Of a stretch of 64,000 nt of DNA, positions 1-64,000 are shown piece by piece. Where the stretch lies: the NCBI RefSeq assembly GCF_014356525.2, contig NC_052508.1, positions 46,851,858 to 46,915,857 of the forward strand. The letters are read 5' to 3'. Below the pieces are notes generated by a model, which saw only the letters and a list, made by a program, of their open reading frames with translations, made no database searches and was not told where the DNA came from. The first letter of the stretch is position 1, and each line of letters opens with the position of its first letter. The DNA comes from Nilaparvata lugens (Eukaryota; Arthropoda; Insecta; Hemiptera; Delphacidae). A program made the translations under genes and the position numbers.

Positions 1-618
1 AGTCAAGGTGTCTTTGTCCAGGGCTATGCTGACGACATAGTCCTCATGGTACAGGGAAAATTCACTAACATTGTCGCTGATGTCATGAACGTCACCTGAA
101 AATTGTCAATGACTGGTGTCTTGGAGAGGGACTAAGCATAAATCCCTCCAAAACTGTAGTCATTCCATTAGAAGGAAAAACACCTGGAGTCTCTCTCCAG
201 GTTGAAACTAGGATTAACACAGCTTAAAGTATCAAGTACAGTCGAATACTTAGGACTGACCATTGACTCTAAGCTGACTTGGAACAATCATTTAAACAGG
301 GACAACCATTCCCTGATTGGAACAATCATTTCAACTGCATGAAGCATTATGATGGGCGCTTATGACGTCCAGGATATTTGCAGGCTCCATGTGGGGGATG
401 TGGCCTCACATAGCTGTGTGGCTGGACTGTGGCAGTAATAAGGCGTCAGGTAACTTATGGATCACTAGACTGGTGGACAAAGGTGAAGCAGGTTACAGCC
501 ACAGCCAACTCACAAGTCCACAAGGGATGCAAACACAGAATAGTCACTGCAGCTTTCAGCAGCAGCCCATCAGCAACTCTTGATGTTGCTCTTGGCTAAC
601 TGCCATTGAACATTTTTA
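1..618 (+). pseudogene. Decayed LINE ORF2, reverse transcriptase 3' part
   Basis: This is a broken reverse-transcriptase segment of a non-LTR retrotransposon. The catalytic core reads GYADDIVLM near bases 19-51. About 200 bases later comes VEYLGLTIDSKLTWNNHLNR, the usual LINE segment after the palm. Near 540-600 a segment reading TAAFSSSPSATLDVALG follows, normally found before the RNase H region. In-frame stops and frameshifts lie between these blocks, so no protein is made. The same element resumes at 4250 with its RNase H part; the two halves were separated by a later insertion. The 5' part lies outside the window. An RNase H-bearing clade (I/LOA-like) fits best, but the clade is an inference. 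Confidence 0.8.
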
Positions 619-848
619 CATTCCTTGCCCTATTACCATAGGTAAGGAAAGTATTGCTTTCCAAAAAATTAAGGTAGCTCACCCTAATTTCAAGTTTTCT
701 ATACGTTTCAAGGTCCCCCGAGTCCAAAAACATGATTTTTGGGTATTGGTCTGTGTGTGAGTGTGTGTATGTTTGTTAACACGATAACTCCATTTCTAAT
801 TAACCGATTGACTTGAATTTTAAACTTAAGGTCCTTATACCATGAGGA

Positions 849-1450
849 TCAAATCAAATCAAGTTTTATTCAATGATATCACTTACATGTCAAATTCAAT
901 TATACAAATGATATTACAGATCATTGAATACAATACTGTTCGCTTAAGAAAAATCTTGTCAGAATTGAAAAAAAAATTGAAAGAATTGAAACAAGTGACT
1001 GTCAAGAGTATTCATCTAAGAATGACAAAAAGCTCATTAATCTCAACCGGAGAATGATCCATCAACCATAGGTGTAATTTAGATTTGAAAGATTTAAGAT
1101 TATTTGAATTTTCAATCTCGACGGGCAGACTATTACAAAATTTAGGATCCAAGAAAATTAAGCTCTTTCGAAAGAGAGTGCAATATGATCTGGGTGGAAT
1201 TATTAACCCTTTAGTATTACCTCTTGTATTATAAGCAACATCCGCCCCTCGATTGCCACTTGACCTAAAGAACATGGAAAGAACTTTGAATACATATTAA
1301 TGACGCAGAGGCAATATAGATGTTTCTCTGAAAAAGGGGGTAAGAGTGAGTACGTCTACTTTCACCACAGATAACTCGAATAAAAGCCTCCTGCAATATA
1401 ATAATTGGCATAAAATGTGATACATCTAAGAAATTCAATAAAATTCCATT
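849..1450 (-). pseudogene. 5'-truncated LINE 3' end (RT C-terminus)
   Basis: On the minus strand, 1275-1012 reads SGNRGADVAYNTRGNTKG, then IPPRSYCTLFRKSLIFLDPK and KSFKSKLHLWLMD. This is the usual C-terminal tail of Jockey/CR1-group reverse transcriptases. Upstream residues continue to about 1450 in another frame, so there is at least one frameshift. The 3' end near 849 finishes in a short ttgat repeat (cttgatttgatttgat), which looks like a LINE microsatellite tail. It sits inside the repeat that starts at 619. Confidence 0.65.
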
Positions 1451-1539
1451 CAAAATGGTGGATAATTACTAAAAAACCATGTTTTTCACGATTTTCTCGA
1501 AAACGGCTCTAACGATTTTCTTCAAATTTATACCATGTA

Positions 1540-3640
1540 TACAGGGTGATCCATAGTTATGGTAAAATAATTTAATACGTGATAGTAGAAGTAGAAATAA
1601 GAAAAAAGTTCCTATAAACATATATCCATAAACGCTTCATTAGCGAGCTATACAGGGTGAAAGATTTCGCCCGGAATTCAGTACCTCTGGTGGAATACAC
1701 CGATGCTGAATTGTTTGGGGACTGGTTTTTGAAAAACTTATGAACGATTCATATGGAAAAGTATCTGAAAAATTGGATAAAACTAGTCTGGAAGCTTTAG
1801 TGTGAGTAGTTTTTGAGAAAAAAGTTGAAATATGCAAAAAATTCAAGTAGAAAAACACAGACTTCTACGTTTGATGCCCAATAACTTTCTTCCATGACCA
1901 TTAAAGAAATAATTTTTCGCAATAAAAATTTTAGAGAATTTAATTCTGAAAAGAATGATGTAAGCTGTGTAAACTTAATTTGAATGAAAGTTGGATAAAA
2001 TGTATTCTTATGTAGTACATTACGCCACAAAAATTTGCTGTTTTATGAGGAGAGAACTAATAACTCATAAGTTGTAGCTGATTGCAAATAAAATATTCGG
2101 TTTTTTATGAAAAGTTTTTTTTATATGAAAGTAGCATATCTTAATGACATTAAACTTATACCAAAAGACTAGTAGATTATGCCATTAAGCCTGGGAGGAA
2201 GCTCGAACAGAAGTAGATGATCTCCTATGATTCCTGTCCAGATGTTTACTGAAAACTGATATTGTGGAAGAATAGGATTGATGGCATGAGGATTCTCAGC
2301 TGCCCAAATATGTTAGTTGTGGACGTTAACGATAGCTGTTCTTGTGAAGTGTGCCCCGTCGGTAAATAAAACGGTTGTTAAAAAGTTTGGGTGAACAAGT
2401 TTTACTAAAAACCATCGGTGAATACCAGCACGGGGAATACAGTCTCGTGGGAATAGAGTATGAACTTTCTGAAGGTGGTATGGATGTAATTGTTGCTCTT
2501 CTAGTATCCTCCAAATAATAGATTGATTGATATTAAACTGCACTGACAATTCTCTCGTGTTCTTCTCGGGATGTTCATAAATTTCATTAAGAACTTGTTC
2601 TTCTAACTCAACAGTCTTAGTAGAACGGGGTCTGCCTGCATAAATGTGCTCTTTGGATATCACAGAATCTGTTTCAGACAGACGTTGATGAATAGTGGCA
2701 AAAAACCTTGATCTTGGACATACTCGGTTAGGAAAGTTCTCTTGATACAAATGTCTTGCTTCAGTACTATTACAGTAGTGTCCCATTCCATACATTAAAT
2801 GCATGTCAGCTAATTCGGAGTATGAATAATGTCTAAAATTCCTGCCATTTTTTAGAAAGTTAACACTTAACACAAAAGCAAAGTGAAATGGTTACAAATA
2901 ACTGGTTAATAGGTTAAACAAAAAACACAGCGCGGCTACAGTAGGCCTAACTTACAGTTTGTTTTTTTGTTCATCAGTGATCTAAAATATTTCTGAAAAT
3001 AATTTTCAGCTGATAAATTCTTTTAAATATTTTTTTATTTAAAACAAAATAAAATATGTTTTGGAACAGCTGTTCTTAAAATCAATGTTCTATTTGCAAT
3101 CAGCTACAACCTATGAGTTATTAGTTCTCTCCTCATAAAACAGCAAATTTTGTGGTGTAATGTACTATATAAGAATATATTTTATCCAACTTTTATTCAA
3201 ATTTAGTTTACACAGCTTACATCATTTTTTTCAGAATTGAATTCTCTACAATTTTTATCGCAAAAAATTGTTCGTTTACTGGTCATTAAAGAAAGTTATT
3301 GGGCATCAAACGTGGAAGTATGTGTTTTTCTACTTGAATTTTTTGCATATTTCAACTTTTTTCTCAAAAACTACTCACACTACAGCTTCCAGACTAGTTT
3401 TATTAAATTTTTCAGATATTTTTCCACATGAATCCAGCATAAGTTTTTCAAAAACTAGTCCCCAAACAATTCAGCATCGGTGTATTTCACCAGAGGAACT
3501 GAATTCCGGGCGAAATCTTTCACCCTGTATAGCTCGCTAATGAAGCGTTTATGGATATATGTTTATAGGTACTTTTTTCTTATTTTTACCTCTACTATCA
3601 CGTATTAAATTATTTTACCATAATTATGAATCACTCTGTA
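1540..3640 (-). mobile_element. Tc1/mariner-type element with long terminal inverted repeats
   Basis: The ends are tacagggtgatccatag and its imperfect inverse ending tgaatcactctgta, flanked by TA on both sides, as expected for TA-targeting Tc1/mariner elements. The inverted repeats continue inward for about 555 bp (roughly 1540-2095 against 3088-3640). That is far longer than the usual 30-bp ends. A transposase relic lies between the arms on the minus strand. Confidence 0.8.
2160..2873 (-). pseudogene. Tc1/mariner-type transposase relic
   Basis: The open part (2873-2313) has an N-terminal helix-turn-helix region: YSYSELADMHLMYGMG, then RLSETDSV, GRPRSTKT and a second HTH ending SIIWRILEEQQLHPYHLQKV. 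It then enters the DDE fold with VLFTDGAHFTR, where the D is the first catalytic aspartate of this family. A stop follows NVHN. The frame continues beyond it with HIWAAENPHAINP and FSVNIWTGIIGDHL, then PPRLNG, to about 2160. The rest of the catalytic domain, with the later acidic residues, is missing. This family is common in insects; the copy is dead. It is flanked by the element's long inverted repeats. Confidence 0.85.
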
Positions 3641-4249
3641 TATATGTATATGTAATATGTTTATACCATGTATATATAATTTATATCATGGATAGCCATT
3701 CATAAGCCCTATCAACTGACATGAGTCTTATTACTGGGAAAATTGCAGGAGTTCCGTAATATTCTTAAGAAAAATGGCGGATAATTACTAAAACCATGCT
3801 TTTTACAATTTTCTCAAAAATAACTTGACTGATTTTTTTCAAATTCATATCTTCTATTGTTACTTATCAGCTCTATCAACTGGCATGAGTCTCCTTCCTG
3901 AGAAACTAATGGGGGGTCCATCCTAGAGAAATGGACTTTGTAACCTCCTTCTCGTGCATGAGGTAGGTAGGTAGAGCAGTATATAAAAAGAACACATGGT
4001 CGAGATATTTCATCTGTAGAACAGCTGTTTTGACGACTTTAGAAAAAAATCATCGAATTTCACAATTTACACAAAGGAAAAAAAACTCTGAAAACAATTA
4101 TATATATATACACATATACAGTAGTCTGATCGTAGTTTCAAATATGTTACCGCCAATCGTCATTATGTTATTCCCCTAAATTATTCTCGTTTGAGGATGA
4201 GGCTTACAGTTCAATCAGCAAGGAAAGTTGTGTGAGTGTACCACACCAG

Positions 4250-5341
4250 ATTTTTATTATGGCAGAAGCACGGAAATCAGCCTATCGACTGAAAGTTGCA
4301 GGCAAATGGAGAGAAGGCCTGTCCGGAACAGGCCACTGCACAATCACCAAAGCTGTTGCTCACAGCCCTGTGCTTGAAATGATGTCAGATGTCATGAGTT
4401 GGTTTTCACTAAACCTTTCTCTGTTAAATTCTGCTCTAGAGAGGTGTGGAAGTCTGAGGAAGGGCCCTATCTCAAAAGAGGCAGCCTTGTCTGGTACACG
4501 GACGGTTCTCTTATTGAAGGGAAATCTGGCTACGGGGTGTACAGTGATTCACCCAGAACACAAGTTTATGCAAGTCTGGGACAACACTGTACCATCTTTC
4601 TAGCAGAGACTTGGGGCATCATGGCTTGTGCCGACATAGGCATTGCCAGACGCTATTGCAACAAGCATATAGTAATCCTGTCAGATTGTCAGGAAGCCCT
4701 CAAGGCTCTTGACTCCAATAAAATCAAATCTAAATTGGTGTGGGAGTGCCACAAAACACTCAGCAGGCTTGTAACACGCAACTCTGTGCATCTTGGTTGG
4801 GTACCCGGCCATGTAGGCATAGGAGGTAACGAGCGTGCAGATGAGCTTGCTAAGCGGGGTTCCAGTATGCCATTCTTTGGTCCAGAGCCAAGCTGTGGCA
4901 TAAGCAAAACAACTGCCTTCCATATACAATAAGTAAATGGTCCAGGGACTTACATCACCAGCAATGGCAGGGTCACCCTGGTCAAGCACTTGGCAAAGGC
5001 TGCTGGCAGACGCAAGCCCTCGCTTCACCAGCTGGCTGGTAAGTCTGGGTAGAGGTCAGGTCAAGCAGTTGATTGCCCTGATAACTGGACATGGCCACTT
5101 CAGGAAACATCTCCACACAATTGGACTCATAAATTAAAGTCAGATGTGTAGGCTTTGTAATCAGTCTGAAGAGACTGCTAAGTATATCATACTGGATTGT
5201 GAGAGACTTGGGGCTAGAAGAAGGGCTCTGTTTGGCTGCAAGCAACCAGGTGTGGAATGGGATGTTGGTATAGGGAAAAAACTGGACCTTGTTAAGGACA
5301 CAGGAATTGATTTGCCTAACTAACATACTTGGAACACACAA
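4250..5341 (+). pseudogene. Decayed LINE ORF2, RNase H and zinc-knuckle part
   Basis: This continues the LINE interrupted at 618. It starts with IMAEARKSAYRLK, which joins the preceding HIF/HIY segment. An open stretch at 4399-4932 holds an RNase H domain: VWYTDGS with the first catalytic Asp, AETWGIMA with the Glu, ILSDCQEALKAL with the second Asp, and VPGHVGIGGNERADELAK with the terminal His/Asp motif. After a frameshift the end reads CRLCNQSEETAKYIILDCERLG, a CCHC-type knuckle, then a stop near 5320. Presence of RNase H argues for the I/LOA side of the LINE tree. The catalytic residues look intact but the ORF is broken several times. Confidence 0.85.
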
Positions 5342-5796
5342 TAAGCTTCATTTGACGTGTGAGGTTCTTTGAACCTTTGGATCTTTGAATCCGTCCCTTC
5401 AAAAACATAAACATATTAGATCTGGACTTTAGCCAAAATTATCCTAATATTGCCTTATTGTTTTCTCAAGAGTGCCTTCTAAAATCTTAACAATAATAAA
5501 ATTATGGATGCAATCAATTCCGCTAATATTATTCACTAGCAGATAACCCGTGCTTTGCACTGGATAAAATTTGATATTGTAAAATGTAATCTTATGTCCA
5601 GGAAACATAAGAAAATGAATGACTATTTATTTTTTTGTTCAAAATCACGTGAATAATATTTATAAGAACTTTTTGAGTTTAATATGTTTGGACCTTTGAA
5701 TCTTGAACCGCACCCCCTACTAACTAAACTACGGAGTCAATTGGAGTAAGGCCTGTTTGGTTGGGATTTTATAGTTACGTTTCCTACGTAAATTAA
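5342..5796. repeat. LINE 3' tail and dispersed repeat 'agcagataac' copy A
   Basis: After the LINE stop comes AT-rich tail sequence. From about 5537 a dispersed repeat begins with agcagataacccgtgctttg. The same start is seen at 8463. It is interrupted at 5797-6166 by a fold-back element and resumes at 6167 with the segment ttcagacgtgatgatgc. That segment also occurs at 8617 and, reversed, near 54110. No coding potential is visible. Confidence 0.5.
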
Positions 5797-6166
5797 GGGC
5801 AGGTTTTCGAGCTAGGGATTTATCCAAGTTATAGACATTAAACAGCTGGAGTCAGAAAATTTGCTTTCCGGAACGGGGCGTAGTCGCAGTCCACGTTTAA
5901 ATTAAATTTCGAAAAACTAGAAAATTGTACACAACATAAAATAAGGAGAAAATAGTGTAAAGTTTCAGCTATTTTGAATTATTTAGGAATGTTTAATTTT
6001 GTCGAGGAAAAACGTTTCTAATAATTAGCTAGAATAATTATTATAGAAATGAGAAAATAAATCTTATCATAAAAACTGCGACTACGCCCCGTTTCGGAAA
6101 GGCAATTTTCTGACTCCAGCAGTTTGAAGTTTAGAGCTAGCTAAATCCCGAGCTCGGAAACCGGCC
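5797..6166. mobile_element. Fold-back MITE, 370 bp
   Basis: The arms are inverted copies. Left arm: ggttttcgagctaggg, then ctggagtcagaaaatttgc, then acggggcgtagtcgcagt. Right arm: actgcgactacgccccgt, then ttttctgactccag, ending gctcggaaaccgg. Each arm is about 100 bp and the centre is AT-rich. No ORF. It interrupts a copy of the agcagataac repeat family. Confidence 0.65.
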
Positions 6167-6310
6167 ATACGAATCTATATGCAAAATGTCAAATTACTCA
6201 GTTGCATAGTTCAGACGTGATGATGCTTCACTCGTGTTTTCTCCATTCCGTACATGTGTAAGATGATTCTTTCCTTTACTATTATTATAGATTATAATTG
6301 CGAGACACAA
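6167..6310. repeat. End of dispersed repeat 'agcagataac' copy A
   Basis: This stretch contains ttgcatagttcagacgtgat and ends tattattatagattataat. It matches the terminal parts of the copies at 8463-8700 and, on the opposite strand, 54085-54180. Confidence 0.5.
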
Positions 6311-6358
6311 CTTGACCAGTTATTAATAAACCTATAATTAATTTATTTTGGTAGAAAT

Positions 6359-6470
6359 ATGCCGATGAATGGGAGACGAGGTCCACCTATGCAGATACAG
6401 AGGCAGAGGGGAGAACCACAAGCTGCTCACTCACCTCAGCATGAAGAGCTCATCAAATATATATGTGATT
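6359..6470 (+). CDS. MCRIP2: MCRIP2-like gene, coding exon 1
   Basis: The exon runs from ATG at 6359 to the donor gtaagttc at 6471 and ends in phase 1. The acceptor ttttggtag precedes 6355, so this is not the first transcribed exon. The bases before ATG (aaat) stay in frame, and an upstream exon could extend the protein. Confidence 0.8.
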
Positions 6471-9400
6471 GTAAGTTCGATTATTCTCTTATTATTATAG
6501 GTACCGGTGTTTAATAATATGGAAGTAAATTACATCTTGTTCGGTTTAAACGGACAACGATCAGCTTTTTTAACCCCGAATAATAGTAGTTTATACAACA
6601 GTTTATAAGGGTCTTTAACGCATGAGTTTATTTTATTTTATCTATTTATTTACAATGCAAATGACACTAATGTAATAACATTGAAAGATGAAATAATAAG
6701 GTAGTCCTTGTGCTATTTTTCTTCCAAATTTATAGGTGACAAAGTCCAAGATAAGGTTAGAATTTCACGTCGATGTAAAGTTGAGATACAAGTGTCACGA
6801 CTGCTTTAAATACCATTTAAAACTGTTCTATACACTATTTTATCTACGACCATTCAAGTAAGGTTAGAAATCAACTAACTAGCCTATATGGTAAAAAGAT
6901 TGAAATAACAATGGCTAAAAAGCTATTCAGAGAGAGTGAACAGTAAACTTGAAGTACTGAAAACAAAACAAACTGAAAACTTGACTAATTGGAAACTTGA
7001 CAATCTGAAAACATGACGTAAGCTACTCAAATCTTGATAAACTGAGAATTTGATGAACTGGAAACTCGAAGAACTTAAATCTTGACTAAATGAAAACTTC
7101 ACAAACTTTATGAACTGAAATCTCGACAAACTGAAAACTTGCTTGACTAAAAACCTGACAAATGTAAAACTTGATGGAATGAAAACTTGACATACTGAAA
7201 ACGAATTGAAAGTGAAAAATTGCCAAACTGAAACCTGCTGCCAGTATCAGAAAACGTGTTTTAATGTTAACCATCGAAAAAGTCTTCATTATAGTACAGT
7301 TTTGAAAATGCATTGCGAAAAGACCCCTCTTTTGAGATTGATTGTGTTGTAATGTTTACATTGTAACATGGTCGTGAAGATGAAACACATTATAATAAAT
7401 GCTACCATACCTTTAGGTAATCGTAGACTAGATAAACGGTAAATGTAGATGGTACATATAGTTCTGAAGGTGCAATTTATTGGCATCGACTCTGATGACG
7501 GATGAAACCACGCAGGTAAGAGTCGTCGCGGCTGGAGCACATGACCTACCGTTTAAATTCATTACAATTAATTATTCATATGTCCAGGAAACAAAAAAAA
7601 TATATATACCAATTAGGCTATTCATTATTTTGTCAAAATTAAGTGGATAATCTTCACCAGAGTTGCAAATTCTCAGCAAAGGAAAAAAGTTTGACTGATC
7701 TCGAACTCGCAACCTTTGAGTCATGAGGAGTCGCTCGCGCTACCAATTACAAGCTACGGAATTACAAACACTTGGAGAAAACTCTGTTTAGTTGGGCTTT
7801 TTAGTTAAGTAAACTTTGAATGACAATTTGAATAAATGATTTTTGATTATCAAATTAAAATTTATTGATTAATAGCTATGAAAATAAGCCTAACTTATAT
7901 CCATCCTCAAGTATTCAGAATCTTCATGTAAAATTGCAAGTTAATCAGTTTATAGGTGATAATGCGTCATTCGTGTATCTTCAATCCATTACATTTCTAA
8001 GCTACTTTCCTGTAGCTTCAAAACTTTGGTCCGCCATCTTGGATCCCCCATATAGAATTAAACTTCAGTTTTTTAAATGGGAAGTTTGTAATGATTCAAA
8101 AACAGATTAATTTCAAAGAGAAAATGAATGGTGGGAACCGCACATCAATATCTCAAACCATTTTGAAGTTATTCACCAGATAAAAGATACCATACCAAAT
8201 AAATCATACAGGAAGGAAATAAATAGTGCAGTAGCATATACTTATTTATTTTTTGTAAAGCTTTTTTGTATTTTGTTTTGTGGCAAATAAAATTATTCAT
8301 TCATTTATTAAAAAAATGAGTAACTTACATTAAAAATACAAGAGATCAAATTTTGTTGTTAAAGTGAATAGAAGTTACTATTATTGTTTACTAAAAAAGT
8401 GAAATTAGATAGTTTCGATTTTTTAAATTTTCAATGTACTCATTTATTTCATTTATGTAAGACTAGCAGATAACCTGTGCTCCGCAAGGGTCCAATTATA
8501 AATTGACAAACTGAAAACTTGACCTACTAAAATCTTAGAGAATTTAAAATAGACCTATAACCATCCTCAGTGAATTCCGAATCTTTATGCAAAATTTCAA
8601 TTTAATCAGTCCAGTAGTTCAGACGTGATGATGCGTCATTCGTGAATTCCCTATCCCGTATGTGTATAAGCCAGATTTGTCCTTTATTATAGTAAAGATT
8701 TATTGCTATTTTTACATATGAATATCTATAAAACTGTTTGAGATATCGATGTGCGGCTTCTGCCATTCATGTTCTCTTGAATTTCTGTTTCGAAATGAAT
8801 TTGGATTCATATGACATATCCAGGATGGCTTGCGAAAATTGTGAAGCGACAGAAAAGTATCAATTTTTAAATTCGAATAGGATTTCCTATGAAACAGTTT
8901 ATAATTACAAGTTGCGGATTTCAAAAGATCAACACAACAGTTCATGAGCGAGTTCTCCAACATAGGGGTCACTAGTTATCATCTTCTCAATGATTGCAGA
9001 AGAAAATTGAGAGGCTTCTCGAATTAGTAGTAGCCTGCAAGACCTCCCATAACCTAGCTCACGTATGCATTGTAATGTTACAGTTTGCTATCAGGCAATC
9101 TGATCATGCATCTGTACAGCATCATGACAAACTGTTGAAGTTATTCACAATGGACGTAAAGAATGGCATTAAAACGCTCTAGTCAGGCTTGAATGGGCGC
9201 ATATAGCTGGATAGGCTGGCTATTAGCTGCGATAGTGGAATTAAAACATCTTCCAACTCGGAATTATATGCGGAGCAGAGGGATAGAGAACCAGTTCAGC
9301 CAATTAGAGAGATTAATAGAGTCATAGAAACAAGCAGCGTTGCCAAGTTGACAAAACAGGTTCAGTCGATGGAAAGCTTTCCGTGAAGAAACTAGGTATG

Positions 9401-12400
9401 CGTATCATGAGATGTTGAACTTTCACTATAGACTGCAGTAAAGGGTGTCATTCATATTGCCTGGTATTTCAAATGTGAAGGAATTTCAACTTTTCGTTAT
9501 TTGTGCTTATTATCTAAAACTATCAAACAATTTTTAAAAATATAATATTGCTATTAAAATGCCTAAACCTAACCTCCCTTACCTTCACCTTTACATTAAA
9601 AGCATGATTAAACAGAACCCATTAGGTTATGTTCATCTAAATGTATATGCAAGACAATTTTAAATCTGGCTGAGGAATTCCCTACAGTACGATGTCCGCT
9701 CTAGCATGGCAACATCAAGACCGCTGTTTCCCCACTTTTCTCTGCACCGCATATGCCTCCGAGTTGTTTCAGATGTTTTAATCCCACTCACTATATATCC
9801 ACTTTAAACTGTTAACGATAAAGTTAGACTTCAACTTTCAACATTAATTTGAATATTTAAACTTTAAGCATTGGTAGAATGAGAACTATTGATGAGGTTT
9901 GATTTTAATGATAAGGAAACCTGAGAGTTAGAAGTGAATGTCACGATAGTTGATAATATCCTGCGTTTCTTCTCTATCTACAATTTATTGAGTCTCTTTT
10001 TTGTATCATAACTCATGTATAAAATTTAACCCATTTTTATTTTCATTATTATTTGCAAGATGATATAGTGTAATGTATAACTCATGTATGAAATTTAACC
10101 CATTTTTATTTTCATTATTATTTGCAAGATGATATAGTGTAATGTATAACTCATGTATGAAATTTAACCCATTTTTATTCTCATTATTATTTGCAAGATG
10201 ATAGTGTAATGTACAACTCATGTATAAAATTTAAACCATTTTAATTTTCATTATTTGTAAGAGGATTGTCTAATTTATCTTTCTGATTGCATGTGAATAC
10301 GGAATTCAGTAGCATATTGTATTTGAACAGATAAGAATCTTACCTTCAACATGAATTATTATTCTGTGTTTGTTGAATTAACTGATTTCTTTTTTATAGC
10401 TTGGAACAAAGTGTGTAGAGAAATGCAGCAGACCGGTCCTGGTAAGTACACATCTTTTTCCAGTTCCACTCAACTAATGTGACTGTTCATCAATATTGAT
10501 AGTATTCAACGATTGTAGTTTACATTAGATTGTACTTGACTCATCAGTAATTTATCCTGACATTATATTATACAGTCACATTTAAGACAGCTAATAAACA
10601 TTTGCATTTTTAGTTGTCTTTGTCTGTAAAAATACAGACAACTAGATGATAAGATTCAAAATGATAAGATTGATAAGATTCAAATAAACATTTACATTCA
10701 CAATTCAAACAATTCAGGGTCCTGCCAAACCCGTACGTTTTTCGGTGGGTGTTCAGTTACAGAAATGCTAGCTACAGATTTTACAAAATAATATGGCACT
10801 ACAAAGATTCCAAGGTACCTAGAATAAAAGGTACTGGCCACGCGCATCTCGATCTTTTCATGATCAGAGTCAGATGATCGGTGTGACGTCATTGGTGCTC
10901 TAAATATCTATTCTTCCTATATTTTCAATGTTAAAATGAGCAACTTTGTAAGTCTTTTTCTCAAAAAGTAAATAACTTTCAAGTCCCATCGACATCTCCT
11001 ACGATTCATACAATATTTATCTTCAATTTTTATAGATATATAATAATTTTGTACGGCTGGATCTTTCAGAATAATCGATTTTGTAAGAGCCTGCACATCG
11101 AATACCTTTGCTCTCTTATTGAAAATTTACATGCTTTCCCTGGCTCTTTTGTAATTCAATTACTCAATGCTAATGAATTTAATAAATCGATCATTAGCAT
11201 ACCATGCTAAGGAATTATAATGAATTCCTTATGAATAAGGAATAAAAAACGTGAAAACATTGATTGTCCTACAATATTATTTCTCTCACAATCCTTTATC
11301 TTGTCTGTGTACTTTTGTTTACTGTGATTTTGTTTGCTATAAACAATCAATTGGATTGATCAGCAATTGAATTTTCGATAAAGAACTTTGGATTCGAAAT
11401 TTATTTCTACTCAGTGACCAAGGCACAATCTAGAAGCATAATTTTCATCACATATACATCACTCACACTCTATGTGGTAGAAAGCCCCAATATGGAACAA
11501 AAGAGAGTATGAGGTGATAATATAACACTCACATCATAAATGCATTATAAACTGAATAAATTGCAATTTGAAAAAATATCTTAAAATATGCCTTACTATT
11601 ATCTCTCCGGTTATAGGAAAACAATGTGGAGATTGAAAAGAATTGGAATTCACCACACATTATCCTGTTTTAAGTGTATGAGAGTTTAATTTCTAGAACA
11701 GAAATGCCCTCCGAGTTGGTTGAAGAGATTGTCATTCCTTCGTAGTCTTTCAAACAGGCATTCAACTGATCACTTGTCTTATAGAATTTTTAAGTTTATT
11801 AGAAGGAATATACTGTTGGATACTTATAGTATAAATTCATATTCATACGATTACTTTTCAATGTATGATTCATTTTCATTAAATACATTATTATTGGATC
11901 ATGAAGAGTCGATTTTCCCTTTTACAATGAGAGAACAAGTATCAATTGAGAATTTTCCTGAAAAAAGAGATCCTCCTAAGGGATTAGGCAAGATGTTCTA
12001 TTGATTCTACATATTATAGAGTGAGTCATATATGTATGGGAACCCTTCAATAAATTTGAGACTGTTGTAGATATAATACTGTAACTTTCAGGATAAGTAA
12101 TGGTCAAATACTCTAGGAGGTGACTTAGGGGTTGTAACTCGAACATTTTAAATGTAAACACCCATTGTGTGGTACATCATTTTGAAGGCCTTTTTAAAAC
12201 AAGAAAGATATCTTTTGTTCCATATTGGGGCTTTCTACCACATAGAGTGTGAGTGATGTATATGTGATGAAAATTATGCTTCTAGATTGTGCCTTGATAA
12301 CTGAGTAAAAATAAATTTTGAATCCAAAGTTCTTTATCAAAAATCCAATTGAAATTTAATTGCTGATCAATCCAATTGATTTTTTATAGCAAACAAAATC

Positions 12401-15400
12401 ATCAAATATCATAAGGAAGGAAAGTGGTGCGCTTACCATCTTCATCCATTGATCATCCACATTCTCCTTCCAAATCACTGATGGAATGCCCTGCACTAAC
12501 AACCTTTATTCTCTGCAACCGCTTCTGATTTTACTTTTATCAAATTAATAATAGCTTTTCTTTATATGTCTTCTGCATTGAGATTGGTATTAGAATCGAT
12601 TTTGAAAGGATAGATATATTGGTTGAGTTTGCAGAAGAATATCACAATGAACAAAGGAAACAACTCGAATGTGTAACGAGAAAGTTCAAGATAACTATTA
12701 AAGTATTCAAGTCAAGCCTAATATTATCATGATGATAAAACAGTGATTGAAAAAATATAGACATATATTATCAGATTATCATTCAAAGTATTACTAGGAG
12801 AAATAGGCTACATTCAGTACCTTTTTTCAACTTTATAATTGTTGGGATATTAAAAACTTTGAATAAAAAACCTCCAGTAGAAAACCTTTGAAGTCATTCA
12901 TCTTTTCAAATGTTGCCAAATTAAATCTATTCATTCATTCTACGAGTATCCCTTCTCGTAGTATCAAATGACAGCTCTCCATCTCCAAACCGGTACGCCC
13001 TTACATTATCGAGCATTCTGGAAGATCTAGGAGTTGAAAAGTGATGAATTTCTAAAAAAAAATTGAAGATGAATATTGTTTAAATCGTAGGAGGCTTGAA
13101 AGTTATGTACTTTTTTAGAAAAATACTTACAAAGTTGCTCGAAAAAAATAAAGATAAATATTGTATATGAGCGTAACACACAACTATCACCTGGTTAAAG
13201 TAAGTGGATATGTGTATATCATTTTCCCACTTTGTTCATCATTGAGCACTCTTGAAGGATTAAAGATGTTCTTTCGGCATGATGTTCTACTGATTCTATA
13301 GAATATACAGTAGGCTACACAGACAAGATATCAAGGATTTTGAGAGAAATAATATTATACTTTTGTTAATGTTTCCACGTTTTTAATTCCTCATTCAATG
13401 ATCCATTTATCAAACTCATTAGCATTGAGAAATTAAATTACAAAAGAGCCAGGGAAAGCATGTTAATTTTCAATAAGAGAGCAACAGGTATAAGATGTGC
13501 AGGCTCCTACAAAATCGATCATTCTGAAAGATCCAGCCGTCCAAAAGTATTGAATTTCTAAATAAATTGAAGATAAATATTGTATAAATCGTTGAGAATG
13601 TCGATGGGACTTGAAAGTTATGTACTTTTTGAGAAAAAGACTTACAAAGTTGCTGAATTTAACATTGGAAAGATAGGAAGAATAGACTTTTAGAGCACCA
13701 ATGACGTCACACCGACCAGCTGGTTTGGATTTGTTACTGCGCATCTTCTCGTGGCCACTACCTTGTATTCTAGGTAAATTGAAAGATTCAAGTATAAGAT
13801 AAAAGTAAACAACTATAAAGTATAAAAAGAAAATACGAAATTACAAATCAAACTTTGCAAAATAATTAATAAAAAAGGGAAAAACAAAATCAATTAGAAA
13901 AGAAATTAAATAAAGGGTATGCCAAGAAATTGAAATATAAAGATTTGTTAAATTTATATACAATCCAATTCATATAAATTTATTCATTGCTTTTTCAAGC
14001 GCTTGGAATAAATGTTCTTTTATAGCCTATTCTAATCATGAATGAAAATCAGCTTTTTGTCGTTGTTCGTTTCGTCAACTAGATATATTTTTTGTTAATG
14101 AGAATATTGACAGTCAATTGGATATTATTCCTTTGAAAAATCTTTCAACATTTTTAATTGACTTTCATGTATTTTATTGTTTGCTTGGTTACTCAATTGA
14201 TTTTTTCAATTCATTTTTTAATCGTATATTTCATGTTTGATGGTTCTAAGTAACTTATGTTCTCAACTCATTATTTTTTCACTAGGTGCTCCGCAAGTAG
14301 GGTACTACCACGGACCAACTTGCCAACCCAAAGGTAATTTTTGTGAACCTATTACTGTATCTCGAAAACTGAATTATTCTAATAATTTTTTTAAATTAAA
14401 ATTCTTCCAATACTCGGTACACTATCTTTTTTTTATATTTCCTACAATCTAAAGCCGCGTTAACACCTGAGTTGTCAACTGAATTTTTTATAAATTACGA
14501 CAATTGGTTGTCAATATAGTAAAAAATCACAGCAATACTACAAGCAGTTACAGAAATCCTTGTTTTCAATTATTTCAGTGGGAAACACTGAGAGATTTTT
14601 CAATAAAATGTTCCTTCTCTACACGCAGACTACGATCTCTGGGCAAGAATTGACAACTTTTGTTGCTCTACTAAATTATTGAGAGATATACATTTTGTGG
14701 CAGTGGAATGAAGCAGCAGGCAATTTTTTAATGCGGTGAGATGACTGAGATGTAGCCACCGTCCAAGTGTCAAGAAATGTTGACACATCTTTACTACTAA
14801 CGTGTGCACAACTGTAATTACAAAAAAGCCAGAACGAAAAACGCCTTGTGTGCTTCTAGCATTATTACTGTATATAACATTTTTCAGGTTCACCAGTTGA
14901 TTTATCCGTTTTTCGATTATAACGATTCTAAAAATGAATTTTTAATATACTCATCTATGGCTCTTGAAGAATTCGGAATCTCTTATACTTGATAGTGTTT
15001 TAATTAGCACTTTCCTATATTTAATACTAGGTAGGCTTTCTTTTTATTTCATTATTTTTGTTCCAGAATTAGTGTCGAACATTTTAGGGTATTGTTCCTG
15101 GATGATAGGAGACTACAAATGTCGTATTTGAAGTGTCCAGAACTCAGCGGTTATCCTTATAGCTGCCATTTTGTTTTTTTCACTTAAGAATTTTTATCTC
15201 AAGAACGAAATGTTTTATTGATCTGAAATTTGGCATGAATATTTATGCTATAAAGACTCGACTTTAAAAATTAAAATAAAAAATTTCTATGTATATTTTC
15301 AAAATGGCGGCCATTTAAAATTGTTGATGGCAAATTCCACGAAAAACGTTTACAGGAAATTTACAAGAGACAAAAAGTTATCAAATTTTATCAAGATTTA

Positions 15401-17508
15401 TTATTCTTTGGCCAATCTTAATAAATGAGGTATCCTTGGAAACTTGCTAAATTTTTGTCTCCTGTGAACGGTTTTTGTGAAGTTCACCATAAAAAATTTA
15501 AATGGCCACCATTTTGAAAATTTACATCGAAAATTTTGTATCTTATTTTTTAAAGTTGAGTCTTCATATCATTAATATTCATTCCAAATTTCAGATCAAT
15601 AAAACATTTCATTCTTGAGATAAAAATTCGTTAGTGAAAAAAACAAAATGGCAGCTATAAGGATAACCTATCACCCAGGAACAATACCCTAAAATGTTCA
15701 ACATTACTTCTGAAACACTGTATACTAAGCTTATTTTTCACGTTAGAAGAGTTGTGAATTGCTTGTTTCTTTTTCCATCAGCATTCCAGCATTCCTTTTC
15801 CTCGCATTCTGCAATAATCTCCTACATTCTGCAAAACTCTCTTCGATTCTCCAGCTGTTTAATTTTTTTTTAGTAATTTTTTTATTCAGTTGCTTGTAAG
15901 ATCACAGCATTCGAAATATCGTTTTTACTTTCCTTGCCCTATTACCGTAGGTAAGGAAAGTATTGCTTTCCGAAAAAAATTATGGTACCCCAATTTCTAA
16001 ATTTCTATATGTTTCAAGGTCCCCTGAGTCCAAAAAGTGGTTTTTGGGTATTGGTCTGTATGAATGTGTGTGTGTATAGGTGCGTACAGACTTTCGCTCT
16101 GCTCCGCAACCGAACGTCACTCCAGCAGAGCGATTGATGATCGACCGGGGAGCAAGAGTGGTTCGACCGGGGAACGCGAGAAGATCTTAAGCTGCGTACA
16201 CATATACGCGCCTCCAACCCGCACCGAGCACGCTCCGCCCTCGTACCGCCCTCGTTCCTCCATCGCACGGCAGTCGCTCCGCCTCCGCTCTGCAGTCGCA
16301 CCCATCTTGAACGTTATGGAAGATGTTAGCTTTTCTCGCGTTCCCCGGTCGAACCACTGTTGCTCCCCGGTCGATCATCAATCGCTCTGCTGGAGTGACG
16401 TTCGGTTGCGAAGCAGAGCGAAAGTCTGTACGCACCTTAACATCTTCCGTAACGTTCATGATGGGTGCGTGGGCGGAGCGACTGTGGTTCGATGGTGGTA
16501 CGAGGGCGGTACGAGGGAGGAGCGTGCTCGGTGCGGGTTGGAAGCGCGAATATGTGTACGCAGCTTATGAGTGTATGTGCGTCTGTGTACACGATATCTC
16601 ATCTCCGAATTAACGGAATTACTTGAAATTTGAAACTTAAGGTCCTTACACTATAAGGATCCGACACGAACAATTTCGATCAAATGCAATTCAAGATGGC
16701 GGCTAAAATGGCGAAAATGTTGTGAAAAACAGGGTTTTTCGCGATTTTCTCGAAAACGGCTCCAACGATTTTGATCAAATTCATACCTAAAAAAGTCATT
16801 GATAAGCTCTATCAACTGCCACAAGTACCTTTAAAAATTTCAGGAGTACCGCCCCATCTATGCAAAGTTTGATTTTAGATTCCCAATTATCAATCAGGCT
16901 TCAGATACAATTTAAACAAAAAAAAATCAAGTGGAGAAGATTGAGCATAATAATCTCTACAATTAATGTTTTGTAACATTTTCACCTAAAATTGAAAATA
17001 ACCGAAATTCGAGAAAATAAGATTATTCAATTGCAAACTGTTGGCAACTGTTGATTCTATTAAATCATTCACTATGAAGAGATAGCAGACTTCGTGTGTC
17101 TGCAGCGCTATTGTCACCAGCTGGCTCAGATCTTAGAATAGTAGACTTGAGATGCGTGTGAACACTAACGTCAGTTGATCAATTTTCATAACGGCAAGGA
17201 AAGTTGTGTGAGTGAGCCACACCAGATCTTTGATATTCTTTCTACTTTTGTACTTGTAAAGTCATAATAGGCCTATATCTTGAATTATCGTTTTCCTCTT
17301 TCTCGGTTCTGTGTTCCATTCGACTCATTAAATAAGTAAAGGTTTCCCCATAATACAAGCACAGGATATATAGTATAGTATATACTAGTGTATATAGTTT
17401 TAGTTTCTTTGTTCAATAAATGATGTTTATGTTCCAGGTTTCAAGCCCTTTGACTTGGAAGCATGGTGGGGAAAACGAGTGGTTCAAAACATAACCCAAA
17501 ACTCATGA
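6359..17508 (+). CDS. MCRIP2: MCRIP2-like corepressor-interacting protein (four coding exons)
   Basis: Joining exons 6359-6470, 10400-10441, 14286-14333 and 17438-17508 gives one phase-consistent frame of about 90 residues. Every junction has GT and AG borders. The N-terminus begins MPMNGRRGPPMQIQRQRG, a central block reads HEELIKYICDSWNKVCREM, and the end reads GFKPFDLEAWWGKRVVQNIT before the stop. This order (NGRR, then HEE with a hydrophobic and aromatic helix, then F-P-DL..WW) matches vertebrate MCRIP2 as I remember it. MCRIP1/2 are small proteins that bind the corepressor CtBP and, for MCRIP2, the RNA helicase DDX6, with ERK control of MCRIP1. The exon starts just after a splice acceptor (6353-6354), so a first coding exon may lie further left. 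MCRIP1 is the alternative paralogue. Confidence 0.8.
6471..6919. other. Intron, nothing recognised
   Basis: AT-rich intronic sequence without ORF or a repeat that I recognise. Confidence 0.5.
6920..7215. repeat. Degenerate minisatellite, unit about 17 bp
   Basis: Diverged repeats of a unit close to aactgaaaacttgacaa run through this stretch, with variants such as aattggaaacttgacaa and gaactggaaactcgaag. The unit also occurs singly in the dispersed repeats at 8510 and 39250, which suggests expansion from that family. Open frames on the minus strand here are repeat artefacts. Confidence 0.7.
7216..7564. other. Intron, nothing recognised
   Basis: Intronic sequence without a supported coding region or repeat. 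Confidence 0.4.
7565..7770 (-). mobile_element. tRNA-derived SINE-like sequence
   Basis: Read on the minus strand, 7760-7692 looks like a decayed tRNA: TAGCTTGTAATTGGTAGCGC resembles the D-arm and A box, CTCATGA an anticodon loop with CAT, and GAGTTCGAGATC a B box. It is followed by a body containing tgaagattatccac and ttttgacaaaataat. The same body occurs near 54285-54340 on the plus strand, next to ggttcgagttcaac. A tRNA head fused to a repeated body is the structure of a SINE. The acceptor stem does not pair well, so this is not a working tRNA gene. Confidence 0.5.
7860..8010. repeat. Fragment of the 'agcagataac' repeat family
   Basis: The segment with tccatcctcaagtattcaga and aatgcgtcattcgtgtatct matches 8565-8650 and, reversed, 54095-54190. 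Confidence 0.5.
8463..8700 (+). repeat. Dispersed repeat 'agcagataac' copy B
   Basis: It begins actagcagataacctgtgct, contains one unit of the aactgaaaacttgac minisatellite, and ends with the pagc-free terminal segment ttcagacgtgatgatgcgtc plus an AT-rich tail. Ends match copy A at 5537-6310. Confidence 0.55.
8735..8980. repeat. Dispersed repeat 'gagatatcratgtgcgg' copy
   Basis: It starts gagatatcgatgtgcggct and ends tgagcgagttctccaac. The same start and end bound 29239-29575 and 35279-35605. The short frames in it are unsupported. Confidence 0.5.
8981..10005. other. Intron, nothing recognised
   Basis: Mixed AT-rich intronic sequence. Short open frames show no recognisable protein. Confidence 0.4.
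10006..10265. repeat. Tandem repeat, 69-bp unit, four copies
   Basis: The unit begins catgtatgaaatttaaccca and ends gatgatatagtgtaatgtat. Copies start near 10014, 10083, 10152 and 10219; the third lacks two bases, and the fourth is more diverged. 69 is a multiple of three, so one minus-strand frame stays open as 23-residue repeats. That is a by-product and not evidence for a gene. Confidence 0.9.
10266..10399. other. Intron, nothing recognised
   Basis: Intronic sequence up to the acceptor tttttatag of coding exon 2. Confidence 0.4.
10400..10441 (+). CDS. MCRIP2: MCRIP2-like gene, coding exon 2
   Basis: A 42-bp exon between tttttatag and gtaagtaca. It encodes SWNKVCREMQQTGPG across both junctions and both enters and leaves in phase 1. 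Confidence 0.8.
10816..13776. mobile_element. Long fold-back element, about 3 kb
   Basis: The ends are tacctagaataaaaggta and its inverse tgtattctaggta. The left arm runs about 10816-11520. The right arm is split: 13776-13312 pairs with the outer left arm and about 12400-12190 with the inner left arm. Matching landmarks include agccagggaaagcatg against catgctttccctggct, and tggggctttctaccacatag in both directions. A 0.9-kb stretch (about 12402-13311) interrupts the right arm. It carries a second diverged copy of an arm segment (aaagttatgtactttttt). No transposase is seen. The short frame at 11720-12004 resembles nothing I know. Confidence 0.75.
13777..14285. other. Intron, nothing recognised
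   Basis: Very AT-rich intronic sequence ending in the acceptor tttcactag. Confidence 0.4.
14286..14333 (+). CDS. MCRIP2: MCRIP2-like gene, coding exon 3
   Basis: A 48-bp exon between tttcactag and gtaatttt encoding APQVGYYHGPTCQPK. Phase 1 in and out. This linker is not conserved with the vertebrate proteins as I recall them. Confidence 0.78.
14334..15060. other. Intron, nothing recognised
   Basis: Intronic sequence. Short frames on both strands have no recognisable features. Confidence 0.4.
15061..15714. mobile_element. Palindromic MITE, about 650 bp
   Basis: Almost the whole element is one inverted repeat. The ends are aacattttagggtattgttc and the inverse gaacaataccctaaaatgtt. Further matching pairs are ttatccttatagctgccatt with aatggcagctataaggataa, and tgagataaaaattcg with the inverse aatttttatctcaa. 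Outer bases ttccagaattagtgtc and cattacttctgaa also pair roughly. No ORF. Confidence 0.8.
15931..17225 (+). mobile_element. Dispersed planthopper-type repeat, uninterrupted-end copy
   Basis: The left end is tttccttgccctattaccg and the right end ggcaaggaaagttgtgtgag followed by tgagccacaccag. It is the same family as 619-4249 and 57037-57306. The internal motif cgattttctcgaaaacggct occurs near 16740. The copy is enlarged by the interlocked palindromes at 16078-16568. It lies in the last intron of the MCRIP2-like gene. Confidence 0.7.
16078..16568. repeat. Two interlocked GC-rich inverted repeats (A-B-A'-B')
   Basis: A (16078-16196) begins ggtgcgtacagactttcgct. B (16197-16325) begins agctgcgtacacatatacgc. 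A' (16326-16438) is the inverse of A, ending agtctgtacgcacct. B' (16439-16568) is the inverse of B, ending tgtgtacgcagctta. Both look like MITE ends with TTA/TAA borders. The order alternates instead of nesting. GC content is far above the surroundings. The open frames here on both strands reflect GC-rich palindromes, not genes. Confidence 0.8.
17438..17508 (+). CDS. MCRIP2: MCRIP2-like gene, coding exon 4 and stop
   Basis: The exon follows the acceptor gttccag, enters in phase 1 and ends at TGA 17506-17508. It encodes GFKPFDLEAWWGKRVVQNIT and a three-residue tail. The F-P-DL..WW block is the strongest link to MCRIP2. Confidence 0.82.
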
Positions 17509-19433
17509 ACTTGCAATCGAAACCTATCAAACTTTGATATGACACCAAATTCTGCTATACTTAGCAGTAAATTAGATTAAGTTTTTCTATTTTTCCGTAT
17601 TATTTTAAAGTATTAAGACTTTTGTATACCTACTAGTACGCAAATGTGAATTGAATTTTAGGTTTTTCTACTCGCCAACCAAGTGTTTCATAAATTACTG
17701 TCAAAAGGAAATACAGTCCATACCAGGTCTACAAAACTAGATAGGTATCTCTTGCAAACTAATCTGTCTGCAGCAAACTAATTTACATTAATCTTGGGAA
17801 TTAGAAAAGATTGTTTTAGATTATTTTGGAGCTAGTAAGCATATCATAAAAAGAGAATAGTGAGTTGGTACTTCATGTTTGATCAGAATTTTTTTCAATT
17901 TTCCTTGCAGGGACCAACATAGAGATTGTTCAAGTACAAATCATATTTCATTTTATTGTTGTAGACTTTCACTCCTTTTATTTGGTTCAAACACTTATTC
18001 CTTTTCAAGTTTAAAATACACCATTAAATGTTTCAAATTTTGAAAATTTAATGTGTAGAATACTCTGTATTTCGAGTAGATTTATTAAAAGAATACATAT
18101 TTCTAACTTTTGAAATAAATCAAAACTATTATGTATTATCTTATTCCAATACATGAAATCGAATGAGGTATAGATCATAAGCACTATACCTCACCTATAC
18201 GTTCAGTATTTAAAAAAAATTATATCTCTTCCTTAGTTGCTGATCGATTTTTTCTTTTAATTTTTTGACAATATATAAGAATTTTTGCGATTTCAATATT
18301 ATTGCAACACTATCTGCCTCATTAAACATAATGCTACTCCTGATATATTATTATCTCCCAGTAATAACTATAGGCTAGTCCGTTCTGGGAGCCGAGATGT
18401 AAACAAACATAGCGTGTGAGAGGGGATCTTGGAGGAACAAGACCAATTCACAGTAGCCACCTAACATCTTTCTGTCAGAGACTGTACTGAATAATCACAA
18501 TACCTGACTAAGTTTTCATGAACGCAATGTCAATGTTACATTCTATACTCACTGTGTCAACTGGAATTTTAGGAGTCAATCAACAATAATAATTATTGAG
18601 TCATCTGTATTTTATACGCACACAAGTGCAAGCGCTATGTTATTGTCGTCTCCTTTTGATGAATCGACTATAATAGGTTTTTGTACCAGTACCGTAATAA
18701 TATTCATCTACGTATAATAGGATAGTATTTTGTACTGACAGTATTCTTAAAACTGTATTATTAGAATATCAAGAAAATATTCAATCCAATAATATTCAAC
18801 ATTCCATTGCTATTGTTCAAGCAATACTATGTAGTTTTTTTATATCTTGTTTAGTATATATTATTCTCATGTTGAAAATTTAATCCACTGTGATTCTGTA
18901 AACTTCATCTTTTCATGTGCCCATCTTTTGTGTTATTTGAATAAATTCAATAGATGCGAGTTATGTTCATCTTTTATTGCTAACCTCTGGTCAGTAATAT
19001 TCGAACAACTTGGGTATTTAAATCATTATTGGAATTGAAAGAAGTAATATACACGTTGATTTAATAAAGTTTTAGATATATACAGAAGACAGTACTATAT
19101 TTTAGAAATCGCTTTCCGATGGCACGGAACCACATATGGTCCTTTCATCACCTAAGCACAAGCCTGGAGTTTATGAGATCATCATCCTTACCAAATAGGT
19201 AGCCTAAATGAATAGAACTGTATTGTTAAAAAACAGAATACGATTCTTCTGTACTCTGTAACACAGTGCGCAGTGAGCACTAAACAATATTTTAGCATTT
19301 TTTCCAATTTGAGAAACAACCCAAGAAGCACAAAACAGATGGGCCGACGTTGGGAAACAGTTTCTTGCCAATGGTGGGTCGGCGGTTGGATGTCACACTC
19401 CCCATCATTGGGTCGACCGACAAAATCCCCCAT
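17509..19433 (+). other. Probable 3' UTR and flank of the MCRIP2-like gene
   Basis: AT-rich, with no coding region. AATAAA hexamers at 18940-18945 and 19063-19068 are candidate polyadenylation signals, but nothing in the sequence decides between them. Confidence 0.35.
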
Positions 19434-19534
19434 TGGCCCGACAATCATTTGCCAACTCTGGCCCAACAATCATTTGTCGACTCTGGCCCAGCAATCATTT
19501 GCCAACACTGGCCTAGCAGTCACTTGCTGACAGT
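19434..19534. repeat. Tandem repeat, 25-bp unit, four copies
   Basis: Units start ggcccgacaatcatttgcc (19435), ggcccaacaatcatttgtc (19460), ggcccagcaatcatttgcc (19485) and ggcctagcagtcacttgct (19510). The spacing is exactly 25 bp. Confidence 0.85.
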
Positions 19535-19678
19535 GGATCCTTCCAAATCCACCTCTTTTTCACCATGTTATTATAATTAAGTTATTTTACTCGTTTCGCT
19601 TGCTTACAAGGGGGATGCGCCCCCTGGACATTAACAAGTGGATCACAAGTGGCTCACAGGTTACCTTCAACCACCCAT

Positions 19679-20486
19679 TGCCGTGCTACCAATTTTTCCT
19701 TAAACGGTTGGAATAGCATTTAACACCTATCAACCTAAGAATAGTTGTCGGCTCCAATAAAATAGATTCTTGATAAACTGTGAATGGATCTATTGCCTAT
19801 GAATGAGAAATCCAGTTTTCAGAGCAAATTAACTTATAATCTTCAGATGAAAATACACAAAATACAGAAAGAGAAAATATCTTAAGACTAATTATTTCAA
19901 GAGTTATTACGAACTATAATACTTATCTAGTTTACAGTTGAAACACAGTGGCTATTGGCTTTACTACATTAACAACTAAATCTGACCAAAACAGCACAAA
20001 ATTTTATATAAAACTCAATCTACAACATTAATAAACGAAAATGATTTAGAGCAAAACTCCACGACAACATTTGTAGCCAGCCATTGTTTTTAGAAGAGAA
20101 GGAAGGGCTGAACAGGAAAAGCAAAGTTGAAAGTCACCAAACCAACGCCCTGTTCAATATCGATCTCCACAGACACGTCATCAAAAAATTATAACTTATA
20201 AGTTTAGAATTCACATTCTACATCTGTTCTCAATAAAACTTTAATTTGAAAATGTTATTTTAAATTTTTATATATATATCATCTCTATTTAACTAAACCA
20301 TTTATCTTTTTAATTCTGTCAACCCAGCCTCGGTGACACCATGGAACAATGCAACAAACATTTACGATAATAAATTCTCCGTCAAAAAGTTTATCTGTCT
20401 ATTGATAACTCTGACATTTACTATAAAGTTCCATAGATCTCGAATTGAAGATTCGATTCAAATGTGAGAAAAAATGTAATATTACA
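19679..20486 (-). repeat. LTR of the element (3' LTR in its own orientation)
   Basis: 808 bp, near-identical to 24746-25557. It is preceded in the sense direction by the polypurine tract at 20500-20491. Confidence 0.88.
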
Positions 20487-21511
20487 AATACCCCCCTCTT
20501 GACATAAAAAAAATTTTACTGTTTGAAAATTTTAAAGAAAAAATTTACATTGACCCTAATGAAAATTGTTGAAATTTAAATTTGAGAACAGTAACAATTT
20601 TTTCTAGAAAAAAAAAAAACAATACATGTCATCCAAAAATATTGAAAATTATTATAAAAATTCATCAATAGCGTTTGTTATATGTTTCCAAACAATATCT
20701 CAAAATATAGAATATCAATATTACTTTTGATTTAGCTTTATAATTTAAAGAAAAATATCTCAACAGAAAGTTTAATATGTAAAGAATATTTTTTTGAAAT
20801 TGCAAATAAATTTAATAGATAGAAAAATTTAATTTTTATTGCATAAAAAAAATTTTAGTATGTTGAATAAAAAAAATTATTATTATTATTATTATTTTTT
20901 TTTTTTAAATGAATTGATGAATTGTTACATTTAATTTTCACATAAAATTTCAATAAATCAAAAAATGTTCATTTCTTTCACTATTTACGCAGTTGATTTT
21001 ATTGATGCACATTTTGGAAAACAGTCCGTTAAGGCACTCAGTATGATTTTCAGTTAAGTGTGACTCCAATGTGATGACGTTAAGTGTTGGCCTGATCTGG
21101 ATGCACATAGTGTTGGGCTGATACTTGTAGTCGACTGATGCATATCAAACTCGATACAGGTGACATCTCAGTTAGCATTGCCTCATGCTTGTAGTAGACG
21201 GCTGCATTCCAAACTCGATACAGGTGACATCTCAGTTAGCATTGCTTCATGTTTGTAGTAGACGGCTGCATTCCAAATTCAATACAGAGTCACATAAATT
21301 TTGTATCATATTTGTAATTATACAATGTACATTTCAGGCTTGAAATGACAATGTAATTCGTTTTTTGGAAAAGAGATAGACGCTGCATACAGGATTAATT
21401 TAGGTGAGGATTAATTTAGGTAAGGTTTGGTTTTTTGATATTTTCAGCTTTCAAGGTTTAGAGTTCTGCATACAGGAATAATTTAGGAGAGGATTTTTTG
21501 AATCAATTCTT
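20487..21511 (-). other. LTR element interior, AT-rich non-coding
   Basis: This holds the polypurine tract next to the LTR, an ATT microsatellite (about 20876-20906) and, at 21130-21290, two to three direct repeats of about 70 bp around acaggtgacatctcagttag. No ORF. Confidence 0.6.
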
Positions 21512-21599
21512 TCATGATACTGTGACTGTTCTTCTGAATTCAAAGTTGCGAATGTGAACATGGATGACAATTACCTCCAGGTAATGCAGTAGTGTTGAA

Positions 21600-22085
21600 G
21601 TTTGAGATACTTGGTCAGCAATAGGCGTTGGCATTGCTATTGGCATATTCTTTGGTGTCGGCTTTGGCATCGGCGTTGATATTGGCGTTGGCGTAGCTAT
21701 TGACATCAGCACAGGCATCAGCGTTGATTTTGGTGTTGGCATCAGCATTGGCGCAGGCATTGGCGTAGCTATTGGCATTGATTTTTTGTTGTTGGCATTG
21801 GCGCAGGCATTGGCGTAGCTATTGGCATTGGCGCAGATTTTGGCATTGGCGTAGCTATTGGCATTGGCGCAGGCATTGGCATAGCTATTGGCATTGATTT
21901 TTGTTGTTGGCATTGGCGCAGATTTTGGCATTTTGGCGTAGTTATTAGTGTTGGTGCAGGCATTGGCATTGATTTTTGTTGTTGGCATCAGCGTTGGCGC
22001 AGGCATTGGTGTAGCTATTGGCGTTGACATTGGCGTTGACATTAGCGTAGTTATTGGTTTAGGCCGCAGCGTAGATTTAGGCGTA
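21600..22085 (-). repeat. Hexamer-based satellite inside the LTR element
   Basis: Short units such as attggc, gttggc, gcaggc and gtagctattggc alternate, with a higher-order unit near gcaggcattggcgtagctat. Read in the element's sense, they give a frame (22042-21512) rich in PMPT/PIA repeats. It is low in complexity and I do not regard it as a real protein. Confidence 0.75.
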
Positions 22086-23815
22086 GATATGTCACACTAG
22101 TTTGAAAATCACCCAAATGTTCTTAACACTCTTCATGGCGTTCACTTGTTACTGATTTCGAGATTCACATGATAACTATTTCAATGTTAATGTCTGTGCT
22201 GTACCTGTTGTCTTAAAATGCTTATAAACTAAGAAGAAAAACTTGATTAGGCTATCCATACAATCTAATACACATAAAATTAATTTTAAATATATATAAA
22301 ATTGAAATTTGTTAACATCTTATTATACAGTCAGCAATACATAAATTGTGAAATATGGACATATCAATGATAAATTTAAAAAAAAATCATTCATTTATTC
22401 ACTGTTCAAATATCAACATTTTAATCCATTCTTCAAAATAGAAATATAATTTCATAACACCCTGTATCATTATCAAAATTGTAAAAAACAAACATCATAA
22501 CAACACAACAAAAATTTAATTTCAATACATATTTCAATAATTTCAGACATTTGGTCTTCTATTCAATCATTTCATAATATATTGCATTTCATTATTATTA
22601 ATATAACATTTCATTTATAGCATGTTCATTTCACATTTATGATTTATCATTCAGGGTTTCAAAATTATTTAGTTTTAATTTTGTTCAAAAATTGTATAAA
22701 AAGCAAATTATTTAATATTGTTAATCATCGTTTGTTGGATACTATAGTTCATTTCGACTCTTCAATGTTCTAAACACAAACTACATTTCATGACAAAACT
22801 TTACTATCAAACATTAAACAAGAAATCATTCAAAACATCAATAATATTTTGCTTCAAAGGCAAACAATATTCATAAGTAATCATCATTTTGCATCTATGG
22901 CAATCAACATTATTAATCATTATTTTTGCATCTATGGCAATCAACATTATTAATCAACACAAAAAATATTATCTCATTACTGCCTCTCTAAGTCATAACC
23001 TCTGTTATTCCTTCTTTAGGCAATAATGGGTTTCCATCTCAAAAAACAATCACATACCAGCAAAATTCTAATCAACAAACCCCACTAAAAATTCTACATA
23101 CACTCCAGCATCCGTTTCAAACGATAATCAATCATATCAAAATTTATAGAACAAACAGTTTTAAAATTTAAAAAAAAATATCAATTACAAAACACTTTAG
23201 AAAAATTTTAGCCTTTAACTCATTTCAATTGATAATATAACACAACGTTTTAAATTAAACCAATTATTTTTTAAAATAATTTAAAATTTAAAGACTGTAT
23301 AATAAGTATAAACATTTCAAGATTATGATACAAAGATGATCAAGATGAAATACTGGGTAAATAAGTTCCCTAAAAAATACAAACAAGAGAAAAAGAAAAC
23401 TGGGTAAATAAATTCCCTAAAACAATACACACAAAATTGATACACTTCACATAAGTGATACATGATGAAAAAATATATCACAAGCACACAATTCTTTACA
23501 CAACAATGGATAGATTTTAGAAAAGTTAAGTTTTATCAACAAATTAAAGATTAGGAAAATAAGCTACTATTTCAACTTCTAAAATTATTTCAGAAAAAAT
23601 ACAAATTTAAATGACTATGGACAAGATTGGTTAAGATATGCATCATAGAAGAATTTTACTGAATATTACACAAAGACAGGAAAGAATTGAAATTTGAAAA
23701 GATCAAGGGCCAAGAAAATAGGCTACAGGAAAGAAAAAAGATACAATTATGGACTCTTACCATACGTAGTATTTACGGTCATTGCTATTCTGAATCCCGG
23801 CATGACACAGGATTC
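22086..23815 (-). other. LTR element interior, AT-rich non-coding
   Basis: No coding frame. There is a 42-bp direct repeat containing gcatctatggcaatcaacat at 22880-22960, and a repeated block around ctgggtaaataa near 23350 and 23400. Confidence 0.6.
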
Positions 23816-24553
23816 CTAATCATTGTGTGCTGGGGAATACCCTTTCATCATGTGATTCACTGTCATCATCTTGTAAATAAGCAACTTGAAACAACCTTTG
23901 AATACTAATACATCAATGGAAACTTTGCGTTTTGTTTTCTTCAATAGCATGATTTTATTCATGGGTTCATTTGTTTCAACCAAGCAGTTTTGCCTGCAAA
24001 AGTTAGTCATGTTCACTTGAGAATGCATAGCATACACTTTTTCAATTCTCAGTTGAAAGTTGAACTCATCAACTTGACTCAAAGCAACATTCATTTTGTT
24101 TACATTATTCCTAACCTCCACAGAAACCTTTCTCATGTAATCATTCACTTTACTTATAGTTTTCCTAACCTTCAATGTAGCAATATTACTTTCATGATAG
24201 TTGACTTTCAGTGAAGACAACTCCCTACCTACTTCTTTACTCAATTCTACTGTCTCACTATGGTTGACTTTTTCAACAACAGTAACTAGGCCTACATTGT
24301 CAGAAACTTGAATGAGTTGATCTTGTAACTTAACACTACTATCATCCTGCTTCAATTTGTTTTCATCTTTCAATGTTTCATGTGCATCTTTCAATAGAAG
24401 GTTTATACTAACCTGCTCTAGTCTTATGCTAGTACATTATTGCTTCATATCATCAAACCTAGCACTTTGATCTTGTTTAAAATTATCAAACAGTTGTGTT
24501 AAGGCAGCTATTAACTCATCATCATTTTTAATATTTTTCATATTGTATGCCAT
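23816..24553 (-). pseudogene. Gag-like coiled-coil ORF with one internal stop
   Basis: The frame starts at ATG 24553-24551, about 190 nt after the 5' LTR in the element's sense, where gag is expected. It runs 245 codons to 23816 with one TAA at codon 39. The start reads MAYNMKNIKNDDELIAALTQ and continues LFDNFKQDQSARFDDMKQ. After the stop the same frame continues with K/E/D-rich heptad-like sequence (LKDENKLKQDD, VEKVNHSETVELSKEVGRE). No zinc knuckle is seen. The start resembles the N-terminal helices of LTR-element Gag proteins, but this is inference from position and composition. Whether the stop is mutation or readthrough is unknown. Confidence 0.45.
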
Positions 24554-24745
24554 TTTGCTAGTCTGCACAGATAATATATTCATTAGGACTTGATCTCTCT
24601 TGAACCGATTTCCCACTCAGCAACAAACCATTCATAACCTATCAAGATATCTATCCACTAATATTTTCTATAACCAGGGATTTCATGGTGTACCATTTGG
24701 GACATATTTATTTTGTAATTCTGTCCCACCACAGGGCGTACCATT

Positions 24746-25557
24746 TGCCGTGCTACCAATTTTTCCTTAAACGGTTGGAATAGCATTTAACACCTATCAA
24801 CCTAAGAATAGTTGTCGGCTCCAATAAAATAGATTCTTGATAAACTGTGAATGGATCTATTGCCTATGAATGAGAAATCCAGTTTTCAGAGCAAATTAAC
24901 TTATAATCTTCAGATGAAAATACACAAAATACAGAAAGAGAAAATATCTTAAGACTAATTATTTCAAGAGTTATTACGAACTATAATACTTATCTAGTTT
25001 ACAGTTGAAACACAGTGGCTATTGGCTTTACTACATTAACAACTAAATCTGACCAAAACAGCACAAAATTTTATATAAAACTCAATCTACAACATTAATA
25101 AACGAAAATGATTTAGAGCAAAACTCCACGACAACATTTGTAGCCAGCCATTGTTTTTAGAAGAGAAGGAAGGGCTGAACAGGAAAAGCAAAGTTGAAAG
25201 TCACCAAACCAACGCCCTGTTCAATATCAATCTCCACAGACACGTCATCAAAAAATTATAACTTATAAGTTTAGAATTCACATTCTACATCTGTTCTCAA
25301 TAAAACTTTAATTTGAAAATGTTATTTTAAATTTTTATATATATATATATCATCTCTATTTAACTAAACCATTTATCTTTTTAATTCTGTCAACCCAGCC
25401 TTGGTGACACCATGGAACAATGCAACAAACATTTACGATAATAAATTCTCCGTCAAAAAGTTTATCCGTCTATTGATAACTCTGACATTTACTATAAAGT
25501 TCCATAGATCTCGAATTGAAGATTCGATTCAAATGTGAGAAAAAATGTAATATTACA
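24746..25557 (-). repeat. LTR of the element (5' LTR in its own orientation)
   Basis: 812 bp; 4 bp longer than its partner because of a TA repeat near 25340. It carries the promoter in such elements, though no TATA element was assigned. Confidence 0.88.
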
Positions 25558-25561
25558 CCAT

Positions 25562-26693
25562 TTATCGTTTGACCCATGCTTCAAAAATCATTTTATTTTC
25601 CTGTTGAAGTGCTTTCACCCTATCTTTCGATGCAACTTTCTCAGGGGTGAGTTTTAGAATTCCTGTCCAATGACGTTATTTGCTCAAAATCTCAAGCTCT
25701 ATCAGATCATACCATCATTTTTTCCAAAACTTCAAAATTACTTTCGGAAATCCTAATTTTCGATTTTTTCCTATAATGCGAATAACTTCTGGGGTGATTT
25801 TTGAGAAACTGTTCAATCCACAAAAAAATGATGTGCAGTTTTGAAAGCTCTACATGATTGTAATCTTCATTTCCCAGAGAACTCAAAAATTCAAATGTCA
25901 TGGAAATTTCAACCTCTGGATAAATCAAACCCCTGTAAACATTATAATTTTAGATTTTTCAATGAAATTTTCGCACATATTCTTTGATGCCCACGATATA
26001 CCCAGCAATCAAACCCGTAAATTTCTTTTTAAGCAGGAAGTCAATTTTTGGGGTTATTTCATACAGTCAAAGAATTAATAATAACTCATTAATAATGAGG
26101 GATGATTTCAGAGAGAAACTTTAAATACGGCTTCTGCTCACTATACAGCACTTTTGGATCACTGATAAGTCGAGAAATATTTAAGAATTCCGTTTTTTCT
26201 ACACACTCTATGTAATACACTTTATGATATTGGATTTTCTCCATTATCATAGTCGGCTTGACAAATATACAGAGTGAGCATAAATTATTGAACACATTTC
26301 ATAGGTGAATAAAAAAATAACGAATGAGTGTACTTTACATGAATATTGATTTATTGAATACCAATTTCAAATACCTAGTTTTATTGAACGAGCGCTAGAG
26401 AGTTCTCACTTTGATTTACTGAAGGCCAAAGTCGTTTTCCGTCTGTTTGTATGTTCTACAATAACTTTAGTAAGAATTGATCAATCATCTTCAAATTTTG
26501 TACACGTAATATTCAAACCTTTTTACAGGTCAAGTTCGTTGGACAACAAAATTGACTCACTCCTTCGTCCTTTTTCAGGATATAAAAATAACATTGAAAG
26601 TGCATGGGGAAAAAAATTATTGAGATTTATCATTCAGTCAGCTGAAGAATTCATTGCATGCAATTGCAACAGTTTTCCAATTCATTCATTCAA
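25562..26693. other. Intergenic, no gene recognised
   Basis: AT-rich. Short frames have no recognisable protein. Phrases such as tttccgtctgtttgtatg near 26435 resemble parts of dispersed repeats. Confidence 0.4.
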
Positions 26694-26778
26694 TATCGGG
26701 GCACTGAGCTTCGCTCGTTATTTTTATTTATTGATAAACATAACACAATTCTCTAAAATGATCGTGTTTATATTTTAC
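26694..26778. repeat. End fragment of the 'tatcggggcacc' fold-back family
   Basis: tatcggggcactgagcttcg followed by ttatttttatttattgataa matches the end of the element at 42771-43756. It stops exactly where the duplicated block begins. Confidence 0.55.
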
Positions 26779-28090
26779 AGCTGGCTATACGTCAGCTTAT
26801 GACGTTAAACCGTTGGAATATTTAATTAATAAATGTTTTCTATCAGGCTACTTCCCAAAAAAGTTCAAAGTTGCAAAAGTGATAGCTCTTCACAAAGCTG
26901 GTGATCATACACAACCCGGAAATTATAGACCTATAAGTCTTTCAAAAATATTTGAAAAAATTGATCAAAATTAGATTAGTTTGTTTCCTAGATGAAATAA
27001 AATTAATATGGGTTCCAATCTGGTAAGTCAACCACTGATGCTGTTCTCCACTCAACTAACATCATAAATAACAATTTCAAATCCAAGCATAAAACACTAT
27101 CAATTTTTTTAGACCTTGCAGAGGCGTTTGATTCCATACCACACAAAATACTATTGCAAAAATTATATAATTGTGGAGTTGTTAGGGGCATAGCAAACGA
27201 TCTGCTTGCGAGTTATCTAACGGATCGCTCTCAATATTTGACAATTAATGGTGAAACAAATTTGAAAAATATTTCTGTATTTGGTCTTCCTCAAGACACA
27301 GTCCTTTCACCATTGCTCTTTTTGATTTACGTTAATGACCTCTTGAATCTGAAAATACCTAACTGCAGAGTAATTTCATTTGCTGATGACACGGCTCTTG
27401 TTTTTTCTAGTGTGTCATAGGGGCATGTTTATAACAATGCAAATGAGGGCTTGAAAATATTGTAAAATCATGGTTTGATAGACATGTAGGCTACTCACCA
27501 TGAACCTGAAGAAGACTAAATTTATGACTTTTTCCCCTACTGAAATCCTTAAAATATTTGGGTATAATGATGGATGATCATATACTCATATTGAAGAGTA
27601 TAGTATTGAAGATATATGAAGAGTCTCATATTGAAGATATTTAAGCCGTGCAGACGGCTTAAATATCTAATTTATAAGTTTTATAAACTAAATTAAATTG
27701 CTGATATGGTAATACAGTAATGTAAAAGATTTATTATGCTTATGCGCAATCACTTTTCCAATATGGAATTGAGATATGGGGGGCTGCTTTATGATATCCA
27801 TATGAACAAATTATTCACATTACAGAAACACCTTATCAGAGCTGCATTATGCAAGCCAAGATTGTACCCTAGTAGACTTCTTTTTCAAGAATTCAAGGTG
27901 CTTACAGTGAGGCAAACATAATTATGTTAAAAGAATCGTATTATTCATTAATAAGAATAGTGATACATTCAACTTAAGGAATAATCCATATAATTTGCGT
28001 CCCTCCAATCCGTTACAATTTGATATTGACTTTACCAGCTTAAGTGTATGTAGACGTCAGTTTGAATATCCTAATTTATAATATTGTCCA
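26779..28090 (+). pseudogene. Dead Jockey/CR1-group LINE reverse transcriptase (copy 1)
   Basis: Broken RT with recognisable blocks in order: KVIALHKAGDHTQPGNYRPI, then FLDLAEAFDSIPHK-like sequence near 27110, GLPQDTVLSPLLFLIYVNDL near 27285, and FADDTALVF at 27379. Later come QKHLIRAALCKPRLYPSRLL and RNNPYNLRPSNPLQFDI near the end. PQD replaces the usual PQG. The start is truncated inside the RT, so endonuclease is absent. Frameshifts and stops are frequent. Confidence 0.8.
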
Positions 28091-28240
28091 AGTATTTTCT
28101 TTTTTTATTCTGATTTGTCTAAATAACCTAAAAGATTATGTTCAATTATGTGGGAGGTTGAGTTTATACTTTTTTACTCTTTCAAATGACATAAGATATT
28201 ATTATAAATGTTTTAATTGTTGAGTAATAAACTCAAATAA

Positions 28241-28800
28241 TGAAAAGTTTTTTGATCAGCTGTTTTAGCACACTTGAAATTTAGCGGCCGGAAAGAGTAA
28301 ATTTAGCGACCGGCCTTAGCCGGAAAGAAACCTGTTCTAACGTCAGACGAGAGTCGTCTGCAAACAATGTCTTTCAGATCTACGTAGGGACTGGAAAACA
28401 GCTGCATTCTTTGCAGTGTGGCGAAAAATGTTTATCTTAAATTATCTATATTATTCATTATGTAGTGTTTCATTCTTGTGTTATAAATTAAAAAAAAAAT
28501 ATATTTGTCATGGCTTCCTTGAATTGGTCTTTTTGAGTTTGTCATTTTGTTACTTTGTTTTATCGTTTGTAAGTATTGAGATGTGACATGGTTTCCATAA
28601 TTTTATTTATTCTAGTGGTTTGAATAAGCTCTTTTTCTTTCTATTGACATGTTTGCTGACTAGTTGTTCGAACTCACTGCCGGCGCACAAGTTTTCTTTG
28701 CCGGTAGTGCCATTTTGTAAGTTGGAATATTTATTTTATCAATCTGTATTATTTTACGGCAAATAAATGAAGATTACTATTATTATTATGAACTTCGGAG
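28241..28800. repeat. LINE 3' region and unclassified repeat in copy 1
   Basis: 28080-28285 recurs inverted at 55010-55215, ending at the same gatcagctgttttagcacac segment. This indicates a mobile 3' end. The following part includes cactgccggcgcacaag and an ATT run. Confidence 0.55.
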
Positions 28801-28904
28801 ATGCGATATTTTGATTTTCCACAGAATCACTCGCTCAGTTTTTACTATCCACAGACGACTTAAGTCTCAGCTGTTTCAGACAAGGATGAATATATTATCC
28901 TTTT

Positions 28905-29115
28905 AATGTCGTTCAGCGAGTTTTCCCAAGGATGAAACTAGTGCAATCGAATTTTTATATCATAAACCTACTATGTTCCAAATTTCGTGAAAATCGTTAG
29001 AGCCGTTTTCGAGATCCGTTGAACATAAATAAATAACCATAAAAATATAAAAATAAATATAAATAACCAAATATAAAAATATAAACAGATATTGCTCGCT
29101 TAATATAATAGGATA
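28905..29115 (+). repeat. Dispersed repeat 'ccaaatttcgtgaaaatcgt'
   Basis: It contains gttccaaatttcgtgaaaat and gttttcgagatccgttgaac and ends attgctcgcttaatataat. The same sequence is found at 34965-35150, 43985-44195 (plus) and 43040-43260 (minus). Endings of this kind are widespread in insect genomes. The class was not decided. Confidence 0.6.
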
Positions 29116-29238
29116 ACATCAGCTGAGGCTATTTGGAAGCTATCACACAGACAGACCTTCAAGCGTTGACACAGTCATGTTCAGCTGGTTATAATATACA
29201 GCATAATTTACAACTTTTACATCAACAAACTGATATGG

Positions 29239-29575
29239 GTTGAGATATCAATGTGCGGTTTTTGCCATTCATTTTCTCTTGGAACTCTACATCGAAATCA
29301 TGTATCACATTACCACACTCTCATTTAAAAAAATGAATATGGATACCAAATTACCAACATATGAGGGTCAAAGATGTTGATGCGACAAAGTAATTATTCA
29401 TTTCATTAGGATCCTCAATAAAACCTACAGTCAAATTATTCTTGTAAAAGAAATATTTAGCTGTTTCCCTGATTTTCACCAAATCTGTATAATCAAAAGT
29501 TGCGGGTTTCAAAGATTACAATACAACGACAGTTCTTGAGCGAGTTCTCCAACCCAGGGGGCCACTAGTTTATAA
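29239..29575. repeat. Dispersed repeat 'gagatatcratgtgcgg' copy
   Basis: Starts gagatatcaatgtgcggtt and ends tgagcgagttctccaaccca; same family as 8735-8980. Confidence 0.5.
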
Positions 29576-29652
29576 CCCAAGACAAGTTCAACAAATTTCT
29601 ACGAGAACATCTTCTGTTGCACATAAAATATCTAAACGATAATATCGTCTAT

Positions 29653-29950
29653 TATCACGTACACCCTGAGTAGCTTCAGAGGTGGGTGATTGATACCCAG
29701 GTGTTGCTCCTGGATGACTTCGCTCAGTCGTAATGTGGGCGGGGAAAGGAGGCAAGTCGAAGTTCCTCTTCCTTCTTCTTTGTCCCTCAGCTGGCGTGAA
29801 CAGCACCTCCTGGTGCTTCTGACGGCGTGAAGGTCGCTCTCTTCTCTGATGACACCACTTTGATGTAATTTTGTATCGGCCTTACGGCCTCGGTTAACAA
29901 GCCATGTAAAACAAATAAATGTGATGGAATTGTGTCTTTTTCAAATGTAA
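29653..29950. other. Spacer between duplicated block and LINE
   Basis: More GC-rich than its surroundings, with cctcctggtgcttctgac and the palindromic cggccttacggcctcgg. No gene recognised. Confidence 0.4.
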
Positions 29951-29954
29951 TTTT

Positions 29955-32555
29955 ATAGTAGATGAGTTGGATTACGAAATAAAAGAATCTAACTCAATTC
30001 TTTTGGATGTACAAGTGCCAGGTGCGAAGGATAAGATAACACTTATCGCTGTTTATAGGTCTCCTTCAACCAATGTAGATAATTTTCTCAATTGTTTGAA
30101 TGATTGTTTGTATTTTATCAAAAATAAGCCCAATATAATTTTTGCCGGTGACTTGAATATACATCTGAATAAGTCTACGCTTGCGACTAATGAATATTTC
30201 GGAATTTTATCTTTGAATGGTTTTAAATCATACATAAACAAGCCTACTAGAGTTCAAAACGGCACTGAATCGATTATCGATCACATATTTTTAAAGAATT
30301 CCTCTTTCAATCCTGACAATGTATTAAGTTCAGTAATAAAAACAAGCATCACTGATCACTTTTGTGTCAGCATCCACATTGATCTTTCAACTGACAAAAT
30401 TGTAAGTAAAAATAATTCTTTCAATAAAATAGATTTCAATAAATTAATATTATCCATTGAAACTGAAAACTGGGATAACTTATTAGATGACAATTTACAT
30501 GTGAATGAAGCAATGCAATTTTAACTGACAAAATATCAAATCACATTAAACTTGCAACAGTTACAGTAAAGATTCCGCATAAATTACAACCCCTTAAACC
30601 TTGGATTACGCGTGGACTTGTACATTCCATTAAAAAACGGGACAAATTGTTTAAAACACTTTCAAAGCAGCCTTTCAATGACCGTTTAAGAAATGAGTAT
30701 AAAAATTACAGAAATCTTCTTAATAAATTAATAAAACAGAATAAATGTGAGTATTATAAGAATAAAATTAATCAGAATATAAACAACTCTAAGAAAATCT
30801 GGGAAACTTTAAATGAATTGTTAGGTAGAAGACATACTAAAAAATTCCCAAAATAGAAGCTGATACACTAAATCAACATTTTGCTCGCGTAGGAAAACTT
30901 TATGCTGAGAAATTGAAGTTAAATAATCCCATTGCAACAACATGTAATCATTTCAAGGACTCATGTGTGGAGCATTACAACTCTTTCTTCTTGACACCTA
31001 CCAATGAAAATGAAATTACTGCTACAATAAACTCTCTAAACAATAACTCAGCTCCAGGAATTGATAATATTAGCAATAGGATTTTAAAAACTATTTCACC
31101 ACATATTATAAAACCATTGAAGGTGATAATAAATCAATGTTTTGCGGAGGGGTTTTCCCTGATAGTTTAAAATTAGCCAATATCATACCCCTACATAAAT
31201 CAGGTGATGCTTCTAATCCATCAAATTATCGTCCAATCAGCTTGTTGAGTACTTTTTCCAAAATTATTGAGAAGTTAATAAAATACCGTTTAGTTAGCTA
31301 TCTCCTAAAGCATAATATAATTCACAAAAATCAATTTGGCTTTCAGTCTAAAAAAAGTACAGTAGATGCAATATCTCTTCTAACACAGAAAATTACAGAA
31401 AATTTCAATAACAAAAATAAAACAATAGCCATATTTTTAGACCTTGCTAAAGCTTTTGACACTATTCCTCACTCAAAACTTCTGATAAAAATGGAAAAGT
31501 TGGGTATTCGAGGAATAGCCCTTGAATTATTTAAGAGCTATTTAAAAATAGATTCCAATTGCTCAAAATTGATAATAAAACCAGCCTTGAACAACTCACT
31601 GATTACGGTCTTCCACAAGGAACAGTCTTGTCGCCGATTCTCTTCCTAATCTACATTAATGATCTTCTCAAGTTAGAATTAAAAATGGTGTCTCAATTGC
31701 TTTTGCTGATGACACTTCATTGTTATTCAGTGAAACGAATTGGGAGAATACTAAAAAAGCAGCAGAATCCGGACTTAAAATAGTAAAATCCTGGTTTGAT
31801 GAGCATATATTAACATTGAACATAAAAAAAAGTAATTTCATGTCTTTCTCTCCAAATTCTATAGGCCAGCCGCAAGGTTTGGATTCCATTAAAATCCATA
31901 ATGTAAATTGCAAAGAGTCTGATTGGATAAATTGTACATGCTCAAAGCTTAATAGAGAACATCGTGTTAAATATTTGGGTGTAATGATTGATCAACATTT
32001 GCGTTGGGATGTTCACATCAATAGTACATGTAACAAACTCAGACATTGGATAAGTAAATTCCGTAATATCAGCCAAGTTAGTAATAAAAAAATCTCAAGA
32101 CTCATATATTTTGCCTACATTCAATCATTTCTGCAATATGGAATAAAATTTGGGGTGGAACATACTCAAACCACTTGGAGAAACTTTTTGTAATTCAAAA
32201 ACACATTATAAGAGCTATATTGGGAAAACCCAGACTCTATCCAAGTGAGTACCTGTTTAGTGAGCTAGATGTTTTAACTGTCAGGCAGCTTTACATAAAA
32301 AATTTAATCATCTACATAAATAAACATATGAATCTTTTCAACCTGCGTGTTTCACCATATAACCTCCGTCCCTCATCTATTACCTTTCAAATTACAGATA
32401 CTATTTTATCAATTTGTAGAAAACAATTTTTATATCAGGTATCAAAGCTCATCAATGTTATTCCTAACCATTTTATCACTAGTAAATTGAATAGAAAACT
32501 GCTAATTGAAATTCATACATGGATAATCTCGAACAATGTAATTTTGGCAATGTAA
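29955..32555 (+). pseudogene. Decayed Jockey/CR1-group LINE ORF2 (endonuclease and RT)
   Basis: The endonuclease is 5'-truncated but shows ITLIAVYRSPST, FAGDLNIHLN, SIIDHIFLKN and SITDHFCVS, the later catalytic blocks of the APE-type fold. After linker KPWITRGLVHSIKKRDKL comes the RT: NNSAPGIDNISNRILK, IIPLHKSGDASNPSNYRPI, NQFGFQSKKSTVDA, FLDLAKAFDTIPHSK, YGLPQGTVLSPILFLIYIND, FADDTSLLF (near 31700) and VKYLGVMIDQHLRWD. At least six frameshifts break it (near 30520, 30856, 31140, 31555, 31690 and 32150). No RNase H. It is related to, but distinct from, the LINE in the flanking duplicated blocks. Confidence 0.85.
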
Positions 32556-32833
32556 TTTCCTCATAGCTTAGTATAAAGACTTCTCATGTTTTTTATGTAA
32601 TCTTCAACTATTCTTTACTCTCCCCTATACCTTCACTCTGCTCTTTCTCTTCCCTTCCTTACTCACTTTTTCTTTTCCCTATTTCTTAATAATATCCCAT
32701 TATTATTTTCATATACTGTTAAGCATTGAACACTCGGCCTCTGCGCTCAGGTTCCTCGAACCTTGCAGGGACTTCCCGTTTTTAATATAGTTATGTATAA
32801 TCCTATTAATGGTATTTTTCTTTTTCATTTTAT
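32556..32833 (+). other. LINE 3' UTR and spacer
   Basis: Pyrimidine-rich (ctctttctcttcccttcc) then AT-rich sequence with cactcggcctctgcgctcag. No gene. Confidence 0.4.
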
Positions 32834-34150
32834 AGCTGGCTATACGTCAGCTTATGACGTTAAACCGTTGGAATATTTAATTAATAAATGTTTTCTATCA
32901 GGCTACTTCCCAAAAAGTTCAAAGTTGCAAAAGTGATAGCTCTTCACAAAGCTGGTGATCATACACAACCCGGAAATTATAGACCTATAAGTCTTTCAAA
33001 AATATTTGAAAAAAATGATAAAAATTAGATTAGTTTGTTTCCTAGATGAAATAAAATTAATATGGGTTCCAATCTGGTAAGTCAACCACTGATGCTGTTC
33101 TCCACTCAACTAACATCATAAATAACAATTTCAAATCCAAGCATAAAACACTATCAGTTTTTTTGGACCTTGCAGAGGCGTTTGATTCCATACCACACAA
33201 AATAATATTGCAAAAATTATATAATTGTGGAGTTAGGGGCATAGCAAACGATCTGCTTGCGAGTTATCTAACGGATCGCTCTCAATATTTGACAATTAAT
33301 GGTAAAACAAATTTGAAAAATATTTCTGTATTTGGTCTTCCTCAAGACACAGTCCTTTCACCATTGCTCTTTTTGATTTACGTTAATGACCTCTTGAATC
33401 TGAAAATACCTAACTGCAGAGTAATTTCATTTGCTGATGACACGGCTCTTGTTTTTTCTGGTGTGTCATGGGGGGATGTTTATAACAATGCAAATGAGGG
33501 CTTGAAAATATTGTAAAAACATGGTTTGATAGACATGTACTCACCATGAACCTGAAGAAGACTAAATTTATGACTTTTTCCCCTACTGAAATCCTTAAAA
33601 TATTTGGGTATAATGATGGATGATCATATAAAATGGGATACTCATATTGAAGAGTATAGTATTGAAGATATATGAAGAGTCTCATATTGAAGATATTTAA
33701 GCCGTGCAGACGGCTTAAATATCTAATTTATAAGTTTTATAAACTAAATTAAATTGCTGATATGGTAATACAGTAATGAAAAAGATTTATTATGCTTATG
33801 CGCAATCACTTTTCCAATATGGAATTGAGATATGGGGGGCTGCTTTATGATATCCATATGAACAAATTATTCACATTACAGAAACACCTTATCAGAGCTG
33901 CATTATGCAAGCCAAGATTGTACCCTAGTAGACTTCTTTTTCAAGAATTCAAGGTGCTTACAGTGAGGCAAACATAATTATGTTAAAAGAATCGTATTAT
34001 TCATTAATAAGAATAGTGATACATTCAACTTAAGGAATAATCCATATAATTTGCGTCCCTCCAATCCGTTACAATTTGATATTGACTTTACCAGCTTAAG
34101 TGTATGTAGACGTCAGTTTGAATATCCTAATTTATAATATTGTCCAAGTA
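32834..34150 (+). pseudogene. Dead Jockey/CR1-group LINE reverse transcriptase (copy 2)
   Basis: The same broken RT as copy 1. The longest open stretch (33163-33516) holds AEAFDSIPHKIILQKLYN, GLPQDTVLSPLLFLIYVNDL and FADDTALVFSG. It shares the PQD substitution and several stops with copy 1, so the sequence was already dead when it was duplicated. Confidence 0.8.
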
Positions 34151-35690
34151 TTTTCTTTTTTTATTCTGATTTGTCTAAATAACCTAAAAGATTATGTTCA
34201 ATTATGTGGGAGGTTGAGTTTATACTTTTTTATTCTTTCAAATGACATAAGATATTATTACAAATGTTTTAATTGTTGAGTAATAAACTCAAATAATTAA
34301 AAGTTTTTTGATCAGCTGTTTTAGCACACTTGAAATTTAGCGGCCGGAAAGAGTAAATTTAGCGACCGTCCTTAGCCGGAAAGAAACCTGTTCTAACGTC
34401 AGACGAGAGTCGTCTGCAAACAATGTCTTTCAGATCTACGTAGGGACTGGAAAACAGCTGCATTCTTTGCAGTGTGGCGAAAAATGTTTATCTTAAATTA
34501 TCTATATTCATCATGTAGTGTTTCATTCTTGTGTTATAAATTTAAAAAAAATATTTGTCATGGCTTCCTTGAATTGGTCTTTTTGAGTTTGTCATTTTGT
34601 TACTTTGTCTTATCGTTTGTAAGTATTGAGATGTGACCTGGTTTCCATAATTTTATTTATTCTAGTGGTTTGAATAAGCTCTTTTTCTTTCTATTGACAT
34701 GTTTGCTGACTAGTTGTTCGAACTCACTGCCGGCGCACAAGTTTTCTTTGCCGGTAGTGCCATTTTGTAAGTTGGAATATTTATTTTATCAATCTGTATT
34801 ATTTTACGGCAAATAAATGAAGATTACTATTATTATTATGAACTTCGGAGATGCGATATTTTGATTTTCCACAGAATCACTCACTCACTTTTTACTATCC
34901 ACAGACGACTAAAGTCTCAGCTGTTTCAGACAAGGATGAATATATTATCCTTTTAATGTCGTTCAGCGAGTTTTCCCAAGGATGAACCTAGTGCAATCGA
35001 ATTTTTATATCATAAACCTACTATGTTCCAAATTTCGTGAAAATCGTTAGAGCCGTTTTTGAGATCCGTTGAACATAAATAAATAACCATAAAAATATAA
35101 ATAACCAAATATAAAAATATAAACAGATATTGCTCGCTTAATATAATAGGATAACATCAGCTGAGGCTATTTGGAAGCTATCACACAGACAGACCTTCAA
35201 GCGTTGACACAGTCATGATTTCAGCTGGTTAATATACAACATAATTTACAACTTTTACATCAACAAACTGATATGGGTTGAGATATCAATGTGCAGTTTT
35301 TTCCATTCATTTTCTCTTGGAACTCTACATCGAAATCATGTATCACATTACCACACTCTCATTTAAAAAAATGAATATGGATACCAAATTACCAACATAT
35401 GAGGGTCAAAGATGTTGATGCGACAAAGTAATTATTCATTTCATTAGGATCCTCAATAAAACCTACAGTCAAATTATTCTTGTAAAAGAAATATTTAGCT
35501 GTTTCCCTGATTTTCACCAAATCTGTATAATCAAAAGTTGCTGGTTTCAAAGATTACAATACAACGACAGTTCTTGAGCGAGTTCTCCAACCCAGGGGGC
35601 CACTAGTTTATAACCCAAGACAAGTTCAACAAATTTCTACGAGAACATCTTCTGTTGCACATAAAATATCTAAACGATAATATCGTCTAT
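32834..35690 (+). repeat. Duplicated 2.9-kb block, copy 2
   Basis: Second copy of 26779-29652, in the same orientation and with the same outer limits, including the shared truncation of the RT at both ends. It differs by small indels and substitutions, for example gttgttaggggc against gttaggggc. Confidence 0.85.
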
Positions 35691-35747
35691 ATATTATTAT
35701 TAGACGATAATATCGTCTAATTGAATATTATTCAATTTCACGTCACG
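35691..35747. repeat. Short palindrome
   Basis: tagacgataatatcgtcta is a perfect palindrome close to 35700-35719. Its half also ends the duplicated block (gataatatcgtctat). Confidence 0.6.
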
Positions 35748-36600
35748 TCATACATTGTCGATTATTTCTAGAGTGATGTCCTGAAGTACGGATTCAATTC
35801 TTCGTTTTAGTTCATCACTATTACATAACTTTGTTGCATAAAACTTATTTTTCACAGCCATACACTTGAACGAAAACGTCCTTGAACAGTAATAACCGAT
35901 TTGCTTTCGTGAAACCACAGAAAGCACAGCTTCCTCCGACTGTGTCACCCACACCATTGAGCCGACTGTTTCAACTATGGAAAATTATTTTACAAAAAAC
36001 AGTGTGCATGAAAGATCACATATTAATATTTCATGTAACAAACGATCCCTAGAAAAAGCATACAAAATTCAATTATTATTTTTGAGAATCAAATTCAGTA
36101 TAAAAGAATAAAATTTTTTATTAATTTAAAAAGGTTCAAATGTCTGACTGATTTATAAAATTGAGGATAGGTGTGAGTGACTAGTTCCTGTCTGACCATT
36201 TACGTACGTATTGGGCACCAGAGAATCCACACCAAGTCTCGTCACAGTAACAGTGTGATGTGCAATCTCATCAGGGGAACAGTAATTGCAATGGCAGGTA
36301 GTACGATCTCGTATGAAAAACATTGTTTTCGTAATCAGAATTACGAGCAAATTGAGACTGAAAAACGTTTACTAACATGTTAGCATAGAGCAGAGTATTC
36401 ACTGAGACTAAACATACATTTTTGTCCTCAAAAAAGATTGGCCCTAAATTATCCCTTGATGAGACTGTGACTTCAACACAGAGAATTTTTTCGTGTATCC
36501 TCTGTGGATTTTCTGGTGTCCAATTCATAAATTGCAAGACAGGAGCTACAAGATGACGATAGTCGCGCTCCCCTACCACGACAACATTAGACAATCACCC
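35748..36600 (-). pseudogene. Mariner-like DDE transposase relic
   Basis: Read on the minus strand from 36594: WTPENPQRIHEKI and CVEVTVSSRDNLGPIFFED, then VSVNTLLYANMLVNVF. After a frameshift DRTTCHCNYCSPDEIAHHTV follows, and finally near 35860-35748 VKNKFYATKLCNSDELKRRI then ITLEIIDNV. This order (WSPENP, VTVW, LGPYFFE, nVN.erY..ML, then VYATkp...EL+.RI) is typical of insect mariner/IS630-type transposases. The catalytic FQQDGA block is degraded to FIRDRTT, and stops and frameshifts remove activity. The N-terminal DNA-binding part is missing. Confidence 0.7.
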
Positions 36601-38686
36601 GATTCACTGCCGCACCCTATATATCCAAAGCTGGATCAAGATCCACAGGTAATGACACCAAATCAAAATCTTTATACATGAAAACATTGCACAACGTCAG
36701 AATACATCGCCACCCACGAATTTGTAATCAAGGAAATAAATAAGTCTTTAATCAAGAATGGAAGAACAACGAGAATCAATTTATTGGGTATATGACTCAA
36801 AAGTAAAAATTTTCATGACAAAAATTCCAGTACAAATCATGATGATGAATCAAGTAAAACACTTTTGATAATTGCACATAATAATGAATAAATTAAACAG
36901 TACAAATATGATGATCTTCAGATTTTTTCACAAGTGCTTTATGAAAGTACTAAGTACGTATGGAGATAATTGAATTGATCCAAGATTAAACATTTTTGAA
37001 CGTTTAGTTAAATTCCAATTCCTAAGCGACGCTAGTAATGTGAGTTGAACAGAGCAAGTTATAAGATTTTGTTTGTGGATAACATAGACAAAATATTGAG
37101 AAATTCAAGTAGCTATCATGCTTTTAAAAATTGCAACCAACTCTTTGAATCAAATTGAACAGAGAACAATGACACAACCCTGCATAAAACATTTTTAATA
37201 ATTTCAAGTCTCTGTTTATGAAGTAGTATTTTTTAATATAATATCTTCATGAATTATAATGTTTGGTTATAAATAAATTGATGTACAATTCAATTGTATA
37301 TAGAACTAGCCTATTTCAATTAAATGAAAATTATTATATATTATCTCAATAATAATTCTTATACAATATGAAGGATAATTTTCCTACATTGGATTAGAGT
37401 CAAGATTCTTCACAAAATAATTTTTTTCACTCTTTGATCAGATACAATCAAATAGCAATCATGAATTAATAATGGAATTATATACGCTGAAATAATTATA
37501 ATTACTGAGAAAATAAGAAAATGCTTGAACAACTAGTACAAGAAAAACATAAATGAGATTCGATGAGGATAACAGTACCAGTTGAAAAAAATGTGTCAAT
37601 AACTTTCAAATTGTTCCTAATATTTAAAAACTGATTGATATCAGGCGATACAAAAATGAAAAATAAAGGTAAACTACTTGTCAATATGTAGGCTAATAAA
37701 AGTACAAAAGAATTGAATCACAATATTCAGATATATAACATTTTTTGAAGAATTATTTCATTCATAAACTAATGATATTAACTTATTGTTATGAATATTA
37801 CCTAAAAAACGAAAAAGCGCAATTATTTACAAGTACAACAATTCTAAGCTAAACAAACAACAATATTACAAATCGCTCAATATTTTTGTACATATCACTT
37901 AGTTTTACACGAACTTTTATCAACCCATCAGGGGGTTCACAAGTCGAAAAAGGCTTCACATAAAACAATTCAACGTAAATAGTATCATATAATAAAAAAT
38001 TAAGTCAGTTCTTGATAGTAGTATTAGGTACGTATTATATTAATGGCAGGGTATAAATCATTTTGGTTTGTACTGCTCTTCACTCCAATCTTCAGATTCA
38101 ACTCAACTGGAAGAGAAAAACGTTTCATATAATGCTTGTAAATTGGTAAATACACAGACTTATCTTTTGAAATACATACAATCAAATTGTTTAATACTGT
38201 AGGCTTATATAATATGTATTAATTTCAAACATTCATGAGAGCTGAACGATCATAGAACACATTTAAAAAAAAAAGAAAACCATGTTTTTCCATCTACATT
38301 GCTGAATGTTCTCAACCTTCAGAGGTAATAGATTTCAAAAGAAAAAGAAAATGTATTTACTTATTTAAAGTGATATCTGTGTCAATACTTTAGTGGTTTA
38401 AGTTTCTAACAATCAATGAGGAGCCAAATTTAATATCTCCCCCTACTCCCATAGAGATTACTCAAAATTTAGTACTGCAAAGTGCATTGAAATGGTCATT
38501 TATTCATAAAATTGATTCATAAACATGGTAATTAAATTACCCTAGAACAAAATGCAATGTGAATGAGAAAAAAAACTCTTAGAAACAATTCAACCGCTGA
38601 TTTAATTATTTAAATCTCAATCAGCGGCAAGAAGTAAAATGTATCTTATGAAACTAGAAGTCCTCTGCTCTAGAAGCTGTCACTAC
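36601..38686 (-). other. AT-rich region, probable 3' UTR and flank of the windei-like gene
   Basis: No coding frame and no repeat recognised. A good splice acceptor on the minus strand (tttttctcttccag, ending at 38115) could start a 3' UTR exon. The true polyadenylation site was not found. Confidence 0.35.
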
Positions 38687-38699
38687 TCACGAAGTTCTG
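38687..38699 (-). CDS. wde: wde terminal coding exon
   Basis: After tttcag comes CAGAACTTC, with TGA at 38689-38687 completing the frame left by the previous exon. The acceptor is a tandem cagcag: either cag can be used, giving an end of NRTS or KTS. Read-through of the previous donor (AAGTAA) would also stop at once. Confidence 0.55.
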
Positions 38700-41600
38700 C
38701 TGAAAACAAATACCAAAACTTGTAATAAACTCCAGCTTGTTGAATCTCTACTATAAAACACATACATTTTTGTGCATGTTTCATGAATGATACTAATTCC
38801 ATAACTCACCCATATTTAAATCACAAGTGAAGCTTGCAATTTCAGCGGCCTCATAGGGGACCAGATGAACAACTATAGTGAGAAGGATGGCATTCATCAA
38901 GATTTCAGTTGATCAAGAACCAATTTCAGTATGTCGAGTTCCTGTTTCTTTCAGAAAAAAGTGGATACTGTATCATATAAATATAATTCTAGAATAAGTA
39001 GTAAAATAAAAAAACAGTATATATAATAACCAGTATATAATCAGTATTGTCATTTAAAAATAAAAACCTAATACTGTATCCAAGGTTTCCCTACCCTAGC
39101 TACCCTTCAACTAGCTTCTCCCTAACCCATTCTCACTCATCGCAAACTAATGTGCAAAGGTGTAGTTGATATCGAAAACTTTCCGTGAAAACTCAAAGTA
39201 CTGAATGGCTCGACTTCCCATTTCTTTCAGTACCTTAAGGACTGGTGAAAATAGGTACTTGACTAACTGAAAACTTGAACTGATGTATCCCTAGTGGGAA
39301 CGGTCAGCATTGTTCATAAGTAACATTAATGATTGGCATTCAACCTATTCTGGCAGTTTGAGTAAGACAGTCATCAGCAAGTGGCTTGTGATAGTCAAAC
39401 CTTGATTCAAGCTACGTTGACTTATTGCAATGAATTGCACTTACTTGAGCGTAATTGTGCTGGGTCCGCTAAAATGCCCCACCCTCGCGTGGATGTCTAC
39501 TGCCCTCACCGCGAAGTGGTACTTGTGACCCTCCACAAACTGAAACACATTTTTATTTATTGATAAATTAATTCATTATTCTACAACATAATTACAAGAA
39601 TAAAAACATGATAAATTGTATAAAGTTACACTCAGAAAAATTGCTTATTGGGAAATCGAGATTCAATTTGAGCGCACTGTTATCTAATCTATACTTATTG
39701 CTTTATTCGTGTATTCTATTGAAGGAAAATATTCACAAATGAATTATGTGGTCCTATTTGCTATTCAGCCGCCTGGGAGGTGTCAATCTGTTAGGACCAA
39801 ATCAAAACTGAAAATCATCATGGAATTAGAAAATGAAAGTTTAAAATATTCCCGAATAGTAGCGTATTTTACATCGCCAAAGGAAATTCAGAACCGTAAG
39901 AGTATTTCAATCCTGCATAAAATTGGAAACTGACCGTCTTTCCAGACGTAAGTTAGCAAAACTTAATGTGAGGAAATTATTTTTCAACCAGTATTATTTT
40001 TCATGATAAATCTGAAAATTCAACTCAATGATCACTCGAATCTCATTAATAAAATCTAAATTCTAGGCTGTTTTGAATAAACCCAATCAGTAAATGAATC
40101 AAGAAGGAAACACAAACCAATGATATATTTCCTTTTAAAATTATCACCATAAAAAAATGGTGTTGAAAACATATATAAATACTACTTTAGACGTTATTTA
40201 GTATGTGTGGTATTGACTCAATACAATCTAGTACAATATATCAGTATATTTATAATACAAAAATCAAGTGAATGCAATTAATTGTTTATCCATCATTACA
40301 CACAAACGCGTGAGTGTTTTTCTTTTCGATTTGAAAATTTCAATTTCCGTAAAATAAATATCAATATTGAATTTAGATTTAATGGATTTACAGTGTTCTT
40401 AAAATCTTCACCACTTTCAATATAATTAGAATTTCTCGACAAAGGTATCTATTTCTAAGAGGTAAGGTATCTCGATCAGTTTTCTTTACGTCAAAAACCA
40501 TAACAAAATCGTACAATGATTTGTTGTATTTTGACATGTTAGCAAATATATTGGGGATAAAATTAGAATCGGCATGAATGCATTACTACCTGTGTGAGGG
40601 TGCAGGCCATGGGCAGGGGCAGAGCTTTGACATCGCCAACCTTCTTCCAGAGTGTGGAGGTGGGTGGTGCTGAGCCTTCTTGGTAGGCATACAGCTGGTA
40701 GCTGGCTATTTCTTCGTAGCCCTTGCCTAGAGCCAACGTCCACGACAGCATAATACCTGCAACAGCATGCTCTTCAATTCCTCAATTCAATATTAATTGA
40801 AAACTGTGTTGTAACCAAAATCATGGACTTCAAACTGGGTTTGTAACAAAATTATAAGACTTTGTGTTGCTTTTTGTAACCAAATTACGTACTTTCTGTT
40901 GCGGTTGAAGCTAAATTCTTAAGACTGAGTTGCATTTCAACCAGTCATGGGCTTTTTGTTAAATTTGTAACTTTATCGACGTTGGGTTAAGTTTGTGATT
41001 GGATTCTTAGACTTCTATATTCTTTAAACTTTCAAGCAATGGCAATAATTAGGAACTGTTCGTAAGTTAGTAAGGAATAAGTCGAATGCAAGGACTTGCG
41101 ATTACGATATTAAACAAATTCTTGACTTGAGAGGCTAAATCTGTAACCATATTTGACTTGGAATTTCGTTTGTAATTAAATTCACAAACTATTCGTTAAT
41201 ATTATTCATACACATTCCAGTTCAAAAAAGTTATTTATTTGTTTAATCAATAATACACAATTCATTAAAATAATTAAAATTAGATTATAAGTCGAAACTT
41301 ATAAAACTTCAAACTTGAGCAAAAGTTTTTCACTTTCGTATTTTGAACTGTAATAAAAGATTTGAAAGCAATATGGAATGAAATGATTGACCTCAATATT
41401 AACAATGAACCAGAGACGTAATTCACCAACATTTGATACCTTTTGGATGGTTGCAAATTGAAGACTACTACATCCATAGGACATCAAGTTACATTGTTTC
41501 TCTGAGATTGAGAAACAAATCAGTTGAATTTGAAATATTGGAACATTTTACTTACCGGCACCGTTAGGTGTCTTCCTGACCACCAATTGAGGCCTGGGCG

Positions 41601-44600
41601 GCGCCAGACGCCATCCTTCTTGGTGAATGGCCGGCGGGCAAGGTGGCAGAGGAGCGGGGTGAGTCGCGCTCTGAACAAACATAACAATCACATCAAAATA
41701 GAATAAATTGCTACAATATTCTTATATTAAACTGGTTAATCTAGGGTAATCATTCACGTATTGAGAAATAGAACCGATTGCCAGAATAGTATTGCATCAA
41801 ACGCGTGAATTCTACGGCATCGATTAACAAATCAAACAGAACACGAATTGAGTTATTCATTATTCATTCAAACTATTTTTCATTCTTCAACAATAAAAAT
41901 ACAATGCGGGAAGATTGAACAGGATTTTACTCAAAACTATTGTTTATTTAATAATAAACATGCATCTACACAGAACAAGACAATCGTATTAATTGTATTT
42001 GTGTTTATAGATTTACGGTTGTTTAAGTGTAAAATTAAAAAAAAAACATCAAAGAGACCATTTTCAACAATCAAGGTAAATAGCTCACATTTATTCATTT
42101 ATAAAGTTTTAATGATAGATTCTTCACCATTCGATCTCAAGTTTTTTATAGAAATAAAGAATATTTATTTATTACGGCAATAGTTATTCAATTGAATAAA
42201 TGCAATTCAATAGTTATTCAAGTTACGTACGATGCGTGATGATTTCTAGAGAAAAAATGTGTGCTCTGGCTGAATATTACAAATTTACAAAGTCAAGTAA
42301 ATTCGAACAAATTTGAGAGTAATACAAAGTAGCTTACCGTAACTCTGACCGTGTGCACAGGTTTCAATACATCTGGAAAATAAGAAATTGTTGAAATGGC
42401 AAACTGCTTGTATTATTAAAATGTTTCGATAATTATTGTAAAGCAGAAACTGGAAGCTTGCATGTGAGAACATGTTTGTGTTATATAATTTGACTATACG
42501 TCAAACCGTAAGATTTTTAAGAATGCGATATTTTGCTTACCCTGTACTACAGCCTACTTCACGGCTGCAGTTTATTCCCCCACTTCAATTATTGCATGTC
42601 AACTTAAATACTATAGATGAGTGACCAACCTTCTGTATACTAACTTTGGTCATCATTGACTTCTGAATGGAGATAATCTGAATTAATAATCAATCGGCAG
42701 CTGATTGATTATGAATAATTCTAGTCTGTTTTTTCCTGAGTTCAGGAAGTGGATAATGTATTATGGTAAATATCGGGGCACCGAGCTTTGCTCGTTCTTT
42801 ATTTATAGATAAACAGAACACAATTCTTATAATGATTGGGAAAGGACTAACAGGCACAGCCCAAAACTGTTTCTTTCCCAAATTTTGATGTATACACTAT
42901 AAATATTCCAAAAATTAGGTTATGTTCCATACACTTGAATTCAGGTCCAATTTTCAATCCAAACATTTGAAAACAGGAAAGTTCTAATTTAGATAGTTTA
43001 CAAACAAAATAGAACTCACTATTCACTTGAAACTGTAAAATCCTATTATATTAAGCAAGCAATTTCTGTATTTATATATCTGGTTATTTTAATATCTGGT
43101 TATTTATGTTTTACGAATCTCAAAAACGGCTCTAACGATTTTTACGAAATTTGGAACATAGTAGGTTTATGATATAAAGATTCGATTGCACTAGGTCTCA
43201 TTCTTTGGAAAACTCGCTGAACCACATTAAAAGGATAATTGATCCTTGGAAAACAGATGATAATTTCGTAGTCTCTCGATAACAGTAGATGCGTGTGCCT
43301 ATGTAGGAGAGAGACAGAATTATTTCCAGCTGTGTAATCATAATCAATCAGCGAAAAATTTTATCTAGCTAGACAATTTAATCGATTTGATCAACATAAT
43401 CTGATTTGTTGATATGACATGATAATCCTCCTAAACTAGAGTATATCATTTTCAAAGTTGATCATTATTTGACAATTTCAAGTGATTAGTGAGTGTTATT
43501 TTGTTATTCAATTTGGTTTGTATATAATCTCAATTATAAATTTTCTGTTTTCAAATGTTTGAACAGAAAATTGAACCTGAATTCAAGTGTATGGAACATA
43601 ACCTACTTTCTGGACTATTTAGTGTATAAATCAAAATTCGGGAAAGAAACCGTTTTGGGCTGTGCCTGTTAGTACTTCCCCAATCATTTTAAAGAATTTT
43701 GTTCGGTTTATCAAAAGTCAATAAACGAATAACGAGCAAAGCTCGGTGCCCCGATATTAATGATTAACTTTGAAAATTATGATATACTCTTTTTTAGAAT
43801 GATAGAACATGTCATGTCAACAGATCATATTATTTTGATCAAATCAATTGAAATTTCTAGATTAATATTTCTCGTGAATAAGCTGATTGATTGCAAATAG
43901 TTGAACAGCTGAACGTAATTCTCTTTCTCTTCCACACAGGCACTCACATCTTCTGTTATCGACAGACGACGAAATTCATATATTTTTCCAAGGATGAATA
44001 ATTATTATCCTTTTCATGTCCTTCAGCAAGTTTTCCCAGGGATGAAACCTAGTGCAATCGATTTTTTATATCATAAACCAACTATGTTCCAAATTTCGTG
44101 AGAATCGTTAGAGCCGTCTTCGAGATCCGTTGGACATACATAACCAGATGACAAGATAATCATATACAGAAATTGCTAGCTTAATATAATATGATATTGG
44201 AGTATGGAAGAAATTCAGTTTTCTTTCATATTATCCTTAAAATGAAAAATTTCAAAAAACCTTACAAATACATTGACGCGCAATTCTTATAGGAAAATTC
44301 CTGTCAATTCTCAATCTAAGAATCAGGTTTGGCCGAAAATGCGTCACATACAAACAGACAATAGCAAATCCCGTCAAGTTAAAACTTGGATCTCACTATG
44401 TTCGGTTAATAAAAATTGATAATCAGTGCGAAAATTACTTGAAAGTTCAAAACATGTTGTGTTAAAATAAAAAATATATGTTGGAAGGGTACTTTGGGTT
44501 CATTATATTTTTTATGAAAATACAAGTAGCCCTTAACAAGAAAGTGAACATAGCGATTTTACAAAAACATGAAGTACCTTATAAGTAAGCTGGATTATTT

Positions 44601-47600
44601 TATTCAAAGAATCAACTTATTAATTATTATTATAAACTTATTATTTATTAATTCCTTAAAAATAAAATAATAAAGATGATTAAGCTATTATAAAGTGATA
44701 CACATTTAGAAAAGCTTGAGAAACAATACGTCACTAACACAAATTTTAATAACTATAGAATCTTGTGATTTGAACTTACTACTCATTGCTCCGTTCTTCA
44801 CGATCATAGTACCATTTGCTGCCAATGTCCCAATCGGTAACTAGAAGTAAAAAATTGAGAAATATTATTTTAATTAACTGAACAGAAATCATTGACGAAT
44901 AAAATATACAGCAAACCATATTATTTTTAAATCAATCCACCTAAATGATTTTATAACAATAACATCATTTATCAAATAATTGAGTAAACGATTACTAAAT
45001 AATTCAAAATAAGATAGCTTTCATGAGTGGGAGAATTTGCAATAGGTAAGTCGAAATCTACTCGTAAATACATAAATCATGTTAGATAAATATTTTAATG
45101 TACACATAACACAACGAATGTGATTATTCATCTTGTTTACATAACTTAATCAATGTATTGTTCATGAAATACCTATGTGTATTGAATTCAAAAGAATAAA
45201 GCATGTTAATTCAGAGTTGGTAGAGAAAACGATACACAAATAATGAACTAATGTTCATAAAAAAGTAGAGGAATGATGATATTTTATGATATATTCCCTT
45301 TATTGTAAATGTAGCTAGTTCTAATTTACTTTCCAAACACCATAAACATTGGTATTTTGTGTATTTGTGGATTAGATACAAAAGTTTACTTCACAGAATA
45401 ATAAACTTTGCAGAATTTGAGGTTAAGGTTTTGTATATCCGTTATTTTTTTTGCTGCCCTATTTGATATTAAATTATTCTCTATCATTATAATTTGTAAA
45501 TTTCTAGTGGTTTATTTATTGTTATTGTTTGTTTATTTTATACTAGAAGCCTCTCACTGACAAACTTGTGTACGGTATATGCATGATAAACATGCATGAC
45601 ATACATGTTCTACCGTTAGTATTTATTAATTAATCAATAAAGAATCATATTGATTAAACGGTATTAGAAATAGTGACCAGCGTAAAGCTGCATTTACACC
45701 AAAGTTAATAACAAAATGTTAATAACTTAATCCTTTTATATTCTATTAGATTGAACGGAACTTGACAAACACATATGTGTTCAACATGTGTATGATAAGT
45801 TATATTCAATCTAATAGAATCTATAAAGATTAAGTTATTAACATTTTGTTAATAACTTTGGTGTGAACGCAGCTTAACAAGAGCATGCACACCAACATGA
45901 CAAATCCATCAGAAATACAGTGTTCATAGGAACAGTATATAAAATCAAATGAATTTCAAGCAGTTTAGTCGAGCAGGTACTTTTCATTGCTTTGAAAAAA
46001 TTGGATAAGAAGGAATTGGAGAAAAGCTACGCAGAACTCTTGCAAAAAATGCAGGATTTAGAAGCACGATTTTTGAATATTGAGAGAAAGATTCATAGCC
46101 CACAGCCTACCAGCTCAACAGCCAATTAACTACTCGACAAATGAAGAAGAATTGGCTAAAGAAACTGAATGGATCAGGACTCGGACTAAGCGGGCTAAAA
46201 GAAGAAGAAAAGAAGAGGAAAAACGAGACTGCAAAAAGGAAACAACAAAATTTGATTCATAAAATCATTTCCGTAGGGGCGTTTAGCTGCTAGAAAATGG
46301 AGGGTTGGTGTGCAGGCTCAAAAGGAGGAAACCGTTTGAACTAGTGTAGTGCTTGGCTTGAGTAGTGTCAGGTGAAAGAGCAGAGCGGTGATTGAGTGGA
46401 ATCTAGCTTTAAGTGCGGCCAATAAATATTCATAACAATTTAATAATAGCAGTAAGAGGTTCTAATAAGGAATTCGCTGTTTTATATTGAAAGTAGTTTG
46501 TTACGATAAAAAAATCATCTCATTAGTCCTGAGAGTTTGTATTAGAAATATATCTACGCCCACACAAATTGATATGTAGGCCTATACTTCTATAAAATAC
46601 AAAAATGTACACTGAACATGCAATTATGATGTTACTGGTTAACATGAGAGAATGTACATGCAAACAATACACAAGCAATATTACATGCATGCATTCTATG
46701 CATGCTTCAATTTACTGCAAAAACTATTATTTAAAAAAACTAATTATTAAATTAAACTACTACTACTACTACTACTAATTATTTGATTAAACGACTATTA
46801 AACAGTATATTTCCTCAACAAAATAATAAAAAACTACACAAGGAATATTTTTGGTCTAGAAAGTGAGCATTCAACTATAACCTGGATAATCAATACAAAT
46901 GTTCAATGAAGTTGATATGAGATTAGAAAAAATGAATACCATTACAAATAGAACGCCAACATAAGTTTAAACAGACATAACATAGAATATCTCCAGTTGT
47001 TGGTTTTAGCTCAATGAATATTGTTAGTACACAACTTGAGCAATGTTTCAATTGCCAGTTGATCAATTTCACAATTACAGGTTCTCAAGTGAAGTCAGTA
47101 GATGTCCAAAGATTACAACCAGTCTGAATACAAATAGTAAGATTCTGCTAATGGATATTCAGAAACTAGGATTCTGCTAACCGAGATCCAGCTGCTAACA
47201 TCTTAAATAATAATTGAGACAAAGAGAGAAAAAAATTAGTTCTATAAATATAAGAAGAAATAAGCACTAGACTAGGAAGACTATTAGTTAAAATATGTTG
47301 AATGTAACTGATGTGTTGAGATAGAGTACCTTAGTGAGGCCAGCTGTAGTGGCAAGCAGAAGCTGTCCTGTATTTGTCGACACAGCAGAAGAGGGTACTA
47401 GATAAGTACGCTGTCCATTGCCATTCTACAAAAACACCTTCAATTAGGACAAATAAGGTATGGCTAGATATGGCTGTGATACGTCTTGCAGAATCATTAT
47501 CACTACTCTTGTTAATATTCTAAATTCAAAATATAAAGGTCTTGAGGAATTATTAATGGGAATAAACATACTAAAGTGGATAAATTAAAAATTACAGAAT

Positions 47601-50425
47601 CTATAATATTATTTTTATCACTTTAGTTCCATGACATAGATCATTTGAATAATTACTTCCGTCAATGTGCCTGACAACCCCCTCAAATGTGTCATTCATT
47701 TCAGGCTTCTTTTTGCTTTTCTTCTCCCTTTTATTGTTTCTTTGTCTCTTCTATTCGTTCCATCTACAGTTTTTTCAGAGTTGGTTGATTTACTTATCTT
47801 TTCCTCCAACAATGTAAATTTGGAAAAATAAGTTGCTAATCTTCAATAATAGAGAACTTGACATTTTGTCTCTAATTATCTCCTTTAATTTGATCTTGTA
47901 TTATTTTAGTTGATTTATTCATTATTTCAAGTTTTATAGATCTTATTCACTATCATGAGTATAAACTTATTCCCGCTCACAGGCCTTCATGCCCATGCGG
48001 GTTTTTAAAAATGTAGGTATTTCAATGTATTGAATATTGAATTAAACATTTTTGATATATGAGATTAGACAAAATAAATGCTATATATAAATATGTAGGT
48101 TATATATGATTGTGAATTTAAATGAATAAAAATTTGAATTTGACATTATAATATGGCGATTTCTATATTACGGTAGGCCTACATATTAAGCTTCAAATTA
48201 TCTTCACTTGTAGCCACTCTTTCTCTATTGGAAACACTACGTGCCTGATGTAATATTTGCATAAATAATGAAATAAAATTCAACTATAAGGTGGCAAAGG
48301 ACAAGACGTTCATTTATCGTACCAAAAATGCATTATGCTCCATTTTTCTTCAGTCGTTCATTCTCAAAATTTCAAAAGCCAACATAAGAGGCTTGTTTTG
48401 CGGGACACGGTTAGTAAAATATTCGAGTCATACGATAGCTATAGCTACATGATAGCTTAGACTTCTTGTGGGAAACAGGTTTAATGGATTTATTCTGCAG
48501 CTTTTAAAATTCAATAAATTTGACCGTTCACGATTTTTTTCTGGATGCATAGATACTTTTAATAGTGAGTAGTGAGTACCTATACCCGTGAATGACAATT
48601 CCATTCGATACTTTGAATATTGCTCAAAAACATTAGCTTCTTTTTAATGTAATTTTTTCGGAAATGGAAAATAGCATATCACAAAGGAGGAAATACCAAG
48701 TCGTTTCAGTGTATATTTATATTGAATCTGAACGTTATACTAGTTGTATAACTTCAAACATGATGACATGCGATTACTTTAATTTACAATTCGATAGATA
48801 ATCTATGAATTTGAGTAAACAAGTAACAGAAATTTCGATGAAGTAGATTGTCAACAATTTTGCGTGTTGGATCTGTAAGGTTTATTGAAAATTGGATCCA
48901 AAGATTGTTTGTAGTTGAAATTTCACTTACTTTTTTCGAAAAAACAAAATCAGTAATGAAACTTATTCAACTCATGAAAATAGCAAAAGCAAAAAAGAAG
49001 CAAACCTAAATAAATACAAGAACAATCAAAGATATAAGAAGACCACAGGATACCACCAAACGATAGTAAAACATTGAACATGAGAGAAACAGATAGCCTG
49101 AACATGAAACTCTACATTCTTTAATATACAACAAATAAGTCATGCATTGAAGTAGATTTAAAATAAAAACCGAAATTGGAAACTCACATTGGCTGGTGGC
49201 ATTTGTCTAACCACAGTGTAGCTGGTAGGAGTTTTTGAGTCTGAAATGAAAAATAGTTAAGCTATTAGAATAGATAACAGTATAAGATAATAGAAATATA
49301 GACACGTTGACAAAAATAAAAGCTATAGATTGAAATATTTCAATTGCGAAAGAGTGTTGATTGATTGATAGACTGCCTATATTTTTGACTTGACATGTAT
49401 GTGAACTTTTTGGCTTGATAATTCAATTCAAAATTGATTTTAAATTCATCCTTGGAGGGCAAAGGTAGAGCGCATGTCTCTGTCTCTGTCTGTCTCACTC
49501 TCTCTCCCTCTTCCTCACTCTCTCTATCTCTGTCCAAAGCTCCGCCAATTTATGTAGATGCATAACAATATTATCTATTTTATCTATAGTTATTACAAAT
49601 TGCCTTTTTTCATATCATATACAGCTCAATAATTATTTTCTTAATTTATATCTTGTAAATTCATCTATAATTTTGCTGTATTGTAAGCTATTGTATATAA
49701 GCCAGTATTTATATTGTAATGTACATAAACTACTCAATCAATCAATCTCTCTCTTTCATGCTGTTGTCATGAATTTAATAGAAAATGTAATGTAATATTG
49801 TAAATAATTTGTTTAATTTCAATTTTGTAACCTAACAATGTTACCATAGGCAACAAGCATAGTATCGATTGATCAAGTCTATCCATCTATCAATCTTAAG
49901 CCAGATAAACACACATCGATTTTTGGATCTTTGATTTTTGACGACCTTAGGAAATCCAACAGATTAAACCATGAGCACATCATCCTTTTGCCAAGTTAAT
50001 CTAATAGAATTTATCAAGGTCGGGAAAAAATCGTACGTCCAAAAATCGATCTGTGATTAACTAGTACTCCCTCCGACATTCTTGAGCAATCAAACTAAAA
50101 ACAAAAATTAACTTCAACCACTACCATCAAATCTATAAACAAACTTGGGAGAAACCAAATAGTCTAACCGATATACAATATATTTTACTCCACCAATCCT
50201 ATGAAGTATATTTACCCTCTGGAATATAGAATAAAAACAACGTTTTGTCCCATGAGATTAAAAATAACAAACTACATTTGATCAAGTTACCATAGAAAGA
50301 ATACGGCAGCAGGCAGCACCGCAATAACAACACATTATTTGTTTTGCTAAGCTAAGCTTTATTTTTAAACAGACTGCATAGATATTGAACTAATACTTCT
50401 GGGCCGAGCCTGTTGCTCTCTCTCA

Positions 50426-50481
<56 letters not shown>

Positions 50482-53400
50482 AGCCATAGCTATATATCCT
50501 ATATGATTTGTTGTTGGAAAATGTTTCATGTCAGCCTGTCACTTGCCATGCAAATTTAGATGTACAATGATATTAATTTGTAATTGTATTAATGAATGAA
50601 TACCAATAATACACTGGCTGTGATCAGTTTCGCGTTCAATATGTATGAAATGCATGTTTGAATGAGTAGTCTTTTAATAAGTTACCTTGGTTAGCAGCAG
50701 CACCTTTTTCTTCTTTGTCGGTGAGATCAATGAGATCAATGACTTCGTGAGACTTGGCCGGAGATTGTCTGGCCATTTTGGAGGCAGTGATAGCCACAGG
50801 GATGGGCGCCGACGTTGACGTCCCAGCAGACGCCGACGCAGTCGTAGACGGCGAACTTGCAGCTGATGAACACGGAGGAGACTGAAACAGTCACATTCAA
50901 TTATAAAATGGCTTCCATTATCATTCAAATTAATTTATTAATAAATCAAAGGACGAATAACCCTTTGTTACTGAATTATTTTATCTAATGAGTAAGAGAA
51001 TGTATGTGTTACTGAATTAAAGGTAAATGGATAGAATAGTGATGAAGAATGAATAGTGAAATCTTTTTCAATGAGTAAGTGAATAAAAGTGTTACTGAAT
51101 TAATTAATAGATATAATAGTAATGAAGAACGAATAGTCCATTGTTAGTAAATTATTTTGTTATTTATAATGAGTAAGTGAATGAATATTTTAATGGATTA
51201 GATAAATTAATGGACTGTTCAATATAAATAAATAAGTTGGAGGATTTCAATCCAACTTAACCAAATTTGTGAATGTGAGTTAAAATTTTACTAGCCATCA
51301 AAAGTTACTAGTACTGTACTGTAAATAATTTTTTATAATATTTATTCTAGGAAAATAAATTTATAAAAAAGAAATTACCAAATACAAATCTTTTGATTTG
51401 GAAGTTACCCGGTACTACACTAGACTACCTGATCTTCAATATACAATCAATCAGTATTAAAATAAATATTAAATTTAAACTGGTATTAACATCAACTTTA
51501 ATTCAAATAATAATCAATTGTCTGACAAATACAAAACATTATTCTTTCTTATTCACTATTTTACGAGTAAAACTCAACTAAAATGTATTTTAATATAAAT
51601 TGATGTTGTTTTCCCCTAAAACTGTAGTATCAATACTACCTAGCCTATATTGTTAAAATCTGAAATGACAAAGGTATGGCAAATATTGTACTTTTCAATA
51701 TAGACACTGCAAATATAAAATTTCTAAATAATGGAAGAGTTCATAGTTTTGATTTCCATAATCAATAACTCAAGACCAACTTTCAATCGGAAAATATAGA
51801 AACGAGATTTTGAACTAAGTTGGATAATTTATTCATTATGATGACTGCTATAAGAGTGCAGCATGGCATAGTCGTTTCCATAACCAATAACTCAACACCA
51901 ATAATTTTCAGTCGGAAAATATAGAAACTAGAGATTTTTAACCAAGTTGGATAATTTATTTATTAATAGTAAAAGAGTGCAGCATAGCATAGAATAGCAT
52001 ACCTGTATGTTAGTAGCAGGTTGAGCAGGCTTCGAGGAGACGATGCGTCGAGGAGTGGATGAGCGCACATTTGTTGTCGCAGCCGGTTTCAACGAAGTCT
52101 TCAACAAACATTTGCAATAATTTATTACCAGCTTACGAAAACAGTATTCGAAAACATCACAATATATTTCACATGTAAATGTCGATAAGAGTTTGGGAAT
52201 AATATACATGAGAATATGAACATCGCCTACAGATCCTTGAAGGGATTATTTCCTTTCCAAATTTAATAATCGTTATTGATGTTTGTAATAATGAAGAAGA
52301 TAAATCACTGACTCAGAAAGACGATTTAGATCCGAGGGCTTATCTAGTCCAAGAATCATATTTGATATTCATCATTATTATAAAATCAATTATCACTCGA
52401 TATCCAAAAATAAAACTATATTTTTTCAATGATGGAAAATTTCCACAGTATCAATTCTCATTCAACAAAAGTCGAGGCTGAGTGGTAGAGAGGACTTGAA
52501 AGTCCTAACTCCGCTTAATAGAGATCATTTCCATTTTCAAAAGTCTGATGCTGTTTTACTATTACTGCATTAAACATTTCTATATGCTCAATATTTGCAT
52601 TTGTATAAGCAATTTTTAAATATGATTTGCGAACGAATGAAGGAGCTATATATCTATATCTCTATTGAAACATGCGCCTACTTTTTGAACTGAGTCATCA
52701 CCTAAATTTGCAAGAAAAATAATACAGGCAGGATTGCCTTAGTATTTTATGTTGTATTCACATCAGTGTTGTTTGTTACATGAATAAATGAATAGTACAG
52801 TCGCATTGACCCTACCTGGAACCGTTCTTGTGTTTTTAGTAAACGTTTTTCAATACGCTCCTGATCCTCTTTAATGCGCTGTTGAGTCTCTTTGCGTTTC
52901 TTCTCGTTTTCTTCCTTCTCCTTCAGCTCTTCCTCCTTTTGCCGCTTCTCTCTCAATTGTTGCTCCTTGAGCTGCTGAGCATGCATCTTCTGCTGGTTGT
53001 GCTGCTGCAGCTGATGCAGCTCTTGCTGCTCCTTGTACTGCAGCTGCATGCGTTCCTCGTGCTGCAGCTGCTGCCGAGATTTCACCTGCTGTTTCCTAGG
53101 ATTCGTCGGCTGCAAATTCCCTCATGATTTAGTACGCCAATTCAATAGAGGTACATAGAATAATCAAATTTAATCAATTACAGTATCTATACAAATCGAC
53201 CACTGCAGAATCAATCAGACAGGAATAGGCTATTGCTAACTAGCATATTGCTAACCCATGCTGGAATCATCAAATCGTCATCAAATCTCAAATTTATATT
53301 TACACAAATAAAGAATGTCATTTTTTCATTGCGGATAATGTCCACATAGCCTTTTTGATTGAGCGTGGGTAATGGAATGAGTCCGAGAGTGAGATGATCC

Positions 53401-55928
53401 AACGTCCTTGTCTACCCACGACCAAATGTCTAATGTGTCTAACGCATTAGTCCACTCAACTAACCAGCCCAGCTTAAAAATACCTTGAACAATGTATCGT
53501 TGAAATTTTATGAATTCATTTGCCAGCAATTATTGTGAAATTACTATTACAAAAATTTCAATTTTATCTCAAAAACTGATATAAAAACGATATCCATAGG
53601 AATTAATTTCAAGTTGGTAACTTGATAGTATCTAGATCGAAAGCTTAGAAATGTTCCCAAAATCTGTTTCACAGCCTGAACGAAAGACAATATCCACTTT
53701 CGTGTCTAAATCATTACTTACTTTTTAGGATAACATCCTGAATAGACTTGATGAACTAAGTCCTTAAATTCGATATTATTTTGTCAAGACATTCTTACAA
53801 TACAATATTAATAGACCAGTTTGTTGAATAGACTCCAGTTATGTAGTATAAGATATTAAGTCTGTTGAGAAAATAATTATCCAGAGAATATTATTCAGCA
53901 GAATTTGTGTTAACTAAATAGAGATTAAACGTAAGATTGAAAGATTTTTAATTTGTCGAATGTGCACATTACAACTACAAATAGAATATTTAAAATTATT
54001 TATATTCTAATGTATCAATTATTTGGATAATGTATATCATCAATAAAATGAAGAGTTTGAATTAACATACACGGAATAGGGAATTTGGACGGAATAAGGT
54101 TTGACGCATCATCACTTTTGAACTCTTATCGAACTGATTAACTTGAAATTTTGCATAAAGATTCTTTATTTATCGAGGATGGTTATAGACCTATTTTAAT
54201 TTTTATTCATAAATTTAATCTGATTGAATGAAAGATTGTTGGTTCGAGTTCAACTATAGTATTTTTGTTGAGAATTTTCAACTTCAATGAAGATAATCCA
54301 CGTAATTTTGTCAAAATAATAAATAATTAATGTATTTTTTTTCAATTGTGTTGTCAAGTGAAGAGAGGATAATACTTTTTTGCCCCACTTGGATGTAATG
54401 AGCTGGTTTACGTGCGTCATATGGAGGCCGAAAATGATTGTTTTCTGACCAGGCCGGTAAAATTTTTACGGCCCTAGGGCTGTAAAATAACCTTGAAGTC
54501 AGCTGATTCTGATTTGATGTGAACGTGTTTACAATAAATAGTTTATGAAACGGAATCAGTTTATGCTTCTAGAATTGAATAAAGTATTTTGCAATAAGAT
54601 ACTATCATTTTATTTGGATGAATGAAATACAAATAAGATATTATAAACTATTCAAATTTAATTTTCAGAGTATAATAGAATCTAACCTCAAACCTCATAG
54701 TACTACGTTTATCACGAAACCTGGTGGATAATTTTGGAACTACTTGGGAAATAATCATGGTGTTGAACGTTTTTAGAAATAGTTTATGAAACGGAATCAG
54801 TTCATGCTTCTAGAATTGAGCAATAATTAGTATAATAATAAAGTATTCTGCAATAATATACTGTCATTTTATTTGGATGAATGAAATACAGATAAGATAT
54901 ATATTATAAACTATTCAAATTCGATTTTCAGAGTAGGATAGAACTTCTAAACTTCCGAAGTCGACGACAACAAGCATTGTTGACGTTGACATTCAGATTG
55001 GCCAAAATTCAAGTGTGCTAAAACAGCTGATCAAAAAACTTTTCATCATTTGTGTTTATTATTCAATAATTAAAACATTTATAATAATATCATCTTATTG
55101 TCATTTGAAAGAATAAAAAAGTATAAACTCAACCTCCCACATAATTGAACATAATATTTTAGGTTATTTAAACAAATCAGAATAAAAACTAAAAATACTT
55201 GGACAATTTCCTGATATTCAGATTACCTCAGATTTGCTAGAGCTATGACCTTCCACTTTTGCTTTCGGAAGTGCTTAATAAACAATAATTCTCATATATA
55301 TATTGTTTATTTTTCTGTGTGGCGAAAAATAGCGTTCACACCATGGGCAAAAATGGTTTTCCTGCTCTCAATCTTTTCTAGTCCTCGGCCTACGGCCTCG
55401 GACTTGAAAACCGATTTCAAGCAGGAAAAGTCTCATTTTCGGCCCTAGGTGCGAAATATACTATTGGACCCAAACTGTTAAAAATTGGATTGCAGGCTGT
55501 CCTATTGCAAAAATTAACAGTATTAGTTTTTTCTTCATCACTTCTGGGGGACTTTTGTCACTCCCGGACTTCACTCAATTTTAAAAGTTTTTTCTTTCAA
55601 GACTTTTTATAATCGATGATTTATATATTAGCTGGATAGAAAGTGATTACAAGAAAAATAACTGTGGAATAATTATAAGTATCAATTATTAATCTTGAAA
55701 ATTTGTCTATCACGGGAATGAACGGAATCAAGAAAAATGCCAATAAAACTATCATTTTGAAAACCATTTCACTAAGATAAAGAAGTTGAAAAGAAAAATA
55801 CTTACTTGGATGACTTGGAGACCAACAGATCGGCTGAATCTTGATGGTAGACTAAGTGGACCTTTCTCAGCCCTCAGCAACTCAAGATCGCGCGTATATT
55901 TCTTCAGCTTGACAGTAAACTCGCTATC
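38687..55928 (-). CDS. wde: Windei/ATF7IP homologue, SETDB1 cofactor (C-terminal 12 exons)
   Basis: Twelve exons (55806-55928, 52816-53109, 52003-52098, 50686-50881, 49188-49240, 47330-47425, 44780-44840, 42338-42372, 41556-41670, 40590-40756, 39445-39539, 38687-38699) join in consistent phase to 1344 nt, 447 residues plus stop. Order: a short conserved block (RFSRSVGLQV), a long Q/E/K-rich coiled coil, a Ser/Thr-rich linker, a SUMO-interaction motif VIDLIDLTD, a linker, then a C-terminal fibronectin type III domain with [30 protein letters not shown] and KYHFAVRAVDIHARVGHFSG. The last blocks match vertebrate ATF7IP closely as I recall it. The family binds and stabilises the H3K9 methyltransferase SETDB1/Eggless in the nucleus. 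N-terminal exons must lie beyond 64000. Confidence 0.88.
38700..39444 (-). other. wde intron
   Basis: Contains a stray unit of the aactgaaaacttgaa minisatellite near 39250. Nothing else recognised. Confidence 0.4.
39445..39539 (-). CDS. wde: wde exon, end of fibronectin III domain
   Basis: 95 bp after the acceptor gtttcag; donor gtaagtgc. Encodes FVEGHKYHFAVRAVDIHARV and GHFSGPSTITL, the F and G strands of the FN3 fold. Phase 0 in, 2 out. Confidence 0.9.
39540..40589 (-). other. wde intron
   Basis: No repeat or gene recognised. Confidence 0.4.
40590..40756 (-). CDS. wde: wde exon, core of fibronectin III domain
   Basis: 167 bp between gttgcag and gtagtaat. Encodes [40 protein letters not shown] and [15 protein letters not shown]. 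The most conserved exon of the gene. Phase 1 in, 0 out. Confidence 0.92.
40805..41190. repeat. Degenerate minisatellite, about 32 bp, in wde intron
   Basis: Loosely repeated units built on tgtaaccaaattatggactt with variants tgtaacaaaattataagact and ttgtaaccaaattacgtact. Divergence is high, so the limits are approximate. Confidence 0.45.
41556..41670 (-). CDS. wde: wde exon, Pro-rich lead into FN3 domain
   Basis: 115 bp between tgttcag and gtaagtaa. Encodes SATHPAPLPPCPPAIHQEGW and RLAPPRPQLVVRKTPNGA. The HPAPLP motif and PPRP-L..R lead-in resemble vertebrate ATF7IP. GC-rich compared with its flanks. Phase 0 in, 1 out. Confidence 0.9.
41671..42337 (-). other. wde intron
   Basis: No repeat recognised. 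The open frame on the plus strand at 41848-42183 is AT-rich and has no recognisable features. Confidence 0.4.
42338..42372 (-). CDS. wde: wde exon, 35 bp
   Basis: Between ttttccag and gtaagcta. Encodes NVLKPVHTVRVT including the split first codon. Phase 1 in, 0 out. Confidence 0.8.
42771..43756. mobile_element. Fold-back element with 'tatcggggcacc' ends, 1 kb
   Basis: The ends are tatcggggcaccgagctttg and the inverse aaagctcggtgccccgata. Arms of about 210 bp pair (aggcacagcccaaaactgtt with gttttgggctgtgcctgtta; tgttccatacacttgaattc with its inverse). The centre holds a minus-strand copy of the ccaaatttcgt repeat (43040-43260). No ORF. Confidence 0.8.
43985..44195 (+). repeat. Dispersed repeat 'ccaaatttcgtgaraatcgt'
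   Basis: Ends attgctagcttaatataata. Same family as 28905-29115. Confidence 0.6.
44780..44840 (-). CDS. wde: wde exon, 61 bp
   Basis: Between ttctag and gtaagttc. Encodes LPIGTLAANGTMIVKNGAMS. Phase 0 in, 1 out. Confidence 0.82.
45685..45875. mobile_element. Palindromic MITE, 190 bp, TAA-flanked
   Basis: Ends aagctgcatttacaccaaag and ctttggtgtgaacgcagctt are inverted copies. The arms continue through ttaataacaaaatgttaata for about 75 bp each. TAA lies on both sides, compatible with PIF/Harbinger-type target sites. The ends resemble segment B of 16197-16568. Confidence 0.7.
45985..46262 (+). pseudogene. Coiled-coil coding relic, unknown
   Basis: One frame reads KLDKKELEKSYAELLQKMQD and LEARFLNIERKI, a good heptad coiled coil. 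After a break, another frame continues YSTNEEELAKETEWIRTRTK with a lysine/arginine-rich end to a stop at 46260. This may be the remnant of a retroelement first ORF or of a processed gene. I do not recognise it. Confidence 0.3.
47330..47425 (-). CDS. wde: wde exon, 96 bp
   Basis: Between tttgtag and gtactcta. Encodes NGNGQRTYLVPSSAVSTNTG and QLLLATTAGLTK. Phase 0 on both sides. Confidence 0.85.
47426..49187 (-). other. wde intron
   Basis: AT-rich; no repeat family recognised. Confidence 0.4.
49188..49240 (-). CDS. wde: wde exon, 53 bp
   Basis: Between catttcag and gtgagttt. Encodes DSKTPTSYTVVRQMPPAN with the split first codon. Phase 1 in, 0 out. Confidence 0.83.
49241..50685 (-). other. wde intron
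   Basis: Holds a CT-rich low-complexity stretch (about 49475-49535) and a CT microsatellite (50414-50480). A small frame on the minus strand at 49340-49537 arises from the CT-rich part. Confidence 0.5.
50414..50480. repeat. CT microsatellite
   Basis: About 67 bp of nearly pure CT with single interruptions, in a wde intron. Confidence 0.9.
50686..50881 (-). CDS. wde: wde exon with doubled SUMO-interaction motif
   Basis: 196 bp between gtttcag and gtaactta. Encodes a Ser/Thr/Ala-rich stretch, then KMARQSPAKSHEVIDLIDLT and DKEEKGAAANQ. VIDLIDLTD followed by acidic residues is two overlapping SUMO-interaction motifs (50744-50718). ATF7IP carries one in the comparable place, used for SUMO-dependent recruitment. 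Phase 0 in, 1 out. Confidence 0.9.
50882..52002 (-). other. wde intron
   Basis: Two imperfect copies of a block containing ttggataatttattyatt and aaccaataactcaaca (about 51770-51850 and 51880-51960). Otherwise AT-rich. Confidence 0.4.
52003..52098 (-). CDS. wde: wde exon, Ser/Thr-rich linker
   Basis: 96 bp between gttgaag and gtatgcta. Encodes TSLKPAATTNVRSSTPRRIV and SSKPAQPATNIQ. The acceptor has a weak pyrimidine tract, so the start is the least certain border. Phase 0 on both sides. Confidence 0.75.
52099..52815 (-). other. wde intron
   Basis: No repeat recognised. Confidence 0.4.
52816..53109 (-). CDS. wde: wde exon, coiled coil
   Basis: 294 bp between atttgcag and gtagggtc. Encodes 98 residues: PTNPRKQQVKSRQQLQHEER, a Q/H-rich stretch, then KEEELKEKEENEKKRKETQQ to TQERFQ. 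This is a long charged helix predicted to be a coiled coil. The coiled-coil part of ATF7IP/windei contacts SETDB1/Eggless. A leucine-rich frame on the opposite strand is its shadow. Phase 0 on both sides. Confidence 0.9.
54085..54345 (-). repeat. 'agcagataac' repeat copy with tRNA-like head
   Basis: Minus-strand match to 8565-8660 (tttgcataaagattctttat; gacgcatcatcactt). It adjoins ggttcgagttcaacta, a B-box-like segment, and a body shared with the SINE-like copy at 7565-7770. Confidence 0.5.
54410..54490. repeat. Fragment related to 55370-55450
   Basis: Shares ggccgaaaatg and acggccctaggg segments with the sequence near 55440. Too short to classify. Confidence 0.3.
54530..54960. repeat. Imperfect tandem duplication, about 241-bp period
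   Basis: aatagtttatgaaacggaat begins both units (near 54537 and 54778). Each continues through gcttctagaattgar and attttatttggatgaatgaa. Confidence 0.7.
55010..55215 (-). repeat. LINE 3' end copy
   Basis: Inverted match to 28080-28285, including gtgtgctaaaacagctgatc and aactcaacctcccacataat. Confidence 0.65.
55806..55928 (-). CDS. wde: wde exon, start of in-window coding part
   Basis: 123 bp between gtttcag and gtaagtat. Encodes DSEFTVKLKKYTRDLELLRA, EKGPLSLPSRFSRS and VGLQVIQ. R-SVGLQV is a conserved landmark next to the coiled coil of ATF7IP as I remember it. Phase 0 on both sides, so at least one more coding exon lies upstream. Confidence 0.87.
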
Positions 55929-57036
55929 CTGAAACCACAAAATTGGAAAATGTATCTAAATCATCGACTGCTTAATGAATAAAAAAAATAGTCTACTCAT
56001 TCAAATCTCTGAACTAAATAAATAAAAAAAAACGAATTACTGGCTCGTCAGAGATTGATAATGGTGCAGCAAATTTTACTAGATTATCGAGAATGTTCTA
56101 ATAATTAGAGTGGTTTTCAAATATCAAGTCGTTTCATTCAATACGGATATCAACCACATAACCTATACTAGAACAAAGAAAGTCACTGAGTCCTAAAAAT
56201 GACTTTGCTTCAGTAGGCTAAAATGTTGAATATAATCACGAATTGCGATTGAAAGCTTACATTTCTACGGTAGTTGCTACAAATACAAGAAATATTGATT
56301 TTTGTTGTGTTTAGCTGTGAGAAGGATCTCGAATGAAATTGGCAAGGGATTTGGTAGAAACAACATTGGTTCTTATAGAGTCGGCTTAGGTACAGAAGGT
56401 TCTAATTTACAATTTTTGGCTTTTTGAGTTATGCACTTACATCGTACCCCAAAAACAAAGAGAATGTACCAGTCTTAATGTTCTACGTTTTTCAACTGTA
56501 TTTTAGTAATGAAATTTGATAGATGTGCAATTGGTTTAGCCATAAGGTTCTAGGATTATTTGTATGGGCGCAAATGTACTAAGAAAGGCACTCTGTAGTA
56601 ATTTTCAAATAACAACCGTGGAAGATGTCTTTATTTATTAGAACTAGTGTAAAGAGAAACGCGATTATTATAAGTCTAAATCATCAAACATCAAAAAGTA
56701 GATTTTTCATCGTAAATTTGTATGTTGCACAAAACATCGAGGCATTCAATAAAAGATTGATTATAAGATTGGATGCAAGTGTATTTTGAACCTGTATTCA
56801 AAACTTCAAATGCTGATATCTCCATTGTAACCAAAATACACATAAAACCTTCTGGAACTAAGAAGACTTTTCTTATTTAGTGTTTACCCATTGACAAACT
56901 GCAATGATAATCTTCCAATGGAATTTTTTCTGCTCAGCAGATCAGGGATTCAGTGATGTGCTACTAGCTGTTGGATAAATTGATTATTATGAATCGGGTA
57001 ATTCATTCAACACGCATCACTATTAGTATATAAATC
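55929..57036 (-). other. wde intron, no exon recognised
   Basis: No frame with ATF7IP features was found between this exon and the nested elements to the right. Confidence 0.4.
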
Positions 57037-57306
57037 TGGTGTGGCGCACTCACACAACTTTCCTTGCCGTTATGAGAATTGATCACCTGACGCTAGTGTT
57101 CACGCGCATCTCAAGTCTATTTATAAACAAAGATCTGAGTCAGCTGGTGACAGGACAATAACGCTGGAGACATACGAGGTCTGCTATCTCTTCATAGTGA
57201 ATCATTTAATAGAATCAACAGTTGCCAACAGTTTGCAATTGGATAATCTCATTTTTTTCAAATTTCGAGCTTATTTTCAATTTTAGGTGAAAATGTTACT
57301 GGACAT
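57037..57306 (-). mobile_element. Right end of the 'ccttgccctattacc' repeat, interrupted
   Basis: The minus-strand copy contains ctggtgtggcgcactcacac and ctttccttgccgttatgag. It matches 16966-17225. It breaks at about 57306 within taacattttcacc, where a LINE tail begins. The rest of the repeat should continue to the right of the nested LINEs. Confidence 0.75.
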
Positions 57307-57508
57307 TAAATTTTTATTTTTATTACTTCCATTAGAACTAGTCACTAGGACTAACCATTAATTTTGTTCTCTTATTTCTTATCCTAAAATATTAATTTTT
57401 ATTGCTAAAGTCTTCCAGTGAAGCCTACAGTTCTAATCTATAATTCTTCTACTTTAAATTCTTTCGCTACACATTTATTTAATTTATACTTTTTTCACTT
57501 CACTAGCA

Positions 57509-57735
57509 CTACACCAACTCGAAGGGCTTTGTTCTCTTCAACCTCCTTGTGAGTTCAGTTCTGTCTAGGAGTTGGATGACTTCGGTGTTGTCGTGTTGAT
57601 GAAGACGTGACTCATGATGGGCTGCCAATCGTCTTATTTCACTGGTCACATAGGGGATGTGTAGATCTCGGTGCAAATCGCTGTTCCTTATGTACCAGGG
57701 CGCATTCACCATGTTCCGCAGTACTTTGTTTTGGA
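57509..57735 (-). pseudogene. Jockey LINE ORF2 C-terminus after frameshift
   Basis: MVNAPWYIRNSDLHRDLHIP and a tail ending RLKRTKPFELV form the usual Jockey C-terminus. A one-base shift near 57730 separates it from the main frame. Confidence 0.8.
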
Positions 57736-59994
57736 ATGTTTAAATCTGGTTGATGTTAGATGTTCTAGACGAGCCCCAAGCTGAATTCCATACGTCCAGA
57801 CAGGTTTCAGAATTTGTTTATAAATCAATATTTTGTTTTCCAATGAGAGTTGTGATTGTCTGCCCAACAGCCAATAGATTTTACTGTATTTGAGTCCCAG
57901 CTCACTCCTTTTCATCTTGATATGCTCTTTCCATTTCAACTTGGCGTCAAGAGTCATTCCAAGGTATTTTGCTGTGTTGCTGTGTGGTACTACATTCCCA
58001 TTTAGATTTATACGAATCGGATCATTGATATTTTTGTTTGTGAAGTTGATATGAATGGACTTCATCTCATTCAATCGGATTCTCCATTTCTTTGTCCAGT
58101 CACTGAATTTGTTGCTAGCATTCTGTAGTTTTGTGGCTGCTTCTTGTACTGTTTCCCCTTCTGCCAGTATTGCAGTATCATCAGCAAAAGTAGCAATTGT
58201 CACTGCATCCAATTCAGGAAGATCGCTTGTGTACAGCACATAAAGAACTGGTCCAAGAAAACTACCTTGTGGAACTCCAGCCCTTATTTCCTTTAATTCA
58301 GAGACGTCATCACCTTGTTTTACTCTGAACAATCTGTTAGTGATGTATGATTTTAAAAGTTTTACAAGTGGAGTGGGAAGAATTTTATGAAGTTTATTGA
58401 TCAGTCCTTCATGCCACACTTTGTCAAATGCCTGTGCCACATCAAGTAAGATTGCTGAGCATATACATTTTTTCTCTAATGAATTCTCTATTACATTAGT
58501 GATTCTATGTACTTGGTCCAGGGTTGAGTGCTTCTGCCTGAAGCCAAATTGATGGGCTGGTATCAGATTCCTGCTACTTATGATGGGAGCCAATCTCTTC
58601 ATTAGCAATTTCTCAAAAAGCTTTGAAATTACAGGTAGAAGAGATATTGGGCGGTACGATTTTGCTTCTTGAGGACATTTCCCAGGCTTTTGCAGCATAA
58701 TGACTTCTGCCACCTTCCAAATTGAAGGAAAATGCTGTAAATATGTTAGCATGATAATACCTTTCCTTGGAAGTTTCTTCAAGATTTCACCTGTAATCAG
58801 ATCAAACCCAGGTGCTTTTTTGGTAATCAGATTATTTTTTATTTCTTCTTGAACCTCATTTATAGAAACTAGATCAATCTTTGTATCTAAATCATCTATT
58901 ATATCTTCTTCAGGATCAATTTCAGATTGAATGTTGTTTGGCTGAAAGATTTCTTCTAGATGATTAGCAAATATATCTGCCTTTTCACTGTTATTTCTTG
59001 CCCAAGTACCATCTGGTTTTCTGATTGGAGGGGATTGTGATATTGGTCGCTTAATTCTTTTTGTTGCTTTCCATAATGAATAATCTGTACTGGCATCAGC
59101 TGTCAAATTTTGAAGGTAGTTATTAATGGACTCCTCAGTTAGTTTCCTTATCTCTCTTCTCAATTGTTGTGTTTTGTTATTCAATATATTTTTGTCAGCA
59201 GGATCACGTGTTTGTTGCCATCTTCTTCTTGCCCTTCGTTTCTCTAAAACAAGTTGTCGAATCTCCAGTGGGTAATTGCATCCTTTTGTTTTCCTGGTGT
59301 ATTGTCTAGTGTTTTTCCAGGCTGATTTCTGGATTTCCCACATGAAATTTTCTGCGGCTTCATCTAACTGCTCAGCTGTTCTAAGAGGAATATTCAAGTT
59401 GATTTCATTCTCCAAATCCACTTTGAAAGCTTCCCAGTCTGTTGTTCTGTTGACTAACATTGGTCTGTCTTCTTTCTTTATTATTCGTTCACTTAGTGTG
59501 AGAATTACAGCTGAATGATCAGAATCCAGGTCAAAGCTCTCTTCAATGTCAATAAAATTACTGGATATTCTCTTTGTTATGAAGAAATCTAGAAGATCTG
59601 GAGTTTTATTCAAATCTGTTGGCCAATAAGTAGGTGTCCCTGTTAAATGGAATTCGCAGCCCAGCTCCTGGATAGCCTCTCTGAGTTCTTTTCCTTTGGT
59701 AGTTATGAGTCTTGAACCCCAATCCTTATGCTTGGCATTAAAATCTCCACCCACAATTTTCTCTTCTTCCTCCCAATTCGGTGGTGAATAACTTTTATTG
59801 GTACTTATAGACGATGCTGGTTGCATTGTATTTGAAGCTGATGATTGAATCTTCTGTGTTGTTGAAGATGCTGAAGAAAACATCTCTCTCAGCTGATTGA
59901 TCTCCAACCGTGCACTCTCCAACTCCTTTTCCAGCTTATTCATTCTTTCTCTCTCTTCACTCTGTTGACAAGTGACTTCTTTCCATTTTTTCAA
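57706..59994 (-). pseudogene. Jockey-type LINE ORF with RT, endonuclease half missing
   Basis: A 762-codon open frame. Residues 1-45 form a coiled coil (ERERMNKLEKELESARLEIN). A Ser-rich stretch then runs directly into GGDFNAKHKDWGSRL, the middle of the APE endonuclease, followed by LLDFFIT and DLDSDHSAV. The N-terminal endonuclease half with the metal-binding Asn and Glu is absent. RT follows: KAPGFDLITGEILKKLP, SYRPISLLPVISKLFEKLL, HQFGFRQKHSTLDQV, LLDVAQAFDKVWHEGLI, GVPQGSFLGPVLYVLYTSDL and FADDTAIL (58190-58163). These are Jockey signatures. The fusion suggests an internal deletion joining ORF1 to ORF2 in frame. The frame begins without ATG, at the junction with the inserted LINE. Confidence 0.85.
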
Positions 59995-60000
59995 ATTTTC

Positions 60001-60510
60001 AAATTTTCAAATTTTTATTTTATTTATTCAAGTAAGTTACAATACATTCTGGTTCATACACGAATCTACAATAAATTACAGTACAACAGCCAATTATGCA
60101 GCAAATTTTACATATTATGAAAACTTATTAATTACAATGAAGATTGAATGCAACATTAGAATATTGATAATATAGTATTGTAATATAACTACATAAATCA
60201 GCGGTGTTTCAACAATGAATAAATGATAATTTCAATGAATAAATATACACCCCACTATATATTATATGTGTTGGGGTATAAGTAATTAGTTGCTTATTGC
60301 GTGTAATAATTACTATTTACAAACTTCATTCACTGATATGGGATTAAAGTTTTTTATAATAAAATTAGTAAAAATGTATAATACAAACAAACAAATTATG
60401 GAATTAGTAAATAAATATTAATGTTCTATTAAGGATAATAATAAGAAAGGTTATTTTTAGAAAAATGAAAAACAGTAAAGAGTGGAATGAAGAATAAATA
60501 GTTTCAATAT
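60001..60510 (-). other. 3' UTR of the helicase-bearing LINE
   Basis: AT-rich, without ORF, ending in the aaaatttg tail. Confidence 0.6.
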
Positions 60511-62523
60511 TTACAGTCTAACTAAATTTTCACAATTTTCCACTCCAATATCAACCAACCAGGAAAATAAACTTTTCTTGAACCTGTGTCTATTGAATTC
60601 TTCCCTAATGTAACTTGGTATTGAATTATAAATTTTTGGTCCCAAATATGTGTAGTTTCTTTGCCCAAATGTAGTGTTCATCCTTGGTACTATTGAATAC
60701 GTGTTTCTCTGCCTTGTTTGATGGTTATGATCTGCCAGTCTTATGTGTTCGTTGTTTCTCCTCATTCGCGTGATGATAGCCTGGATGTAGAGTTGTCTTA
60801 CACTCAGTACTTTACTGTCCTTGAAAAGAATGTTCGTGGGGAATTGATTCTCCTTGAAGCCTATTATTTTTAGTATTCGTTTTTGAAGTTTATAGAGAGG
60901 TTCAACATGTGTAAAATTCGTAGCTCCCCAGATAATTATGACGTATCTTAAAATTGATTGCACTAAAGAAAAATAAACAGTTTTTAATGTCTCATAGTTG
61001 AGGATTTTACGGAGTTGATAGAATTTGTAGAGAAGCTTCCTGATCCGGGTAATTGATAGATTAATGTGCTTGTCCCATTTGAATTTGTTGTCCACTATTG
61101 TTCCTAAATATTTTATTTCATTGACTTGTTGAATTGAAGGGCAATCACACGGGTTGTTGGTGCTTCCACAGTGATGCAGGATTATTGAAGAATCCGGTGG
61201 TCTCGTCCGTTCTGTCAGAGAAAAGGCTAAAAATTTCGTTTTTGTTGCATTTACTGTAAGCAAATTTTCTCTTAACCATTTATCGACTTTGATCAATTCT
61301 TCCTGTGCCAGATTAAAAACTTCCTCCCAGGTGTTTCCTTCAAATAGTATACACGTATCATCAGCAAAAGCTATTACTCTTCCTCTTATCTTAATTGAAC
61401 ATAGCTCATTTGCATATGCCAAATACAGAATTGGCCCAAGAACTGTTCCTTGGGGAATCCCAAACTTCATCGTTCCCTCTGAACTGAGATGTTCTTCAAC
61501 TTTGACTTTTTGACGCCGGTCACAGAGGTATGATCTAAACCATGCTAGAGGAACTCCTCTAATTCCCATGGCTTCTAATTTCTTCAGCAGCAAACTGTGA
61601 TTAACAGTGTCAAAAGCTTTTGCTAGGTCCAGGAACACTGCTGCACATTTTTTGTTATTTTCTAGCTTATCTGTGACAAAATTTGACAATTCTAATACCG
61701 CATCTTCTGTACTCCTCCCCTCACGAAAACCAAATTGATTCCTAGATAGTAAGTTGTTTTTTTCCATGTAATTCACAAGACGTTTCTTTACCAGTTTTTC
61801 CAAAATCTTAGAAATATTGCTTATAAGTGAAATAGGCCTGTAATTGGTGGCATTTGTTTTGTCGCCTCCTTTATGTAATGGTCTAACACATGTCTCTTTC
61901 ATAGCTTTTGGAAAAATTCCTTTTGACAGACTTAAATTAAATATGTGAATTAATGGTTTTACAATTACATTTTTTATCGACTTCAATGTTCTATTATTGA
62001 TTCCATCAAGTCCTGGAGCACTGTCATTTCGCAAACTACTAATAGCTTCAAGAAGCTCATCTTCAGTTACTGGGTGAAAGTAGATGGAGTGTAGAGTTCT
62101 TGTAACAGGTTTATATTGGGATATGATTTGGTCTAGTGGTTTTCTTAAGGAATCTATTATTGTCTCCGCCATTTCTTCACCTACATTTGTGAAAAAGTTA
62201 TTCATGTGGTTGAGCACAGTTTCTGGATTTTCCTTTAGATTGAAAATCCTATCATCTATTTTAATAGCATTCAATTTCATTTTTGTTTTTGATTTAGAGT
62301 CAGTAGCATCTTTGATTACTTTCCACATTTTTTTATTATCCTTTCCAGCTTCATACAATTTCTCTCTATAGTATTGGTCCTTTGTTTCATGAATTAAAGC
62401 TGTGAGTGTATTCCTATACCGACGATAGAAGTTGGTTAAGTTAATGTTGTTTGGGTCTTCCTTCTTCTTTTGTTGAGTAGATTTCTGGTTCTTATTGCTG
62501 CTACTATACCTCTGGTGATCCAT
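60511..62523 (-). CDS. Helicase-bearing LINE ORF2, RT part
   Basis: 670 open codons, of which the reverse transcriptase proper starts near codon 150. RT blocks: NDSAPGLDGINNRTLK, RPLHKGGDKTNATNYRPISL, NQFGFREGRSTEDAV, FLDLAKAFDTVNHSLLLKKL, FGIPQGTVLGPILYLAYANE, AFADDTCILF with the catalytic Asp pair (61370-61343), and EIKYLGTIVDNKFKWDKHIN. The C-terminus holds a C..C.C-like segment (HHCGSTNNPCDCPS), QKRILKIIGFKENQFP and RNYTYLGPKIYNSIPSYI. No RNase H. Jockey/CR1 group. It follows the endonuclease frame after a -1 shift in aacaaaagaagaagg, near 62460; a one-base loss is likelier than programmed frameshifting. All RT catalytic residues look intact. Confidence 0.9.
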   Translation of the reverse strand: MDHQRYSSSNKNQKSTQQKKKEDPNNINLTNFYRRYRNTLTALIHETKDQYYREKLYEAGKDNKKMWKVIKDATDSKSKTKMKLNAIKIDDRIFNLKENPETVLNHMNNFFTNVGEEMAETIIDSLRKPLDQIISQYKPVTRTLHSIYFHPVTEDELLEAISSLRNDSAPGLDGINNRTLKSIKNVIVKPLIHIFNLSLSKGIFPKAMKETCVRPLHKGGDKTNATNYRPISLISNISKILEKLVKKRLVNYMEKNNLLSRNQFGFREGRSTEDAVLELSNFVTDKLENNKKCAAVFLDLAKAFDTVNHSLLLKKLEAMGIRGVPLAWFRSYLCDRRQKVKVEEHLSSEGTMKFGIPQGTVLGPILYLAYANELCSIKIRGRVIAFADDTCILFEGNTWEEVFNLAQEELIKVDKWLRENLLTVNATKTKFLAFSLTERTRPPDSSIILHHCGSTNNPCDCPSIQQVNEIKYLGTIVDNKFKWDKHINLSITRIRKLLYKFYQLRKILNYETLKTVYFSLVQSILRYVIIIWGATNFTHVEPLYKLQKRILKIIGFKENQFPTNILFKDSKVLSVRQLYIQAIITRMRRNNEHIRLADHNHQTRQRNTYSIVPRMNTTFGQRNYTYLGPKIYNSIPSYIREEFNRHRFKKSLFSWLVDIGVENCENLVRL

Positions 62524-63506
62524 GGTTTGATGGGTTTGTACTTCTTCTGCCGCCGATGCTGCTTGATATTATTTTGTATATGTTGTCTCAGAGTTGATAA
62601 GAAGGTGTCATAAGATGTATCTGGATTATTATCTTCTAAAACATGAATCCACTCCTCATTCAGTAGTTCATTCTTCAAGCTATTAATGTCTATTTTCTCG
62701 TTTATTTCATGTGTTCCAGTTTCATTTGCACTATTTCTCGAAATATGTTGCACTCCTAGAATTGTGGTGAAGTGGTCAGTTATTGTTGATTCATAAATGA
62801 TTGGAAAAAGATTATCTCTGGAGTTGGTAGCAATGTGATCTATGCAAGAAGCAGTTTCTGTTGTAGTTCTGGTTGCTTGTTTAATGCAGAGTCTGAGCCC
62901 ATGCTCGCTTAGAAGATCGCAGTAGTCATTCAATTGATGATGTGGACGAATTTGAAGGGTGTTAATATTCATGTCTCCGGCACATATGACTTGTTGCCCT
63001 CTTAATTCATTCAGGATCGATTCCAAGTCACTCAGGAAATCTGTAATATCATTGAAGGACGGTGATCTGTATATTGCAAGGATGTTCCACTTTTTGTCTG
63101 CTGCATCCAACCGAATATGTAGGACATTTGCCTGGTTAATATGTAGCTCAACACATTGTACATTTATACTATCTTTAACATAAACAACTACACCATCATT
63201 TTGTAATGGGTTGTTTATGGTGGAAAATACATCATATCCTCGAATGGACTGGAGTACAAATTCAGTCCTAATCCAGCATTCGGTTAGAATAATAACATCA
63301 AAAGAAAAATTAATGTCGCACAATTGAATCATCAGCTCATCAAAATTTCTTCTGATACTCCTTATATTGAGACAGAAGATGCTCAAATCACAAGAACTCA
63401 ATGCTGCACAAAGTTGTTGACTGTTGTTGATCACTTCATCGTTTATTTCTTCAAAATAATCAAGATCCTCGAAGCTGAGCAAATTTGATAAGTTGTTGTT
63501 ACTCAT
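62436..63506 (-). CDS. Helicase-bearing LINE ORF2, endonuclease part
   Basis: 356 codons from ATG 63506. It is a complete APE-type endonuclease: FCLNIRSIRRNFDEL holds the metal-binding Asn, VIILTECWIR the Glu, NILAIYRSPS the conserved Tyr strand, VICAGDMNINTLQ the Asp and Asn, SCIDHIATN the next Asp, and STITDHFTTIL the catalytic Asp-His. The linker KPWITRGIVAAIRTRNLL is shared with the LINE at 29955. The last residues (after about 62465) are out of frame with the RT. The start codon overlaps the stop of the upstream helicase ORF (ATGAGTAA). Confidence 0.9.
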   Translation of the reverse strand: MSNNNLSNLLSFEDLDYFEEINDEVINNSQQLCAALSSCDLSIFCLNIRSIRRNFDELMIQLCDINFSFDVIILTECWIRTEFVLQSIRGYDVFSTINNPLQNDGVVVYVKDSINVQCVELHINQANVLHIRLDAADKKWNILAIYRSPSFNDITDFLSDLESILNELRGQQVICAGDMNINTLQIRPHHQLNDYCDLLSEHGLRLCIKQATRTTTETASCIDHIATNSRDNLFPIIYESTITDHFTTILGVQHISRNSANETGTHEINEKIDINSLKNELLNEEWIHVLEDNNPDTSYDTFLSTLRQHIQNNIKQHRRQKKYKPIKPWITRGIVAAIRTRNLLNKRRRKTQTTLT

Positions 63507-63999
63507 TATTTAAACTCTCATTAATCCCTTCCATGTTTCTTTCATTCCAGCTTAAGAGAAACTCTTCACTAACATCCTTTAGTTTTCGAATTAGGGTCAG
63601 CACTAAATCTTCTTGCCCTGTTGTGATATATCTGAAGGTTTGTGTGTGTCTGCTCATTGCTACTATTACATGTTGTGTGCTGTTATATATTCCAAGTTGT
63701 TTTTTATTGTTCCTTATCAGAACTACATTCTTGTGAGTTAAGCCCTGTGCTTCATGAATTGTATGGACTTTAACTGAAGGGTGAAGTTTTGATTGCAGCT
63801 CTTCTAGCACTGTTTTCTTCTCGAGCTGAGTGAATGTAAGAATCAGAGTGTTAGGTTCAAGTGGTCCAAGTTCTCCATTTGTTATTGGAGGTCTGACGGA
63901 TAACAGGACCTCATTTTTCGTACTAATGTCCTGGTAGTAGCTGGAAAGGATGTAGCAGACGTCTATTGGACACCTTCTAGTTACTGTTTGATGGATTCT
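63499..63999 (-). CDS. Viral-type SF1 RNA helicase domain, partial ORF upstream of LINE ORF2
   Basis: 167 codons open from the window edge to TAA 63501-63499. The blocks are those of the C-terminal RecA-like half of superfamily 1 helicases from alphavirus-like RNA viruses: RRCPIDVCYIL near 63985-63955, LILTFTQLEKK, motif V as VHTIHEAQG (63768-63742), and motif VI as VAMSRHT (63663-63643). Motif VI supplies the arginine finger in this family. A short tail (SEEFLLSWNERNMEGINESL) follows. Motifs I-III, including the ATP-binding P-loop, should lie to the right of the window. In such LINEs it could unwind template RNA or counter silencing; both are speculation. An integrated virus fragment is the alternative, but the ATGAGTAA junction with the LINE ORF argues against it. 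Confidence 0.85.
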   Translation of the reverse strand, partial: RIHQTVTRRCPIDVCYILSSYYQDISTKNEVLLSVRPPITNGELGPLEPNTLILTFTQLEKKTVLEELQSKLHPSVKVHTIHEAQGLTHKNVVLIRNNKKQLGIYNSTQHVIVAMSRHTQTFRYITTGQEDLVLTLIRKLKDVSEEFLLSWNERNMEGINESLNNE

Positions 64000-64000
64000 C

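Follow-up and report, generated by a model that had tools for sequence, protein, structure and literature searches.

We propose, as the probable explanation of our observations, that the right-hand edge of the window (the 64,000 nt stretch of Nilaparvata lugens DNA analyzed here) cuts through a LINE of ~6.85 kb with three ORFs, encoding a gag-like protein of 422 aa, a helicase of 644 aa and an ORF2 protein of 998 aa, and that the helicase is derived from a virus, is kept under purifying selection and most likely acts on the element's own RNA. The capture of a helicase by Jockey LINEs is not new, as it was published in 2017 (PMC5563155). New here are the three-gene order, both overlaps between the genes and a conserved N-terminal domain in the helicase ORF, which we tentatively regard as macro-like.

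The 166-codon frame at the edge corresponds to the C-terminal quarter of a viral superfamily 1 helicase (Table 1). It matches PF01443 (Viral_helicase1) with an E value of 2.1e-16 and 60.9 bits (cut-off, 21) over profile positions 121-228 of 228, and the minus-strand frame at 63499-63999 stayed open in none of 20,000 first-order resamples of the segment. The strings from which a sequence-only reading of the window had recognized such a helicase (RRCPIDV, TIHEAQG and VAMSRHT) were all located in the translation; we take LILTFTQ, VHTIHEAQG and VAMSRHT to be helicase motifs IV, V and VI, respectively. That reading had also proposed extending the contig in search of motifs I-III. Beyond the edge, the window's own copy proved to have an open frame of 655 codons, with a helicase ORF of 644 aa at 63499-65433 in window numbering (beyond-edge end, G000:C5:46917290). 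Motifs I-III were read in the copy L012, whose last 166 residues are identical to the window fragment: its single ORF holds Walker A GVPGCGKT, VFIDE (Walker B/DE), GDSNQIP, LTFTQ, TIHEAQG and SRHT, and matches PF01443 over positions 3-228 of 228 with 142.9 bits, above the gathering score. In the family-2 copy L024, motif III reads GDSKQIS. Among solved structures, that of the tomato mosaic virus helicase (PDB 3vkw/3wrx; E about 6e-14) is nearest by sequence, and the chains ranked after it for the fragment are far weaker (6jim, 1.4e-4; 7y38, 4.7e-4). There is no second helicase copy within the 64-kb window, where the sole other match (E 0.27) is a chance one.

Table 1. Features of the helicase LINE within the window (positions in window numbering).
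Feature	Position	Strand	Remarks
Helicase ORF (middle ORF), C-terminal part, 166 codons	63499..64000	-	One open frame running past the window edge
RRCPIDV block of helicase	63958..63978	-	String located in translation
LILTFTQ	63826-63846	-	String located in translation
VHTIHEAQG	63742..63768	-	String located in translation
VAMSRHT	63643..63663	-	String located in translation
Overlap of helicase stop and ORF2 start, 8 nt, ATGAGTAA	63499..63506	-	
ORF2 first frame, APE-type endonuclease	62436..63506	-	PF14529 2e-06, PF03372 2.5e-05
ORF2 second frame, reverse transcriptase	60511..62568	-	PF00078 1.1e-39
3′ tail of the element, short tandem TTTGAAAA units	59988..60011	-	Similar TTTGAA-like tails in several other copies

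The gene upstream of the helicase decides how the element is to be described. A gag-like ORF of 422 aa lies at 65420-66688 (window numbering) in the window's copy and overlaps the helicase ORF. This makes the helicase ORF the middle one of three, and the suggestion that it occupies the place of a gag-like ORF1 has to be given up. The same genome contains a second family of helicase LINEs (L022-L028) with the same three-ORF order, and in both families the gag-like and helicase ORFs overlap by 14 nt and the helicase ORF and ORF2 by 8 nt. The gag end and helicase start lie within ATGGAAGTGCTTAA in family 1 and within its counterpart ATGGGATTGCTTAA in family 2, the latter having an additional in-frame helicase ATG further upstream of the overlap. 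We fetched 20 loci (13 of family 1 and seven of family 2), a non-random sample in which all but one were picked for long helicase frames. Both overlap strings are present in 13/13 and 7/7 of them, respectively, and the gag 3′ end, helicase ORF and ORF2 start follow one another in this order in all 20. The gag frame is full-length in eight of the 13 and four of the seven and cut or broken in the remainder, being reduced to its 3′ end in L017. Unbroken copies do exist: in one family-1 and three family-2 loci each of the three ORFs is a single frame.

A gag-like ORF1 with three zinc knuckles is a feature of the Jockey clade, and the gag-like ORFs of both families have three, namely two of the form CX2CX4HX4C and a third, wider one of the form CX2CX8HX6C (spacing counted from the printed string). 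As many as two CX2CX4HX4C knuckles occurred in none of 20,000 shuffles for each family. A Pfam search of the gag-like ORF at E 0.1 returned no gag or zinc-knuckle domain and only a poor match to NACHT_N (0.024) in family 2. Among the ORFs of L012 and L024 (three in each copy), Pfam detected helicase and EN-RT domains and neither a methyltransferase nor an RdRp.

To find other copies, the genome assembly (1,085,386,871 bases) was searched with the helicase fragment, and the best 150 of 807 first-look candidates were scored. At least 110 of these matches are 64-100% identical to the fragment (family 1) and at least 40 are 52-55% identical (family 2); the latter group of 40, from which the seven loci were fetched, is possibly mixed. 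A 655-residue frame without a stop is found in at least 17 of the 150 scored matches, including the window's copy, and one more match has 655 residues with a stop. Allowing up to two mismatches, the 3′ end of ORF2 occurs at 407 places genome-wide, the helicase/ORF2 junction at 120 and the gag/helicase junction at 77, the reversed-pattern controls giving zero in each case. This gradient is what 5′ truncation predicts, which argues that the helicase belongs to the LINE: the copies have a common 3′ end and include 5′-truncated ones. The 120 junctions bear out the proposal that the helicase sits in its own ORF directly upstream of a LINE ORF2, and show that many copies share the helicase-to-endonuclease junction. 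With 100 of the 120 helicase/ORF2 junctions listed, at least 62 of the 77 gag/helicase junctions are paired with one that lies within 6 kb in the same orientation, at least 55 have it 1892-1952 bp downstream, and 15 have no partner among the matches listed.

The sequence-only reading had named copies of the LINE without the helicase as evidence against its proposal, and the gag ends speak to this point. The pattern for the 3′ end of the family-1 gag occurs at 84 places, 73 of which are directly beside a helicase start. For eight of the other 11, a helicase match or helicase/ORF2 junction lies in the same orientation ~1.4-8 kb downstream; two of these eight, with the partner >6 kb away, are interrupted or separate copies. 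The remaining three (L055-L057) were considered as helicase-less gag copies and rejected when fetched, as helicase sequence is still present with internal deletions. Gag leads straight into ORF2 at none of the 84 places matched by the family-1 pattern, and the evidence against the proposal that the reading had named did not turn up. Target-site duplications were sought in 10 usable copies with a poor tail finder, and a 9-nt flank match, a length reached by 5 of 500 random pairs, was seen in L018 only.

The two families differ widely from each other and little within themselves. Fetched copies, chosen for good matches, are 98.4-99.9% identical within a family over aligned blocks, which implies recent activity of both families. 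Between families, with one copy compared from each, the gag is 54.8% identical (pN 0.269, pS 0.842), the helicase 49.9% (pN 0.317, pS 0.768) and ORF2 40.7% (pN 0.413, pS 0.816); the helicase is thus better conserved than ORF2. Synonymous sites are saturated, indicating that the split of the families is old, and for the same reason no true pN/pS ratio can be given. Because replacement changes are far rarer than synonymous ones, all three ORFs have evolved under purifying selection.

ORF2 starts at 63506 on the same strand as the helicase and encodes 998 aa where unbroken. The claim that the helicase lies directly 5′ of a complete APE endonuclease and RT holds for strand, adjacency (the 8-nt overlap) and Pfam domains; 'complete' is not quite right, since ORF2 of the window's copy is in two frames with one frame change between endonuclease and RT. 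The endonuclease profiles score just above their cut-offs in the window's copy and just below them in L012 and L024, where the RT is far above its own. The endonuclease has no solved relative at E 0.1, and for the RT a partial ORF2 (P0002), 99% identical, was found on a 2045-base contig. A second LINE of another kind (57706-60006, minus strand), with an EN-RT frame of 766 aa, directly adjoins the tail of the helicase LINE. This second LINE lacks the initial part of its endonuclease and may thus have been interrupted by insertion of the helicase LINE.

Relatives of the helicase were found among proteins. The 166-aa fragment alone gave none among 26 candidates at E 0.001, probably because of the length limits of the search, while a longer joined query recovered ten among 154 candidates (sources jgi and lgn), which are considered here as proteins. 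They are 341-756 aa long (eight of them 633-652 aa) and 46-59% identical to the fragment. PF01443 is present in all ten, and nine have ~315 to 450 residues ahead of the helicase core, with a mean pairwise identity of 37%. Viral contigs scanned with the fragment or with alignments yielded no relative, nor did phage records, and a profile search of the PDB matched the helicase part only, apart from one row at E 0.63. In a tree of twelve helicases, none of them from a virus or TRAS, family 1 groups with family 2 and the protein P0122 (98/98); the placement of family 2 beside P0122 is weakly supported (82/74), and P0131 is on a long branch.

The probable virga-like origin of the helicase is argued from folds and the tobamovirus match, not from this tree. 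Virga-like replicases (e.g., that of Atrato Virga-like virus 1) and the tobamovirus helicase 3vkw appear to share the fold of the helicase core and of part of the preceding region, and BFVD entry A0A1L3KJX8 has one segment that matches the full-length model of the helicase ORF and another that matches the N-terminal domain. Unlike these viral replicases, the LINE helicase is without methyltransferase and RdRp and is linked to gag and RT instead.

Elements of this kind are described in the consulted parts of PMC5563155, where SF1H ORFs adjoin or overlap ORF2 of Jockey-type LINEs in Nilaparvata lugens, Homalodisca, Gerris and Ceuthophilus. Dozens of sequences from N. lugens are included there, the N. 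lugens elements are placed in Jockey and have transcripts, and the SF1H of Jockey-family LINEs from Hemiptera and Orthoptera forms a branch apart from TRAS. The independent capture suggested by the sequence-only reading is therefore not a new idea. Our elements share with them an SF1H with a full motif set in its own ORF beside or overlapping a Jockey-type EN-RT ORF2. The helicase ORF is called ORF1 in that paper, whereas here the gag-like ORF precedes it and the helicase is not the first ORF; in the text consulted, 'gag' and 'CCHC' occur in general remarks only and no gag-like ORF upstream is mentioned. One contig there is described as having a 2-nt helicase/ORF2 overlap, in contrast to 8 nt in our 20/20 loci, the contigs being compared by description. 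TRAS/R1 LINEs of Lepidoptera likewise carry a Virga/tobamovirus-type SF1H, but according to the parts of PMC4686597 consulted it is joined to ORF2 as a C-terminal fusion, whereas ours is a separate middle ORF upstream of ORF2. No three-ORF or tricistronic helicase LINE was found in the literature searched, which consisted mostly of sources outside subscription journals and was seen in part.

LINEs of a two-ORF type from the same genome served for comparison. The window has a broken Jockey/CR1-like LINE at 29925-32555 on the plus strand, with which the genome was queried (best 150 of 7754 candidates scored), and 11 loci were inspected upstream of ORF2: five of twenty returned (~1.1 kb upstream) and six stretches of other subfamilies (~2 kb). 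No ORF at any of these 11 loci matches the helicases or the gag. A different ORF1 is present in nine, ~300 aa where whole and in some cysteine-rich and coiled-coil-like by eye, and L050 and L053 have no clear ORF1. The EN-RT ORF2 of these Jockey/CR1-like LINEs (L034, L040 and L042) is ~35-37% identical to that of both helicase families. The LINE at 29925-32555 is flanked by a direct repeat of ~2.9 kb (26772-29652 and 32827-35690; 97.6% identity). The window also contains a direct repeat of 813 bases (19678-20486 and 24745-25557; 99.1% identity) and, at 4378-4932 on the plus strand, an RNase H domain (PF00075, E 1.9e-13) of some retroelement remnant.

Several other readings of the helicase ORF were weighed. 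That it is a fragment of an endogenous RNA-virus replicase abutting a LINE by chance, a case the sequence-only reading had itself raised, draws on the viral type of the helicase. This is next to impossible and already refuted, given that the same helicase/ORF2 junction recurs at 120 places genome-wide and lies 1892-1952 bp downstream of at least 55 of the 77 gag/helicase junctions, that the order is repeated in a second, old family, and that the methyltransferase and RdRp of a viral replicase are absent from the ORFs of L012 and L024. Scarcely more credible is the view that the helicase stands in for a gag-like ORF1, which would suit its position directly upstream of ORF2, the name ORF1 given to it in the consulted parts of PMC5563155 and the near-silence of Pfam on the gag-like ORF. 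The sequences of both families already refute it, since a gag-like zinc-knuckle ORF lies upstream in each and 73 of the 84 gag ends adjoin a helicase start. The middle ORF could also be a passenger whose expression has been lost, as many copies are truncated or broken; the stop-free 655-residue frames, a pN far below pS between families and the N. lugens transcripts reported in the available text of PMC5563155 make this very improbable.

A much stronger alternative accepts the same anatomy and holds that the element retains the helicase mainly because it suppresses the RNA silencing (siRNA/piRNA) of the host. Such a role is proposed in the parts seen of PMC4686597, PMC5563155 and PMC6338049, and a TRAS-encoded helicase showed weak suppression in plants, but that assay concerned a protein other than this helicase. 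The predicted ATPase motifs are fully conserved in the helicase core, which fits a silencing suppressor and an RNA remodeler alike. We regard suppression as the chief role as a real possibility, though short of probable, and its odds overlap those of the explanation we prefer. Another conceivable reading, held with similar reserve, is that a single ORF between gag and ORF2, bounded by two stop-restart overlaps, represents a whole captured stretch of a virga-like replicase, with a macro-like domain and the SF1 helicase, and would serve the element as an RNA-remodeling and perhaps ADP-ribose-linked anti-defense module.

Under our preferred explanation of a virus-derived helicase acting on the element's own RNA, the ORF would come from the replicase of a virga-like plus-strand RNA virus, probably together with the domain preceding the helicase, and would have been retained after capture by purifying selection. 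Given the 14- and 8-nt overlaps, stopping and restarting of ribosomes is the most likely mode of translation for the helicase and ORF2. The helicase most likely opens structured or double-stranded RNA of the element in its ribonucleoprotein, which would both help target-primed reverse transcription and lower the amount of dsRNA visible to host silencing.

The usual description of a LINE has one or two ORFs. A stable LINE with three, the middle one being a captured RNA-virus helicase, would be a natural case of gene capture and also a case of three-cistron translation in an insect. The retained gag-like ORF makes this architecture more interesting than that of the sequence-only reading, in which the helicase took its place, and the label 'ORF1' for such helicases is now in doubt. 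With the helicase LINEs one can ask directly whether a LINE benefits from a helicase of its own, in reverse transcription or against silencing, and given the recent activity of both families, a living system is available in which to address this.
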